Source: Burkholderia sp. Bp8992
Lineage (GTDB): Bacteria > Pseudomonadota > Gammaproteobacteria > Burkholderiales > Burkholderiaceae
Length of the DNA stretch: 64,000 nt
Reading direction: 5' to 3'
NCBI RefSeq assembly: GCF_003853705.1
Contig: NZ_QTQI01000020.1
Span: 1-64,000 of the forward strand
The translations under genes and the position numbers were made by a program. The notes beneath the pieces were generated by a model. That model saw only the letters and a list, made by a program, of their open reading frames with translations. It made no database searches and had not been told where the DNA came from. Positions 1 through 64,000 of the stretch are shown here, in pieces (position 1 is the stretch's first letter; the number at the start of each line of letters is the position of its first letter).

Positions 1-585
1 ACCGAATCACCCCTCCCACAAACACAAACCCCCCCACCCCCCCCGAAATGCAATGGCTCGCCCCCCCCCCCCCCTTCGTCACGTCCCGCTCTCGAGCGGA
101 TACAGGTACGCGTCGTAACGTGACCGACGCATCCTCCGCCGAGCATCCGTCATGACGCCGGCCCATCGTCCCCTTCACTGCACACGCGACCTCCCGCCGC
201 GGCAGCCTCATCGCGATCGGCACGCACGGCAACGACGCCCCGTTCCAGACAGGTTCGGCAACCGGTGCCGTCTGTTGCAACGACGACTCTCCCGCGAACC
301 TGTAGAAAGCGCTCGTCATGACGGTGCATTCGATGCATCGCTGCCCCGCCTGCCCGATCGCGTGTACCCGATTGCGCAACGCCGGAACACCATTGACACG
401 CCCCGGGCGAATTGCAATCTTCACGCTCTAATTACATTTGCATTCCTTATTAGTTTTCCAATGAATCAAGAAAACAACGCGTATTTCTCGATCGCAGCGA
501 CTATGCTGAAGTGACGGGAATACGCGCCTGTGCCAGGCGCGCCGATACTCCCCGCTGCCGTGCGCAGCGACCTGGGTGGACACCT
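1..585. other. Non-coding leader with poly-C tracts
   Basis: No convincing gene is seen here. The first 75 bases hold cytosine homopolymers, including a run of 14 C at 61-74 and shorter runs at 29-44, which may be slippery or error-prone in sequencing. From about 415 to 510 the composition turns AT-rich, as expected for the promoter and leader of the sensor kinase that follows. A 17-codon ORF (462-514) ends exactly where an alternative GTG start of the kinase frame (511) begins, but it has no good ribosome binding site. Confidence 0.5.
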
Positions 586-2412
586 ATGCAGTCGCGAGAC
601 CGGATTGCCGCGGAGCAGGTCAGGATCGTCTACGACGCCGTGATGCCCTACGCCGTCGGCAGCATGTTGCTTGCCCTCTTCGCGACGCTGTCGATCGGCT
701 GGCTCGGCCGTCCGCCTGCCGCGTCGGGCCTTGCGTGGACGCTCTATATCGCCGCGTGCTCGGTCGGCCAGATCGTGCTGTCGTGCCTGTATCGCCGGTC
801 GCGCTCGCCCGCCGGCCACTGGCGGCGCTGGGCGCTGTGGTTCTCCGCCTTCAGCACGGCCACCGGCATGGGCTGGGGATGGGCTTCGATTCATCTCGCG
901 GCGCACGCGGATGCCGAAATCGCGAGCCTGGTGGTCGTCGCGACGACCGGCGTCGTCGCCGGCGCCATCCCGGTACTCGGGACGTACTTCCCGGCGTTCA
1001 TCGCCTTCCTGCTGCCGGCCACCGTCCCGTATATCGGCGCCGCGATCCTGTCGACGAACGCGCTCCAGCGGACGACCGCGCCGATGATGCTGCTGATCGC
1101 CTGCGTGGTCGGCTATCTCGGGCTGCTGGCGAACCGTGCGGCCACACGGAACATCCGCCTGCGCTTCAAGGCCGAACGGTACGCGATCGATCTGCAGACG
1201 CAGAACGAACGGATCGAACGACTCGCCGTCGACCTCGACTGCCAGCGACACATCGCCGACCAGGCCAGTCTCGCCAAATCGCAATTCCTCGCGGCGGCCA
1301 GCCACGATCTGCGCCAGTCCGCGCACGCGCTGAATCTGCTGATCGGTGCGCTGCACGGCATTCCGATGCCGCCGGACGGGCGGCGGCTCGTCGAGCGCAT
1401 CGAGCGCTCGTCCGATGCGCTCAGCCGGCTCTTCGGTGCGCTGCTCGATCTTTCCCGGCTCGACGCCGGCAGCATGAACGTGCAGTGCCGGCCGTTTGCC
1501 ATCGACACCGTGCTCGAGACCGTCTGCAACGACTGCCTGCCCGATGCGCAGGCGAAAGGCGTCGCGCTGTCGCGCGTTCCATGCCGCGCGGTGGTGCATT
1601 CGGATCCGCTGCTGGTCGAACGCATCGTGCGCAACCTCGTCGCGAATGCGGTGCGCTATACCGAGCGCGGAAAAATCGTCGTCGGCTGCCGGCGCCGCGG
1701 CACCCGCCTCGCGATCCAGGTCTGGGATACGGGCTGCGGAATTCCCGATCACCTGCAGAAGCTCGTGTTCCACGAGTACTACCAGGTCGGCAACGCCGAA
1801 CGCGATCACGAGAAAGGCTTCGGGCTCGGGCTCGCGATCGTGCGACGCCTCGCCGGCCTGCTCGATGGCCGGCTGGCCGTGCGCTCGACGCCCGGCCGCG
1901 GCTCGTGCTTCGAAGTCGCGATCGCGCTCGCCGCATGCCTGCCCGACCCGCTCGACATGCCGATCGCCGGTCGCGGCGACGTGCCCGGTTCGACGGGGCT
2001 CGTGGTCGTGATCGACGGCAATCGCGCGACGCGCACCGGGTTGTCCGGGCTGCTGGCGACGTGGGGCTACGAGACGGTCGCGGTTCGCTCGGGCAAGGAG
2101 GCGCTGGACCGGCTGTCGGCCGGCGAACGGCGGCCCGATCTGCTGATCTGCGATTACCTGCCGCCGCGCGGCGAAAACGGCATCGCGGTGATCGAGCGGC
2201 TGCGCCGTGACGTCGACGCCGCCCTGCCCGCGTTGCTGATCAGCGGCGACACGACCGACGAACAATCGGCGGCGGCGCACGCACGCGGGCTGGTTCTGCT
2301 GCACCGGCCGTTGCCGAACGGCAAACTGCGCGCGGCGGTCGATCATCTCGTCACAGCCGGTGCGCGCCGGCGCTCGACGGCCGACGCGGACGCCCGCGAC
2401 GTCGCGATCTAG
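586..2412 (+). CDS. Hybrid sensor histidine kinase
   Basis: A 608-residue inner-membrane sensor kinase. About five or six hydrophobic segments span residues 20-185, followed by a short coiled coil (195-230). The HisKA phospho-acceptor is His240 in AASHDLRQS. The HATPase domain shows NLVANAVRY (N box), VWDTGCGIP (G1) and GFGLGLAIV (G2). A C-terminal receiver (about 470-590) has the phospho-Asp in LLICDYLPP, but only one Asp in the usual acidic pair (VVVIDGN) and Arg where the conserved Lys is expected (LLHRPLP), so its phosphotransfer may be altered. There is no periplasmic sensor domain; the signal probably acts through the membrane region. The ATG at 586 is preferred over a GTG at 511 because it follows a GGTGGA sequence. 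Its stop overlaps the convergent flhC stop. The response regulator at 3817 is the likely partner. Confidence 0.9.
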   Translation: MQSRDRIAAEQVRIVYDAVMPYAVGSMLLALFATLSIGWLGRPPAASGLAWTLYIAACSVGQIVLSCLYRRSRSPAGHWRRWALWFSAFSTATGMGWGWASIHLAAHADAEIASLVVVATTGVVAGAIPVLGTYFPAFIAFLLPATVPYIGAAILSTNALQRTTAPMMLLIACVVGYLGLLANRAATRNIRLRFKAERYAIDLQTQNERIERLAVDLDCQRHIADQASLAKSQFLAAASHDLRQSAHALNLLIGALHGIPMPPDGRRLVERIERSSDALSRLFGALLDLSRLDAGSMNVQCRPFAIDTVLETVCNDCLPDAQAKGVALSRVPCRAVVHSDPLLVERIVRNLVANAVRYTERGKIVVGCRRRGTRLAIQVWDTGCGIPDHLQKLVFHEYYQVGNAERDHEKGFGLGLAIVRRLAGLLDGRLAVRSTPGRGSCFEVAIALAACLPDPLDMPIAGRGDVPGSTGLVVVIDGNRATRTGLSGLLATWGYETVAVRSGKEALDRLSAGERRPDLLICDYLPPRGENGIAVIERLRRDVDAALPALLISGDTTDEQSAAAHARGLVLLHRPLPNGKLRAAVDHLVTAGARRRSTADADARDVAI

Positions 2413-3041
2413 CCGCACCGTGCGTGCTCGCCGGCCGTTGCCGGGTCGGGCACGATGCGGACCTTCGCGCCGGCCGCATCGCCGGCAGACGACTCCTGCA
2501 TTGCGCGGCTGGTGCGCTTGCCTGCCCGCGCGGGCGGCCGACAGGCGACGCAGACGCGATTCGGCCGCAGGTCGTGACGATGGATCACGAAGGCGGCGTG
2601 GCAGCGGACACAGCGCGCCGTCGACAGCACGCCGCCGTCGACGAAGCGCACCAGCATCCATGCGCGCGTCAGGTCGAGCAGCGGATCGCACTGCGCCGCA
2701 CCGCATCGCTCCGCATACAACCCGTACGCCTTCACCAGCGCGTCGAGCCGCGAGCACTGCGCGTTGATCCGCAGGAAGCTGTAGATGTTGTGGAACAGCG
2801 ACGCATGGATATTGGCCATCCACGTCATGTACCAGTCGCTGGAAAACGGCAGCAGGCCTTTCGGCGGCGGAACGCCACGTACCTCGCGATACAGGCGGGC
2901 CACGCGCTCATGCGGCAGCGCCAGTTCGATCTCGAGCATCTGCGGACGCGCGCCGAGCCGGATCAACGTCACGGCATCGAGGATGAGCCGTGCGTGATCG
3001 GCGAGACTCGCCGCATGCGCGGCATCGGGGCCGCCGTTCAC
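2409..3041 (-). CDS. flhC: FlhC-family transcriptional activator
   Basis: A 210-residue FlhC homologue (E. coli FlhC is 192). The family signature is clear: LIRLGARPQML, YREVRGVPPPKG, LPFSSDWYMTW, and a C-terminal zinc site with Cys pairs CVRC and CVAC separated by about 18 residues. FlhC joins FlhD in a heteromer that activates sigma-70 promoters of flagellar class 2 and other genes. The start is a GTG whose last two bases fall in the flhD stop (GTGA overlap at 3038-3041), so translation is coupled to flhD. No flagellar structural gene lies nearby, so this may be a second, specialised copy. The C-terminal tail beyond the zinc site is longer than usual and is lost from recognisable homology. 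Confidence 0.88.
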   Translation of the reverse strand: MNGGPDAAHAASLADHARLILDAVTLIRLGARPQMLEIELALPHERVARLYREVRGVPPPKGLLPFSSDWYMTWMANIHASLFHNIYSFLRINAQCSRLDALVKAYGLYAERCGAAQCDPLLDLTRAWMLVRFVDGGVLSTARCVRCHAAFVIHRHDLRPNRVCVACRPPARAGKRTSRAMQESSAGDAAGAKVRIVPDPATAGEHARCG

Positions 3042-3361
3042 GGCGTATCCTGGTCGAACGCCCCGATACTGGAGAATGCCAGCGCGACGTGCAGCGGCGC
3101 GACTTCGTCCGGCGGCGCGTGCCGCGCGAGCGCCTCGACCGTGTCGCAGCGGCTCAGCCGCAGCGCGCAGATCAATTGCCCCGACGAGGCCAGGTTGAGC
3201 ATCGACCGCATCGACAAGCTTTCCAGCGCGCCCGCCATTTCCGGCGTCGCGCCGAGGCGAAACATGCCGGTCGCGCGATCCGCCCGCAGCAACCGCTGCG
3301 CGAGCCACAGATAAGACATGTTCAGGTCACGAATTAAATCCTCTTCATTGATAGTGTCCAT
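3038..3361 (-). CDS. flhD: FlhD-family transcriptional regulator
   Basis: A 107-residue FlhD homologue (E. coli 116). The sequence begins with the family-typical IRDLNMSYLWLAQRLL and continues with ADRATGMFRLG and the long central helices. The protein is the dimeric partner of FlhC. The ATG at 3361 follows AAGGT at good spacing; an upstream in-frame extension to 3523 has no FlhD similarity and was not used. It shares a two-gene operon with flhC, read away from the divergent response regulator at 3817 and towards the kinase, so the pair sits inside a two-component locus. Confidence 0.88.
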   Translation of the reverse strand: MDTINEEDLIRDLNMSYLWLAQRLLRADRATGMFRLGATPEMAGALESLSMRSMLNLASSGQLICALRLSRCDTVEALARHAPPDEVAPLHVALAFSSIGAFDQDTP

Positions 3362-3816
3362 ATTGCACCTTGATTGATATCGAATCAGTCTGATGGAGAC
3401 GTCCGTCAAATTCGTGCAAAGGAAAATGTCTTGCTTTACGGTGCGAATCGCATGCTTCAGCGTCGAATTCCCGATTTCCGGAAAGCAATCAATTGAAATG
3501 AACGATGCGCACCGTATCGGCACGTTCGATTCTTTTTTATCGTATAGTCAGCAGCCGGGATCGATCGCTCCCCGAAAACTCTCGGCTTCCGCAGCTGGCC
3601 CGAACCCTTGCCGTCGCGGTCTTCGTTACGCGCGTTGTGCGGCCCAGCGCACCGAAGACCGCGACGATTCAGTGTCAACCACGATTTACCGGATGTAAAT
3701 CCGACGTTAGCCCATGGAAAAACGGCGTCGAATACGACCAAAGTATTAAGACTTTTCGAAAAAACCGAATTCCACATGAGCGAAAGAGATCTGCCTCCGG
3801 CTTTATTTTTATTTTC
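3362..3816. promoter_or_regulatory. Divergent flhD / response-regulator promoter region
   Basis: A 455-bp intergenic segment between the divergent flhD and response-regulator starts. It has AT-rich blocks (about 3505-3560 and 3700-3816) in otherwise GC-rich DNA, consistent with promoters and regulator binding. No gene was accepted. I could not assign a specific operator. Confidence 0.45.
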
Positions 3817-4449
3817 ATGAAAATACTCATTGTCGATGATCATCCGGTTCTGCGAGACGGCGTGGCGACGTTGTTGCGTCAGGATAATGGCGGGATGGTC
3901 GACATTCAGGCGAGCAACGCCGACGACGCGATGCGGCTGCTCGAGCTGCACACCGACCTCGACGTCATCGTCCTGGATCTGAAAATGAGCGGCATGGACG
4001 GTTTCGCCGCGATTGCCGGGATCACGCAGCTCCGGCCCGAGCTGCCGATCGTCGTGCTGTCTTCGTCCGAGGACCCGCATGACGTGCGCGCCGCGTTCAC
4101 GCATGGCGCGCTCGGCTACATCCCCAAGTCCGCCACCGCGCACACGCTGCTGTCGGCCATCAAGATGGTGATGAACGGCGAGCGATACGTGCCGCCGCTG
4201 CTGCTCGACCTGCAGTCGACGCATCGCGACCCGCCGCCCGCGCACGAACCCGACAGCCCGCGCCTGACGTTGCGCCAGCTCGACGTGCTGCGCCTGATCG
4301 CGGAAGGCGTGCCGAACAAGCTCATCGCCGACCGGCTCGGGCTGTCCGAGAAAACCGTGAAGGCCCATATCACCGCCATCTTCAAGGCATTGCACGTGCG
4401 CAACCGCACCCAGGCCGCGGCGGCGGGCCAACGCCTGGGGCTCCTCTGA
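3817..4449 (+). CDS. NarL/FixJ-family response regulator (LuxR HTH)
   Basis: A 210-residue response regulator. The receiver starts directly with ILIVDDHPVLRDG (acidic pair), has the phospho-Asp in VIVLDLKMSGMDG, the Ser switch in VVLSSSED and the Lys in GYIPKSA. A LuxR-type helix-turn-helix follows at about 145-205 (LTLRQLDVLRLIAEG and LSEKTVKAH). It is probably the cognate regulator of the hybrid kinase at 586-2412. The ATG at 3817 has no Shine-Dalgarno sequence, only an AT-rich stretch immediately upstream, which suggests weak or regulated initiation. The two genes are separated only by flhDC, so flhDC is a plausible target; that is inference. Confidence 0.9.
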   Translation: MKILIVDDHPVLRDGVATLLRQDNGGMVDIQASNADDAMRLLELHTDLDVIVLDLKMSGMDGFAAIAGITQLRPELPIVVLSSSEDPHDVRAAFTHGALGYIPKSATAHTLLSAIKMVMNGERYVPPLLLDLQSTHRDPPPAHEPDSPRLTLRQLDVLRLIAEGVPNKLIADRLGLSEKTVKAHITAIFKALHVRNRTQAAAAGQRLGLL

Positions 4450-4463
4450 TCGTCGGCGCGACA

Positions 4464-5783
4464 TCATCGAGCCGCGCCGGTCGCCGGCGCCGCACTGCCC
4501 GACGACTGCATCAGGGCGGTGCGCACCTGCGGCATCTCCGTCGTCACTGCGCCGGCAGCCGGAATCGTTCCCGACGACGATGCGCCGACCGGCCGGACCA
4601 GCGCGACGCCGTCCAGCGTGTTGCCGCCGGCGACGATCCGGCTGGCCGTGCAGCCGCTCGACAGCAACGACACCGCGGTACCCGCGATCGACGCGAACGT
4701 GTTGCCCTCGACCTCGAACTCGCATACGTTGCCCAGGGCCCGGAATCCCGAATAGCCCGATCCCGTCACGCGATTGCGCGTGACCGTCACGTACGACACC
4801 GTGCCGGACCACGTGTCCAGTTCGAGCGCCGCCTGCTGCGTCGGCTGCAGCCCGTTGTTCACGGTCGAGTTCTGGATATGGGTGACGACGTTGCTGTCGA
4901 TCACGACGTTCGACGCACCGTAGGTGCGCCAGCTGTCCTCCTGGGCGACGAGAATGCCCGCCGCCTTCTGCACGCCGTCGACCGTGTTGTTCGAGATCGT
5001 CACGGCCCGGCCGCCGACCACCGCAATGCCGCGTCCCCACGCGTTGCCCGACACCGCGTTATGGTCGATCAGCACGTTGCTGCTGATGCGGCCGTCGCCG
5101 AGATAGCTGACGACGGCGATCAGGTCGTCGCCGGTAGCCGTCACCGTATTGCCTCGCACGAGCACGTTGGTCGAGCCGTAGGTCATATGGATGCCGTCGG
5201 CCAGCGTGGCGTTCACCGTATTGCCGACGATCGCGACGTTGCTGCCGCCGAACACGAAGATGCCCGCGCTGGCGCCGCCTTCGATCGTCACGCCGAGCAC
5301 CTGGACGCCCGTGCCCGTCACCTCGACCTTGGTCGAGGCCGGCGTCGTGAGCCGTGTCGTGCCGGTGCCGACCAGCGTCACGCCCACCAGTGTCGAGCCG
5401 GCGCCGCTCATCACGATCGTCTGGTCCGACGGATTGGTCGCGACGAGCGTCGCGCCGTAGCCCGATACCACGACGCCCGACGTCGCCACCGACAGCGAGC
5501 GGCTGACCGTGTAGCGTCCCGGCGCGAGCACCAGCGTCTGCCCGACCTGCAACGCATTGAGCGCGCCCTGCAACGCATCGGTCTGGTCGCTGCCGTCGCT
5601 TGCCGGCCGGATCGTCGCGGCCGCCAGTAAGGCTGGCGCCGGTGCCGCCGGCCGCATCCGTGCACCATGCCGCGGTGCGGCGTACTCCGTGAGCGTCGCT
5701 GCGCGAACCTGAACCGGGAAGCTGGCAACGGCGCACGCCCATGCGACAAGCGCTGCGCCGACGATACGAAATGACCTGGTCAT
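4464..5783 (-). CDS. Secreted right-handed parallel beta-helix protein
   Basis: A 439-residue exported protein. A Sec signal peptide covers about residues 1-27 (hydrophobic core then VRAATL). The mature part opens with a pectate-lyase-like segment (DQTDALQGALNAL, LAPGRYTVSRSL) and continues as repeated short strands of the type NNTVDGV, NTVTATGDD and SNVVIDSNVV, which is the pattern of parallel beta-helix repeats found in pectate lyases, NosD-like proteins and alginate epimerases. No catalytic set could be assigned, so the substrate is unknown. The ATG at 5783 follows GAGGGGG. It is convergent with the response regulator gene and 14 bp from its stop. Confidence 0.75.
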   Translation of the reverse strand: MTRSFRIVGAALVAWACAVASFPVQVRAATLTEYAAPRHGARMRPAAPAPALLAAATIRPASDGSDQTDALQGALNALQVGQTLVLAPGRYTVSRSLSVATSGVVVSGYGATLVATNPSDQTIVMSGAGSTLVGVTLVGTGTTRLTTPASTKVEVTGTGVQVLGVTIEGGASAGIFVFGGSNVAIVGNTVNATLADGIHMTYGSTNVLVRGNTVTATGDDLIAVVSYLGDGRISSNVLIDHNAVSGNAWGRGIAVVGGRAVTISNNTVDGVQKAAGILVAQEDSWRTYGASNVVIDSNVVTHIQNSTVNNGLQPTQQAALELDTWSGTVSYVTVTRNRVTGSGYSGFRALGNVCEFEVEGNTFASIAGTAVSLLSSGCTASRIVAGGNTLDGVALVRPVGASSSGTIPAAGAVTTEMPQVRTALMQSSGSAAPATGAAR

Positions 5784-6323
5784 GATGACCCCCTCGATAG
5801 GCATTCGCCCGACGCAGCGCACGATGCGACGGCATCCGGTCGCACGGCGTCGACGGTCGGCCAGCGCACCGGCTCGATACGCGTCGAACATCTGGGCGTA
5901 ACGATTTCGTCCGGATGTCGTCCGGAAACAGTCGGGCAATGCCCATGTCAGGCGATTGCCCGCTCGTCTGCCGATACCAGGCGGGCCGCTCCCCCGAGAG
6001 CGGTCGACGTCGACGGTGCCGGCAGCGTGCGACCGTCGGGCGACATGCCGAAGCGCTTGCGCGAGCGACGTGGGACGGCCGGCTTCGTGTGCTGTCCCGT
6101 ACGATCATTTCGCTCGATTGGAAGTCTATTTCGCCGTCGGCGCGCGTAAATCCGACAGAAGCCCCGCGACCGTCGTAGGACGGGTCCCGGGCCTGTCGCG
6201 CTGCCGGGAACGAGACGGCGTACGACTCGTCAGGGCGGCACGCGGGCGTCGTGCCGCAGCGGACGGAACGTCGGGAGAGAGGCGACAGGCCGCGACCGGG
6301 ATCGAATCCCGATCGGGCAGGCG
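5784..6323. other. Intergenic region, nothing recognised
   Basis: About 540 bp between the beta-helix gene and the end of dgdR. The open frames here are short shadows without family similarity. No strong hairpin or repeat was seen. The part next to 5784 probably carries the beta-helix gene promoter. Confidence 0.4.
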
Positions 6324-7181
6324 TCACAACAGCGGCAACGCGTTCCGGATGTGCTCGGCAAATGCCGCCGTCAGGTGCGACGGCCGCTTCCGGTCGAACT
6401 TCAGCGTAATGCCGACGGCCGGCAGCGGCGGCAGCCGCGGATCGCCGTTCACGATCGCGAGGTCGGCCGGCACGGCCGTCTGCGTCATCACCGCGAACGC
6501 CTGGCCCGAGCGCACCAGCGCGATCAGCCCCGCGAGGCTGCTGCTCGCATACGCGACGCGGTAATCGCGGCCGACGCGATCCAGTGCCTCGCAGGCTGCG
6601 ATGTGATCGAGCGTATCGCGATCGGACAGCGCGAGCGGCAGCGGGTCGAAATGCCCGGGCTCCAGCCCCGGATAACCGATCCACACGAGTTGCTCGCGGC
6701 GAATGATGTCGTCGCTCGCGCCGTCGTCCGGCAATGAAATCATCGCGAGATCGACCGCACGCTTCTCCAGTTGCTCGATCAGCCGCGGCGTCGGCCCGCA
6801 CACCACTTCGACGATCGCCTGCGGATGCTGGCTCGAAAACTGCCGCAGCAGCGACGGCAGCCAGACTTCCGCGTAATCGTCCGGGCACCCGAACCGGATC
6901 GTCCCCGACAGCCCCGTGCCGCACAGGTCGGCCATCGCCTCGTCGTGCAGCCGCAGGATGCGCTGCGCATGCACGAGCAGCCGCTCGCCCGGATGCGTCA
7001 GCACCACGCCGCGGCCGGTGCGCTGGAACAGCGGCTGGTCGACGACCTCCTCGAGCCGCTTCATCTGCTGGCTGAGCGCGGATTGCGTGCGGCCGACGCG
7101 CGCCGCCGCACGGCTGAGCGCACGCACCTCGGCGATCACGACGAACGAACGCAGCAGGTCGATTTCAAGCGAAAGCCCCAA
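6324..7181 (-). CDS. dgdR: LysR-family regulator DgdR
   Basis: A 285-residue LysR-type regulator. The N-terminal winged helix shows LLRSFVVIAEVRALSRAAA and TQSALSQQMKRLEE; the rest is a periplasmic-binding-like effector domain. Its divergent position next to dgdA identifies it as DgdR, the repressor of dialkylglycine decarboxylase in B. cepacia. The start is taken as TTG at 7181 because AAGGAG lies 8 bases upstream on the coding strand; the longer frame to 7208 would begin before that ribosome binding site. LysR regulators usually bind the shared intergenic region, here 7182-7286. Confidence 0.87.
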   Translation of the reverse strand: MGLSLEIDLLRSFVVIAEVRALSRAAARVGRTQSALSQQMKRLEEVVDQPLFQRTGRGVVLTHPGERLLVHAQRILRLHDEAMADLCGTGLSGTIRFGCPDDYAEVWLPSLLRQFSSQHPQAIVEVVCGPTPRLIEQLEKRAVDLAMISLPDDGASDDIIRREQLVWIGYPGLEPGHFDPLPLALSDRDTLDHIAACEALDRVGRDYRVAYASSSLAGLIALVRSGQAFAVMTQTAVPADLAIVNGDPRLPPLPAVGITLKFDRKRPSHLTAAFAEHIRNALPLL

Positions 7182-8588
<1,407 letters not shown>

Positions 8589-8609
8589 CGCCCTGCTCCG
8601 CGTCATGCG

Positions 8610-8646
8610 ATCCGTCGCGCCGGTTCAGCCGACCGGCGCGACGGAT
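8610..8646. terminator. Bidirectional terminator hairpin
   Basis: A perfect 15-bp inverted repeat (arms 8610-8624 and 8632-8646, loop 7 nt) sits between the convergent stops of dgdA (8588) and the SDR gene (8657). The stem is very GC-rich; the following T-run is short, so it may act as a hairpin terminator for both strands. Confidence 0.7.
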
Positions 8647-8656
8647 TCCCGATCGA

Positions 8657-9406
8657 TCAGGCTGCTTCCGCCGCCCACGCCTCGGCGTCGGCACCGGCCG
8701 GCATGCGCATCGGGCTCGACGGATCGGTCGCCGCGCACCACACGGCTTCGGCGACATCCTCCGCATGGGTGATCGGCCCCGACGCATCGAGGATTCGCGC
8801 GACGGTCTTGCCGACGAAGTCCGCATACGCTTCGTGCTCGAAGCCGTGTATGTTGGCCCGTGCGTTCTCGGAAAAACGCGTGTCGGGCGCGCGGCCCGGC
8901 AGCACGAGGTGCGCGCGCACGCCGAACGGTTCGAGCTCGGCCGCCATCGATTCGGTATAGGCATTGACTGCCGCCTTGCTCGCGCGGTACGCGCTGAGCA
9001 GCGGCAATGCCTTCAGCGTAACGCTCGACGTGACGTTCACGACCACGCCGGCGCCGCGCGCGCGAAACTGCGGCAGCACGGCCTGCGTGAGCGCGATCGT
9101 GCCGATCGTGTTGGTCTCGAACAGCGCGCGCACCGTGTCGAGCGGCATGAGTTCGGCCGGTGCGGCCGCGCCGAAGCCCGCGTTGTTGACGAGCACGTCG
9201 ATCGGGCCGGCCGCGTCGATCGCGGCGCGGATGCTGTCCGCGTTCGTCACGTCGAGCGGCAGCACGCGCAAGCGCTCCGACGGCGGCAGCACGTCGTCGT
9301 TCGGCTTGCGCATCGTCGCGACGACCTGCCAGTCGCGCGCCAGGAAATAGCGCGCGATTTCGAGGCCGAAGCCGGAGGAACAGCCGGTAATCAGTACGGT
9401 CTTCAT
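8657..9406 (-). CDS. Short-chain dehydrogenase/reductase
   Basis: A 249-residue classical SDR. The NAD(P) motif is TGCSSGFG at the N terminus, followed by LVNNAGFG, an Asn and Ser on the active-site strand (NVTSSVTL) and the YRASKAAVNA catalytic pair (Tyr, Lys). The basic residue in TMRKP after strand two suggests NADP. The substrate is unknown. Its start region once faced the AraC regulator now at 10667, a common divergent SDR/AraC arrangement, but a TnpB insertion element separates them today. Confidence 0.85.
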   Translation of the reverse strand: MKTVLITGCSSGFGLEIARYFLARDWQVVATMRKPNDDVLPPSERLRVLPLDVTNADSIRAAIDAAGPIDVLVNNAGFGAAAPAELMPLDTVRALFETNTIGTIALTQAVLPQFRARGAGVVVNVTSSVTLKALPLLSAYRASKAAVNAYTESMAAELEPFGVRAHLVLPGRAPDTRFSENARANIHGFEHEAYADFVGKTVARILDASGPITHAEDVAEAVWCAATDPSSPMRMPAGADAEAWAAEAA

Positions 9407-9510
9407 GCGAACTCCTCGGGTGTATTGAGCACGTGTCCGTACGATAGATGGCGGGAACCGTATTCGCTACAATCGACAATCCGCTTTTCTTTTGCGAGAG
9501 TCCGGCGTTG

Positions 9511-9760
9511 ACGTCCTCCTCTCCCTAAAGGGAGAGGATTCCCACACCTGGCGATGCACGTCCGCATCGGAGAATGTTCAGCGCAGCGTTGATATCTCGA
9601 TCATGCTCGACACCACAGTCACTGCAGGCCCATTCTCTTACTCGCAGTCCCGCGATACCTTTCGGCCGCGTCGTGCTGTCTTTCGATCCGCACGACGAAC
9701 AGGACTGGGTCGAACCGCTTTCGTCCACTTCCTCGAACGTGGCCCCGTGCGCGATCGCCT
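9511..9760 (-). ncRNA. Candidate omega/guide RNA at the tnpB 3' end
   Basis: In characterised TnpB elements the guide RNA overlaps the 3' end of tnpB and runs through the right-end hairpin, with the guide copied from host DNA just outside the element. Here that hairpin is 9517-9538 and the guide would be read from bases below about 9511. The 5' limit is a guess from family knowledge; no promoter or processing site is visible. Confidence 0.35.
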
Positions 9761-10650
9761 TGTAGCGGAGCTTGTTTCGGAAGGACGACCAGGATGCGTC
9801 GTAGACGCTTTTCGCCATCCTGGTTCTGGCAAGTTTGGCAGCCGACACGTTGCCAACCGCGATGTAATCGAAACGCCGCACCAGATCGAGCGCGAGCTTG
9901 TGCTGGAAATCGGCACGCGCATTCGCGACCTTGGCGTGCAGCTTCGCGATATGCCGCTTGTGCTTTCTCGCCCGTTGCGCTTTCGCCAGCTTCTCGGCCG
10001 CGCGTCGGCCGAACCGGTCGTTCGGCAGTTTTTCTCCGGTCGAAAGTGTGGCGAAGTCTTTCAGGCCGAGATCGATGCCGACGCCGGAACGGATAGGTCG
10101 GGCCTGCACATCAGGCATCTCGATCACGATGTTGAGAAACCAGTTACCGCGTGCATCCTGAGCAAAGTTGGTCCCGTCCTTGATCTTGCCGTCGGGAAGC
10201 GGTCGGCTGTTGAACACGCGAAACGTGTTGCCGGCAAAACGGAACGCGTCACCCTCGCGCTTCAGGTCACGCCCCTTCAGCGGCACCCAGCCCAGCGATT
10301 TCCTGCCGCGATAGCGCAGGTAGGGCCGACGGCGCTGACTGCGCGACTTCGCGTATTGCTCGCACGTGGCGTTGACCGTGCCGGAGTGAATACCGAGTTC
10401 CTTGCTGCTCCCCGTCGTCAGCACGTTCAGGTCGAATCCCGTCGGCCACTTCTTGCCCCACTTGAGCGCGTGCTTCTGCGTGTCGTTGCAGAAGTTCCAG
10501 ACGTAGTTCACCGCGCGGCTCTGCTTGTTGAGCAGTCCGTTGAGCGATTTCACCCGGTAGCGATAGACAAGAATCATGCCGGTGATCCTAACCCGTGGAA
10601 GAAGCTGCCTGTCAACAGCATGCCTTTCCTCCCCGTCCGGAAGGACGGGG
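9514..10650 (-). mobile_element. IS200/IS605-group element carrying tnpB only
   Basis: A compact element of about 1.14 kb. One end is marked by a perfect hairpin (9517-9538) that contains the tnpB stop codon, the other by a hairpin with 8-bp arms (10631-10650). Such subterminal hairpins without terminal inverted repeats are characteristic of IS200/IS605 elements, which move as single strands. There is no tnpA, so it is an IS1341-like derivative that would need TnpA in trans. Exact ends were not determined. It lies between an SDR gene and an AraC gene, only 16 bp before the AraC start. Confidence 0.8.
9525..10577 (-). CDS. tnpB: TnpB, RNA-guided endonuclease family
   Basis: A 350-residue TnpB (OrfB). 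RuvC-I Asp169 is in GIDLGLKDFA, RuvC-III Asp328 is in DRDINAALNI, and a zinc ribbon uses Cys293/296 and Cys318/321 (CSSCG, CSDCG). The usual RuvC-II Glu is absent: the strand reads YIAVGNVSAAKL with Gly242, while Glu286 in EVDESGSTQSC may replace it, as reported for TnpB clades with a rearranged active site. TnpB proteins cut DNA guided by an RNA made from the element's 3' end, favouring retention of the element. The stop codon lies inside the end hairpin. ATG at 10577. Confidence 0.9.
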   Translation of the reverse strand: MILVYRYRVKSLNGLLNKQSRAVNYVWNFCNDTQKHALKWGKKWPTGFDLNVLTTGSSKELGIHSGTVNATCEQYAKSRSQRRRPYLRYRGRKSLGWVPLKGRDLKREGDAFRFAGNTFRVFNSRPLPDGKIKDGTNFAQDARGNWFLNIVIEMPDVQARPIRSGVGIDLGLKDFATLSTGEKLPNDRFGRRAAEKLAKAQRARKHKRHIAKLHAKVANARADFQHKLALDLVRRFDYIAVGNVSAAKLARTRMAKSVYDASWSSFRNKLRYKAIAHGATFEEVDESGSTQSCSSCGSKDSTTRPKGIAGLRVREWACSDCGVEHDRDINAALNILRCGRASPGVGILSL

Positions 10651-10666
10651 TTTCTCGGAGCAACTG

Positions 10667-11584
10667 ATGATCGACCCGCTGACCGAAGTCGTGACGCTGC
10701 TGCAACCGGGCGCGCGGTACTCGAAGTACGTGCGCGGCGCGAGCCCGTGGGCGATCAGCCGCACGGTCGCCGGCGAGCCGTTCTACTGCGCGATCCTCGA
10801 CGGCGGGTGCCGGATCGCGATCGACGGGCATGCGCCGATCGAGTTGCTGTCCGGCGATTTCATGCTGATTCCGGCGGCCTACGGCGTCGCGATGTCGAGC
10901 CTCGAACCGCCGGCGCCGGGCGTCGAAACCGCGCCGCCGGTCGCGCTCGACCACGGCGAATTCCGGATCGGCGATCCCGCCAACCCGGTCGACACGCGCA
11001 TGATGGCCGGCAACTGCAGCTTCGGTTCGCCCGACGCATCGCTGCTGGTGTCGCTGCTGCCCCGCTTCGTGCATGTGCGCGGCGAACCGCGGCTGACCAC
11101 GCTCGTGCAACTGGTGCGCGACGAATCGCGCGCGCAGCGCCCTGCCCGCGAGATCGTGCTCGCGCGCCTGCTGGAAGTACTGCTGATCGAAGCGCTGCGC
11201 TTCACGTCCGGCACGCATGCGTCGCCCGGCCTCGTGCGGGGGCTCGCCGACAGCCGCCTCGCGGCCGCGATCCGCCGGATGCACGAACGCCCCGCGCATC
11301 CGTGGACCATCGTCGAACTCGCGAAGGAGGCCGCGCTGTCGCGTTCGACGTTCTTCGAGCGCTTCAGCCGCGCGGTCGGCGTCGCGCCGATGGAATACCT
11401 GCTCACATGGCGCATGGCGCTCGCGAAAGACCTGCTCCGCCGCAACGAAGGCCGCATCGCGGAGATCGCGGCGCGCGTCGGCTACAGTTCCGCGAGCACG
11501 TTCAGCGTCGCGTTCACGCGGCACGTCGGCCGGCCGCCCGCGCAATATGCGCGCGACGAACAGGCGGCGACGAACGACGCATGA
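10667..11584 (+). CDS. AraC-family transcriptional regulator (cupin N-terminus)
   Basis: A 305-residue regulator. The N-terminal cupin-like domain of the AraC-type (about 10-190) includes VAGEPFYCAIL and GDFMLIPAAYGVAMSS. Two helix-turn-helix units follow at about 205-300: IVELAKEAALSRSTFFERF and IAEIAARVGYSSASTFSVAF, ending with GRPPAQYAR. Relatives of this subgroup often control a neighbouring oxidoreductase; here the likely partner SDR (8657-9406) is separated by the tnpB element. The ATG at 10667 has GGAG 7 bases upstream, and the insertion end lies just before that site, so the native promoter has probably been displaced. Confidence 0.88.
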   Translation: MIDPLTEVVTLLQPGARYSKYVRGASPWAISRTVAGEPFYCAILDGGCRIAIDGHAPIELLSGDFMLIPAAYGVAMSSLEPPAPGVETAPPVALDHGEFRIGDPANPVDTRMMAGNCSFGSPDASLLVSLLPRFVHVRGEPRLTTLVQLVRDESRAQRPAREIVLARLLEVLLIEALRFTSGTHASPGLVRGLADSRLAAAIRRMHERPAHPWTIVELAKEAALSRSTFFERFSRAVGVAPMEYLLTWRMALAKDLLRRNEGRIAEIAARVGYSSASTFSVAFTRHVGRPPAQYARDEQAATNDA

Positions 11585-11657
11585 GCCGCGCCCGCCACCG
11601 CCATTGCGCGACCTGCGTACACTACCCGTCACCCAACGACGACGCGCGAGGCATCCG

Positions 11658-12515
11658 ATGACGACAGCGGCCAAGGCCTCCGCCACGACCGACCACTGGC
11701 TCGTCGCACGGCGCGATGCGGAAACCGGCATCGAAAGCCTGCACGCGCATTTCAACGGCCATGCCTACGACGCGCACGATCACGACGACATGCTCGTCGG
11801 TTTCACCGAACAGGGCGTGCAGCGCTTCCAGTGCCACCGGTCGCTGCATACCAGCGTGCCGGGCCGGGCGATCCTGATCGAGCCGGGCGCGATGCACGAC
11901 GGCCATGCGCCCGAAGCCGGCGGCTTCACCTACGGCATGCTGTACCTGCCGCAAGCGTGGGTCGAGCGCGCGGCGCGCCGGCTGGACCTGCCGGGCCTCG
12001 GCGGCGTCGAAGCCACGTTCGGCCATACGCTCGTCGACGACCGCAGCCTCGTCGACGCGATCCGGAACGCATTCTTCGCGATCCACGACAACGAAGGCCG
12101 GCTCGCCCGCGACCAGACGCTCGACCGCCTGCTGACGCGGCTCGGCGGGGAACTGCGCGGCCCGCTCGCGCTGGAAAGCAGCGTCGTGCCGCCCGCGATC
12201 GCGCGCGTGCGCGACCTGCTGCACGAACAGATGGACGGCAACCTCGGGCTCGACGAACTGGCCAGCGTCGCCGGCATCGACCGGTTCCGGCTGACGCGGA
12301 TGTTCCAGCGCGCATTCGGCACGTCGCCGCATGCGTACCTGGTGCGCTTGCGGCTGCGCGCCGCGCGGCGGTTGCTGGCGGCCGGCCGCACGCCCGCGCA
12401 AGCGGCCGCGGACGTCGGCTTCGCCGACCAGAGCCATCTGGGCCGCTGGTTCCGCCGCGCGTACCGGATCACGCCGGCCGCATACCGGCAACTTTGCACA
12501 AACGTTCCAGACTGA
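11658..12515 (+). CDS. AraC-family transcriptional regulator
   Basis: A 285-residue regulator. The N-terminal AraC_binding cupin carries a His-rich entry (YDAHDHDDMLVG) and the typical LIEPGAMHDGH loop. The DNA-binding half has LDELASVAGIDRFRLTRMF and PAQAAADVGFADQSHLGRWF, ending in ITPAAYRQ. This subtype often controls amino-acid exporters or the gene directly downstream. It precedes the DUF2000 gene by 44 bp in the same direction. The ATG at 11658 follows GCGAGG. The ligand is unknown. Confidence 0.87.
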   Translation: MTTAAKASATTDHWLVARRDAETGIESLHAHFNGHAYDAHDHDDMLVGFTEQGVQRFQCHRSLHTSVPGRAILIEPGAMHDGHAPEAGGFTYGMLYLPQAWVERAARRLDLPGLGGVEATFGHTLVDDRSLVDAIRNAFFAIHDNEGRLARDQTLDRLLTRLGGELRGPLALESSVVPPAIARVRDLLHEQMDGNLGLDELASVAGIDRFRLTRMFQRAFGTSPHAYLVRLRLRAARRLLAAGRTPAQAAADVGFADQSHLGRWFRRAYRITPAAYRQLCTNVPD

Positions 12516-12559
12516 TCGCGCGCGGCATCCGATCATGGGCGCTCCAACCAGGAGCAAGC

Positions 12560-12967
12560 ATGTTCGATACGAAAGTAGCGCTGATCGTGCGTGACGATCT
12601 CGCAGCGTGGCAGAAACTCAATGTCGTCGCGTTTCTCGCGACGGGTGTCGCGGCCGGTGCGCCCGAGGCGCTCGGCGAGCCTTACGAGGATGCGGCCGGC
12701 CGCCGCTACAGCCGGATGCTCGGCCAGCCGATGCTGGTGTTCGCGGCCGATTTGAACGGGTTGCAGGCCGCGCACCGGCAGGCGCTGTCGCGCGAATTGA
12801 CGATCGTGCCCTACGTGCGCGCGATGTTCTCGACCGGGCACGACGCGGCCAACCGCGAAGCGTTTCGCGCCGAGGATGCGGCGAATCCCGATCTGGTCGG
12901 GCTGGCATTGCACGGGCCGAAGAAGGCCGTCGACAAGGCGGTGAAGGGGCTGGCGTTGCATGCCTGA
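12560..12967 (+). CDS. DUF2000 family protein
   Basis: A 135-residue protein of the DUF2000 family, small alpha/beta proteins related to peptidyl-tRNA hydrolase-like folds but without an established function. It begins MFDTKVALIVRDDLAAWQKL and contains NVVAFLATG and the PYVRAMFSTGHD segment. AGGAG lies 6 bases before the ATG at 12560. It probably shares a transcript with the AraC gene upstream. Its last 131 bp are repeated at 14188-14318, bracketing a toxin-antitoxin insert; the gene itself is intact. Confidence 0.8.
   Translation: MFDTKVALIVRDDLAAWQKLNVVAFLATGVAAGAPEALGEPYEDAAGRRYSRMLGQPMLVFAADLNGLQAAHRQALSRELTIVPYVRAMFSTGHDAANREAFRAEDAANPDLVGLALHGPKKAVDKAVKGLALHA
12837..12967 (+). repeat. 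131-bp direct repeat, copy A (3' end of DUF2000 gene)
   Basis: Copy A forms the last 43 codons and stop of the intact DUF2000 gene. Aligned by eye with copy B at 14188-14318 it differs at 3 of 131 bases, two of them synonymous. The repeats flank a 1.2-kb insert with the HEPN and MNT genes. Confidence 0.95.
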
Positions 12968-13007
12968 CGCACCAACGTTTCGAGTCGGCACTTCGACACG
13001 GTAACGG

Positions 13008-13457
13008 CTACGGTGTGCCCAGCAACTCAGGCTTGTTCCCCGCCAGCCATGCCTTTACATCGATCATGAGCGCGGCCGCGCTATCGAAACACTCGCGAAC
13101 GGCTGACGACTGAACCACATCCCCGGAGTAATCGGACAGATTGCGCTGCTTGCGCAGCGCGTCGAGTACGATCATGCGCGCGACCGGCAAACCAATCGTC
13201 TGCGGAAGCGTCTGGATCGCCGTCTGGTGGTGCCCTGGCCGACTCGTCAATGTACGAAAGCCGTTCGCGTGCAATGCAAGCATGGCGAGTTGCATGATCG
13301 CCTTGTAGGCGGCATCGAAGCGGTTTTCATTGCTCAACCCTGCGAGTTGCGCATCGGCCAGATTCCGTTCCGCCGCGGCCAGCAGGCGCGCCGCTTGTCC
13401 GCCGTCCGGTTCGACCGCATCGAGACTAACGCCGAGCAAGTTCTGCAAGGTCATCAT
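13008..13457 (-). CDS. HEPN-domain protein, putative toxin of MNT/HEPN pair
   Basis: A roughly 149-residue helical protein. Features include AAERNLADAQ, FDAAYKAIMQLAMLAL, a GHHQT motif and LRKQRNLSDYSG. The RN..DY motif and GHH point to the HEPN group that pairs with winged-helix MNT proteins rather than to HepT, whose RX4HXY motif is not present. HEPN toxins act as RNases or are inactivated by adenylylation from the MNT partner. The gene overlaps the MNT gene by about 32 bp, so the two are co-translated. Start is uncertain between ATGs at 13457 and 13454 and a TTG at 13466. Low similarity makes the toxin role an inference from context. Confidence 0.7.
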   Translation of the reverse strand: MMTLQNLLGVSLDAVEPDGGQAARLLAAAERNLADAQLAGLSNENRFDAAYKAIMQLAMLALHANGFRTLTSRPGHHQTAIQTLPQTIGLPVARMIVLDALRKQRNLSDYSGDVVQSSAVRECFDSAAALMIDVKAWLAGNKPELLGTP

Positions 13458-14025
13458 CGCTACCAATCAGGAATATCTTGGGTTTTCCAAGCACGTCTCG
13501 CAAAAATGCGTCCTGCCCGGCGACGCCGTCGCGAAACTCGTCTGGCGCCAGTACCTTGGGATTGATGTCGCGCCCCAATGTTGTCTGTGCGTCGTAAAGC
13601 AGCCGGACCACCGTTGCAAAGCCAACTGAGCCGATCACCATCACATCGATGTCGCTGTCCGCCGTCTCCTGGCCACGCGCAACGGAACCGAATACGAACG
13701 CCACGCTGATTTGCTCCGTGCAGGGCAACAACGCTTCGGACAACACATCACCCAACCCCGACGTCTTTCGCATGATCGAAGCCAGTTCCTCGTAGATCGG
13801 ACAACTTCGATTGGCGTGATAGCGCACCTGGTTACCTTGCCGATCCCTGCTCAGGATGCCGGCTTCGGCCAGCTTGCTCAGTTCCTTGTGAAGCGTACCG
13901 GGCGTCGTGCCGGTCAAACGAGCGATTTCGCGGACGTGCAACGCCTGTTCGGGCCGCAGCAGGAGCAAGCCCAGCACGCGGCGCCGGTAGTCGCTAAACA
14001 GGGTCGAGGCAATGGATCGTAGCAT
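13426..14025 (-). CDS. Winged-helix MNT nucleotidyltransferase, putative antitoxin
   Basis: A 199-residue fusion. Residues 10-75 form an ArsR-like winged helix (HVREIARLTGTTPGTLHKEL, then the wing around RQGNQVRYH). Residues 105-160 form a minimal nucleotidyltransferase domain with GSVARG (113-118) and SDIDVMV (Asp125, Asp127). The third acidic position of the family is not obvious (RDINPKVL), so activity may be reduced. In MNT/HEPN systems this enzyme AMP-modifies and silences the HEPN toxin. The winged helix suggests that it also represses its own operon at the palindromes at 14037-14148. ATG at 14025 chosen over TTG at 14037, which lies inside the first palindrome. Confidence 0.82.
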   Translation of the reverse strand: MLRSIASTLFSDYRRRVLGLLLLRPEQALHVREIARLTGTTPGTLHKELSKLAEAGILSRDRQGNQVRYHANRSCPIYEELASIMRKTSGLGDVLSEALLPCTEQISVAFVFGSVARGQETADSDIDVMVIGSVGFATVVRLLYDAQTTLGRDINPKVLAPDEFRDGVAGQDAFLRDVLGKPKIFLIGSDDDLAELARR

Positions 14026-14036
14026 GATTGGCTTCA

Positions 14037-14059
14037 ATTGTAGCTGAATTAGCTACAAT
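14037..14059. promoter_or_regulatory. Operator-like palindrome 1 of the MNT/HEPN operon
   Basis: A perfect inverted repeat with 9-base arms, ATTGTAGCT and AGCTACAAT, around a 5-base spacer, ending 11 bp before the MNT start codon. Core TGTAG and CTACA half-sites are separated by 9 bases, the same geometry as the second site. Likely bound by the winged helix of the MNT protein. Confidence 0.65.
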
Positions 14060-14108
14060 GCATAGTCCAAGTCGCCGATTTTGTACCGACGCCGACGAAA
14101 GATCCGAA

Positions 14109-14148
14109 TGTAGCATATTCGACTACAATTGAAGCCGATTCGACTACA
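14109..14148. promoter_or_regulatory. Operator-like sites 2 and 3 of the MNT/HEPN operon
   Basis: Site 2 (14109-14127) repeats the TGTAG-N9-CTACA layout of palindrome 1. Site 3 (14130-14148) is a weaker version, TGAAG-N9-CTACA. The two share the direct repeat ATTCGACTACA. Their position upstream of the operon fits cooperative autoregulation. Confidence 0.55.
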
Positions 14149-14187
14149 TTTTGACTGCGACCAGCGCGCCATCCGGCGCCGAATCCA

Positions 14188-14318
14188 GGCACGACGCGGC
14201 CAACCGCGAAGCGTTTCGCGCCGAGGATGCGGTGAATCCCGATCTGGTCGGGCTGGCGTTGCACGGGCCGAAGAAGGCCGTCGACAAGGCGGTGAAGGGG
14301 CTGGCGTTGCATGCTTGA
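14188..14318 (+). pseudogene. 131-bp repeat copy B: remnant of a DUF2000 gene 3' end
   Basis: The segment encodes the last 43 codons and stop of a DUF2000 protein but has no start or N-terminal part. It differs from the intact copy at three bases, one changing Ala to Val. It marks the distal edge of the toxin-antitoxin insertion, like the left-over half of a gene whose 3' end served as the integration site. Confidence 0.85.
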
Positions 14319-14431
14319 ACGCTGAAGCGTCGAAGCCGGTACGGTGCTTCGGGTCAGCGATGCGTGAGGGTTCCTTCGCGAGTCGGACTGTCTCGCGACG
14401 CTACGCCGGAAACGCCCGTACGGCCAGACCG

Positions 14432-15355
14432 TCAGCGGCCGGCCGCCTCCATCTCCGCGCGCCGCGGCCGCGCGGGCCGCTCGACGTGCTTGCCGGCCAG
14501 CCACACGCCGATCGCGACGACGACGATGCCGACGTAGGTCGTCACCTCGATCCGGTCGCCGAACATCCACGCGGCCCACATCAGCGTCACCGGCGGTTCG
14601 AGATAGACGAGGGTCGCCACGCGCGTCGCGGGCATGCGCTTGAGCAACGCCCACAGCGACAGATACGCGATGAAGGTCGAGAACAGCGTCAACCACACGA
14701 CGGACACCCACACGTTCGGTTGCGTCGGCACATGCAGGTTGCCCGTGACGATTCCGCACACGGCGAACAGCACGAGGCTCACGCACCCCTGTACGAACAG
14801 CGGCAGGAACAGCCCGTCCTCGTTGCTGCGCGCGGCCGTCAGCGCGCGCCGGCGCTGATAGATCGTCGCGATCGACAGCCCCAGTGCGGACACCAGCGGC
14901 AGCAGGTACATGACGATCCCGACCGACCCGGCCGGCAACGCATACTGCCCGCCGATCACGATGCCCACGCCGACGAACCCGACGACGAGCCCGGCCCACT
15001 GGCGCGCCCCGCTGCGCTCGCTGCCTTCGAGCGACGTCATCGCGGCCGTGATGAGCGGCTGCAGCGCCGCGACGATCGCCGCGATGCCCGGCGGCAGGCC
15101 GTGCTGGATCGCGATATACACGCAGGTCAGATAGAGAAACTGCGACAGGAAGCCGATCACCGCGTGATAGCGGATTTTCTCGAGCGTCAGCCGCCCGAGC
15201 TGGCGATTGAGGACGATCGCCAGGCACAGCGTGACGAGCAGGAACCGCCAGAACAGCAGGTTGAATGCGCCGGCCGTCTCCGCGCCGAGCTTCGCGCCGA
15301 TGAAACCGGAACTCCACGACAACACGAATACGAGCTGAAGCAGGAATAGCTGCAT
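14432..15355 (-). CDS. EamA/DMT-family transporter
   Basis: A 307-residue inner-membrane protein with about ten hydrophobic helices in two EamA repeats. Typical family segments are VLSWSSGFIGAKLG at the N terminus, FWRFLLVTL, LQPLITAAM and YLEPPVTLMWAAWMFGD. Members export amino acids and small metabolites. The ATG at 15355 lies 13 bp after the stop of the oxygenase gene, so the two are in one operon together with the methyltransferase. The natural reading is that it exports the product of those two enzymes; this is inference. Confidence 0.88.
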   Translation of the reverse strand: MQLFLLQLVFVLSWSSGFIGAKLGAETAGAFNLLFWRFLLVTLCLAIVLNRQLGRLTLEKIRYHAVIGFLSQFLYLTCVYIAIQHGLPPGIAAIVAALQPLITAAMTSLEGSERSGARQWAGLVVGFVGVGIVIGGQYALPAGSVGIVMYLLPLVSALGLSIATIYQRRRALTAARSNEDGLFLPLFVQGCVSLVLFAVCGIVTGNLHVPTQPNVWVSVVWLTLFSTFIAYLSLWALLKRMPATRVATLVYLEPPVTLMWAAWMFGDRIEVTTYVGIVVVAIGVWLAGKHVERPARPRRAEMEAAGR

Positions 15356-15368
15356 GGGGCGACGGCTC

Positions 15369-16358
15369 TCAGAAAGTGGCCGGGGACAGGCGCTGGTCGT
15401 GCAGGTCCTCGGGCCGGATCGGCTCGAGCCCGAGGCGGCGATACTGCAGCTCGGCGTCGTCCCGGAGCGCGCGCTGCAGCGCCAGCCAGTTGACGATCGT
15501 GCGTGGAATGCCGTCGTCCGACGCGAGATGCCAGAACCCGTTGTCGTCCTCGCGCGTGTACGGGCAATGAAACGACAGCACCAGCGACATGCGGCGCCCG
15601 GCCACGACCGGCTCGACACCATGAAACAGCTTGCTGCCGTAGATGAGCAGCGCGTCGCCCGCGTTGTCGAGATTCGCGGCCCTCACATGCCGGCGTTCCC
15701 TGTCGTGACGATCGAACGTCTCCGCGGTCGATTCGTAGAACAGAAAGTTGCCGCCCTCATAGTCGGAACGATCCGACAGCACGATGTTCAGCACGAAACT
15801 GGTGCCGTCGGTGTGCCACATGCCCAGCTGTTCCTTGCCGTCGGCGCGCGAGCCCGTCGGATAGTAGTAGTTGAACTGCGACCGCGCATTGACCATCGGA
15901 TACGGAATCAGCGGCGCGCCGGCAAGACGCGACACCCGCATCAGGAATGCGCGGTCGTGCATCATGTCGTCGATGAAGCGCGAGCGGTTCGTCACCGCAC
16001 GCACGCGCTTCGAGATGATCCAGTTGCTGCTCGACGCGCTGCGCTCGAGCGCGCGACCGATCTCGCGCAACGCACTCACCGCTTCGTCGGAGAACAGCCC
16101 GCGCAGATGGCACACCGCATTCAGCGAATCCGAGCGCGTGCCGCGCATCGGCACATCGCGGTAGCCGAGATCGTCGAGGTTGCGGCGATATCGCACCTGA
16201 TAACCGTCGCGCAGGCATGCGCCGGTCCAGCGCATCGGTTCCTTCGACGCATCCATCGCGCCTTCGACGTTCACGCCGGCGGACAGCGACGTCTGCAACG
16301 CGAGCCTCACCCGATCGAACCCTCGCGCAAACACCGGCAATGCATTTCCCTTGTTCAT
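15369..16358 (-). CDS. Fe(II)/2-oxoglutarate-dependent oxygenase
   Basis: A 329-residue non-haem iron oxygenase. The facial triad is visible: His182 and Asp184 in MWHTDGTS and His246 in KLFHGVEP, with Arg255/256 as 2-oxoglutarate ligand in AGRRMSLV. YEGGNFLFY supplies the core strand. Such enzymes hydroxylate, epoxidise or halogenate free amino acids and natural-product intermediates. It lies 29 bp after the methyltransferase gene and 13 bp before the transporter gene. The substrate is unknown; an N-methylated amino acid made by the first gene is a plausible candidate. Confidence 0.82.
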   Translation of the reverse strand: MNKGNALPVFARGFDRVRLALQTSLSAGVNVEGAMDASKEPMRWTGACLRDGYQVRYRRNLDDLGYRDVPMRGTRSDSLNAVCHLRGLFSDEAVSALREIGRALERSASSSNWIISKRVRAVTNRSRFIDDMMHDRAFLMRVSRLAGAPLIPYPMVNARSQFNYYYPTGSRADGKEQLGMWHTDGTSFVLNIVLSDRSDYEGGNFLFYESTAETFDRHDRERRHVRAANLDNAGDALLIYGSKLFHGVEPVVAGRRMSLVLSFHCPYTREDDNGFWHLASDDGIPRTIVNWLALQRALRDDAELQYRRLGLEPIRPEDLHDQRLSPATF

Positions 16359-16387
16359 CGCGCGCCTCGCTGTCGACGTTTCGGCAT

Positions 16388-17371
16388 TCAGCTCTTGAAC
16401 TGCGCAATCTGGTACACGACGCTGCCGTCGCCGCTGCGCAACTCGTCAATCACGCGGCAATTGCCGTGGCTCAGGCGCACGTGGCGGAATTGCTCCGGCG
16501 TGTATTTCAGGCAGACGTTGGTGATCAGATGCCCGTCGGCTCCCGCTTTCGACACCGGTTGCAGCGTGACCGCGACATGGAACTGGTCGCCGAGCAGATT
16601 GAGCCGCACGATCGACACATGATGCTCGCCGAGCGGCTCGAAGCCCTGCTGCCGGCTGACGATCTCGGAGAACCGCACCATGTTCTCGTTCCGGTAGAAG
16701 TTGTAGATAGGCTCTTCGCGCCCCTCCACGAGCAGCTGCATCTCCGATACGACGTAGGTCGACCGGCCGCCGAGATTGCGGATGAGCCGGCCGATCGTCA
16801 CGGGCAACTCGTTGCCTTCCTGGAACCCGAGCATCGTGATGAACGTCACGTCCTGGCCCAGGTCGATATGGTTCCATTGCACGTTCCGGTAATCGTCGGC
16901 GATGTAGTTGAAACAGCCGGGCGTTTTCAGGAACGGCATGATCGCGTGCCGCATCGCGTCTTCGGACGATTCGTTGATGTCGACGGCCGTGTAGCGCAGA
17001 TGGTCCGGCCCGCCGCCGCTGACGCCCTTCATCAGCTCGGTCGTCTTCACCGGCTCGGGCCCGAGCTCGATGTAATGGACATCGCGGCCGCGCGACAACG
17101 TGGCCAGCCGCTCGCTCAACGCGCCGATCGCTTCGCGCAACGAACCGTTGCCGTCGCGATCCGCGCACAGCGCCGGGCTCCGCACGCCCAGCTCGTTCAG
17201 GTTGCGCATCAGCGAAAAGACTTCTCGACCCGCTTCCCTCCGCCGCGCATCATCGTCGTCAGTGCGATTCAGCGTCGAATACTTCTCGTGATTCTCGACC
17301 GTCCATACCAACTCCGCCTTCAGCTTCCTGTCCCGCACCAATGCATCTACGACAAAATCATTGATCGACAT
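16388..17371 (-). CDS. EgtD-like SAM-dependent amino-acid N-methyltransferase
   Basis: A 327-residue methyltransferase of the histidine-specific methyltransferase family (EgtD, PF10017). Motif I is IELGPEP (101-107), the SAM ribose acid is near Asp131, FNYIADDY (154-161) matches the family's acidic motif, and LGFQEGN (181-187) replaces the usual LGS.IGN. EgtD trimethylates histidine on the way to ergothioneine, but no EgtB, EgtC or EgtE partner is here, so the acceptor may be another amino acid. ATG at 17371 is chosen because GGGGA precedes it; the TTG at 17395 is less likely. First gene of a three-gene operon with an oxygenase and a transporter. Confidence 0.78.
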   Translation of the reverse strand: MSINDFVVDALVRDRKLKAELVWTVENHEKYSTLNRTDDDDARRREAGREVFSLMRNLNELGVRSPALCADRDGNGSLREAIGALSERLATLSRGRDVHYIELGPEPVKTTELMKGVSGGGPDHLRYTAVDINESSEDAMRHAIMPFLKTPGCFNYIADDYRNVQWNHIDLGQDVTFITMLGFQEGNELPVTIGRLIRNLGGRSTYVVSEMQLLVEGREEPIYNFYRNENMVRFSEIVSRQQGFEPLGEHHVSIVRLNLLGDQFHVAVTLQPVSKAGADGHLITNVCLKYTPEQFRHVRLSHGNCRVIDELRSGDGSVVYQIAQFKS

Positions 17372-17504
17372 GAATCGTTCCCCGGATGCGTGCAACGCCC
17401 GACCGGCTGCCTGCCGTTGTCTGCCTGTTGACCCGAGAATATGGGATGCTCAATAATTCCGTCAATCGACATTACCTGAATTACTGATTCGGAAAAACCA
17501 AATC
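17372..17504. promoter_or_regulatory. Divergent methyltransferase / LysR promoter region
   Basis: A 133-bp gap between divergent starts, AT-rich from about 17440 to 17500 with ATTACCTGAATTACT near 17471, a dyad of the kind bound by LysR regulators. The position fits control of the methyltransferase-oxygenase-transporter operon by the LysR protein. Confidence 0.45.
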
Positions 17505-18356
17505 ATGCCGCGCACCCTTGACGTCGACCTGCTGCGAACCTTCCACGCCGTCGCGAAGCTCGGCCGGTTCAAGGATGCGGCCGTTCATGTGAACCGCAGC
17601 CCGTCGTCGGTCACCGCGCAGATCCAGAAGCTCGAGGAGATGGTCGCGCAGCGCCTGTTTACGCGAAACAACCAGGCCGTCGAACTCACGCAGTACGGCC
17701 ACAAGCTGCTGAGCGACACCACCGAGTTCCTGCTGAGCCACGACCGGCTCGTCGAATCGCTGTCGCCGCAGATGCTGACCGGCAAGCTGCGCCTCGGCAT
17801 TCCCGATTCCTACGCGGCGCACTTCATGGCGGAATTCCTGCCGCGCTTCGCCGCCGATCGCCCGTTGCTCGAACTGACCGTCGAAGCGCGTTCCAGCGAG
17901 GAATTGCAGCTGCTGTTCTCGCGCGGCCAGCTCGACATCACGATCGCCGTCGTGCCGAAGGCGCCGCCGCACGCCGAATTGCTCAGCAAGACCCATCCGG
18001 TGTGGGTCGCCGCGCGCACGTTCAAGTTCAATCCCGATGCGCCGTTGCCGATCGCGGTGCAACTGCAGGGTTGCCCGTACCGCGACACCGCGCTGAACGC
18101 GCTGAAGAAGGCGAAGATCGCGCACCGGATGCTGCTCGAAAGCGCCAGTTCGCCGGCGGTCGAGGCCTGCATCGCGAACGGTCTCGCGGTCGGCCTGATC
18201 GAGCACGACCGCGTGTCGGGCAACCTGACGAGTCACGTCGCCGGCATCGTGCTGCCCGATCTCCCGCCGCACCTGATCACGATCCTGACGGACGACAGCA
18301 ACCGCGCCGCGCTGCATCTGCGCGACGTTCTGAAAAGCACGTTCAGGATCGGCTAG
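17505..18356 (+). CDS. LysR-family transcriptional regulator
   Basis: A 283-residue LysR protein. The winged helix covers residues 1-65 (LLRTFHAVAKLGRFKDAAV and SSVTAQIQKLEE). The effector domain starts near residue 90 (GKLRLGIPDSYA). It is divergent from the EgtD-like operon at 17371 and is its likely regulator. The effector may be the operon's amino-acid substrate. ATG at 17505. Confidence 0.88.
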   Translation: MPRTLDVDLLRTFHAVAKLGRFKDAAVHVNRSPSSVTAQIQKLEEMVAQRLFTRNNQAVELTQYGHKLLSDTTEFLLSHDRLVESLSPQMLTGKLRLGIPDSYAAHFMAEFLPRFAADRPLLELTVEARSSEELQLLFSRGQLDITIAVVPKAPPHAELLSKTHPVWVAARTFKFNPDAPLPIAVQLQGCPYRDTALNALKKAKIAHRMLLESASSPAVEACIANGLAVGLIEHDRVSGNLTSHVAGIVLPDLPPHLITILTDDSNRAALHLRDVLKSTFRIG

Positions 18357-18408
18357 GGAAGACAAGGCCGCGAACCGGCCTTGCATGCGGAAACATCGAA
18401 AGCAGAAC

Positions 18409-18435
18409 GCCGCCGGCCCGTTGCAGGCCGGCGGC
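18409..18435 (-). terminator. Hairpin terminator of the liv operon
   Basis: A perfect 10-bp GC stem (18409-18418 with 18426-18435, loop 7 nt) lies just past the livF stop. On the minus strand a T-rich stretch follows. A second, weaker hairpin at 18363-18383 lies just after the convergent LysR stop and may serve that gene. Confidence 0.6.
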
Positions 18436-18443
18436 TGTCGGCA

Positions 18444-19145
18444 TCAACCGCCGAGGTAGGCCTGCTTGATGCGATCGTTCGCGAGCAGGTTCGCACCCGT
18501 GTCGGCGAGCACCACGCGCCCCGTCTCGAGCACGTAGCCGCGATCGGCCACACCGAGCGCCTTGTTCGCGTTCTGCTCGACGAGGAACACCGTGACGCCT
18601 TCGTCGCGGATCGTGCGGATGATGTCGAAGATCTGCGCGATCACGAGCGGCGCGAGGCCGAGCGTCGGCTCGTCGAGCAGCAGCAGGCGCGGCTTGCTCA
18701 TCAGCGCGCGGCCGATTGCCAGCATCTGCTGCTCGCCGCCCGACATCGTGCCGGCCCGCTGCGCCGCGCGTTCCTTCAGGCGCGGAAACAGCTTGAACAC
18801 GTGCTCGATGCCGTCGTCGATCTCGTGACGGCTCGCGAAGAAGCCGCCCATCTTCAGGTTCTCGAGCACCGTCAGGCTCGGGAACACGCGGCGCCCTTCC
18901 GGCGAGATCGCCATCCCCTGCCGCATGATCTGGTGCGTCGACATCGCGGTGATGTCGTTGCCCTCGAACAGCACGCGGCCCGACGATGCGCGCGGCGTGC
19001 CGCACACGGTCATCATCAGCGTCGTCTTGCCGGCACCGTTGCTGCCGATCAGCGTGACGATCTCGCCCTTGTTCACCTCGATCGACACGCCCGCGAGCGC
19101 CTCGACCGCGCCGTAGTGCGTATGGACCTGTTCCAGCTTCAGCAT
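18444..19145 (-). CDS. livF: Branched-chain amino-acid-type ABC transporter ATPase LivF
   Basis: A 233-residue ATPase with Walker A GSNGAGKTT, signature MSGGEQQMLAI, Walker B RLLLLDEP and the family hallmark LGLAPLV, LVEQNA. It energises uptake together with LivG. The last gene of the liv operon; its ATG overlaps the livG stop (ATGA at 19145). A terminator hairpin follows. Confidence 0.95.
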   Translation of the reverse strand: MLKLEQVHTHYGAVEALAGVSIEVNKGEIVTLIGSNGAGKTTLMMTVCGTPRASSGRVLFEGNDITAMSTHQIMRQGMAISPEGRRVFPSLTVLENLKMGGFFASRHEIDDGIEHVFKLFPRLKERAAQRAGTMSGGEQQMLAIGRALMSKPRLLLLDEPTLGLAPLVIAQIFDIIRTIRDEGVTVFLVEQNANKALGVADRGYVLETGRVVLADTGANLLANDRIKQAYLGG

Positions 19146-19918
19146 CACTCTTCCCCCAGATACGCCTTGATCACGCGCGGGTCGTTGCGGACCGCTTCCG
19201 GCGTGCCGATCACGATCGGCCGGCCGTGCTCCATCACGAGGATGCGGTCGGACACGCCCATCACGAGGCTCATGTCGTGTTCGATCAGCAGCACCGACAC
19301 GCCGAACTCGCGGCGCAGCTTGTCGATCAGGTGCTGCAGCTCGATCTTTTCCTGCGGGTTGAGGCCGGCCGCCGGCTCGTCGAGCATCAGCAGGCGCGGC
19401 TCGGTGATCATGCAGCGCGCGATCTCCAGACGCCGCTGGTGCCCGTACGACAGCGTGCCGGCCTGGCGGTTGGCGACCGACGTCAGCCCCATCCGGTCGA
19501 GCCACACGGCCGCGCGTTCGAGCGCTTCCTTCTCCGCGTGACGATACGCGGGCGTCGCGAACAGCCCGTGCAGCAGCCCCGCCTTCACCTTGCGGTGCTG
19601 CGCGACGAGCAGGTTCTCGACGACGGTCAGCGACTTGAACAGGCGGATGTTCTGGAACGTCCGCACGAGGCCCTTCAACGCGATCTTGTGGCTCGGCAGC
19701 CCCGCAATCGCGTGGCCGTCGAGCACGACGTCGCCGCCGGTCGGCTTGTAGAAGCCGCCGACGCAGTTGAACACCGTGGTCTTGCCCGCACCGTTCGGCC
19801 CGATGATCGCGAACACCTCGTCACGGCGCACGTCGAAATCGATGCCGTCCACCGCGAGCAACCCGCCGAAGCGCATCTGCAGCCCGGCGACCTTCAACAG
19901 TTCTGCATTCGCGCTCAT
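19145..19918 (-). CDS. livG: Branched-chain amino-acid-type ABC transporter ATPase LivG
   Basis: A 257-residue ATPase: Walker [10 protein letters not shown], signature [11 protein letters not shown], Walker [15 protein letters not shown] and the C-terminal VIKAYLGEE typical of LivG. Its ATG overlaps the livM stop. Paired with LivF on the cytoplasmic face of LivHM. Confidence 0.95.
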
Positions 19919-21186
19919 TGCGGCAGCTCCACGTGGGGACGGCTCGCGGGCAACAGGCCCTGCGGACGCCACATCATCATCAACACCATCACCAGACCGA
20001 AGATCAGCATCCGGTACTCGGCGAAGCCGCGCGCGACTTCCGGCAGCACGGTCAGCAGGATTGCCGCGAGGATCACGCCGAGCTGCGACCCCATCCCGCC
20101 GAGCACGACGATCGCGAGGATCAGCGCCGATTCGATGAAGGTGAACGATTCGGGATTCACGAGGCCCTGGCGCGCCGCGAAGAACGCGCCGCCGATCCCC
20201 GCGAACGCCGCGCCGAGCGTGAACGCCGACAGCTTGATGCGCGTCGGGTTGAGGCCCAGCGAACGGCATGCGATCTCGTCGTCGCGCAGCGCTTCCCATG
20301 CGCGGCCCATCGGCATGCGGATCAGGCGGCTCGTCACGAACAGCGTGAAGCCGACCAGCACCAGCGCGATCAGGTACAGGAAGATCACCATGTGCTCGCC
20401 GCTGTATTCCAGCCCGATCAGTTCATGGAAGGTCTTCGCGCCTTCGACGCTCGCCGAGCGCGCCATCTCGAAGCCGAACACCGTCGGCTTCGGAATGCTC
20501 GAGATGCCGTCCGGGCCGCCGGTCAGGCTCGTCAGGTTGTTCGCGAGCAGGCGGATGATTTCGCCGAAGCCGAGCGTGACGATCGCGAGATAGTCGCCGC
20601 GCAGGCGCAGCACCGGGAAGCCGAGCAGGAAGCCGAACGTCGCCGCGGCGATCGCCGCGATCGGCAGGCATTCCCAGAACGACAGCCCGAAATACTGGTT
20701 CAGCATCGCGTACGTATAGCCGCCGACCGCGTAGAACCCGACATAGCCGAGATCCAGCAGGCCCGCGAAACCGACCACGATGTTCAGCCCGAGGCCGAGG
20801 ATCACGTAGATCAGCGCGAGCGTCGCGACGTCCACCGCGCCGCGCGAACCGAAGAACGGCCACACGAGCCCGACCGCCAGCAGCCCCCAGATGATCACGC
20901 GCTGCTGCTGCGCGCCCATCGCGGGCACCGCCGGCAGCTTCACGGCCGCTTTCGCGCGCACGAGCCACGGCTTGAACAGCTGGAACAGGAACACGGCCGC
21001 GACCGCGATCCAGACCGGCCGCCAATGCGGCGTCAGCACGACCTGATAGCCGTCGAGCTTCAACTGCAGGCCGAGCACCGGAATCGTGAGGATCGCCGTC
21101 AGGAACGCGGCGGCCACGGCATTCTTCAGCGCCTGGCCGATCGAAGCGTCGGCGGCCGGGCCGCGAACGGAAATGACTTGACTCAT
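19915..21186 (-). CDS. livM: Branched-chain amino-acid-type ABC permease LivM
   Basis: A 423-residue permease. An N-terminal extension with two or three hydrophobic segments (to about residue 120) precedes the conserved core [22 protein letters not shown] and the EAA-like loop [17 protein letters not shown]. The C terminus reads [11 protein letters not shown], as in the family. It lies 11 bp after livH. Confidence 0.95.
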
Positions 21187-21197
21187 CTGCGTCTCCC

Positions 21198-22124
<927 letters not shown>

Positions 22125-22253
22125 GTGCGGGAAGCTCCCGTTGGCGCTGGGTCGCATGCCGTCGCCGGATCACGGCGTTCGGCCGCGCGCAACGCACGGT
22201 GTCGTCTCGGGCCGCCCGTTGGCCGCGCACCGGGCCGATGCGCAGCCAATACG

Positions 22254-22288
22254 CACCCGCCCCGTCCGGGTCTCGGACAGGGCGGGTG
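22254..22288 (-). other. Intercistronic hairpin between livK and livH
   Basis: A long imperfect stem, outer arms of 9 bp (22254-22262, 22280-22288) and inner arms of 5 bp. No T-run follows on the coding strand, so it is more likely an mRNA 3' end stabiliser or attenuator that raises the binding protein over the permease subunits. Confidence 0.55.
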
Positions 22289-22307
22289 CACGGGCGGGTA
22301 CTCCGTA

Positions 22308-23426
22308 TTACTTGGCGGCGGTCTTCGTCGCGTCCTTGTGCCACGTGTAGACGACGAACTTGAAGGCCTTCAGATCGCCCTGTGCGTCATACGCGACCTT
22401 GCCGATCGGCGTGTCGAACGTCGTCTTGTGGATGTACGCGGCGACCTTGGCCGGGTCGGTTGTCTTCGCGCCCGCGATCGCGTCGGCGATGATCTTCACC
22501 GCTGCATACGACGGCATCTGGAACGGGCCGTTCGCGTCGCGCTTCTTGTCGGCGAACGCCTTCACGAGCGCCGCGTTGGCCGGGTCGGCCGAGAAGTCGG
22601 CCGGCAGCGTGACGAGCATGCCTTCCGAAGCCGGGCCGGCGATCGCCGTCACGTCCTTGTTGCCCACGCCTTCAGGGCCCATGAACGTCGCCTTCACGCC
22701 CTGCTCGCGCGCCTGGCGCATCAGCAGGCCCATTTCCGGGTGGTAGCCGCCGAAGTAGACGAAATCGACGCCTTGCGACTTCAGCTTCGTGATGATCGCC
22801 GAGTAGTCCGAATCGCCGGCGTTGATGCCTTCGAACAGGACGACCGGGATCTTCGCGGCTTCGAGGTCCTTCTTCACCGACGACGCGATGCCCTGGCCGT
22901 ACGACTGCTTGTCGTGCAGGATCGCGACCTTCTTCGGCTTCACGTTGTTGATGATGTAGTGCGCGGCGGCCGGGCCTTGCTGGTCGTCACGGCCGATCGT
23001 GCGGAAGATGAAGTGGCGCTTCTTGCCTTCGGTCAGCTGCGGCGCGGTGGCCGACGGCGTGACCATCACGATGCCTTCGTTCTCGTAGATGTCCGAGGCG
23101 GGAATCGTCGAACCCGAGCACACGTGGCCGATCACGTACTTGATCTTCTGGCTGACGATCTTGTTGGCGACGGCGACGGCCTGCTTCGGCTCGCACGCGT
23201 CGTCCATCATCACCACTTCGAACTTGTTGCCGCCCGCACCGCCTGCCGCGTTGATCTGTTCGATCGCGGTCAGCGCGCCGGCCTTCACCATGTCGCCGTA
23301 TTGGGCGACCGAGCCGCTCATCGGACCAGCGATGGCGATCTTCACGGTTTCCGCTTGCGCGGCGGCGGCGCCGGCGGCGAACAGCACGGCGGCGACGGAA
23401 ATGGACGTAAGACGGGACAGCGTCAT
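22308..23426 (-). CDS. livK: Liv-type periplasmic amino-acid-binding protein
   Basis: A 372-residue periplasmic binding protein. The signal peptide ends near AAAQAETVKIA (about residue 25). The mature start IAIAGPMSGSVAQYGD is the family hallmark, as are KYVIGHVCSGS, ARFIFRTIGRDDQQG-like and YFGGYHPEMG segments. It delivers branched-chain or related amino acids to LivHM. It is the first gene of the operon; GAGGAGC precedes its ATG. Confidence 0.94.
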   Translation of the reverse strand: MTLSRLTSISVAAVLFAAGAAAAQAETVKIAIAGPMSGSVAQYGDMVKAGALTAIEQINAAGGAGGNKFEVVMMDDACEPKQAVAVANKIVSQKIKYVIGHVCSGSTIPASDIYENEGIVMVTPSATAPQLTEGKKRHFIFRTIGRDDQQGPAAAHYIINNVKPKKVAILHDKQSYGQGIASSVKKDLEAAKIPVVLFEGINAGDSDYSAIITKLKSQGVDFVYFGGYHPEMGLLMRQAREQGVKATFMGPEGVGNKDVTAIAGPASEGMLVTLPADFSADPANAALVKAFADKKRDANGPFQMPSYAAVKIIADAIAGAKTTDPAKVAAYIHKTTFDTPIGKVAYDAQGDLKAFKFVVYTWHKDATKTAAK

Positions 23427-24237
23427 CTGGGAGCTCCTCGATGTTGTTTAGTCATACGGGCAAAGGCGGCATGACTTGCGCAATCGAACAGCACCCGGGG
23501 CGAGGACATGGGACACGCCCGAGACACATAGAAGACGGAACTCCAGCGGAATGTTGCGTAGCGGGGCCCGGCTCTTGCAGTCCCCGAAGGGGACGTCTGG
23601 TTCGGAAAGACATCGTGATGCGTCTTGCATTGCGCAAGCGTTTCGCCTGCCCCGCTTGCCAAAACGCTCGTTCGGAGGGATGGTCCGACAGCCATTGGCA
23701 AGGCAGTCGAAATTATATGGGCGTTTTTCAATCGTCTGTCAAAAATGCCGGTCAACCAAGGGAAAACACGTACGTTTTTGAGATTGGTGGGTGGCGATGG
23801 GGGCGCAACCTCTGTGATGCGGGAACGTTTGCTTCGAGTGCAATCGGGTTGCTATTTGGCGGGGTGATTGGATCGAGTGCCTTGCTGTGTATGGGATTCG
23901 GCGATCGGTCATTCTGCGGGGCGCGATTTGGGGCGGCAGAGGGTCCGATCGCTGAAAATCAATCGACTGATGATTGTATGGGCGGGCACCAACACGGGGC
24001 ACTCGTACCATGCGGTAAATCTTTCTTCTTTCCGACTGATTCGGACATGATGAAAGCTGATTGATATTTCCATGAAATAATACGAACTCGCTTCTGCAAT
24101 CCAGCCAGCCTCCCTGCGAGTCGCGCCCGCCGCGCCTCGCAGTCGCTTCAGGGCCGCTTCGACGCCCCTCCGTCGCCCAGCCGCCAGCCAGTGATCTGCC
24201 GTTTTGTTCAATGCACATCACCTGCTTCGGACCGCCT
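23427..24237. other. Intergenic region with lower-GC block
   Basis: About 810 bp. The part next to 23427 must hold the livK promoter. A short hairpin (23580-23594) lies within it. From about 23700 to 24075 the GC content falls and codon structure is poor. An open frame on the plus strand ends at 24064 but lacks family similarity and a good start, so it was not annotated. Confidence 0.4.
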
Positions 24238-24861
24238 ATGAATCACCCCATCCGCCTCTCTTCCGCCGCCGCGATTGCGTGCGCGCTTTCTGTTTCTGCT
24301 GCCCATGCTTCGGGTCGCGATTCGCTGACCGATCGGTCGGCCAGCGCCAATGTGTTTCGTTCGGAGCGGCATGCTGCTGCCCGGGATGACAGGCATGCGG
24401 CACGCATGAGCCGCCGACGCGTGCAGTACGCCGCGCCTGTGGAGCGCAGTCCGTTCGATACGCCGGACAAGCGGCCGTTGCGTGCGACAAGCGATGCGCT
24501 GGTGGCATCGCCACCTTCGTCTGTGCATGAGCCCGAGTTTGCATTGCCGCCGAATCGCGTCGCGCTCGGTGCGGGTGGAAGCGATAGTTTGGGTCGCACC
24601 GTGCCCGGGTATGAGCAGCGCGAACAGAACTGGAATGAATACCTGCGCGCCAACGGCTCGCGGCCTGTGGGTAGTGGTGGATCGTATGCGCCGCAGCGGC
24701 CGTACGATGCGCCGCGTGGTCCGCATGGGGCGCCGAATCCGTTCGATCCTTCGGTGCCGCAGCCGGAAACGCGGACGTTCTATGACAACGGCTCGGGGAC
24801 GAAATGCACGGCTACCGGCGGCGCGGGGACGTCGCGGTCGTCTTGCAATATCGCTTGGTGA
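24238..24861 (+). CDS. Hypothetical exported protein
   Basis: A 207-residue protein of unknown function. A signal peptide is plausible (hydrophobic AAAIACALSVSAAHASG, cleavage near 25). The mature part is rich in Arg, Pro, Gly and Ser and has low complexity, e.g. SYAPQRPYDAPRGPHG, and ends with two Cys (SGTKC, SSCNIAW). No family was recognised. ATG at 24238; ORF extends 27 bases upstream without an obvious ribosome binding site. Moderate chance that it is real, on the strength of the signal peptide. Confidence 0.5.
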   Translation: MNHPIRLSSAAAIACALSVSAAHASGRDSLTDRSASANVFRSERHAAARDDRHAARMSRRRVQYAAPVERSPFDTPDKRPLRATSDALVASPPSSVHEPEFALPPNRVALGAGGSDSLGRTVPGYEQREQNWNEYLRANGSRPVGSGGSYAPQRPYDAPRGPHGAPNPFDPSVPQPETRTFYDNGSGTKCTATGGAGTSRSSCNIAW

Positions 24862-25082
24862 TGTGGGGGGTTTGGGTGGCTGCCGCTTACGGCGGCGCGA
24901 CCTTCTCCGGCGCGCTGGGCCTAGCCGCCGGCATCGAACCGAAACGCCGTCTGCATCTGATGAAAGGTGCGGCCGGTCAGCGACATGGCGAGCTTGATCA
25001 GCTTCAACTTGCTTACAAACGTTCCTAGTGGCGACCCTTGTTCGCCCAGCCCTGGATTGCCATCGTTTCGCAGGACCGAACG

Positions 25083-25562
25083 CTAGCCGAATGCCTCATC
25101 TTCAGAAACGAGCGAGCTGACGAATTGGTCAAATGAATCAGTCAGACGCCGATCAGCCTTCTGGCGGTTCTCCAAGTCCGTCAACGTTTCCTCGTAGGTA
25201 TCGGTCAACCAATAATGTACGGAACCTCTACCGGTGTCGACACAGAAGAGATTACCGCCAGGATCAGTGGCAAATGGAACAAAGGTTCGAGGGTATCCTC
25301 CCTTACCCGCGACTCGCGCATAAATGCTTTGAATGTTAGGTTTGCTAGCATCCTGCGTTCCGATAGGAAGGAATTCGTGGACCCATATCGGCCCCCAATC
25401 AGCCTCCATTGGAAACCAGTCGAGAACTGGCATGCCACCATTGAACTTCAGGTAGTGCCCCTTCATCGCTACCGGTAGCTGGACACCTAAGTCGCTCTCG
25501 AGCTTCTCTATGCCCGATCGGTCAATTGCGGGTCCACACATCGAGAACTCATTTTGCTTCAT
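25083..25562 (-). CDS. SMI1/KNR4-family immunity protein
   Basis: A 159-residue SMI1/KNR4 (SUKH) protein: IEKLESDLGVQLPVAMKGHYLKFNGG at the start, then FVPFATDPGGNLFCVDT and VHYWLTDT. SUKH proteins neutralise Rhs and other polymorphic nuclease toxins. The ATG at 25562 overlaps the stop of the upstream orphan Rhs tip (ATGA at 25559-25562), and GGGGGAAG precedes it, so it is the cognate immunity gene of that tip. It stays useful against siblings carrying the same toxin even though the tip's own core is broken. Confidence 0.85.
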   Translation of the reverse strand: MKQNEFSMCGPAIDRSGIEKLESDLGVQLPVAMKGHYLKFNGGMPVLDWFPMEADWGPIWVHEFLPIGTQDASKPNIQSIYARVAGKGGYPRTFVPFATDPGGNLFCVDTGRGSVHYWLTDTYEETLTDLENRQKADRRLTDSFDQFVSSLVSEDEAFG

Positions 25563-26664
25563 ACTTCCCCCGTTAGCATCCTCGTTTGGGACTGCGCCCC
25601 CTTCAACCATCCCTGCTCTTGCCCGACCCGCACGGCCCCGGAGGAATCGTATGCAACGCCAAAGTGCTTTGCAAATTGATCCGCCGAACCCGCATGCGGG
25701 AAAGTGCCGATATGTGCTTGCGCTTTGACCAGTTGCATCGTCGTACGCCCCGTCTCAGGATTGAAGTCGTTCAGATGGCGCCACGTATAGCCGGTGACAT
25801 CAGCCTTTGAATTATTCGCTTCTTTGAATGCCTGAACAAAGTCTCTCGATCTCGATCCCTGCATGGTGATCTCTAGGATATTCCGCTGCCCTTCCGTCGC
25901 CGGAAACAGATCGGGACTCCCAGAAAAGTCGACGCCTTGGTAAGCCCGTCCCCACGGATCGATCCATTGGATCGGATTCGGTGCGTACCGGTAGAGGTTC
26001 ATTCCACCTAGCAAACCGATCGGGTCGGGATTGATGAACCGACCGATATCCGGATCGTCGAACCGGAACGTGTTGTAGTGCAGCCCCGTTTCACGGTCCA
26101 GATACTGCCCTTGAAAGCGCAAGTTCTGCGGTCGCGGTACGTGAGCCGGCGTTGGTGCAGCCGCTTGAGCGTTTCCCCACACCGCTGTCGGTCGGTCCGG
26201 CACCCGTGTAACCCCACTCCTCCTGCACCGCATTGCCCCACACCTTATAGCGCGCCTGCCAAACCAGCTCGCCACCAGCGTCAGTCAGCTCCTCCGGCAA
26301 CCCCGAAACGTCGTTGTGGAAGTAATAAACCGCATCGCGTACATCCGCATCATTAGCCGCCGCCTTCCCTTGATCGATCCGGGCAAGCGGCACGTAACTA
26401 TTGGACTCGTACAGATACGTCAGCGCTTCCTCGCCCTGACGATCGTGATACGTCTCCTGCACCAGCCGCATGCCGTCCCACAGGAAATCCGTACTCGCGT
26501 AACTGCCATTGAGCTTCCGGATCCGCCGGCCGAACGCGTCGTACTCGAAATGCGTCGTCGCGATCCCGAGCCGGTCCTTCGTCACGACGGTCTTGAGCTG
26601 GTTCCAATCGTCGTATTCAAGCGTGAGCTCTTTAGCCGGCCCATGTCCACTCAGCTTGCGAACC
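25559..26664 (-). pseudogene. Displaced Rhs C-terminal tip with frameshifted core
   Basis: A partial second copy of the rhs 3' end. From 26664 leftward it repeats the core of the intact gene (from KELTLEYDDWNQLKT onward) with high nucleotide identity. A C4 run at 26212-26215, where the intact copy has C3 (near 27931), shifts the frame. After the shift the frame continues through RPQNLRFQGQYLDRETG, the DPIGLLGGMN cleavage region and WIDPWGRAY into a different tip of about 125 residues. That tip contains YTWRHLNDF, TTMQLVKAQAH and FPHAGSADQF, resembling WHH-like HNH nuclease toxins. No start codon is available, so it is probably a silent toxin reservoir, exchangeable by recombination with the intact gene. 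Confidence 0.82.
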
Positions 26665-27041
26665 AGCCACCGGATCTATGGTCGCGGCGTGCGGCGCAGT
26701 GTCGGCGAGGTAACGGGCACGTGATCCTGAGACAGCATCATCTGCCGCTGTGTCCGCACCAAGATCCCTCGCAATTTACGTCAACCCAATCCGATTGCGA
26801 ACCAATTCCCGATCCACTAACTGATTGCGCTTCTGGATCACGTTGCCCACAGCGTCACCGCACTATCAAAACTTAACGCCCAGCGCAAGGTGTATTCGCA
26901 AGTGGATCCTCTGATGCAAGCTTCACTTAGTATGCGGGCTAGTCAAATTAAAAGCGGAACCCGTTACCATCCTCACAGCGTTTTTGCACCAGGTTATCTA
27001 CAACACTCCAAGAATATCCTCGATAAACCCGACTACGCGAG
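26665..27041. other. Decayed rhs sequence and AT-rich spacer
   Basis: No intact gene. Around 26818-26862 a stretch still resembles the intact rhs core (compare about 28575-28620), so the displaced copy was once longer and has eroded. From about 26880 the DNA becomes AT-rich and has no coding signal before the immunity gene stop at 27042. Confidence 0.55.
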
Positions 27042-27251
27042 TTACAGTTGTATCGGCCTATATGAGAGAATTTTGTCAACAACTTCCTCAAGCGACATAT
27101 CTTCGTATTCCTTTTGAAAGATATAATCCATCGCATAAGGATCAGCCACATTTCTATTCAAAATTTCGATATCATTTTCAGCCTCCTCGTCGGAGGCATA
27201 ATTTGACTCCCTCATCCGCCCAATTAAAACAATTAATTCATCCCTATTCAT
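27042..27251 (-). CDS. Colicin/pyocin-type DNase immunity protein
   Basis: A 69-residue acidic protein of the E-colicin/S-pyocin immunity family. Its opening, the acidic ASDEEAENDIEILNRNV helix, DYIFQ and the closing EVVDKILSYRPIQL follow the Im7/Im9 pattern. It binds the HNH DNase tip encoded by the rhs gene, whose stop is 11 bp upstream. GAGAGG precedes the ATG at 27251. The gene is AT-rich relative to its surroundings, as is usual for horizontally exchanged tips. Confidence 0.9.
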   Translation of the reverse strand: MNRDELIVLIGRMRESNYASDEEAENDIEILNRNVADPYAMDYIFQKEYEDMSLEEVVDKILSYRPIQL

Positions 27252-27262
27252 CACTTAACCTC

Positions 27263-30200
27263 TCAATAATGGTACGAAGGGTCCAGCACTTCAGCGTGAT
27301 ATCGAGGCGTTACGATACGCAAATTATCCATATCATAGACACCCCCACCATGCTGAATCGGTTCTATATGATGAAGCACATACGAGGTGTTCTTACCCAC
27401 TCCCTGAGTAACCGATGCCTTCGGAGCCAATCCATTTGTCATTCTCGATACGTTGGATTTCGAGAACTGACTACTCAGATCGGGGTCCATTGAGACTTCC
27501 TTCCAAAATTCTGATCTGAAATGGTCAAAATCTCTAAAAGAGCGTCCCTTCATCTTTTTTGCAATCGACTCCGGAAAGGCACCGGCATTCCCATGGGTAC
27601 CGCGTAGCCATCTTCCAGGAGTCACTTTATGCCCAGCTCCTGTCGCCTCACCCGGCCCGCACCTCAAGCCCCACGGGTCAATCCAGCTTACCGGGTTCGG
27701 CGCGTACATGTGGAGATTGATGCCGCCAGCAAGTCCAATGGGATCATGCGTGATGAATCGCCCGATGTCCGGATCGTAGAACCGGAAGGTGTTGTAATGC
27801 AGCCCGGTCTCGCGGTCCAGATACTGCCCCTGGAAGCGCAAGTTCTGCGGTCGTGGTGCATGTGTCGATGTCGGCGCGGCCACCGACACTTGACCCCAGG
27901 AGGGTGTCGATCTCTGCGGCCCCCGCGCAACCCACTCCTCCTGCACCGCATTGCCCCACACCTTGTAGCGCGTCTGCCAAACCAGCTCGCCACCGGCGTC
28001 AGTCAGTTCCTCCGGCAACCCAGAAACATCGTTGTGGAAGTAGTAAACCGCGTCCCGTACATCCGCATCATTAGCGGCCGCCTTCCCTTGATCAATCCGG
28101 GCAAGCGGCACATAACTATTCGACTCGTACAAATACGTCAGCGCTTCCTCGCCCTGACGGTCGTGATACGTCTCCTGCACCAACCGCATGCCGTCCCACA
28201 GGAAATCCGTACTCGCGTAACTGCCATTGAGCTTCCGGATCCGTCGGCCGAACGCGTCGTACTCGAAATGCGTCGTCGCGATCCCGAGCCGGTCCTTCGT
28301 CACGACCGTCTTGAGCTGGTTCCAATCGTCGTATTCAAGCGTGAGCTCTTTTGCCGGCCCATGTCCGCTCAGCTTGCGAACGAGTCGCCCATACGCGTCG
28401 TACTCGAAGCGCTTGTCCTCGAACATCTTGAGCCGGTTGTGCTCGACGTAGCCGCCTGGGTGATCGCTCGATACCAGGTTGGCCGCCGCATCCCAGCGAA
28501 ACACTTCCGACGGCAGTCCCGGCCCCGCCGCCTGTTCGATGCGCCCTGTGGGGTCATACCGATAGCACGTCGTGCCGTAACGCTGATCGCGCTTCTCGAT
28601 CACGTCGCCTGCAGCATCGTATTGCCACTGCTTCGCAAGCAACTCGCCGCCCGCCGTACCTCGCTGCGCAGTTTGCCGCGCACGGCGCCCCACCGCGTCA
28701 TACCCGAAGTGGCTCGTCAGCTTGCCCTGCGTCCGTAGCACCTCGCGATGCAGATCGTCGCGTTCGATGTCCGCAACCGCAGCACCGTCGAAACGAATCT
28801 GGTGCACATGCCCTGAGCCGTAATGCAGCCAATCGATCGTGCGTTCGCCGGAAATCGTGGTGCTGACACGATTGCCAAGCTCGTCGTAGGTGTGCGCGAG
28901 CCAGCCGGTTGGCGTGTATTCCTCGACGACTTCTCCACGCGCGTCGTATTTCAGACTAACCCGATTCTTCAGCGATGGCCCGCGCGCGGCGAGCGCATAC
29001 AACTCGGCCGACGTGATCCGGCCAGCCTTGTCATACAGGTACTCACAACGCTCATGTGGAGCCTGCTTCGCCGTCAGCCGCCCGATCGCGTCGCGCTCGT
29101 ATCGCGTCTCGATCTGCCCATCGCGTACGATCGTGCCTTGGCCGCACACGTCGTACTCGTACGTACGCTTGTGGCCATCGAGACCGATCTGTGCGGAAAC
29201 GAGATCGCGACGGTCGTACTGAAAGCGATACGTCTCACGGTTCTCGTTGGTGAGGCTCGCCAACCGGAACGCGTCGTCATAGCCGAACCGCACGACACGA
29301 TCAGCCGCATCCGTGCGCGCCAGCAGCAATCCACGCGCATTGAGTTCGTAACGCGTACTGCGCTGATTTGCATCGACGACCTCAACGAGACGCCCCGCCG
29401 CGTCATACCGAAACGTCTGATGCGCACCGTCAGCCGTCCCGATCCCCGTGACCCGCCCCATCGCATCCGTTTCATACACGGTAGCCTGCCCGGCCGCATC
29501 GGTCACCCGCGCGAGCGCACCGCGTGCGTCATACGCAAACCGCGTGACCTTGCCGGAACAATCGGTATACGACGTCAACTGCGCCCGGCCATTCCATTCG
29601 AGGAACTTGTAGCCGCCACGCGCGTCGCGAATCGTATGCACGAGCCCGCGCTCGTCGCGGTAATACTCGGTCGCGAACCCCGCCGGATCGCGCGTCATCG
29701 TCAGGTTGCCGCGATCGTCGTAGCGGTAGATCCACCGCGCGTTGGCCGGATCAGTTTCGGCAACAGGCAGATCGTAGTGCCCGTTCCATTCGGTGCGCTC
29801 GACCTGGCCGAGCGCATCGATGCGCTGCGTCTGCCGCCCGCGCTCGTCATATTCGAAGCGCGTCGCGTTCCCGGCCGGATCGGTCGTACTGACCAGCTGC
29901 CGCATCCCGTTCCATTCGAGCCGCCACACGTTGCCTTCGGCATCCGTGTGACTCGTCGGCTGCTGATCCTCGTTCCACGTCCATTGCGTCACGCGCCCGA
30001 TCTGGTCGGTGATCGTCACCGAACGCTGCGCGAGGTCCGCATCGAACGTGTACGCTTCGCCGTCGTCGGTCCAGTGGCGCACGACACGCGCGTCGCGGCC
30101 AACACCGTGCCACGCATAGAAACACGTCAAACCACCGCGCAGCGTGTGCTTGACCATCAGCCCATGCTCGTAGACGAAGCGTCGTCCGATGTGACCACTG

Positions 30201-31606
30201 CGATCGGTCACGGCCACGAGCTCGCCGGCGTCGTTGTACGCATAACGCACCAGCGTGTCCGGTTGCTCACCGTCCACGCCACGCGTCAGTTCGATCGTGG
30301 CAATGCGTCGAGGATGACGTTTCTCATAACCCAGCGTCAGCACGCGCCCCGCGCTGTCACGCAACCGCACCGGCCGCACAACCTGATCTGCCGATTCCTG
30401 CTCGACCTCGATCCAGTTGCCGTTGCGATCCTCAAGCCGCCACAGCTTGAGCGTCTCGCTGTCCGCATCGCTGCGCGCGCGGCCGAAATCGCGATACAAA
30501 CCATCGACCGCTTCGACCACATAGTGCCCACCGGCGGTACAAATCAGGTAAATGCCTTCAGGCACGCTGAAATGACTCTCACCCGGCGGCACAGGTGGAA
30601 ACTCGATATCGCGCCCCTGCTCGTCCCAGTACGTGATCGACGTGACTTCACCCTGCTCGCGCGCAATCCGCAGCTCGACGCTGATCGGCACGCTCCATCC
30701 CGTCCCGAACAGGCTGTCGGCACGATCGTCGTGGCTGCTGTAAAAACGCCGCCACACGATCGGCAGCGGTCCGGGCAATGCGAAGTCGGTGTCGTCCGTG
30801 CCATCGAGAACCTTGCCGCCAGTAATGACGTTGACCGGGTGACCTGCTGACGGCCTGGCGAGGCGACCGAGCCACGTCCCGAATGCACCGGCTGCAAAAT
30901 TCATCGCGATACACGGCGCCTTGCTCTTCAGGAACTGCCCCCAGCTCATCTTGCCGCGGCCGCAGACCGCCAGCGCAATCCCGAGCGCCGCACCCAGCCA
31001 TCCGAGCCGCGTAGCCGACTTCACGTCCCGCACCCGCTGCGTGCCGCCGCCGATGAAGACGTTGTCGGAACCTTCGGCAATCGTCCCGTCACACGTCGTC
31101 TTGTCGCCAACGCGCGCAGCCGGTTGATCGTTGATATAAACGCTCCCCGACCCGTCGGCAATCATCTGCGGCCCGGGATGGTCCGTACACGCGACGGTAT
31201 CGAGATCGCCCGGCTTGGCCGCCCGCGCCGCCGGCTTGTCGTTGACGTAGACGTTCCCCGAACCGCTCGCGATCTTGCCCTTGATCTCGGGCGGCGCGAT
31301 CGCATCGGCCAGCGCCTTCGCGCCGTCGTCGATCGCTTCGTTCATGCCGCTCGCTTCCATCAGCGCACCCGAGCCGACCGCCACACCGACACCGATCGCG
31401 ATCACGAGCGGCGTCGCCAACCCCGCCGTGCCGATTTCAAGCGCGGCCAGGCCGACGAACACCAGCCCCTCCATCGCCTCGGCCACGAGTGCGCCGACGA
31501 CAGCGCCGCCGACCACCGATCCGACCGTGCCGACAAGCTCGCCCCAGAACGACGTGTGTTGGATCGGGTCTTCGAAGCGAGCGGCCGCGAAGTGTTCCGC
31601 GCTCAC
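27263..31606 (-). CDS. rhs: PAAR-Rhs T6SS effector with HNH DNase tip
   Basis: A 1447-residue type VI effector. Residues 20-95 hold hydrophobic segments bound by the Eag chaperone. A PAAR-like part follows (about 105-190: GSGNVYVNDKPAARA, SGSVYINDQPAARVGD). Residues 255-1260 are YD repeats forming the Rhs cocoon. The self-cleavage region reads GRFITHDPIGLAGGIN and WIDPWGL. The last 130 residues are a colicin E-type nuclease: FWKEVSMDPDLSSQFSKSN and the HNH motif VLHHIEPIQHGG, NLRIVTPRYH. It kills competitors by DNA cleavage. The GTG start at 31606 overlaps the chaperone stop. The immunity gene follows. Confidence 0.95.
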   Translation of the reverse strand: MSAEHFAAARFEDPIQHTSFWGELVGTVGSVVGGAVVGALVAEAMEGLVFVGLAALEIGTAGLATPLVIAIGVGVAVGSGALMEASGMNEAIDDGAKALADAIAPPEIKGKIASGSGNVYVNDKPAARAAKPGDLDTVACTDHPGPQMIADGSGSVYINDQPAARVGDKTTCDGTIAEGSDNVFIGGGTQRVRDVKSATRLGWLGAALGIALAVCGRGKMSWGQFLKSKAPCIAMNFAAGAFGTWLGRLARPSAGHPVNVITGGKVLDGTDDTDFALPGPLPIVWRRFYSSHDDRADSLFGTGWSVPISVELRIAREQGEVTSITYWDEQGRDIEFPPVPPGESHFSVPEGIYLICTAGGHYVVEAVDGLYRDFGRARSDADSETLKLWRLEDRNGNWIEVEQESADQVVRPVRLRDSAGRVLTLGYEKRHPRRIATIELTRGVDGEQPDTLVRYAYNDAGELVAVTDRSGHIGRRFVYEHGLMVKHTLRGGLTCFYAWHGVGRDARVVRHWTDDGEAYTFDADLAQRSVTITDQIGRVTQWTWNEDQQPTSHTDAEGNVWRLEWNGMRQLVSTTDPAGNATRFEYDERGRQTQRIDALGQVERTEWNGHYDLPVAETDPANARWIYRYDDRGNLTMTRDPAGFATEYYRDERGLVHTIRDARGGYKFLEWNGRAQLTSYTDCSGKVTRFAYDARGALARVTDAAGQATVYETDAMGRVTGIGTADGAHQTFRYDAAGRLVEVVDANQRSTRYELNARGLLLARTDAADRVVRFGYDDAFRLASLTNENRETYRFQYDRRDLVSAQIGLDGHKRTYEYDVCGQGTIVRDGQIETRYERDAIGRLTAKQAPHERCEYLYDKAGRITSAELYALAARGPSLKNRVSLKYDARGEVVEEYTPTGWLAHTYDELGNRVSTTISGERTIDWLHYGSGHVHQIRFDGAAVADIERDDLHREVLRTQGKLTSHFGYDAVGRRARQTAQRGTAGGELLAKQWQYDAAGDVIEKRDQRYGTTCYRYDPTGRIEQAAGPGLPSEVFRWDAAANLVSSDHPGGYVEHNRLKMFEDKRFEYDAYGRLVRKLSGHGPAKELTLEYDDWNQLKTVVTKDRLGIATTHFEYDAFGRRIRKLNGSYASTDFLWDGMRLVQETYHDRQGEEALTYLYESNSYVPLARIDQGKAAANDADVRDAVYYFHNDVSGLPEELTDAGGELVWQTRYKVWGNAVQEEWVARGPQRSTPSWGQVSVAAPTSTHAPRPQNLRFQGQYLDRETGLHYNTFRFYDPDIGRFITHDPIGLAGGINLHMYAPNPVSWIDPWGLRCGPGEATGAGHKVTPGRWLRGTHGNAGAFPESIAKKMKGRSFRDFDHFRSEFWKEVSMDPDLSSQFSKSNVSRMTNGLAPKASVTQGVGKNTSYVLHHIEPIQHGGGVYDMDNLRIVTPRYHAEVLDPSYHY

Positions 31607-32061
31607 AACGCGTCACCCGGCCCGAGCAGGGTCGGTCGCGCCGCGCGCGGCTGGAAACTGGCGAGCATCCGGTCGGCGATCGCCTGCTGCTCGTCGGTCA
31701 GCGGCACCGCGCTGGTCAATGTCATCACGAGGACGCGACCGGCGTCGTCCGACGGGAACATGGTCTGCATTTGATGCCACAGCCGGCCGTCGCGTTCGTG
31801 CGTGGAATCGATCTGAATACCTGCCCGCCCGCCGACCGTAACCGGCCGGCGTGCCTTCTCGGTGAGCATCCGTGCGTCGCGCGACGCCACTTCCCATTCG
31901 CGCGCAACGAACGCGTCGAGATTCTCGCCGTCGCGAAACCGCCCTCGGGCGATCACGAGGTTGAGGCCGCCGGGGCCGACGTTCATCATCAGGATGTTGA
32001 CAGTACGATCGAGCGCCGCGTCGGGCAGCTCGAAGGTGCCTTCGTGGATTGCGTAGTGCAT
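31603..32061 (-). CDS. Eag-type T6SS effector chaperone (DUF1795)
   Basis: A 152-residue DcrB/DUF1795 protein (MHYAIHEGTFELPDAA, LNLVIARGRF, RAGIQIDSTHERDG). EagR chaperones bind the N-terminal transmembrane segments of PAAR-Rhs effectors and load them onto VgrG. The gene lies between vgrG and rhs, its stop overlapping the rhs GTG (31603-31606), so the chaperone and effector are translationally coupled. It carries no signal peptide, consistent with a cytosolic role. Confidence 0.9.
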   Translation of the reverse strand: MHYAIHEGTFELPDAALDRTVNILMMNVGPGGLNLVIARGRFRDGENLDAFVAREWEVASRDARMLTEKARRPVTVGGRAGIQIDSTHERDGRLWHQMQTMFPSDDAGRVLVMTLTSAVPLTDEQQAIADRMLASFQPRAARPTLLGPGDAL

Positions 32062-32078
32062 GGCTGGTGTTCTTCGAG

Positions 32079-34217
32079 TTATTTGTTGAGATCGATGCGC
32101 TTGCCGTTGACCATCACGCCGTCGTCGGTCATCAGGATCACGGAGCCGTTGTGCTCCAGGCGAATACCTTCCGGCGCGAGCGAGATCGAGCTGTTCTGCA
32201 CCTTCAGCAGGATGCCGCGCTCGGCCATGTAGACCTGCGTGCCGCCGCCACCATCCTTGGCCGGCGTCGTGACCTCGACGGTGGTGGCCGTAGTGCTGCG
32301 TTTCTCGGCGATCGTCTCGGTCAGATTGCCCTGCGGAATCTGCTTTTCTTCGCTGCCCGTCGCCACGAGCACGGTACGCATCGGCCCCAGCACCTTGTGC
32401 GTCTCGTTGTTCTCGACGACGGTGTTCATGTCCTTCTGCGCGTGCATGAAGAATTCCTGCATGCCGTTCGTGTCGGTCATGCGGATCTCGTTCGACCCCT
32501 GCCCCTTATGCGTCTGGCTCTTGATCCCCATCGTCTGGCCGGCCGCACCGTGATACGGGTTACCCTGCTCGCCGTTGAACACGCGGCCGACGATCACCGG
32601 GTTATCCGGATCGCCCTGATTGAACGCCACCAGCACTTCCTGCTTGATCCGCGGAATCGCAGCCGCGCCCCAGCCGTCACCCGCCCACGGTTGCGACACG
32701 CGCACCCACATCGAATCGGAGCCGTCCTTCTTGCCGCGCCGGTCCCACGGAAAATGCACCTTCACCGCACTGCCGTTCGTATAGATTTCCTCGCCCTTCG
32801 GCCCGACGACGATCGCCGACTGCGTGCCGTGAATCACCGGCTTCGGCGTCGCGCGCGGCGCACGGTACGGAATCTTCTTCGGCAGCAGCGCAAAGCTGTT
32901 GCGGTACGGCAGCTTCGCGCTGTGCTGCGTATAGTCGTTCACGGCCTCGTGACGCACGTGCAGGATCACGTACTCCTGGTTGTTTTCGAGGACGGGGTGG
33001 TTCGCGACGGTCACGGCGCCCGCCGTGGTCATGCGCCACGCGTAGCCGCCGCCCGTATAGCGATGGGCTTGCGCCTCCTCAGCCTCCATCGCGAAACGCG
33101 CGTAGCGGTGGCCGTCGTCGCCGTGGTCGTACAGCGACTGATGCTCGAACCGCTCGGTCGCATCGAGCCGTGCGTGCTTGAGGTTCTGCGGCCCGGCCTC
33201 CACCAGCATCAGCGGCGACGACGGATTCTGGTGATTGAAGTCGCGAAACGTGACCTTGCCGACGCCGAAGCGCCGGCCTTCGTGCAACTGGTCGATGCCG
33301 CTGTCCTCGCTGGCCTGGGTCGCGGCGAACGGCACGGTGGCGAGCCCGTCGATCGGGCGGAACAGCAGGTTCGTGTCGCCGATCACGAGAAAGTGCTTGT
33401 CCTTCTCATAGCGGTGCGTCCAGACGAGCCCCTCCTGCTCCATCAGCCGCGCGCAGAAATTGTAGTAGCTCTCCTGGTACATCACGACGTACTCGAGCGG
33501 CTTCTGGCTCGTCCGGATGTCGAACACGAAATCGGAAAAACCGTGTTCCTGGAAGATCTCGGTGAGGATGTCCTGCACGGTCTTGTTCTGGAAGATCCGG
33601 CAGTCGGTCGAGCGAGTCAGGAACCAGAACCACGGCACGGCCGTCAGGTGGTATTGCGTGACGTTCCCGGGGTTGCCGGCCCGGTCGAACGACGCGACGT
33701 AGCCATCGAAGTAGCGGTCGCCCTCGACGGTATCCGCTGCCACGACGCGCTCGAGCGTCGACAGGCGCGCCTGCTGATCGAAGCGGATCTTGACCTGCTG
33801 GCCGATCAGGTCGTCGGGGCGCAAGTCGTGGCGATGCGACAGCAGGTCGAGGTGGATTTCCGGCAACCGGTTCACGTGCTCGTCGACGACGGCCGCGCTG
33901 ACCAGCAGCACATCGGGGCCGAGTGGCGTATCGAGCGTCACGTAGCGGTTGAGCTGAGTCAGGCGCGCGGGGTTGGCGGCGCCGTTGATCGCTTCGGCGA
34001 TGGCGCCGGGCGTCTTCTCCATCAGCGAAAAACCGGTCTGCGCGAGTTGCATCGCGCGCTGGACGGTGTCGACGTGCCCGGCCAGCCCCGCGAGCGGCCC
34101 GAGGCTGCCGGCTACGCTCGACGCAACCGGACCGGCGAGGCCGCCGAGCGCGCTCAACGAGCCGAGCGCACTGCCGCCCAAGCCACTGGGAATACCCCCG
34201 TTCGGAGCGAAACTCAT
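32079..34217 (-). CDS. vgrG: Type VI secretion spike protein VgrG
   Basis: A 712-residue VgrG/TssI. An unusual Gly/Ala/Leu-rich N-terminal extension of about 75 residues precedes the gp27-like part (FDGYVASFDRAG, YHLTAVPWFWFLTRSTDCRIF, YQESYYNFCARLMEQEGL). The gp5 OB-fold follows (KVHFPWDRRGK, WVRVSQPWAGDGWG) and then the beta-prism with NEIRMTDTNG. There is no C-terminal effector domain; the PAAR-Rhs protein tips it instead. AAGGAA precedes the ATG at 34217. First gene of the vgrG-eag-rhs-imm operon, 132 bp from tssF. Confidence 0.96.
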   Translation of the reverse strand: MSFAPNGGIPSGLGGSALGSLSALGGLAGPVASSVAGSLGPLAGLAGHVDTVQRAMQLAQTGFSLMEKTPGAIAEAINGAANPARLTQLNRYVTLDTPLGPDVLLVSAAVVDEHVNRLPEIHLDLLSHRHDLRPDDLIGQQVKIRFDQQARLSTLERVVAADTVEGDRYFDGYVASFDRAGNPGNVTQYHLTAVPWFWFLTRSTDCRIFQNKTVQDILTEIFQEHGFSDFVFDIRTSQKPLEYVVMYQESYYNFCARLMEQEGLVWTHRYEKDKHFLVIGDTNLLFRPIDGLATVPFAATQASEDSGIDQLHEGRRFGVGKVTFRDFNHQNPSSPLMLVEAGPQNLKHARLDATERFEHQSLYDHGDDGHRYARFAMEAEEAQAHRYTGGGYAWRMTTAGAVTVANHPVLENNQEYVILHVRHEAVNDYTQHSAKLPYRNSFALLPKKIPYRAPRATPKPVIHGTQSAIVVGPKGEEIYTNGSAVKVHFPWDRRGKKDGSDSMWVRVSQPWAGDGWGAAAIPRIKQEVLVAFNQGDPDNPVIVGRVFNGEQGNPYHGAAGQTMGIKSQTHKGQGSNEIRMTDTNGMQEFFMHAQKDMNTVVENNETHKVLGPMRTVLVATGSEEKQIPQGNLTETIAEKRSTTATTVEVTTPAKDGGGGTQVYMAERGILLKVQNSSISLAPEGIRLEHNGSVILMTDDGVMVNGKRIDLNK

Positions 34218-34349
34218 TCTTGTTCCTTTCTTTTGATCTCAGGTTCCATGGACCGGCTCGCCGGCCCGAAGCCTCGATAATGTAGGGTAAAACCTGACCG
34301 GTTGAAAGATGCCGCAAACGTTTTCGTTCGAGCCCTGAAAATCGGAAAA

Positions 34350-36230
34350 CTAGACCAGCGGCTGGACGCCGGGACGCGGCGCCCCGCGTCGAAGCAGCGC
34401 GCCGGTAGCAGCCGAAAACAGCACGACCTGCACGAAACTGGTGACAGGTACGTATGGCGCGAAAAACCGGTCCATTACGTGCGCAAATCCGTTCAGGCTG
34501 AACGCGGCGAAACGCTGTTCATCCACGACCAGCCGCACCTCCAGCCCCTGCACGAAAGCCGATGCCGGCTTGCCGGGCAGCCAGCGCCGCACGCGCGCGG
34601 TAGACAACGACACGAGCGCATCGAAGCGCCGGCCGGCGTCGACGGCGTCCTCCGCCCAGTATGCGCAAAGCCGCCTGAGCTGGATCAGGCCGCCCTTGTC
34701 CAGCCGGATCGCCTGCGGCACGAGGAGCGACAGCAGATCCCACAGCTCCCCGTAGCGGAAAGCGGGCGGCCGGCTCGACGTCGGCCGGTTCAGCAGCACG
34801 ACCGTTCCCGCCGGATCGCCCGCGGGCAATGCCAGTTCGCGCTCCCGCATTCCAGACAGATCGCCCTGGGTGCAGGACAGCCGGATCTCCAGCTTGCGAC
34901 GGCCGGGATCGGCAGGCCGTCCGTCCCGGTCAACCAGTTCCAGTTCGACGCCGCGGAGCGACTCCGCGGCGTCGGACGGATCCGGCGGCGCGGTCGTCTC
35001 CGTCTCCTTGGACCGGGGATCGACAGGTTCCCTGGGTGCCCGCCTTGCCTCGTCGCGCAACACCGTCCAGAACAACCCGGTATGCGTATCCGTGCCATGC
35101 CGTAGCGACCGAAACGGTGCCAGCGTCGACGTTCCCGCGTCGGACACCTGACGAACGGTGTCGATCGACCAGATAGCCGTGCGCGGCGCTCCCGCCTGCG
35201 CGAGCGCCCTCACCGCATAGTGGGCGCAACCGGCGCGCGTCTCGATCGGCTGGGCGTCGTCCGGAAACAGGTTGACGACCGGCGTACAAAACAGCCGGAC
35301 GTGGTCGGCCGTGGCGGCGGCCAGGCGCTGGGCGCGGTGCGAATCCGGATGCACGCCCGCGATCGCGAGGTGGAGCGCGACGCGACGGCCGCCGCCGGCG
35401 ATTCGCTTGATCGCCCGCATGTCCAGGTCGACAAAGTCGAAACGCTCCGGCACCGCGCAATACGCCCTCAGCAGGTGGAACGGCCAGAGGGCATCGTCCG
35501 GCCGCACGTCGAGCAGCGCATCGGCAGGCTCGAAGCCGACAGCCGTGAATGTCGCGTCCGGCAAGCGCTTCCAGCGCGTTGAGTTGCCTGCTTCGGCGAA
35601 GCTTCGGTTGCCGAGAAGCAACACGGCATCGGCGAGCGCCGCGACGATTTCCCGCGCACCGGTGAAATGCAGGCGCACGGTGTCCGGCACGACGGCGAAC
35701 GTCGCATTCGGCGTAGTGAGCTCGAACGTGAAGGTCAGCAAACCGGTCGTTTCCGGAGGCAACGTGACATCGCGCGGCGCGATCGACGATGTCGTGTAAC
35801 GCACCGACGACACCGTCAATGGAACGATCGCGATGTCGTCCGCGATGCGGAATACTTCCTTGCCGACGGGCGCGATCAGCCGATCGCCGCGTGGCACGAC
35901 GCGCGGTGCAGTCAGTTCGCTGCTGCGGTCGCCACGAAATTGCGCCACCGCGCACGACGGAAACGGACGCAGAAAAACGCCGTGCAGCGTATCGAGAAAA
36001 CCGTGCGTAAACGCAGGCACGTCATCGTCGAGACGGATGTCGTGACACGCCGCCATCAACGCGAACGACTGCAACAGGCGTTCGACGTGCGGATCGTCCG
36101 AATGCTCGCCGGTGATCGCCAGCCGAGCGGCTATTTTGGGAAAGCGTTGAGCAAACACCTGCATCGAACGGCGCAGCAGCGTCATCTCGCGTTCGAAGTG
36201 CGGCAACAGATCCTTGGGTTCGATGACCAT
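34350..36230 (-). CDS. tssF: T6SS baseplate protein TssF
   Basis: A 626-residue TssF (VasA/ImpG) recognised by its N terminus, the FERLLQSFALMAA-type segment, VPRGDRLIAP, NLFPDDAQPI and a conserved end (SFVQVVLFSAATGALLRR). TssF forms a 2:1 complex with TssG in each baseplate wedge. The partners TssG, TssE and TssK are absent here, which is unusual: this copy seems detached from a full structural cluster and rides next to vgrG. It may assist a particular VgrG or be a relic of a lost cluster. Confidence 0.85.
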   Translation of the reverse strand: MVIEPKDLLPHFEREMTLLRRSMQVFAQRFPKIAARLAITGEHSDDPHVERLLQSFALMAACHDIRLDDDVPAFTHGFLDTLHGVFLRPFPSCAVAQFRGDRSSELTAPRVVPRGDRLIAPVGKEVFRIADDIAIVPLTVSSVRYTTSSIAPRDVTLPPETTGLLTFTFELTTPNATFAVVPDTVRLHFTGAREIVAALADAVLLLGNRSFAEAGNSTRWKRLPDATFTAVGFEPADALLDVRPDDALWPFHLLRAYCAVPERFDFVDLDMRAIKRIAGGGRRVALHLAIAGVHPDSHRAQRLAAATADHVRLFCTPVVNLFPDDAQPIETRAGCAHYAVRALAQAGAPRTAIWSIDTVRQVSDAGTSTLAPFRSLRHGTDTHTGLFWTVLRDEARRAPREPVDPRSKETETTAPPDPSDAAESLRGVELELVDRDGRPADPGRRKLEIRLSCTQGDLSGMRERELALPAGDPAGTVVLLNRPTSSRPPAFRYGELWDLLSLLVPQAIRLDKGGLIQLRRLCAYWAEDAVDAGRRFDALVSLSTARVRRWLPGKPASAFVQGLEVRLVVDEQRFAAFSLNGFAHVMDRFFAPYVPVTSFVQVVLFSAATGALLRRGAPRPGVQPLV

Positions 36231-36512
36231 ACGCGTTCCGTCCGTCGCTGCATGTGCGGATGACGATGCAGCGTTAAAAAAGGCGGAACGATTTTATTGG
36301 GATGACCGATTATTTCATTCTCAGCGAATTGAAAATCGCGATTCCGGGATGACGAATTCAGTGGATGACCGTCCGAAATGCCGCGAACATCAAGGCTCGC
36401 CGCTTGCAAACGATCGCTCGGACACTTTTACCTCAATGATGGCAAACCGTTACAACAGACGGCACAGTGTGCTTGTCGGCACGGCTACCCGCGCGCGCCG
36501 CGCCGCGTCGCC

Positions 36513-37022
36513 TCACCGCGGCGAAACCACGATTGCCGCCCTTCGATTCTGCGCGCGCCCCGCCGGCGTCTTGTTATCCCCTACCGGATCCACCTTCCCT
36601 TTCCCGACGATCGCGATCTGCTTCGCGTCGAGCCCGACGTCAACCAGTTCGATCGCCACGACTTCCGCCCGTCGCCTCGACAACTCGAGATCGTATTTCT
36701 CCGTCCCGTCATCATCCGAGTAGCCATAGACCCGCACGCCATTGATCCCTGCCGACCGCAACGTGCGCCCGATCCGTTCGACGATCCGCCGCACATCCGG
36801 CTTCAGGTTGTACCGGTCGAAATTGAACAGGATCGGCCCGGTCGACCCGAACTCGAACCCCTGTCCAGTCTCCTGGAACCCGGCCGACTTCAGCGCCGTG
36901 ACCTGAGTCTGCGTCAGCCCGCGATGAAGCGGCGGCGTCTTGCAGCCCCCCAGCAGCATGCACAGCAGCAACGCGCTTCCAACGCACAGCCGCTCCATGC
37001 TCACAGGAAACGAGTGGTTCAT
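36513..37022 (-). CDS. yfiB: OmpA-family lipoprotein YfiB
   Basis: A 169-residue outer-membrane lipoprotein. The lipobox is LLGGCKT near residue 27. The C-terminal OmpA-like peptidoglycan-binding domain shows FNFDRYNLKPDV, VYGYSDDDGTEKYD, LSRRRAEVV and AGRAQNRRA. In Pseudomonas YfiB sequesters YfiR and so releases the YfiN cyclase. ATG at 37022 (MNHSFPVSMERL). Last gene of the yfiR-yfiN-yfiB operon. An AT-rich 282-bp gap separates it from tssF. Confidence 0.87.
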   Translation of the reverse strand: MNHSFPVSMERLCVGSALLLCMLLGGCKTPPLHRGLTQTQVTALKSAGFQETGQGFEFGSTGPILFNFDRYNLKPDVRRIVERIGRTLRSAGINGVRVYGYSDDDGTEKYDLELSRRRAEVVAIELVDVGLDAKQIAIVGKGKVDPVGDNKTPAGRAQNRRAAIVVSPR

Positions 37023-37109
37023 TTCGCATCCCCTTCGAGTGCGCAATTGTTGGGCGCACTTCTTGTAAATCGCTGCCGCGGCCTCGCCCGCAGCGCGAGA
37101 CGTTAACCC

Positions 37110-38378
37110 TCAAGCCGACCGGACAACGCCCTCCGCCAACTGCCACGAACCCGGCCGCGCGCGCTTGGCGCGGTACATCGCGGCATCCGCGGCCCGCAGC
37201 AAGCCGCTCGCGTCCGATGCGTGATCGGGATACAGCGCAACGCCGGCACTCATCATGGTGGCCACCACGCGGCCGTCGGACAACTCGATCGACGGCGCCA
37301 TGCCGGACAAGATCTCGTCGGCGATCCGGCACACGCTGTCCGCTTCGGGCACCGTCGCCAGCATCACCGCAAATTCGTCGCCGCCCAGGCGCGCGACGAG
37401 ATCGGTCTCACGCACCTGCTTGCGCAGCCGTGACGCAATGCCGATCAGCACCGCGTCGCCTGCGTCGTGGCCGAGGCAATCGTTGATCTCCTTGAAACGA
37501 TCGCAATCGAGATACAGGATCGCGACCCGCTGCCCGGTCAACGTGGCATCGCAAAGCGCGAGCGCGAGGCGCGACTCGAACTGCACGCGGTTGGGCAGCC
37601 CCGTGAGCGCATCGTGCGTCGCCTTGTGTTCGAGCGACGCGTTCTCGTCGCGCAACGTGTTCTGCCAGTCTTCGAGTTCGTCGAGCAGCGCGTTGAAGTC
37701 GTCGCCGAGCTGATTCAATTCGGCAATCGCCGCCGGCTCGACACGCCGCGCGAACGCCCGCTCGCGCCGCACCGCGTGCGCCACGCCAGCCAGCGCGCGC
37801 AGCGGCGACACGATGCTGCGCAAGAGCCGCTTCGAGCTGACATACGCGCCGAGCACGCTGACGACCAGGCAGCCAAGAATGCCGCCGACACCACCCAGCA
37901 GGAAGCCGAAGAACTGATGTCCGCGCCCCCGCACGACGACGTGTCCGACGACGATGCCGTCGTGCATCACCGGGACGGTCACCGGCCCGGGCAGCGCGAC
38001 GTCGGCGACCGCGCGTTCGAGCCGCGCGATCTCGCTTCCGGCAGGCAACTGCCAAGTTGCAAACAGTTGCCCCTTGCTGTCCGTGACGACCACCTGCGCG
38101 ACGTCCTCGTCGCTCGCGATCAACCCGATCGCCTCGTTCGCCGCGACACGGTCGCCGAACACGAGCGCCGCCTCGACCGTATAGCCGAGCGAGCGCGCGA
38201 GCAGGTTCAGGTTGTTGCCCGCATACGCACGCAACGCGATCACCGCGACGACGATCAACGACACGGCCGCCATCGTCACCGCGACGAACGCGAGGCGCAA
38301 ATGCGCGCGACGCAACACGCTTTGCAGCGTCGGGCGCGACATGCGCGAAGCGGAAACGGGGAGCGCGGACCGTGTCAT
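37110..38378 (-). CDS. yfiN: Diguanylate cyclase YfiN
   Basis: A 422-residue inner-membrane cyclase that makes cyclic di-GMP. Two transmembrane helices (30-50 and 155-180) bound a periplasmic domain; a HAMP follows (183-240). The GGDEF domain starts with THDALTGLPNR (254-264), has the active-site GGDEF at 332-336 and the inhibitory RxxD site at 323-326 (RETD). Its activity is repressed by periplasmic YfiR. Its ATG overlaps the yfiR stop (ATGA at 38375-38378). Raises c-di-GMP and so biofilm and persistence. Confidence 0.92.
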   Translation of the reverse strand: MTRSALPVSASRMSRPTLQSVLRRAHLRLAFVAVTMAAVSLIVVAVIALRAYAGNNLNLLARSLGYTVEAALVFGDRVAANEAIGLIASDEDVAQVVVTDSKGQLFATWQLPAGSEIARLERAVADVALPGPVTVPVMHDGIVVGHVVVRGRGHQFFGFLLGGVGGILGCLVVSVLGAYVSSKRLLRSIVSPLRALAGVAHAVRRERAFARRVEPAAIAELNQLGDDFNALLDELEDWQNTLRDENASLEHKATHDALTGLPNRVQFESRLALALCDATLTGQRVAILYLDCDRFKEINDCLGHDAGDAVLIGIASRLRKQVRETDLVARLGGDEFAVMLATVPEADSVCRIADEILSGMAPSIELSDGRVVATMMSAGVALYPDHASDASGLLRAADAAMYRAKRARPGSWQLAEGVVRSA

Positions 38379-39073
38379 GGCGTCACCGGCCGTCGCGCGA
38401 GGTTGAGCACGTTCGGGTGCACACGCACGCCGCTGCGCGCGACGGCGTCGAGATTGATGTCGAACGACACGCGATCGCCGTCGACATTCAGGCAGAACAT
38501 GCCGCCCGCGGTGCAGGACGGATCGTGTTCCGCAATCGTCAGCACCGGATGGCCGGCCACCGCGGTCCTCACCCGCGTGCGTTCGTCGTTGTTCAGCGTG
38601 CCGAAGTAGACGATGTCGCACGCCATGCCGAGCGCAGGATCGTCGGGACTCACGCGCTGCACGTCGACCAGCGTCGAGCCGGCTTCCAGCGTGTCCGTCA
38701 GGCCGCGCGCGTAGTCGGGCCGGCCCGTGACGCACAGATGCAGGTGAACGGGCGTGGCCGGCCAGCGCGTGAAGCTGATGATGCCGAGCACGACCTGGCG
38801 CACGGTCGCGTCGTGTGAAGAAACAGGAGGATTCGCGGGGCTTGCGGCGGCGGCGATCTGCACGATGTCGACCGGATCGTCCGGATTGGCGGGCGCACCG
38901 GCAAGCACGGCGGAAGCCGCACCCAGAGCGCAAACGATTGCGAACAACGCGTGACGCAGCGAAGCGGTTCGACCGAGACGGCCGCACACCGTGCGTGCGG
39001 CGATGGCCGCCGCGGCCGCTGGCGTCGCTGCAGTCGCGAGACTGACAGCCGGCGCGCACACTTTCGCATCCAT
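38375..39073 (-). CDS. yfiR: Periplasmic YfiR repressor of the diguanylate cyclase
   Basis: A 232-residue YfiR/DUF4154 protein. The family's core is visible: VLGIISFTRWP, LHLCVTGRPDYARGL, CDIVYFG, PVLTIAEHD and GGMFCLNVDGDRVSFDINLDAV, with the Cys residues used for disulfides. The N terminus is Ala-rich with a hydrophobic stretch near residue 45, an odd placing for a signal peptide. ATG at 39073 follows GGAAG; an upstream ATG at 39139 is possible, and a later start nearer the hydrophobic stretch would give a better signal. Confidence 0.85.
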   Translation of the reverse strand: MDAKVCAPAVSLATAATPAAAAAIAARTVCGRLGRTASLRHALFAIVCALGAASAVLAGAPANPDDPVDIVQIAAAASPANPPVSSHDATVRQVVLGIISFTRWPATPVHLHLCVTGRPDYARGLTDTLEAGSTLVDVQRVSPDDPALGMACDIVYFGTLNNDERTRVRTAVAGHPVLTIAEHDPSCTAGGMFCLNVDGDRVSFDINLDAVARSGVRVHPNVLNLARRPVTP

Positions 39074-39438
39074 GATGGCAACTTCCGCTGGCGTCGCTCC
39101 GCCGTTGCCGCCTGCCTCCCTCCATGCGCGTGCAGGCACTGAATTACGCGCACGATTTCTTCATCTTAGGTAAAAATTCGGATGACAAAGCAGTGGGAAA
39201 CACCCGATAAAACATCGGGATGTATGCGGCTCGATTCAGCGGTACGACGATGCGGGCGAATGCGTTGGCCGACGTCGATCCGGTGTCGACGCCGGTAAAT
39301 TGATCAGCGGATTGGATGTCCGTCCGCGACAAACATCATACGTTCCCCGCGCGCTACGCGATCGCCGGCAGATCGAACGGCGTACGCCCTGCGCCTCGCG
39401 ATCGTGTTCAGCGATGCGACCGCGATATGCACGTGCAT
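39074..39438. promoter_or_regulatory. Promoter region upstream of yfiR
   Basis: The segment is AT-richer from about 39155 to 39300. A small hairpin (39203-39219, 6-bp stem) is present. It should contain the yfi operon promoter. No gene was accepted. Confidence 0.4.
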
Positions 39439-39858
39439 TTATCGCTCGTCGGCCCCTTCGACGAAGATATCGAACCACGCGTTCATCACGGCCCACAATT
39501 CCGCGCGCTCAAGTTCGGTCGGACGCGCGTGCCACCATATCCACCCGCTCGCGTCGCCGTTGCGCAAGTCGACACACTGGTAATCACCGCCGCCGTTATG
39601 AAACATGGTTCGAACGAAATCGGGACACACGTCGAGCTTGCGCATCTCGCCGGGTGTCAGATCGAGCTTGTCGGTCAACGAGGTCTGCTCGCCAAGCGGT
39701 TCCGGAATCGTCGCGCAAGGGCCACCTGCGAAGGAATGGCCGCGCGCCGCCTCTTGGTCCCCCGCACCACCGCGAGTATGCTTGCAGTTCGAACGATCTC
39801 CAACCAGGGCGCGCGCACCGTACCGCGGGCGAGCGCACCGCCAACCGTCATTCAACAC
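39439..39858 (-). pseudogene. Possible truncated SMI1/KNR4-like protein
   Basis: The C-terminal half of this frame (VCPDFVRTMFHNGGGDYQCV, then SGWIWWHARPTE and MNAWFDIFVEG) looks like the end of an SMI1/KNR4-type protein. The first 50-60 residues are low-complexity and antisense to nothing, and the usual N-terminal helix is missing. The best reading is a decayed immunity-type gene cut by the rearrangement that placed the oxidoreductase gene upstream on the other strand. Confidence 0.4.
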
Positions 39859-39860
39859 TC

Positions 39861-41102
39861 ATGGATTTCGACGTCATCGTTCTCGGCGCCGGCATCGTCG
39901 GCGTCTCCGCCGCGCTGCACCTGCAGGATCGCGGACGCAAGGTCGCCCTCGTCGATCGCGGCGCGCCCGGCGAAGGCACGAGCTTCGGCAACGCGGGGCT
40001 GATCGAGCGCTCGTCGGTCGAGCCGTATCCGTTCCCGCGCAGCCCATTCACGCTGATGCGCTATGCGCTGAACCGCTCGACCGATCTCTACTGGCACAGC
40101 GCGTCGCTGCCCGCGTTCGCGCCGTGGCTCGCGCGGTTCTGGTGGGAATCGGCACCGCTGCGTCATGCGGCCGCTTCACGCGACATGCTGCCGCTGATCG
40201 AGCGCTGCATCGTCGAGCACGACGCGCTGATCGCACGGGCCGGCGCCGGCGAGCTGATCCGCGCGAACGGCTGGCTGGAAGCGTTCCGCACGCCGGCCGC
40301 GTTCGAACGCGGCGTGGCCGAGGCCGGCCTCACCGCGCGCCGCCACGGGCTCGGCATCACGCCGCTCGACGCAGCCGCGCTGCTCGCGCACGAGCCGAGC
40401 CTCGCGCCCGGCTTCTGCGGCGCGCTGCACTGGCTCGATCCGAAGAGCGTCGTCGATCCTTCCGCGCTCGTCAAAGCGTATGCGCAGCTGTTCGTGCAAG
40501 GCGGCGGGACGCTGCTCACCGGCGACGCCGCGAGCCTCGACGCACTGTCGCCCGGCTGGCAGGTTCACACCCAGGATGGCCCGGCCGCCGCACCGGCCGT
40601 CGTCGTCGCGCTCGGCCCGTGGTCGGACACGGTGTTCGGCAAGTTCGGCTACAAGATCCCGCTGCGCGAGAAACGCGGCTATCACATGCACTACGCGCCG
40701 TCCGCGCGCGGCGTGCCGTCGGCGCCGATCGTCGATCGGGAATACGGTTACGTGATCGCGCCGATGCGGCGCGGGCTGCGGCTGACAACGGGTGTCGAGA
40801 TCGCACGGCGCCGCGTGCCGCCGACCGGCGTGCAGCTCGAGCGCGCGGAACGCATCGCACGGCCGGTGTTCGGCTTCGGCGAGCGGCTCGACCCGCATCC
40901 GTGGCTCGGCTTCCGGCCATGCACGCCGGACATGCGCCCGGTGATCGGCCCCGCGCCCGCCCATCGCGGGCTGTGGTTCTCGTTCGGGCACAACCACCAC
41001 GGGCTGACGCTCGGCCCCGTCACCGGCCGGCTGCTGGCCGAGATGATGACGGGCGAGGCACCGTTCACCGATCCGGCGCCGTATCGCGCGGACCGATTCT
41101 GA
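39861..41102 (+). CDS. FAD-dependent oxidoreductase, D-amino-acid dehydrogenase type
   Basis: A 413-residue DAO-superfamily flavoenzyme. The FAD-binding VLGAGIVGVSAALHL is at the N terminus, GTSFGNAGLIE is the second FAD contact, and LGFRPCTPDMRPVIG plus GHNHHGLTLGPVTG close the family core, as in DadA and hydroxyproline-oxidising relatives. It oxidises an amine or D-amino acid; the substrate is not assigned. It is convergent with the FadR-type regulator at 41125 and may not belong to the fucose operon. Confidence 0.85.
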   Translation: MDFDVIVLGAGIVGVSAALHLQDRGRKVALVDRGAPGEGTSFGNAGLIERSSVEPYPFPRSPFTLMRYALNRSTDLYWHSASLPAFAPWLARFWWESAPLRHAAASRDMLPLIERCIVEHDALIARAGAGELIRANGWLEAFRTPAAFERGVAEAGLTARRHGLGITPLDAAALLAHEPSLAPGFCGALHWLDPKSVVDPSALVKAYAQLFVQGGGTLLTGDAASLDALSPGWQVHTQDGPAAAPAVVVALGPWSDTVFGKFGYKIPLREKRGYHMHYAPSARGVPSAPIVDREYGYVIAPMRRGLRLTTGVEIARRRVPPTGVQLERAERIARPVFGFGERLDPHPWLGFRPCTPDMRPVIGPAPAHRGLWFSFGHNHHGLTLGPVTGRLLAEMMTGEAPFTDPAPYRADRF

Positions 41103-41124
41103 CCGGTGGTGCGTCGACGCGCGC

Positions 41125-41892
41125 TCAGTCGAGCGCGCGACCGAAAATCCGGATGACCTCGTCGAGATGCTCGGCCATCGCGCGGCGCGCGGCTTCGGAA
41201 TCGCGCGCACGGATCGCGTCGAGGATCGCGCGGTGTTCCCGTTCCGACCGGTGCGGCATGTCGTTCGGCATGTACAGCGACTGCAGCCGCTGGAACATCA
41301 GGTCGTACTTGTGCGCGAGCAACTGCTTGATCATCAGCGCGTAAGCGGCGTTGTCGCTCGCTTCCGCGATACGGATATGGAACAGCCGGTCGCCCGGGTG
41401 CGTGAGCGAGCCGCTGCGGTTGTCATCCTGGTTGCGCAGGAACGCTTCGTGAATCCCTTCGATCTGCGCGTCCGAGCCGTGCTGCGCGGCCAGCGACGCG
41501 GCTTCCGGCTCGATCAGACGGCGCGCCTGCAACAACGCGAACGGCGGGATTTCGGTGTCGAGGTCGAGCGCGATGCCGAGTTCGGGATCGATCTCGACGA
41601 TCGAGAACGGCGCGACTTTCGCATCGGGTTCGGGGGCAGGCTCGGGCACTGCAGCTGCCTCGGGATGGCGCACCTTCACGCCGTCGCCGACGCGCACGCT
41701 GACGAGCCCGCTCACTTCGAGCGCGATCAGCGCCTCGCGCACCGACGTGCGCGACACGCCGAACTGCTCGGCCAGTTCGCGCTCGGGCGGCAGATAGCTG
41801 CCCGGCGGAAAATCGCCGGACTCGATCATCGCACTGAGCTTGTCGGCGATCTGCTGGTAGAGGCGGCGGTTCTGAATCGGCTGGATGGACAT
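41125..41892 (-). CDS. FadR-subfamily GntR regulator of the fucose operon
   Basis: A 255-residue GntR protein. The winged helix shows SGDFPPGSYLPPERELAEQFGVSRTSVREAL (residues 25-55, shown here as landmarks PPERELAEQFGVSR). The C-terminal FCD domain has metal-site residues around DRLFHIRIAEAS, HKYDLM and SEREHRAIL. A Pro/Ala-rich linker separates the two. It is the last gene of the L-fucose operon and probably its repressor, responding to a pathway intermediate. A candidate operator lies at 50365-50395. Confidence 0.85.
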   Translation of the reverse strand: MSIQPIQNRRLYQQIADKLSAMIESGDFPPGSYLPPERELAEQFGVSRTSVREALIALEVSGLVSVRVGDGVKVRHPEAAAVPEPAPEPDAKVAPFSIVEIDPELGIALDLDTEIPPFALLQARRLIEPEAASLAAQHGSDAQIEGIHEAFLRNQDDNRSGSLTHPGDRLFHIRIAEASDNAAYALMIKQLLAHKYDLMFQRLQSLYMPNDMPHRSEREHRAILDAIRARDSEAARRAMAEHLDEVIRIFGRALD

Positions 41893-41960
41893 ACGTTGAT
41901 GCTGGTAATCGGTTTCGTTCCGGACGGCCTGACGAATCGGGCAGGCCGTTCGCGCCTATT

Positions 41961-42851
41961 CTATATGCCGCGCTTCACATCGCCCGGCACCGCGTAGCAA
42001 CGCGCGGCCGTACCGCCCCACAGCGCGCCGCGCTCGGCCGCCGACAACCGCGATTCGGCCCAGCGTTCGACGAGCGACGTCACTTCGTCGTACGACGCCG
42101 CGAGCAGGCACACGGGCCAGTCCGACCCGAACATCAGCCGCTGCGGGCCGAACGCGTCGAGCGCCGCGTCGAGGCATTGCTCGATGTGCCGAATGTCCTG
42201 CGCGCGCAGTCCACGCTGCCAGTCCGCTTCGGTCACGAACCCCGACAGCTTGCACACGACATGCGGTAGCGCACCCAGCTCGCGCAGCGACGCGCGCCAG
42301 CGCGCGAACGCCGTCTCGTCGCGCTCGAACGCCGAAAGCGCAGGCCTCCCGGCATGGTCGAGCACAAGCCAGTGCGCATCGTGCGTCGCGCAGAACGCGC
42401 GCACGTCCGGCAACTGGCGCTCGAACACGAGCACGTCGTACACGTATCCGTTCGCCTGCAGCCACGCAACGCCACGATTGAACCCGGGATTCGCGACGAA
42501 CGCGCTGACGTCGGCTTCGTCCTGCACCTGATGACGGAAACCGCGCAGCTTCGGGCTGCCCCACTCGGCAACCCGGTCGGCAAGCGCCGGCGCACCGAGA
42601 TCTTCCCAGCCGACCACCGCCGCGATACGGGCATCGTCGCGCGCGAGGTCGAGCAGGAACGCCGTCTCGTCGCGCCCGGCACGCGCCTGCACCGCGATCG
42701 ACGCGCCGAGCGCCTGCGCATGCATCTGCGGCCACAGCGTGTCGGGCAGGTAGTCACGCGCGAGCACGCTCATCCCGGGGCCGATCCACGGATAGTCGGC
42801 CGCACGATAACGCCAGAAGTGCTGATGGGAATCGATGCGTACTGCGCCCAT
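41961..42851 (-). CDS. L-fuconolactonase, amidohydrolase family
   Basis: A 296-residue amidohydrolase of the COG3618 group. Metal ligands sit in RIDSHQHFWRY (N terminus), LDHAGRP and FGSDWP. Hydrolyses L-fucono-1,5-lactone to L-fuconate. A homologous lactonase has been characterised in the B. multivorans fucose cluster. The gene lies between the sugar transporter and the regulator gene. Specificity between fucose and related 6-deoxy sugars cannot be told from sequence. Confidence 0.85.
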   Translation of the reverse strand: MGAVRIDSHQHFWRYRAADYPWIGPGMSVLARDYLPDTLWPQMHAQALGASIAVQARAGRDETAFLLDLARDDARIAAVVGWEDLGAPALADRVAEWGSPKLRGFRHQVQDEADVSAFVANPGFNRGVAWLQANGYVYDVLVFERQLPDVRAFCATHDAHWLVLDHAGRPALSAFERDETAFARWRASLRELGALPHVVCKLSGFVTEADWQRGLRAQDIRHIEQCLDAALDAFGPQRLMFGSDWPVCLLAASYDEVTSLVERWAESRLSAAERGALWGGTAARCYAVPGDVKRGI

Positions 42852-42918
42852 GGTGCCCTCGTGTTCGGTTGCCGCGGCGGCGGCGCGCGTCGCCGTCGCC
42901 GCCGCTCATGCGCAACGC

Positions 42919-43860
42919 TCAGTCGTACAACACCGCCGCGATCTTCGGATCGTCGATATTGGTCTTGTCGTACCAGTAGAAACCGGTATCGATGACCTTC
43001 GGCAGCTTCTCGCCCTTGGTCGCCTTCACGGCCGCCTCGACGGTCTTGTAGCCGATCCCGATCGGGTTCTGCGTGATCGCGCCGGCCATCAGCCCGCTGC
43101 GGATCGCGTCCTTCTGCTGCTTGCCGGAATCGTAGCCGACGATCACGACCTTGCGCTTCATCTCGCGCACGCCGTTGACCACACCGATCGCCGAGCCCTC
43201 GTTGGTGCCGAACAATCCCTTGAGCTTCGGATACGCCTGCAGGATCGATTTCGTCACCTCGGTCGATTTCAGCTGGTCGCCTTCACCGTACTGCACGGTC
43301 ACGACCTGCACCTTCGGATGCGCCGATTTCATCCGCTCGAGGAAGCCGTCGCGGCGGTCGATGCCGGTGCGGCTCGTCTGGTCGTGCGCGACCACGGCCA
43401 CCTCGCCTTCGTCGCCGATCAGCGCCGCGAGCTTGTCGGCGGCGAGCGCGGCAGCCGCCTTGTTGTTGGTCGCGGCCGTCGTCACCGGGATGTCGCTGTC
43501 GACGCCCGAGTCGAACGCGATCACCGGGATCTTCGCGGCCTGCGCCTTCTTCAGGAGCGGCAGCGCGGCCTTGCTGTCGAGCGCCGCGAAGCCGAGCGCG
43601 GCCGGCTTCTTCGCGATCGCGGCCGACAGCATGTCGATCTGCTTGTCGACCATCGCCTCGGTTTCGGGCCCTTCGAACGTCACCTTCACCTTGTAGTCCT
43701 TCGCGGCCTGCATCGCGCCCGATTTCACGGCCTGCCAGAACTGATGCTGGAAGCCTTTCGAGATCAGCGGGATATAGGCTTCCTGCGCCCGCGCGCCGGC
43801 CGTGAAGCCGACGGCGAACGTCAGCCCGACGATCGCGTTCAACACATTGCTCCTGATCAC
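42919..43860 (-). CDS. Sugar ABC transporter periplasmic binding protein
   Basis: A 313-residue ribose-type binding protein. A signal peptide ends near TAGARAQEA (residue 23). The fold is Peripla_BP_4 with YIPLISKGFQHQFWQAV, IPVIAFDSGVDSD and GLFGTNEGSAIGVV. Start is GTG at 43860 because AAGGAG lies 8 bases upstream. Captures L-fucose or a related sugar and hands it to the permease at 43938-44975. Confidence 0.9.
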   Translation of the reverse strand: MIRSNVLNAIVGLTFAVGFTAGARAQEAYIPLISKGFQHQFWQAVKSGAMQAAKDYKVKVTFEGPETEAMVDKQIDMLSAAIAKKPAALGFAALDSKAALPLLKKAQAAKIPVIAFDSGVDSDIPVTTAATNNKAAAALAADKLAALIGDEGEVAVVAHDQTSRTGIDRRDGFLERMKSAHPKVQVVTVQYGEGDQLKSTEVTKSILQAYPKLKGLFGTNEGSAIGVVNGVREMKRKVVIVGYDSGKQQKDAIRSGLMAGAITQNPIGIGYKTVEAAVKATKGEKLPKVIDTGFYWYDKTNIDDPKIAAVLYD

Positions 43861-43937
43861 TTCGCGTCTCCTTGGTGGGTCTCTTCTGGATACCGGCCGG
43901 GCCGGCGGTGAAGCGGATGCCTGCGGGCAGGCGTGCG

Positions 43938-44975
43938 TCAGCGGCGGCGCCGGCGCAGGATGTCGACGTACACGGCGAGGATGATGATCACGCCCGTCAC
44001 GACCGTCTGCCATTCCTGCGCGACCGACATGATGCGCAGGCCGTTGGTCAGCACGCTCATGATGAACGCGCCGATGATGGTGCCGACGATGCTGCCCGCG
44101 CCGCCCGACAACGACGTGCCGCCGATCACGACGGCCGCGATCGCATCGAGCTCGTAGCCCTGCCCGAGCGCCGGCTGCGCGGAATTCAGCCGCGACGCGA
44201 TCAGCAGCCCGGCGATCCCGCACACGGCGCCGCTGAACGTGTAGACGGCGATCTTCCATGCGTCGACGTTCACGCCGGACAGCCGCAGCGCTTCCTCGTT
44301 GCTGCCGAGCGCGAACGTGTAGCGGCCGAAGATCGTGCGATTCAGCACGATCGACGCGCCGATCGCGACGAGGAACAGGATCAGCACCGCGTTCGGGATC
44401 GGCAGCGCGGGGATCAGGCTGCCGATCAGCGAATCCTGCGCGATCGACGTGAAGCCCGGCGTGTCGTTGAAGTAGATCGGCCGCGTGCCCGAGATCACGA
44501 GCGACAACCCCTTGAGCAGCATCATCATGCCGAGCGTCGCGATGAACGGCGGCACCTTCATCTTCGCGATCACGAAGCCCGACACGCAGCCCGACAGCGC
44601 GCCGAACAGCAGCGCGGCCAGGATCCCGAGCGGCAGCGGCATCCCCCACTTCGTCAGCACGACGCCGGCCATCACCGCGCAGAACGTCATCAGCGTGCCG
44701 ACCGACAGGTCGATGCCCGACGTGATGATCACGTACGTGCAGGCGACGGCCAGCACGCCGTTCACGGCGGTGGCCTGCAGGATCGACACGAGGTTGTCGA
44801 CTTCGAGGAAGTTCGGCGACGCGAAGCTGAAGAACACGATCAGCAGCACGAGGCTCGCGAACGCGAGCAGCTTCTGCCGTGCGGCCGGATTGAAGAAGCG
44901 CGACTTCAGGCTCGATGCGGCGGCCGGCGTGTCGCCGGAAGCCAGGGGCGGAACGGGATGCGTATCGTTGGACAT
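43938..44975 (-). CDS. Sugar ABC transporter permease
   Basis: A 345-residue permease of the RbsC/AraH family with about nine helices. Family landmarks are FASPNFLEVDNL, ITSGIDLSVGTLM, KMKVPPFIATLGMMML and ALGSNEEALRLSGVNV. ATG at 44975. It follows the ATPase gene by 14 bp and precedes the binding-protein gene. Confidence 0.93.
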   Translation of the reverse strand: MSNDTHPVPPLASGDTPAAASSLKSRFFNPAARQKLLAFASLVLLIVFFSFASPNFLEVDNLVSILQATAVNGVLAVACTYVIITSGIDLSVGTLMTFCAVMAGVVLTKWGMPLPLGILAALLFGALSGCVSGFVIAKMKVPPFIATLGMMMLLKGLSLVISGTRPIYFNDTPGFTSIAQDSLIGSLIPALPIPNAVLILFLVAIGASIVLNRTIFGRYTFALGSNEEALRLSGVNVDAWKIAVYTFSGAVCGIAGLLIASRLNSAQPALGQGYELDAIAAVVIGGTSLSGGAGSIVGTIIGAFIMSVLTNGLRIMSVAQEWQTVVTGVIIILAVYVDILRRRRR

Positions 44976-44989
44976 GGTCAGCGTCTGAA

Positions 44990-46528
<1,539 letters not shown>

Positions 46529-46540
46529 GGAGCGCGGCCC

Positions 46541-48638
<2,098 letters not shown>

Positions 48639-48661
48639 GACGAACCGTCCGTAAAAGGAAA

Positions 48662-49504
48662 TCAGGCCTGCACGGTGCGCTGGCGCTGCTCGCCGAGCCC
48701 GTCGATGCCGAGCGTGATCACCTGTCCGGCGCGCAGATAGACGGGCGGCTTCTGCCCGAGGCCGACGCCCGGCGGCGTGCCGGTCGAGATCACGTCGCCC
48801 GGTTGCAGGCTCATGAAGCGGCTCAGGTAGCTGATCAGGTGCGGCACGCGAAACACCATCGTCGCGGTCGTGCCGTTCTGGTAGCGGTGGCCGTCGACGT
48901 CGAGCCACAGCCGCAGCGCGTGCGGATCGGGCACTTCGTCGGCCGTCACGAGCCAGGGCCCAAGCGGGCCGAACGTGTCGTTGCCCTTGCCCTTGTCCCA
49001 CGTGCCGCCGCGCTCGAGCTGGAATTCGCGTTCCGATACGTCGTTCACGACGCAGTAGCCGGCGACATGCGACAGCGCATCGGCTTCCGCGATATAACGG
49101 CCGCCCTGGCCGATCACCACGCCGAGCTCGACCTCCCAGTCGGTCTTCTCCGAGCCGCGCGGGATCTCCACGTCGTCGTTCGGGCCCGAGATCGCGCTCG
49201 TCCACTTGCCGAACACGACCGGTTCCTTCGGCACCTCCATCCCCGATTCGGCCGCGTGGTCGGAATAGTTGAGGCCGATGCAGATGAACTTGCCGACGCG
49301 GCCCACGCACGCGCCGAGCCGCGGCGTGCCTTCGACGAGCGGCAGCGACGACGGAGGAATGTCGCGCAGCCGCGCGAGCGACGCCGGGGTCAGCACATCG
49401 CCGGCGATGTCGTCGATTACGCCGGACAGGTCGCGGAGCTGGCCGTGCGCATCGAGCAGGCCCGGTTTTTCATGGTATTTGTCGCCAAATCTGAGCAGTT
49501 TCAT
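48662..49504 (-). CDS. Fumarylacetoacetate hydrolase-family enzyme, 2,4-diketo-3-deoxy-L-fuconate hydrolase
   Basis: A 280-residue FAH enzyme. Metal ligands are in TDWEVELGVVIG and VNDVSERE; FICIGLNYSDHAAE and GDVISTGTPPGVGLG are family landmarks. Cleaves the diketo acid to pyruvate and L-lactate in the fucose pathway; by sequence alone it resembles ureidoglycolate lyase too. Lies between the dehydratase and the second SDR. ATG at 49504. Confidence 0.86.
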   Translation of the reverse strand: MKLLRFGDKYHEKPGLLDAHGQLRDLSGVIDDIAGDVLTPASLARLRDIPPSSLPLVEGTPRLGACVGRVGKFICIGLNYSDHAAESGMEVPKEPVVFGKWTSAISGPNDDVEIPRGSEKTDWEVELGVVIGQGGRYIAEADALSHVAGYCVVNDVSEREFQLERGGTWDKGKGNDTFGPLGPWLVTADEVPDPHALRLWLDVDGHRYQNGTTATMVFRVPHLISYLSRFMSLQPGDVISTGTPPGVGLGQKPPVYLRAGQVITLGIDGLGEQRQRTVQA

Positions 49505-49562
49505 TGCGTTGTCCGAATGGAAGCGGGAAGTGAACGGGGGGAGGTCAGTCGGTTCGGCACGG

Positions 49563-50327
49563 TCAGTTTGACCAGCCGCCGTCGATCAGGTGGATCGTGC
49601 CGGTCGTGAACGACGCTTCGTCGGATGCCAGGTACAGCGCGAGCGCGGCCACTTCATCCGCGCTGCCGATGCGGCCGATCGGCTGGCGCGCGACGAACGC
49701 CTGGCGCACCTCGTCGGCCGACACGTGGCGCGTGCGCGCCTGGTCCGCGATCCGCTGCTCCAGCGACGGCGACTCGATCGTGCCCGGGCAGATCGCGTTG
49801 CAGCGGATGCCGCGCTCGACGAAATCGGCGGCCACCGCCTTGGTCAACCCGATCACGGCCGCCTTGGTGGTGCCATAGACGAAGCGGTTCGGCACGCCCT
49901 TCACGCTCGACGCGGCCGACGCCATGTTGACGATCGATGCGCCGCCGGCTTCGAGCATCGCGGGCAGCAGCGCGCGGATCAGCCGGTACATCGACGTGAC
50001 GTTCAGGTTCATCGAAAACGCCCATGCGGCGTCGTCGCAGTCGAGGATCGAGCCGTGATGCACGTAGCCCGCGCAGTTGAACAGCACGTCGAACGCGCGT
50101 TCGCCCGCGGCGAGCGCCGCGATGTCGCTCGCATCGGTGACGTCGAGCCGCCGCGTGGCCAGCCGGCCGCCCGCGCGTTCGGCGTCGGCCTCGAGCCGCA
50201 CGAGCGCGGCTTCGTTGATGTCGGTCGCCAGCACGTCGGCGCCCTCGCTCGCGAACCGCAGCGCGGTCGCACGGCCGATGCCCTGCCCGGCCGCCGTCAC
50301 CAGCGCGCGTTTGCCCTGCAATCTCAT
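49563..50327 (-). CDS. SDR, probable 2-keto-3-deoxy-L-fuconate dehydrogenase
   Basis: A 254-residue classical SDR: TAAGQGIGRA, LFNCAGYVHHG, NMASAASSV and YGTTKAAVIG, ending with TIHLIDGGW. Its closest characterised relatives oxidise 2-keto-3-deoxy-L-fuconate to the 2,4-diketo acid. First gene of the fucose operon. ATG at 50327 with GGGAGAG upstream; the frame to 50372 has no better start. Confidence 0.82.
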   Translation of the reverse strand: MRLQGKRALVTAAGQGIGRATALRFASEGADVLATDINEAALVRLEADAERAGGRLATRRLDVTDASDIAALAAGERAFDVLFNCAGYVHHGSILDCDDAAWAFSMNLNVTSMYRLIRALLPAMLEAGGASIVNMASAASSVKGVPNRFVYGTTKAAVIGLTKAVAADFVERGIRCNAICPGTIESPSLEQRIADQARTRHVSADEVRQAFVARQPIGRIGSADEVAALALYLASDEASFTTGTIHLIDGGWSN

Positions 50328-50364
50328 GAGCGACTCTCCCGAAAAAGCGGCCACCCGTCGGCCG

Positions 50365-50395
50365 ATTGGCACAAAGGACTAAAGGTCCAACCAAT
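50365..50395. promoter_or_regulatory. Candidate operator upstream of the fucose operon
   Basis: An ATTGG and CCAAT pair brackets a GGAC-N5-GTCC dyad 38-68 bp upstream of the first operon gene. The layout would suit a FadR-type GntR dimer such as the 41125-41892 product, but the arms are short and not fully symmetric. Confidence 0.35.
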
Positions 50396-50764
50396 CATAG
50401 GAAGTGATCGCGCGTTTGTCACGAAATCGGGATTCAGTATTTACCCGAGCGGGAAAATCGGGCGGATGAAGAAAAATCCGTGCAGGACAGGGCCGGAAAG
50501 TCGAGTCCGGGTTTCGTACAAACCCAATATCGGCGCGTCCCTCAGCCGGTTCGTCGTACTTGTCCGCCGCTGCGGCCCCACCAAACTGACAAAAAAGTCA
50601 TGTTCGCGTCAGGGTCTCAACGGGATCGGCGCGCCATCATGGTGTTGCCGGACCGCGCTTTTCAACCATCGCCTCCCCGCCCGCTTTCGTTCCTGCGGGC
50701 ACTCCGTCCCCCGGCGATGGACGCCGTGACTGGGCGAGCAGACACGGTGCGCGGGCCGATTTTC
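50396..50764. other. Intergenic region leading into an orphan terminator
   Basis: No coding gene accepted. On the plus strand this DNA runs into the strong terminator at 50765, so a short untranslated transcript may come from here. Frames on either strand lack a family match. Confidence 0.4.
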
Positions 50765-50795
50765 CGCCCCGGACTTCCCCGTCCGGGGCGTTTTT
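50765..50795 (+). terminator. Strong intrinsic terminator without an upstream gene
   Basis: A perfect 10-bp stem (50765-50774 with 50781-50790, loop 6) followed by T5 on the plus strand. The nearest upstream plus-strand gene is more than 9 kb away, so it may end a small RNA or a leader transcript rather than a coding mRNA. Confidence 0.75.
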
Positions 50796-50990
50796 GTCCG
50801 TGGTTTCCAAGAAAATAAGCGTGGATTGTTTCTAAATCGGCAAAAGGTAATTTGAGCCAGACAGGATGTTTTTTCCGGTCACAGACGCTTACATTTAGCG
50901 CACCACTCATGGAAACCGCTACGGATTCGCCATCGGGTAGTGACATCCACTGCCACGGCCGAAACCGCACGAGCTTTAGGAAACGGCAAA

Positions 50991-51281
50991 ATGAAGGCCT
51001 CCAAATCCCTGCCTGCGCTCGATCCCGCCGACGTCCACGTCGAAATTCTCGAACGTTCCGATACGCTGCTCGTCGTCCGCTGGGTCGAGCCCGGTCGCTG
51101 TCACTACGGTGAACAGCGCTGGCGCCGCCGCTTCGCGCAGCGTACCGGCACCTGCGCGCTGTCGCGCCAGGTCATCCATCGCGGCGACGAAGTATTCCGA
51201 CCGGCCGAACGCCCGGCACCTGCGAATGCGGCCGCGATGATCTCCGCCGCCGAGGTACTCGCACTGGCCGGAAGCAGGTAA
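50991..51281 (+). CDS. DUF3331 family protein
   Basis: A 96-residue protein of the DUF3331 family, seen mainly in Burkholderia and of unknown role. The core reads LLVVRWVEPGRCHYGEQRWR with a conserved Cys and later CALSRQVIHRGDEVFRP. AGGAAA precedes the ATG at 50991. An AT-rich stretch at about 50815-50900 may be its promoter. Confidence 0.75.
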   Translation: MKASKSLPALDPADVHVEILERSDTLLVVRWVEPGRCHYGEQRWRRRFAQRTGTCALSRQVIHRGDEVFRPAERPAPANAAAMISAAEVLALAGSR

Positions 51282-51382
51282 AACCTGCCGGCCGCGCGCG
51301 GAAGCTTGCTGCGTCACGCCGCGAGCACGTCCTAGAAGCGCCGGTCTAATTCCCCCGCTTGTCTGTCACGTCCGCCCGCACT

Positions 51383-51408
51383 ATCGTTACACCACTCAAT
51401 GTAACGAT
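51383..51408. promoter_or_regulatory. Perfect inverted repeat upstream of SDR gene
   Basis: Arms of 9 bases, ATCGTTACA and TGTAACGAT, around an 8-base spacer, ending 40 bp before the SDR start. The symmetry and place suit an operator for a TetR-like dimer. No such regulator gene is next to it. Confidence 0.6.
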
Positions 51409-51448
51409 TACGTGCTGCGGCCGATCGGCCGTGCCGATGGAGACAGAC

Positions 51449-52435
51449 ATGCATGCATGGAGTGCGCGCCACGTCCCGGCGCAGGGCGGCAAGGTCGCGG
51501 TCGTAACCGGCGCCAACAGCGGTCTCGGCTGGCAGCTCGCGGAAACGCTGGCCGCGAAAGGCGCGACGGTCGTGATGGGCTGCCGCGACGCGGCGCGCGC
51601 CGCGCAGGCGGCCGACGCGATTCGCCAGCTTCATCCCGATGCACGCGTCGAAGTCGATCCGCTCGACCTCGCCGATCTCGCGTCGATCGCACGTTTCGCG
51701 GGCGATATCTCCGAACGCCACGGCCGCGTCGACATCCTCTGCAACAACGCCGGCGTGATGTTCCTGCCGCTGCGGCACACGCGCGACGGCTTCGAGATGC
51801 AGTTCGGCACCAACCACCTCGGCCATTTCGCGCTGACCGGCCATCTGCTACCCGCCTTGCGTGCGTCACGGCGCGCACGCGTCGTGACGATGTCGAGCGG
51901 CTTCAATCGCGGCGGCCGGATTCGCGTCGACGACCTGCGTGCCGAACACCGCTACAACCGTTATCTCGCCTATTGCGACAGCAAGCTCGCGAACCTCGTG
52001 TTCGCGATCGAGCTGCAGCGCCGTTTCGAGCGCGCGGCGTTCGCGGGAATCAGCGTGGCCGCGCACCCCGGCTATGCGGCGACCAACCTGCAGTTCGCGG
52101 GCCCGGCGATGGACAGTTCGCCCGCGCGCGCCGCGCTGATGCGTGCGGCGAACCGTTATCTCGCGCAGCCGGCCGACCAGGGTGCGCTGCCCGCGATTCA
52201 TGCGGCAACGTCACCCGATCTCGCGGGTGGCGCGTACATCGGGCCGTCCGGCTGGTTCGAGTCGCGCGGGCTGCCGGCGCCCGCGAGCGTGCCGCGCCCG
52301 GCACGCGACGTAGCCGCGGCGGCGCTGCTGTGGGAGGCGTCGGAAGCCGCGACGGGTGTGCGCTTCCTCAGTTCGGGTGCGCCGGCCGGACGCGCGCCGG
52401 GCCGGCCGTTCGACACGACAGCCGAAGCGCGCTGA
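51449..52435 (+). CDS. SDR-family oxidoreductase, retinol-dehydrogenase-like
   Basis: A 328-residue SDR of the longer type: TGANSGLGWQ cofactor motif, MGCRDAARA (NADP-preferring Arg), LCNNAGVM, FGTNHLGHFALT, MSSGFNRGG and YCDSKLANLVF. The C terminus (ARDVAAAALLWEASEAATG) is family-typical. ATG at 51449 follows GGAGACA. Expression is probably governed by the palindrome at 51383-51408. Substrate unknown. Confidence 0.85.
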   Translation: MHAWSARHVPAQGGKVAVVTGANSGLGWQLAETLAAKGATVVMGCRDAARAAQAADAIRQLHPDARVEVDPLDLADLASIARFAGDISERHGRVDILCNNAGVMFLPLRHTRDGFEMQFGTNHLGHFALTGHLLPALRASRRARVVTMSSGFNRGGRIRVDDLRAEHRYNRYLAYCDSKLANLVFAIELQRRFERAAFAGISVAAHPGYAATNLQFAGPAMDSSPARAALMRAANRYLAQPADQGALPAIHAATSPDLAGGAYIGPSGWFESRGLPAPASVPRPARDVAAAALLWEASEAATGVRFLSSGAPAGRAPGRPFDTTAEAR

Positions 52436-52650
52436 ACCCCATGCCGCCATTCGCAATATTCTTCATACGTATTGCGCGGACTGAAAAGAAAGCCCGTTGA
52501 AAGACTGATCCAGCGCGCCACTGTTACCACACAGGAAACAATTTATCGTCAAAATCGGCGTTTACCCTGAATCCTCTGGTGACTAAGATTTGATCAATCG
52601 CTCAAGACATGGTGTCGAGAGCGAACTCAATAAAACACCCGGAGGTCACC

Positions 52651-52950
52651 ATGAAATCGCTCGTTTCCGCAGTCGTTGCCGCTGTCGCCCTGTCCGCTTC
52701 GTTCGGCGCATTCGCGCAAAGCACCGTGACCCGCGCACAAGTGCGTGGCGAACTGGTTCAGCTCGAACAAGCCGGCTACAAGCCGGGCGTGTCGAGCCCG
52801 TACTACCCGAACGACATCCAGAGCGCCGAAGCGCGTATTCATGGTGCCGACACCAGCGGCTACGGCGCACAGCCGGCTCCGCTCGTCCACTCGGGCGCCC
52901 CGGCAGCCGCATCGACGAACGCACGCGACTCGATCTTCTTCGGCCAGTAA
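52651..52950 (+). CDS. DUF4148 periplasmic protein
   Basis: A 99-residue protein of the DUF4148 family, highly multiplied in Burkholderia. The signal peptide ends at GAFAQ (residue 23). The domain shows VTRAQVRGELVQLEQAGY, PNDIQSAEARIHG. Function unknown; often induced under stress. GGAGG lies 6 bases before the ATG at 52651. A terminator follows at 53005. Confidence 0.85.
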   Translation: MKSLVSAVVAAVALSASFGAFAQSTVTRAQVRGELVQLEQAGYKPGVSSPYYPNDIQSAEARIHGADTSGYGAQPAPLVHSGAPAAASTNARDSIFFGQ

Positions 52951-53004
52951 GCCGATGCGCCCCCGGCGGGCGCCGCGCGTCGCGCGATGAAGTACGGCAG
53001 TCCG

Positions 53005-53036
53005 GACGAGCCCCTTCGCGGGGCTCGTCTTGTTTC
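53005..53036 (+). terminator. Intrinsic terminator after DUF4148 gene
   Basis: A 10-bp stem (53005-53014 with 53020-53029) and TTGTTTC tail on the plus strand, 55 bp after the DUF4148 stop. It may also stop transcripts of the carnitine operon coming the other way. Confidence 0.75.
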
Positions 53037-53146
53037 ATGAAACGCATACCTCCGCCGCCCGGCAGCGGGTGGCTTCGCCCGGACGCCTGGCGTCCGGGTG
53101 CCTTTTCGCGGCGGGGCAGGCGTGACGAAGCCGTATGCGCTGCCGA

Positions 53147-54346
53147 TCAGCGCGCCGCGGCTGCGGCAGGCACCGATCGCGACAGCACGCGCCAGCGCGA
53201 CAGCAACTCGTCGCGATCGACGTAACAGCCCTGCAGGTGGCGTCGGCCCGTCGACGGATCGAACTCGGTACGCGCATGCAGTACGCGCCGGTTGTCGAAC
53301 GCCCACATGTCGCCCGCCCGCAACCGGCGCTGCACACGGAAACGCGGCTCGCGTGCGAGCGCGAGAAACCGCCGGTACGCGCGATAGACGGCCGCGACCG
53401 AGCCGGCCGGCGCATCGAGCGGCCCGCGCAGGAAGTTCGCGACGCGCACCTCCGTCACGTTGCCGCGCGCATCGAGCCCGATCACCGGCGCCGAACAGCG
53501 GTAGTCGCTGTGCGCACTCTTGTTCCAGAACTCGAACGGCGTCGACGCCAATTGCTCGAAATCGGCCGGATGCTCGCGCCGCAGCGCGTCGGCCAGCGCA
53601 AAGCCGTCGAGAAAGATGCTGTCGCCGCCCGTCGCTTCGTTGGCCAGGCAATGCAGGAACTGCACGCCCGGCTGCAACTCGCGTGTCGGCAGGTCGGTAT
53701 GCGGCGGCAGGTTCAGCGACGTATACGCATTGCTGTCCGGACGCGGTTTCGATTCGACATCGAACAGCACACCGAAATTGCTTTCGCGGATCAGGCCGAT
53801 GCGGCGCGCGATCTCGTCGACACGTCCGCGCTCGGCCGGCACGCCTTCGACGAGCGTCAGCCCCGTGCGCTGCAGCGCGGCGAGCCACGCGAGCAGCGCG
53901 CCGTCGTCCTCCATCACGTCGCGCCACGCGAATACGCCGATCGCCGTCGCATCGTCGCCGGTCCATACATGCCGCCCGTGCGCGGCCAGACGCTCGGCGC
54001 GCGACGCGTCGTCGTATGCATGCGCACGCAACCAGCCCGGCGACCACGCGCTGCGATGGCCGTCGTTCCACTCGACATGCAGCGCACCATCGGTTTCGAC
54101 ATGCACGGTGAGCGCCGACAGATCGGCGCGCGCATCGGCAATCTCGAACACCTGCTCGCGCGTGACCGCATGCACGCATGCCGAACACGCGCAGTTGTCG
54201 CGCAGCCAGTCGAAATGGAACGGTGATCGTCGCGTGTCGCTCCACTCGACGTCCACCGCCCCATCGCCGATCGTCGCCGCCGCGATGGCCGCGTCGGCCG
54301 AAAACGTCCGCCAGTCCTCGATACGGTGTTGCGCTGCTGCCTGCAT
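53147..54346 (-). CDS. Gamma-butyrobetaine hydroxylase (2-oxoglutarate dioxygenase)
   Basis: A 399-residue TauD-type oxygenase with the N-terminal zinc-binding DUF971 domain of BBOX enzymes (FHFDWLRDNCACSACVH). The catalytic part has the HxD in NLPPHTDLPTRE and the distal His in RVLHARTEF, with ARG in GRRHLQG. Converts gamma-butyrobetaine to L-carnitine, so the operon can use butyrobetaine as well as carnitine. Last gene of the operon, 22 bp after the esterase. ATG at 54346. Confidence 0.87.
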   Translation of the reverse strand: MQAAAQHRIEDWRTFSADAAIAAATIGDGAVDVEWSDTRRSPFHFDWLRDNCACSACVHAVTREQVFEIADARADLSALTVHVETDGALHVEWNDGHRSAWSPGWLRAHAYDDASRAERLAAHGRHVWTGDDATAIGVFAWRDVMEDDGALLAWLAALQRTGLTLVEGVPAERGRVDEIARRIGLIRESNFGVLFDVESKPRPDSNAYTSLNLPPHTDLPTRELQPGVQFLHCLANEATGGDSIFLDGFALADALRREHPADFEQLASTPFEFWNKSAHSDYRCSAPVIGLDARGNVTEVRVANFLRGPLDAPAGSVAAVYRAYRRFLALAREPRFRVQRRLRAGDMWAFDNRRVLHARTEFDPSTGRRHLQGCYVDRDELLSRWRVLSRSVPAAAAAR

Positions 54347-54368
54347 CGTTGCCTCCCGGAAACGCCCG

Positions 54369-55325
54369 CTACGCGTGTGGTGCGAGCAAAAACCCGCCGA
54401 CCATCCGGTGCATGCGTGCGGCCTGCGGGCTCGTCCCGAGCGCGCGCCAGCAGCCGTGCACCAGTCCTTCTCCCATCCAGCCGTGCGCGAGCCCGCCGGC
54501 CGCGCGAATCCGTTCGACGTACACGCGCGCGTCGTCGCGCAGCGGATCGTGTTCCGCGCCGATCGCGAGCACCGGCGGCAGGCCGTCGAAACGCGCCGCC
54601 TCGAGCGGCACCGACGCGCGCAACAGCGGGTTATCTGCCCGCAGCACGGCGGACAAATCACCATCCCAGTACAGTTCACGATAGCGACGCACGTCGTCGA
54701 GCGTCAGCATCGGCGCGTGCGCTTCCGTCTCGCGCGCGGGCGATTGCGGTTCGAAGCCGAGCATCGGATAGACGAGCGCGACGCCGTCGACGTTGCGTTC
54801 GTCCGCATCGCGCAGCGCGGTGGCCACGGCCGCCGCGAGCATCCCGCCCGCGCTGTCGCCCGCGAGCGTCAATGGATGCACGCACGGCCCGAACGGCCAG
54901 CGTGCGTCGCGTGCGGCGCGTGTGACTTCCAGGCAATCTTCGAGTGCGGCCGGCGCGCGGTGTTCGGGCGCAAGGCGATAGTCGACGGCGATCACGTCGA
55001 GCCCCGTGTCGGCCGCGAGTTGCGCGGTGATCAGCGCATGGCTGTCGAGCGAGCCGACGACGAAACCGCCGCCATGAAAAAACAGCACCGTGCCGCGCGA
55101 TGAGCCATGTGCGGACGCATAGCGCCGCAGTGCGATCGCGCGCCCGTCCGGCGCATGCCACACGGCGTCCTGCTGCACGATGCCGGGCGGCAGTGCGGCC
55201 GGCGTCCATTCGGCCGCGAAGCGGTCGTAGAGGCGGCGCTGCTCGCCGGGCGAGCGCGCCGCCGCATCGGCCGGGTACCACGCGTCGACGGCGGCGACGA
55301 ACGCCTCGATTTCCGGCTCGAGCAT
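54369..55325 (-). CDS. Alpha/beta hydrolase, probable acylcarnitine esterase
   Basis: A 318-residue hormone-sensitive-lipase-type esterase: oxyanion FFHGGGF, nucleophile GDSAGG and catalytic Asp and His near AEHDPLRDD and LVHGWMGEGLVHG. Position after cdhB matches hocS of Pseudomonas, which hydrolyses short-chain acylcarnitines to give carnitine. Sequence alone does not prove the substrate. Confidence 0.8.
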   Translation of the reverse strand: MLEPEIEAFVAAVDAWYPADAAARSPGEQRRLYDRFAAEWTPAALPPGIVQQDAVWHAPDGRAIALRRYASAHGSSRGTVLFFHGGGFVVGSLDSHALITAQLAADTGLDVIAVDYRLAPEHRAPAALEDCLEVTRAARDARWPFGPCVHPLTLAGDSAGGMLAAAVATALRDADERNVDGVALVYPMLGFEPQSPARETEAHAPMLTLDDVRRYRELYWDGDLSAVLRADNPLLRASVPLEAARFDGLPPVLAIGAEHDPLRDDARVYVERIRAAGGLAHGWMGEGLVHGCWRALGTSPQAARMHRMVGGFLLAPHA

Positions 55326-55368
55326 CGTGCGCGCTCCGCAGTCGAGAGTTGAAGGATGACGAGCGCCG

Positions 55369-55857
55369 CTAGCGGCGCGGCGGCAGCCCGATCACGCGGC
55401 CCGCATAGGCAGGCGCCGCGCAATCGCGCTGCAACGCGTGCAGTTCGGCCACGCGTGCAGCCACGTCCTCGTCGAACGGCGCCGATTTCGCGCCGTCGCG
55501 CGTATCGACGTGCAGCAGCATCTGCTCGCTCGCTGATACCGCGTCGTCATGCCCTTGCGCGAACAGTTCGAGATACAGGTGCAGCCGCTTTGCGTCGTAC
55601 GCGAGCACACGCGCATCGACGCGCACCTGCGTGCCCTCCTTGATCTCGTGCAGGTAGTTCACGTGCGCTTCGAGCGTATAGACCGAGCACCCCCGCTCGC
55701 GACGTGCGGTGTCGTCGAGCCCGATGCGATCGAGCAACGCATCGGTCGCGAAGCTGAAGATCAGCAGGTAGAACGCATCGCGCAGGTGGCCGTTGTAATC
55801 GACCCATTCGGGCCGCACCACGTCGCGGTAAATCGTCAGCGGGGTATCGCCCGTCAT
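55369..55857 (-). CDS. cdhB: Hotdog thioesterase CdhB
   Basis: A 162-residue 4HBT-fold thioesterase: VRPEWVDYNGHLRDAFYLL carries the Asp of the hotdog active site, then TLEAHVNYLHEI. In the carnitine pathway it hydrolyses betainyl-CoA to glycine betaine and CoA. It starts 3 bp before the cdhA stop downstream in reading order, indicating coupled translation. Confidence 0.86.
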   Translation of the reverse strand: MTGDTPLTIYRDVVRPEWVDYNGHLRDAFYLLIFSFATDALLDRIGLDDTARRERGCSVYTLEAHVNYLHEIKEGTQVRVDARVLAYDAKRLHLYLELFAQGHDDAVSASEQMLLHVDTRDGAKSAPFDEDVAARVAELHALQRDCAAPAYAGRVIGLPPRR

Positions 55858-55860
55858 CGT

Positions 55861-56826
55861 CTAGTCCTCGAATCGCATCCCGTGCCGCGCCTTCACCGCG
55901 GCGATCGATTTCAGCACCTCGGTGATGCACTCGTCGCGATAGCGTTCGAGTTCCTTGATGCTGCGCGTGCCCTGCTGTTCGGTCGTGCCTTCGACGACGC
56001 TGTCGATCAGCGCGTCGGTCAACGTCGGCGCGACCAGCTTCGTCCACGGCAGTTCGAGCGCCGGGCCGAACTGCTGCATGAAGTGTCGCATGCCCGCGTC
56101 GCCGCCGGCCAGCGTGTAGGTCAGGAACGTGCCCATGAACGACCAGCGGATGCCCGCGCCGAAGCGGATCGCATCGTCGATCTCGCCGGTCGTCGCGACG
56201 CCTTCGTTGACCAGGTGCAGCGCCTCGCGCCACAGCGCTTCGAGCAGGCGATCGGCGATGAAGCCCGGCACCTCCTTGCGCACGTGCAGCGGCCGCATGC
56301 CGAGCTTGCGATAGATCTCCATCGCGCCTTCGACCGCTTCCGGCGACGTGCGCGCCCCGCCGAGCACCTCGACGAGCGGCAGCAGGTAGACGGGGTTGAA
56401 CGGGTGGCCGACCACGCAGCGCTCGGGATGCGTCGCCCGCGCGTAGAAATCGGTCGGCAGCAGCCCCGACGTCGACGACGCGATGATCGCGTCGGGCTTC
56501 GCCGCGCGGCTGATCTGTTCGTGCAGTTCGAGCTTCAGCGCCTCGCGCTCGGGCGCACTTTCCTGGATGAAATCGGCATCGGCGACGCACGCCTCGATCG
56601 TCGAGACGAAGCGCAGCCGCGCGGGATCGGCGCCCGGCGCGAGGCCGACGCGCTCGAGCGCGGGCCATGCGTTCGCGACATTCGCGCGCAGCCGCTCTTC
56701 CGCGCCCGGCGCCGGGTCCCACACGACCACGTCGAGACCGTGCGCGAGCGCACGGGAAATCCACCCGCTGCCGATCACGCCGGTGCCGATGGCGGCGAAC
56801 GTCTTGATGTCGGTCTTCACAGCCAT
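55861..56826 (-). CDS. cdhA: L-carnitine dehydrogenase CdhA
   Basis: A 321-residue 3-hydroxyacyl-CoA-dehydrogenase-like enzyme. NAD motif [49 protein letters not shown] and [11 protein letters not shown] are typical of carnitine dehydrogenases. Oxidises L-carnitine to 3-dehydrocarnitine. ATG at 56826. Confidence 0.93.
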
Positions 56827-56912
56827 GTCAACGCATCCTTCAAATCAGGGGAAATCGGTGGGCGGCCACGCCTGGATGCGTGCCGCCGCGTCATGTCAGT
56901 CGGCGCGGGAAC

Positions 56913-57842
56913 TCACGCGAATTCGGCGATCGCGCGACGTTCGAGCAGACGCTCGCCGCGCGCCGGCAGGCCGAGCTTGCGGCGGCCTTCGGCCGGCGTC
57001 AGCACGCGGCCGCCGAGCCGTTCGACGATCTCGCGGGCGCGCTCGACGAGCGTGCCGTTGGTCGCATGCACGCCGCGATCGAGCCAGATGTTGTCTTCGA
57101 GACCGACGCGCACGTGGCCGCCGAGCAGCATCGCCTGCGCGACCATCGGCATCTGCATGCGGCCGATCCCGAAGCCGGCCCAGTGCGCACCCGGCGGCAG
57201 GTTGTCGACCATCGCCTTCATCGTGCCCGTATCGGCCGGTGCGCCCCACGGAATGCCGAGGCACAGCTGGAACAGCGGCGGATTGTCGAGCAGTCCTTCC
57301 TTCAGCAGTTGCTTCGCGAACCACAGATGGCCCGTATCGAAGATCTCCAGTTCCGGCTTCACGCCGAGTTCCTGGATGCGTTTCGCGCCGGCGCGCAGCT
57401 GCGCGGGCGTCGACACGTAGATGTAGTCGCCGTCGCCGAAATTCAGCGTGCCGCAGTCGAGCGTGCAGATCTCGGGCAGCAGGTCCTCGACGTGCGCGAG
57501 ACGTGTGAGGCCGCCGACCAGGTCGGTGCCCTTGCCGAAGCGCATCGGATCTTCGCCCGGGCCGATCTCGAGATCGCCGCCCATGCCGGCCGTCAGGTTG
57601 ATGATCACGTCGACGTCGGCCGAGCGGATGCGGTCGACCACTTCGCGGTACAGGTTCGGGTCGCGGCTGCCGCGGCCCGTCTGCGGATCGCGCACGTGGC
57701 AATGCGCCACCGTCGCACCGGCCTTCGCGGCCTCGATCGCGGCTGCCGCGATTTCCTTCGGCGTGACGGGAATCGCCGGATGCTTGCCGACCGTGTCGCC
57801 CGCGCCGGTGACGGCGCAGGTGATGATGACTTCATGGTTCAT
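56913..57842 (-). CDS. cdhC: Dehydrocarnitine cleavage enzyme CdhC (BKACE family)
   Basis: A 309-residue beta-keto acid cleavage enzyme. Zinc ligands in [29 protein letters not shown] and [11 protein letters not shown] line the active site. Converts dehydrocarnitine and acetyl-CoA to betainyl-CoA and acetoacetate. First enzyme gene after caiX. ATG at 57842. Confidence 0.92.
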
Positions 57843-57903
57843 GCTGGGTGCCTCGCTTGATTCGGGTTGTGTCGCATTGCTGGGGTGGCGCGGGCGCCGG
57901 CCG

Positions 57904-58857
57904 TCACAGGCCGAGATACGCCTTCACGGCAGGCAGGCCGTCCTTGCCGTCGAACGTCTTGACGCCCGCGAGCCACGGATCGAGCACCTGCGGATTCTTC
58001 TTCAGGTAGGCCTTCGCGGCCTCGGCCGGCTTCGTCTTGTTCATCACCGACTGCATCAGCTGATTCTCGAGCTGCGTCGAGAAGCGCAGGTTCGTGACGA
58101 GCTTGCCCGCGTTCGGGCACCGCGAAATGAAGTCGGGCGCAGTGAGCGTGTACACGCGCGCCTCGCCGTAGTTCGGCCCGAACGACGCGTCGCCGCCGGA
58201 CAGGTAGTTCATGCTGAGCTGGATGTTCATCGGATGCGGTTCCCACCCGAGGAAAACAACCCACTTCTTCTCGCGAACCGCGCGCTCGACCGTCACGAGC
58301 ATCCCGGCCTCGCTCGATTCGACGAGCTTGAAGCCGCCGAGCCCGTACTGGTTCGTGTCGATCATCTTCTGGATCGTCGCGTTCGCGCTGCTGCCCGGCT
58401 CGATCCCGTAGATCTTGCCGTCGAGTTCAGCGCGGTGCTTCGCGATGTCCTCGAAGGTCTTCAGGCCTGCCTGGTATTCATAGCTCGGCACCGCGAGCGT
58501 CGCCTTCGCACCGGACAGGTTCGGCGGCTCGACGACGTTGATCGACTTGCTGTCGAGGAACGGCTGGAGTTGCTTCTGCTGCACCGGCCACCAGTAGCCG
58601 AGCGACACGTCGAGCTGCTTGCTCTTGAGACCGGCGAACGAGATCGGCACCGACGCGATCGTCGTGGTCGGCTTGTAGCCGAGCGCCTCGAACACGGTCG
58701 ACGCGAGCGCCGTGGTCGACGTGATGTCGGTCCAGCCGATATCCGCGAAACGCACGGTACGGCAGGTCGCGGCATCGGTCTCGGCCAGCGCCGCATTCGT
58801 GAACGCGCCGGTCGCCAGCACGGCCGCGGCAAGCGCGGCGATCTTCGTCGACTTCAT
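57904..58857 (-). CDS. caiX: Carnitine-binding periplasmic protein CaiX
   Basis: A 317-residue OpuAC/ProX-type binding protein for quaternary amines. The signal peptide ends near [45 protein letters not shown] and [12 protein letters not shown] supply the aromatic residues of the substrate cage. Works with a CbcWV-like permease encoded elsewhere. GGGAGG precedes ATG at 58857. First gene of the operon. Confidence 0.92.
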
Positions 58858-59232
58858 GGTTCGGTTCCTCCCGGTTGGTCTCGCGGCAGCCGGTGCGCGG
58901 AGTGTGCGCCGGCCTGCATCGTGGGAGTAAAAGTAACGAGCCATATTCGCCGCGAGAAGACCGCCGGCGACCTGTTCTTGACTATTTGCGACTATGAGTG
59001 GAAACCACTACGTACGGGCTGTGTCAGGCGTGACAGGGGTTTTCCGTGGGCTTTGACGGGGATTGGCTTGTCCGGATGCGGCGTTGCGGGAGGCCGACCA
59101 GTCGTGCTTCGAAGACGGTGTTCGAGCGGGCCTGATGATGGCAAGATTCGGATTCAGGCAGCGCGACATATCCGTGGTCGTGATCAGGTCGATTCCGCCC
59201 ACGATTCCACCCGGGTTCCTCGACACCCTCCG
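58858..59232. promoter_or_regulatory. Divergent caiX / sulP promoter region
   Basis: 375 bp without a gene. It must carry the caiX promoter; in Pseudomonas this is bound by the AraC-like CdhR, whose gene is not in the window. An AT-richer stretch lies at about 58920-59020. Confidence 0.45.
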
Positions 59233-61008
59233 ATGAACAGGAAAAGCCGTCCCCGCCAGCACACGGCACCACCGGCCCGCAAGCCCGCCGGTGGTCCGCT
59301 GCAGTGGATCAACGGACTCACCGTGGCGCGTGGCTATCAATTGCCGTGGCTGCCTCACGATCTGCTTGCCGGCGTCACGCTCAGTGCCGTTCTCGTGCCT
59401 GCCGGCATGGCATACGCGCAGGCGGCGGGCCTGCCCGCCGTCAACGGGCTCTATGCATCGTTTGCCGCGATGCTTGCGTATGCGCTCTTTGGCCCAAGCC
59501 GCATCCTCGTCCTCGGACCCGACTCCGCGCTGGTCGCGCTGATCGCCGCAAGCATCATGCCGCTTGCTCGCGGCGACGCCACTCACGCGCTGGCGCTTGC
59601 CGGGGCGCTCGCGATACTCACGGGCGCGATCTGCATCGCGGTCGGGGCGCTCAGGCTCGGATTCGTCACCGAGCTTCTGTCGCTGCCCATCCGGTACGGT
59701 TTTCTGAACGGCATCATGCTGACGATCGGCATCGGACAGTTGCCAAGGCTGCTTGGTTACGAAGGCAAGGGCGAATCGTTCGTCGAGCAGGTGCGCGACG
59801 TGGTGGAAGGCATCTCGGCATCGAAGGTGAACGCAACATCGTTCGCGCTCGGCGTCGCTGCGCTCGTGCTGATACTCGCCTGCAAACGGCTCTGGCCCAA
59901 GGCGCCAGGCGTGCTGCTCGCCGTGGCGGGCGCGACGGTCGCGGTGATGTGCTTCGATCTGTCCCGGCGCGCGGGCGTCGCAACCGTCGGCGCGATCGCG
60001 CAAGGCCTGCCCGTGCCGCGCATCCCCCGTGTCGCCCTCGGCGACTGGCTGCATCTCGCTGGTAGCGCAGCAGCGATCGCGCTCGTTTCGTTCACGGATA
60101 TCAGCGTGCTGTCACGGACCTACGAACTGCGCAACGACACCCGCGTGGACCGGAATCACGAATGCGTCGCGCTCGGGCTGTCGAACATCGCCGCCGGTCT
60201 GGTGCAGGGGTTCGCAGTGAGCGCGAGCGGATCCCGCACGCCCGTCGCGGAGGCGGCGGGCGCAAAGACCCAGGCGACCGGTGTGGTGGCCGCCGCCGTC
60301 GTCGCCGCGCTGCTCCTGTTCGCGCCACGCGCGCTTGCGCATACGCCGCAATCCGCGCTGGCTGCCGTCGTGATTGCAGCATGCCTGAACATGGTCGAGG
60401 TGCGGGGCGTCATGCGGCTTTATCGTCTGCGCAAAAGCGAATTCGTCCAGGCGGTGGTGTGCTTCGTCGGCGTTGCAGTCCTTGGTGTCGTGAACGGCAT
60501 TGCACTGGCGCTGCTGCTCACCGTACTGTCGTTTCTATGGCGTGCGTGGCGACCTTACGACGCCGTGCTCGGGCGAGTCGACGGCATGAAGGGCTATCAC
60601 GACGTGTCGCGCCATCCGGAAGCACGGCGCGTACCCGGGCTCGTGCTGCTGCGCTGGGATGCGCCGCTCTTTTTCGCCAATGGGGAAATCTTTCGTGAGC
60701 GCGTGCTGCGCGCCGTCGACGAGTCGCCCGAGCCGGCGCGCTGGATCGTCATCGCGGCGGAGCCCGTGACCGATATCGATCTGACCGCCGCCGATGTGCT
60801 CGAACGGCTGCACGGCGAACTGGCGGCGCGACAGGTCAAGCTGGTCTTCGCGGAGCTGAAGGGCCCCGTCAAGGACAGCCTCAAGCACTACGGCATGTAC
60901 GGCATGTTCGGCGACAGCTACCTCTTCCCGACAATCGGCGAAGCGGTAAACCGTTATGTGGAAACGCATCAGATCGAGTGGCACGACTGGGAAGACGCCC
61001 GCAGATAG
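59233..61008 (+). CDS. SulP-family anion transporter with STAS domain
   Basis: A 591-residue inner-membrane transporter. The SulP signature is AGVTLSAVLVPAGMAYAQAAGLP, shown as landmarks VPAGMAYAQ and GLYASF, followed by about ten further helices. The STAS domain covers residues 460-580 (VLLRWDAPLFFANGE, TDIDLTAADVLERL). Carries sulfate, bicarbonate or another anion. No strong Shine-Dalgarno at the ATG (59233). Followed after 37 bp by the CYTH-CHAD gene. Confidence 0.92.
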   Translation: MNRKSRPRQHTAPPARKPAGGPLQWINGLTVARGYQLPWLPHDLLAGVTLSAVLVPAGMAYAQAAGLPAVNGLYASFAAMLAYALFGPSRILVLGPDSALVALIAASIMPLARGDATHALALAGALAILTGAICIAVGALRLGFVTELLSLPIRYGFLNGIMLTIGIGQLPRLLGYEGKGESFVEQVRDVVEGISASKVNATSFALGVAALVLILACKRLWPKAPGVLLAVAGATVAVMCFDLSRRAGVATVGAIAQGLPVPRIPRVALGDWLHLAGSAAAIALVSFTDISVLSRTYELRNDTRVDRNHECVALGLSNIAAGLVQGFAVSASGSRTPVAEAAGAKTQATGVVAAAVVAALLLFAPRALAHTPQSALAAVVIAACLNMVEVRGVMRLYRLRKSEFVQAVVCFVGVAVLGVVNGIALALLLTVLSFLWRAWRPYDAVLGRVDGMKGYHDVSRHPEARRVPGLVLLRWDAPLFFANGEIFRERVLRAVDESPEPARWIVIAAEPVTDIDLTAADVLERLHGELAARQVKLVFAELKGPVKDSLKHYGMYGMFGDSYLFPTIGEAVNRYVETHQIEWHDWEDARR

Positions 61009-61045
61009 GGTGTAGTCTGATAGTCAGCGACACATCGGAGGCGGT

Positions 61046-62572
61046 ATGGAACGAGAGCTGAAGCTGCGGGTTTCCGTCAAGGATCTCGACAAGGTGCGCC
61101 ACGCACCGCTACTTGCGAAGTCCGGCGGTACCCACGCGCGTCAACAGCTGACGAGCACGTACTTCGACACTTCCGCGCTTGAATTTCACAAATGTGCGGC
61201 TTCGCTGCGCGTACGAGCGGTCGGCAACGACAGGATCCAGACATTGAAACTGGAAGGGTCGCCGCAGGCCGGCCTCTTCGATCGGGACGAATTCGAGATG
61301 CCGGTCGACGGCGACGTCCCCGATCTGAAACTGCTGCGGGACAAACTCCCCGACGACAGCAACTGCGGCCGCCTGGTTCGCGACGATGCCACGGCACCCG
61401 ATCTCCACCCCGTGTTCGTCACGCGGATCAAGCGGACGGTTTTACCGCTGCGCCTGCCGTCCGGCGATGAGGTCGAGGTTGCGCTCGACAAGGGGACGGT
61501 CGACGCGGATTCGAATTCGGTCCCGATCGCCGGAGTCGAACTGGAGCTGAAACGAGGCCGCCCTGAAAACCTGTACGGCATCGCACTGGAGTTGCTCGAC
61601 ACCGTGCCATTGCGCATCGATCACGAGAGCAAGGCCGATCTCGGCTACGAACTGCTCGTCGCCGAGCACCAGCCGGCCGTCAAGGCAAAACCGGTGCAAC
61701 TGAAGAAGCACGATTCAGTCGAAGACGCCTTCTGTCGGATCGTGCGCAACTGCCTGGACCAGGTCCACGCGAATGAGCGCGGCGTCGAGTCGGGCCATGA
61801 TCCGGCGAGCATTCATCAGATGCGCGTGGGGCTTCGCCGGCTGCGTTCGGCGCTCGACCTGTTCGAGAAGGTGATTCCCGCGTATCCCGGCCTTGACGAC
61901 GAGTTGCGCTGGATCGCCGGCGAACTCGGCGCCGCGCGTGACTGGGAAGTGCTTGCTGGAACGACGCTCGAGCGTGCCGGCACGAACGGCAATGCGGACG
62001 AGATCCGCGCGGTCCGCGACGCCTGCCAGCGCATTGCCGTCACCCATCGCCAGCGTGCGGCCACCGCCATCCAGGCGGTACGCTACACGCGTCTCGCGTT
62101 GCAGCTGGCGTCATGGTTGAACCGAAAGGGCTGGCGCGACGGGATGTCCGACGAACAGCGCGATGCGATCATGCAGCCCGCGAGTCCTTTCGCTCACGAC
62201 GTTCTGCGTTGCCGGCACCGGAAACTGATCAAGCGCGGCAAAAAGCTCGCCGATCTCGACGATCATCGTCGTCACCGTGCCCGCATCGCGGCGAAGAAGG
62301 TCCGGTACGCGACGGAATTCTTCGCGTCGCTGTGCCGCAAGCAAGCCGTCCGATCATATGTCGGCGCGCTGACCGCGCTTCAGGATGATCTGGGCTGGCG
62401 TAACGATGCCGTGGTCGCGGATCACCTCCTGAAGTCGCTGCCTCGCACAGCGCCCGACGCCGCGCCGGGCGCGGGCTTTGCTCGCGGCTTTCTGGCCGCG
62501 CGTGCCGCGGCCGATCATCAGGCGATGAAGAAGCTGTGGGGCCGCTTCAAGCGGCTGTCGCCACCGCACTGA
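61046..62572 (+). CDS. CYTH-CHAD domain protein
   Basis: A 508-residue two-domain protein. CYTH: ExExK at the start (MERELKLRV), then STYFDTSALEF, RVRAVG and VELELKRG form the triphosphate tunnel. CHAD: residues 225-500, with conserved His/Arg helices IHQMRVGLRRLRSAL, LGAARDWEVL, RHRKLIKRGKKL and RARIAAKKVRYATEF. CYTH hydrolyses inorganic triphosphate, CHAD binds polyphosphate, so the protein links to phosphate storage. GGAGG precedes the ATG. Likely co-transcribed with sulP. Confidence 0.92.
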   Translation: MERELKLRVSVKDLDKVRHAPLLAKSGGTHARQQLTSTYFDTSALEFHKCAASLRVRAVGNDRIQTLKLEGSPQAGLFDRDEFEMPVDGDVPDLKLLRDKLPDDSNCGRLVRDDATAPDLHPVFVTRIKRTVLPLRLPSGDEVEVALDKGTVDADSNSVPIAGVELELKRGRPENLYGIALELLDTVPLRIDHESKADLGYELLVAEHQPAVKAKPVQLKKHDSVEDAFCRIVRNCLDQVHANERGVESGHDPASIHQMRVGLRRLRSALDLFEKVIPAYPGLDDELRWIAGELGAARDWEVLAGTTLERAGTNGNADEIRAVRDACQRIAVTHRQRAATAIQAVRYTRLALQLASWLNRKGWRDGMSDEQRDAIMQPASPFAHDVLRCRHRKLIKRGKKLADLDDHRRHRARIAAKKVRYATEFFASLCRKQAVRSYVGALTALQDDLGWRNDAVVADHLLKSLPRTAPDAAPGAGFARGFLAARAAADHQAMKKLWGRFKRLSPPH

Positions 62573-62633
62573 ACCGGCGCGGTGCCAGTTGGAACGCTCA
62601 CGATCCATTACGCCGGCCCATCGACGTGCTGGA

Positions 62634-63179
62634 TCAGTAGCGGTCGGCGACACCATCGATCCCGCGCTCGTGCAGTTCGCGCACCAGCCCCGCACGCATC
62701 GTCGCGACATCCGAAAACGCGGGCCGCCGATGCGCGGCGATTTCGGCAGCCGTATACGGCGTGAAATCGCGCGGCAGCGCATCACGGTTCATCGTCGTGA
62801 GCACCCAGTTCAGCACGTCGGCCAGTTCGCGATCCGACAACGCCGAATTCGACGCGCCGGGCACGCGCATCACGTACTCGCGCCCGGCCGGCAGATGCGT
62901 GAAATAGCCGAGCGAATTCGCGAGCGGCGGCACCTTGCCCGGAATGCCGCCGCCCGTCGCCGTATGGCAGCCCATGCAGTTGAGCACCCAGTGCTGCCGC
63001 GCGAGCGCGGCATCGGCCGCGCCGTCGGCATGCGCGGGCGATGCGACCGCGACGGCGGCAGCGCCTGCCAACAGCAGCCACGACGACAGGCGCCGCGAGA
63101 GAGCGCCGTGCCGCGACGACAACGCACCCCGCGTGCCCTGCGCGGAGGCGCTCGCACGAGACGCGCAAGCGCCGTTCAC
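62634..63179 (-). CDS. c-type cytochrome
   Basis: A 181-residue periplasmic monohaem cytochrome. Haem site CMGCH at 68-72, axial Met probably in TMNRD or VMRVPG. The export signal is an N-terminal hydrophobic segment (34-47) after a long charged leader. Its ATG overlaps the stop of the next cytochrome (63176-63179). With the amine dehydrogenase genes it likely takes electrons from the TTQ enzyme or an azurin. Confidence 0.88.
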   Translation of the reverse strand: MNGACASRASASAQGTRGALSSRHGALSRRLSSWLLLAGAAAVAVASPAHADGAADAALARQHWVLNCMGCHTATGGGIPGKVPPLANSLGYFTHLPAGREYVMRVPGASNSALSDRELADVLNWVLTTMNRDALPRDFTPYTAAEIAAHRRPAFSDVATMRAGLVRELHERGIDGVADRY

Positions 63180-63676
63180 AGGCCGAGCCCCTTGACCACC
63201 ACCGCGCGCTGCGCATGCACGTCCGTGCCGTCCATCTGCTTCGCGCGTGCCGCACGGATATCGGCCGCGGTGAACGGCTTCGCGTCGCCGTGCTGCGCGT
63301 TGAGGTCGAACACGACGTAGTTCAGCACATGTGCAATGTCATCGTCGCTCGCACTCGCGAACGAAGGCATCTTGAAGTTGTAGTGCTTGTCGTGCACCGT
63401 GATCTCGCCGAACATCCCGTGCAGCAGCGTCGCGACCAGCTGCGCCCGCCCGGCCTCGGCCGCCGCGTACTTGCCCGGATACTCGGTCAGCGACGGCGCC
63501 AGGCCGTCCTGCCCTTTCCCGCCCGCCTGGTGGCACACCGCGCACTGCGCGTCGAACAGGCCTTTCCCGGCCGGGTAATGCACGGTGTCCTGCGCGCCGG
63601 CCGCGTGCGGCAACGTGAAGGCCGCGACAGCCGTCATGCATGCAAAGACCCGCTTTCCTGCTTGCTTCACTTTCAT
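63176..63676 (-). CDS. c-type cytochrome of the amine dehydrogenase operon
   Basis: A 166-residue monohaem cytochrome. Signal peptide to about residue 28 (HAAGAQD), haem site CAVCH at 45-49, ligand Met in FKMPSFA. Its ATG overlaps the stop of the amine dehydrogenase small subunit gene (63673-63676). Electron acceptor for amine oxidation is the likely role. Confidence 0.88.
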   Translation of the reverse strand: MKVKQAGKRVFACMTAVAAFTLPHAAGAQDTVHYPAGKGLFDAQCAVCHQAGGKGQDGLAPSLTEYPGKYAAAEAGRAQLVATLLHGMFGEITVHDKHYNFKMPSFASASDDDIAHVLNYVVFDLNAQHGDAKPFTAADIRAARAKQMDGTDVHAQRAVVVKGLGL

Positions 63677-64000
63677 TGCTTTGCCGCTCCCAGCAGAACC
63701 GAAACCGAACAGTGGTAATTCGAATTACCGTTCGCCATGCACCAGTTGATGTCGTTGTTCAACGACAGCTTGTACAGCGGCTTCTCGCGCTCGTTGCGGT
63801 TGCAGAAGCACTTGCCGCACGACGTCTTGCCGCAGCAGTCGTTGTACGACACGATGTAGTCCGAACCGTCGTGCGGATTGCGGCAGGTGCCGATCCACGT
63901 GATCGGCGACGGCGTCGTGCCGGGCGGGCAGCTGCTCGACGTGCCGCCGCAGCAGCTGCAGAGCCAGCCGTCGATCGCGCAGTATTTCCAGTAGTCGCAG
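63673..64000 (-). CDS. aauA: TTQ amine dehydrogenase small subunit (partial)
   Basis: The last 108 residues of the small subunit; the window end cuts the N terminus. It starts CDYWKYCAIDG and has the dense cysteines typical of these subunits (CSCCGG, NDCCGKTSCGKC). The two tryptophans that form the tryptophan tryptophylquinone cofactor lie in ITWIGTC and NDINWCMA, 51 residues apart as in methylamine dehydrogenase (Trp57, Trp108). Details such as WIGTCRNP and SYNDCCGKT resemble the aromatic amine dehydrogenase subunit AauA more than MauA. Acts in the periplasm with a large subunit and maturation proteins encoded outside. Confidence 0.88.
   Translation of the reverse strand, partial: CDYWKYCAIDGWLCSCCGGTSSSCPPGTTPSPITWIGTCRNPHDGSDYIVSYNDCCGKTSCGKCFCNRNEREKPLYKLSLNNDINWCMANGNSNYHCSVSVLLGAAKQ

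Follow-up and report, generated by a model that had tools for sequence, protein, structure and literature searches.

Positions 14432-18356 of the window, the 64,000-nucleotide stretch of Burkholderia sp. Bp8992 DNA analyzed here, encode four proteins. The minus strand codes for a 307-residue EamA-family exporter of the drug/metabolite transporter superfamily (14432-15355), a 329-residue Fe(II)/2-oxoglutarate (2OG) oxygenase (15369-16358), and a 327-residue SAM-dependent methyltransferase (MT) of the EgtD fold belonging to a clade of its own (16388-17371). A 283-residue LysR-type regulator is encoded on the plus strand (17505-18356). Only 13 bp separate the oxygenase and EamA genes and 29 bp the MT and oxygenase genes, and the divergent starts of MT and LysR are 133 bp apart, with their shared promoter region at 17372-17504. 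The open reading frames thus bear out the tight three-gene operon and divergent LysR that an earlier interpretation of the DNA letters (the sequence-only reading) had placed at 14432-18356. The best named relative of the MT, from Burkholderia sp. BCC1644, is 98% identical, and 10.5 kb of DNA around the cassette is 95.5% identical to that strain. In 105 pairwise comparisons among 15 complete Burkholderia loci, the ratio of mean dN to mean dS was 0.050 for LysR, 0.091 for MT, 0.145 for EamA, and 0.187 for the oxygenase. All four genes are under purifying selection and are therefore more than chance reading frames.

The EgtD fold of the MT, C-terminal domain included, is assigned from a low-confidence structural model (mean pLDDT 55.6), which limits the quality of the fold search. 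In that search the best nine PDB entries were all EgtD, and residues 18-325 of the model match the predicted fold of EgtD, most of its length. The MT also keeps the E-L/F-G...K and Y..(V/I)-D-I signatures, the loop glycine and asparagine, and the T...K motif of the C-terminal domain. An hhalign comparison of MT and EgtD gave an E-value of 2.4e-5 over 48 columns, and the MT profile (A1) matched an EgtD encoded beside an EgtB-like gene at 3.5e-5. The window MT matched no fitting Pfam family, PF10017 included. PF10017 was weakly matched by nine of the 13 members of the MT alignment (E limit 1, best 1.2e-4), and at E ≤ 0.01 by four of 11 MT relatives (best 3.4e-5). Searches of PDB sequences with the single MT sequence and with a profile found no EgtD.

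In the tree the MTs form their own clade with 100/100 support, on very long branches of 4.74 and 4.19 changes per column. All 36 EgtDs have the loop motif G-S-(T/S/N)-(I/L)-G-N while all 11 aligned MTs have G-F-Q-E-G-N, so the altered loop (LGFQEGN) pointed out in the sequence-only reading is confirmed. With the loop's Ser, Thr, and Ile replaced, the equivalents of Gly161 and Asn166 are still kept in 11 of 11 MTs. The residues expected to face the substrate side chain were taken from an alignment at about 12-15% identity to EgtD. Glu282 (Glu in 36 of 36 EgtDs) is Asn in 11 of 11 MTs and Ser284 (Ser in 35 of 36) is Cys in 11 of 11, and Tyr206 of EgtD has no confident counterpart (MAFFT pairs Y226 with Phe). 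Asn166 of EgtD contacts the alpha-amine of histidine (PMC8593015). Only the retained Asn166 and Gly161 equivalents point to a putative role for the MT as an amino-acid N-methyltransferase. Given the separate clade, the changed Glu282 and Ser284, and the lack of an EgtB neighbor in the conserved unit, we rejected the MT as a true EgtD. The fold search and the tree together agree with the earlier call of an EgtD-fold methyltransferase, one that is outside the EgtD clade.

To place the cassette relative to ergothioneine biosynthesis, we searched 65 Burkholderia genomes for EgtD and EgtB. Both were matched in all 65, whether or not the genome carried the cassette (in one, G032, EgtD was in two pieces). 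Wherever their coordinates were compared (G004 and G453 are examples), egtB and egtD adjoin; one such pair was also read. In the window, queries from a relative gave no EgtB match better than an E-value of 0.80 and no EgtD match better than 0.027. The earlier statement that ergothioneine partner genes are absent thus holds for the window but not for the genus. In three Pseudomonas carriers of the cassette, no PF10017 match at E ≤ 0.001 was found anywhere in the genome (0/3). Together, these distributions indicate that the cassette is neither the source of EgtD for ergothioneine in Burkholderia nor dependent on ergothioneine in those Pseudomonas. The EgtD fold might still suggest a side branch of ergothioneine or hercynine synthesis, or a variant enzyme acting on histidine. 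We consider this very unlikely given the separate MT clade, the Glu282 to Asn change in all 11 MTs, the lack of a PF10017 match in the three Pseudomonas carriers searched, and the EgtD and EgtB found in every Burkholderia genome searched with or without the cassette. Weak PF10017 matches (E 5.5e-4 to 7.8e-4) were also seen in three genomes (G445, G007, and G440). The open frames that contain them span 741-3310 residues, so the matches may mark methyltransferase domains within large synthetases.

By structure comparison, the nearest solved structures to the free-standing oxygenase are BesD, HalA, HalB, and HalD, enzymes that act on free lysine or ornithine. The predicted fold, from a model of middling confidence, is thus closest to the BesD/Hal/Hydrox free-amino-acid enzymes, in line with the sequence-only reading of a free-standing oxygenase. 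The structural alignments have 12-20% identity, and the N-terminal 40 residues of the cassette oxygenase are outside the matched fold. A plain Foldseek search had a PKHD-type oxygenase as its top match. Searches of PDB sequences with the oxygenase found nothing or only weak matches, and BesD was matched at an E-value of 0.04 once distant oxygenase relatives were added. PF23169 (HalD) was matched by nine of 10 oxygenase members at E ≤ 0.01 (best 5e-6) but not by the window oxygenase, and one distant relative scored 22.8 bits with PF23169, under the cut-off of 26.

The cassette oxygenases share the invariant residues H182-x-D184 (H182-T-D184), H246, and R256. The His and Asp are present in 10 of 10 rows of the alignment (A6). 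BesD-type halogenases lack the iron-binding aspartate. As the cassette oxygenase keeps it, halogenation was rejected, and by its ligand set the enzyme would be a hydroxylase. Lysyl hydroxylases, Fe(II)/2OG enzymes that modify proteins, also appear in the list of structure matches. They might suggest a macromolecule as the target of the MT and oxygenase, or else two enzymes with unrelated substrates that have nothing but regulation in common. We regard that as improbable, since the lysyl hydroxylases are further down the list, the best matches are free-amino-acid enzymes, and the four-gene unit, small-molecule exporter included, is found in two genera. Distant relatives of the oxygenase at two other loci (L107, 4001-8377; L108, 5985-12420) belong to gene rows that also code for two short-chain dehydrogenases and for proteins resembling an epimerase and a fumarylacetoacetate hydrolase; in L108 the row is followed by a betaine-type ABC transporter (names assigned by eye).

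The exporter belongs to the EamA family, as had been proposed, with PF00892 matched in two stretches (E 1.3e-26, 93.9 bits, cut-off 28.2). EamA proteins carry many substrates. Like amino acid exporters of the family, the cassette EamA has weak long matches to amino-acid exporter models; unlike them, it scores below every NCBIfam curated cut-off listed, including the amino-acid/amine transporter model TIGR00950 (66 bits, cut-off 230.2). The regulator matches PF00126 (E 2.6e-16) and PF03466 (E 3.4e-19). Its nearest NCBIfam model is LrhA at 120.8 bits, below the cut-off of 530. An imperfect dyad near 17478-17490, found by eye, is a candidate LysR operator. We aligned the promoter region from 22 of 24 Burkholderia loci, including seven of nine that lack the enzymes, and nine Pseudomonas loci. 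The divergent region is kept even where both enzymes are gone, with the LysR-adjacent bases retained in seven of seven aligned enzyme-less loci (G033 and G037 were excluded by a length filter).

To determine how conserved the linkage is, we surveyed the loci surrounding the MT. A single MT search across genome contigs yielded 21 named loci. LysR, MT, oxygenase, and EamA are encoded in identical order and orientation in 19 of them, 10 from Burkholderia and nine from Pseudomonas, and the other two, both Burkholderia, are remnants. This conserved linkage under a divergent LysR supports the sequence-only reading. That reading had listed three findings that would count against it. One was made, the ergothioneine genes elsewhere in the genus; the other two, an MT placed in the EgtD clade and the absence of conserved linkage, were not.

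In a sample of 199 Pseudomonas genomes, 10 encode the MT. Nine of the 10 loci were viewed widely (all but G562), and eight of these have all four genes. Three of the nine are contigs already named (L012, L013, and L016), leaving six further loci (L061-L066), five of them complete; a seventh, L067, is the L013 contig. The exception is L062, with no EamA within 16.5 kb and an IS21-like pair downstream. Beside its EamA-less cassette (9785-16476) are encoded a pyridoxamine-phosphate-oxidase-like protein, a class III aminotransferase, and an FAD/NAD(P)-binding protein, along with the IS21-like pair (named by eye). These may be parts of a larger, related pathway. Across the loci, MT identity to the window protein is as low as 46%. 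The flanking genes are of at least five kinds (by eye), those of Burkholderia, the putida-like loci, L011 (P. helleri DSM 29165), L062, and L063/L064/L066. Elsewhere the MT is rare. A class sample had two matches in 369 genomes, one being an EgtD beside an EgtB-like gene, and a phylum sample had one in 299, a Burkholderia (G001). Three Burkholderia records in a plasmid collection also have the MT; the one region viewed came without gene annotation.

We also examined how often Burkholderia retains only part of the cassette. Of the 65 genomes, 24 encode the EamA (E ≤ 1e-60) and the same 24 encode the LysR at 90% identity or higher, a 25th match at 41% being a different gene. The oxygenase profile matched 20 genomes, 15 at full length. 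The cassette is complete in 15 of the 24 loci, and in the other nine the MT and oxygenase are deleted or present as remnants. These 24 already include the named Burkholderia loci, ten complete and two remnant, which are not additional cases. The nine incomplete loci have eight different remnant structures. At one extreme, a gapped stretch of MT residues 1-146 is left and the oxygenase is gone; others retain just the final residues of the oxygenase, or little beyond the MT start and the oxygenase end. Such remnants indicate that the enzymes were lost, as opposed to an ancestral state with two genes. A tree built from LysR and part of EamA, which is not a species tree, requires five changes between the complete and incomplete states, at least four of them by well-supported branches. 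Shuffled labels average 7.5 changes, suggesting the state is partly inherited.

Despite the loss of the enzymes, LysR is full length and free of stops in all nine of these loci. EamA is intact in seven of the eight that could be tested, with stop-free matches extending to residue 306 or 307 of 307; the G435 copy is frame-broken, and that of G033 runs off the end of its contig. There was no clear sign of relaxed selection after the loss: in most cases dN/dS of the orphan EamA and LysR, compared with the complete loci, is near the value among complete loci themselves. The ratio is higher for LysR in G453, G036, and G435 and for EamA in G453 and G455, but shared history enters into these ratios, which therefore do not date the loss. 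Retention of pump and switch without the enzymes, a repeated pattern that the sequence-only reading missed, is expected if EamA and LysR protect against, or answer to, a compound made by others. The same pattern would arise if EamA had a separate role, and EamA and LysR may not have had time to decay if the losses are recent.

The retained EamA and LysR would also fit detoxification, with the MT and oxygenase modifying a toxic amino acid or amine from soil or plants, EamA expelling it, and no product being the purpose of the pathway. Distant relatives of the oxygenase, in two of the four contexts viewed, adjoin catabolic-looking dehydrogenase-like and hydrolase-like genes, and in one of them betaine-type ABC transporter genes (by eye), which also favors that explanation. 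Yet no uptake or degradation gene is part of the conserved unit in the loci viewed, and under detoxification the pump should be lost as readily as the enzymes. We therefore think detoxification unlikely, though less so than the other alternatives.

We favor, with a probability of roughly 0.55, the cassette being a minimal pathway for the biosynthesis and export of a small modified amino acid, N-methylated and hydroxylated. The MT would use SAM to methylate an amino acid other than histidine at its alpha-amine. Either ahead of this step or following it, the 2OG oxygenase would hydroxylate the same free amino acid at an aliphatic carbon, and EamA would export the product. LysR may sense a metabolite, probably the substrate or product, and control the divergent operon. 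As several lineages have kept the exporter and regulator after losing the enzymes, export by EamA probably also protects against the compound arriving from outside. Without a gene in the unit for building a non-proteinogenic precursor, the starting amino acid would have to come from general metabolism. AzeJ and VioH make azetidine-2-carboxylate from SAM. By analogy, the MT-fold enzyme might instead transfer an aminocarboxypropyl group or cyclize SAM, with the oxygenase hydroxylating that product, but we give such chemistry a low probability.

If the cassette is such a biosynthesis and export pathway, the product could be a secreted, bioactive, hydroxylated amino acid betaine or N-methyl amino acid not previously described, for example an antimetabolite or a signal. 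LysR and EamA might then be a self-resistance module kept by non-producing Burkholderia lineages, much as strains that make no bacteriocin hold on to the immunity genes. We give this proposal a fairly low probability. Each part of the cassette is of a known kind and both enzyme folds are known. Among the matches listed in the literature searched (titles and the starts of abstracts, mostly outside subscription papers and preprints), we found no account of the four-gene combination, and no substrate is assigned there to a clade of EgtD-fold enzymes that is separate from ergothioneine metabolism and linked to an exporter and a BesD-like hydroxylase. If correct, the proposed pathway to a secreted modified amino acid would be one of the smallest of its kind. 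The cassette is present in Burkholderia and several Pseudomonas species. The complete and enzyme-deleted relatives are a natural set for asking why export and sensing persist.

Other features were noticed in the window. At 12834-14318, a minus-strand gene pair lies between two copies of a 134-bp direct repeat (97% identical, 1351 bp apart) that corresponds to the 3' end of a DUF2000 gene. One codes for an HTH-nucleotidyltransferase (13426-14037) with a weak match to the MntA antitoxin (29.6 bits, cut-off 60) and the other for a small protein without a Pfam match (13008-13466). The repeat-flanked pair resembles a toxin-antitoxin-like module that has been inserted. Four copies of a 21-nt partly palindromic repeat (14018-14150) immediately upstream of the HTH-nucleotidyltransferase gene may be an autoregulatory operator. 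About 4 kb from the cassette, a TnpB/OrfB-type IS605 gene (PF01385 and PF07282) is encoded at 9525-10577.
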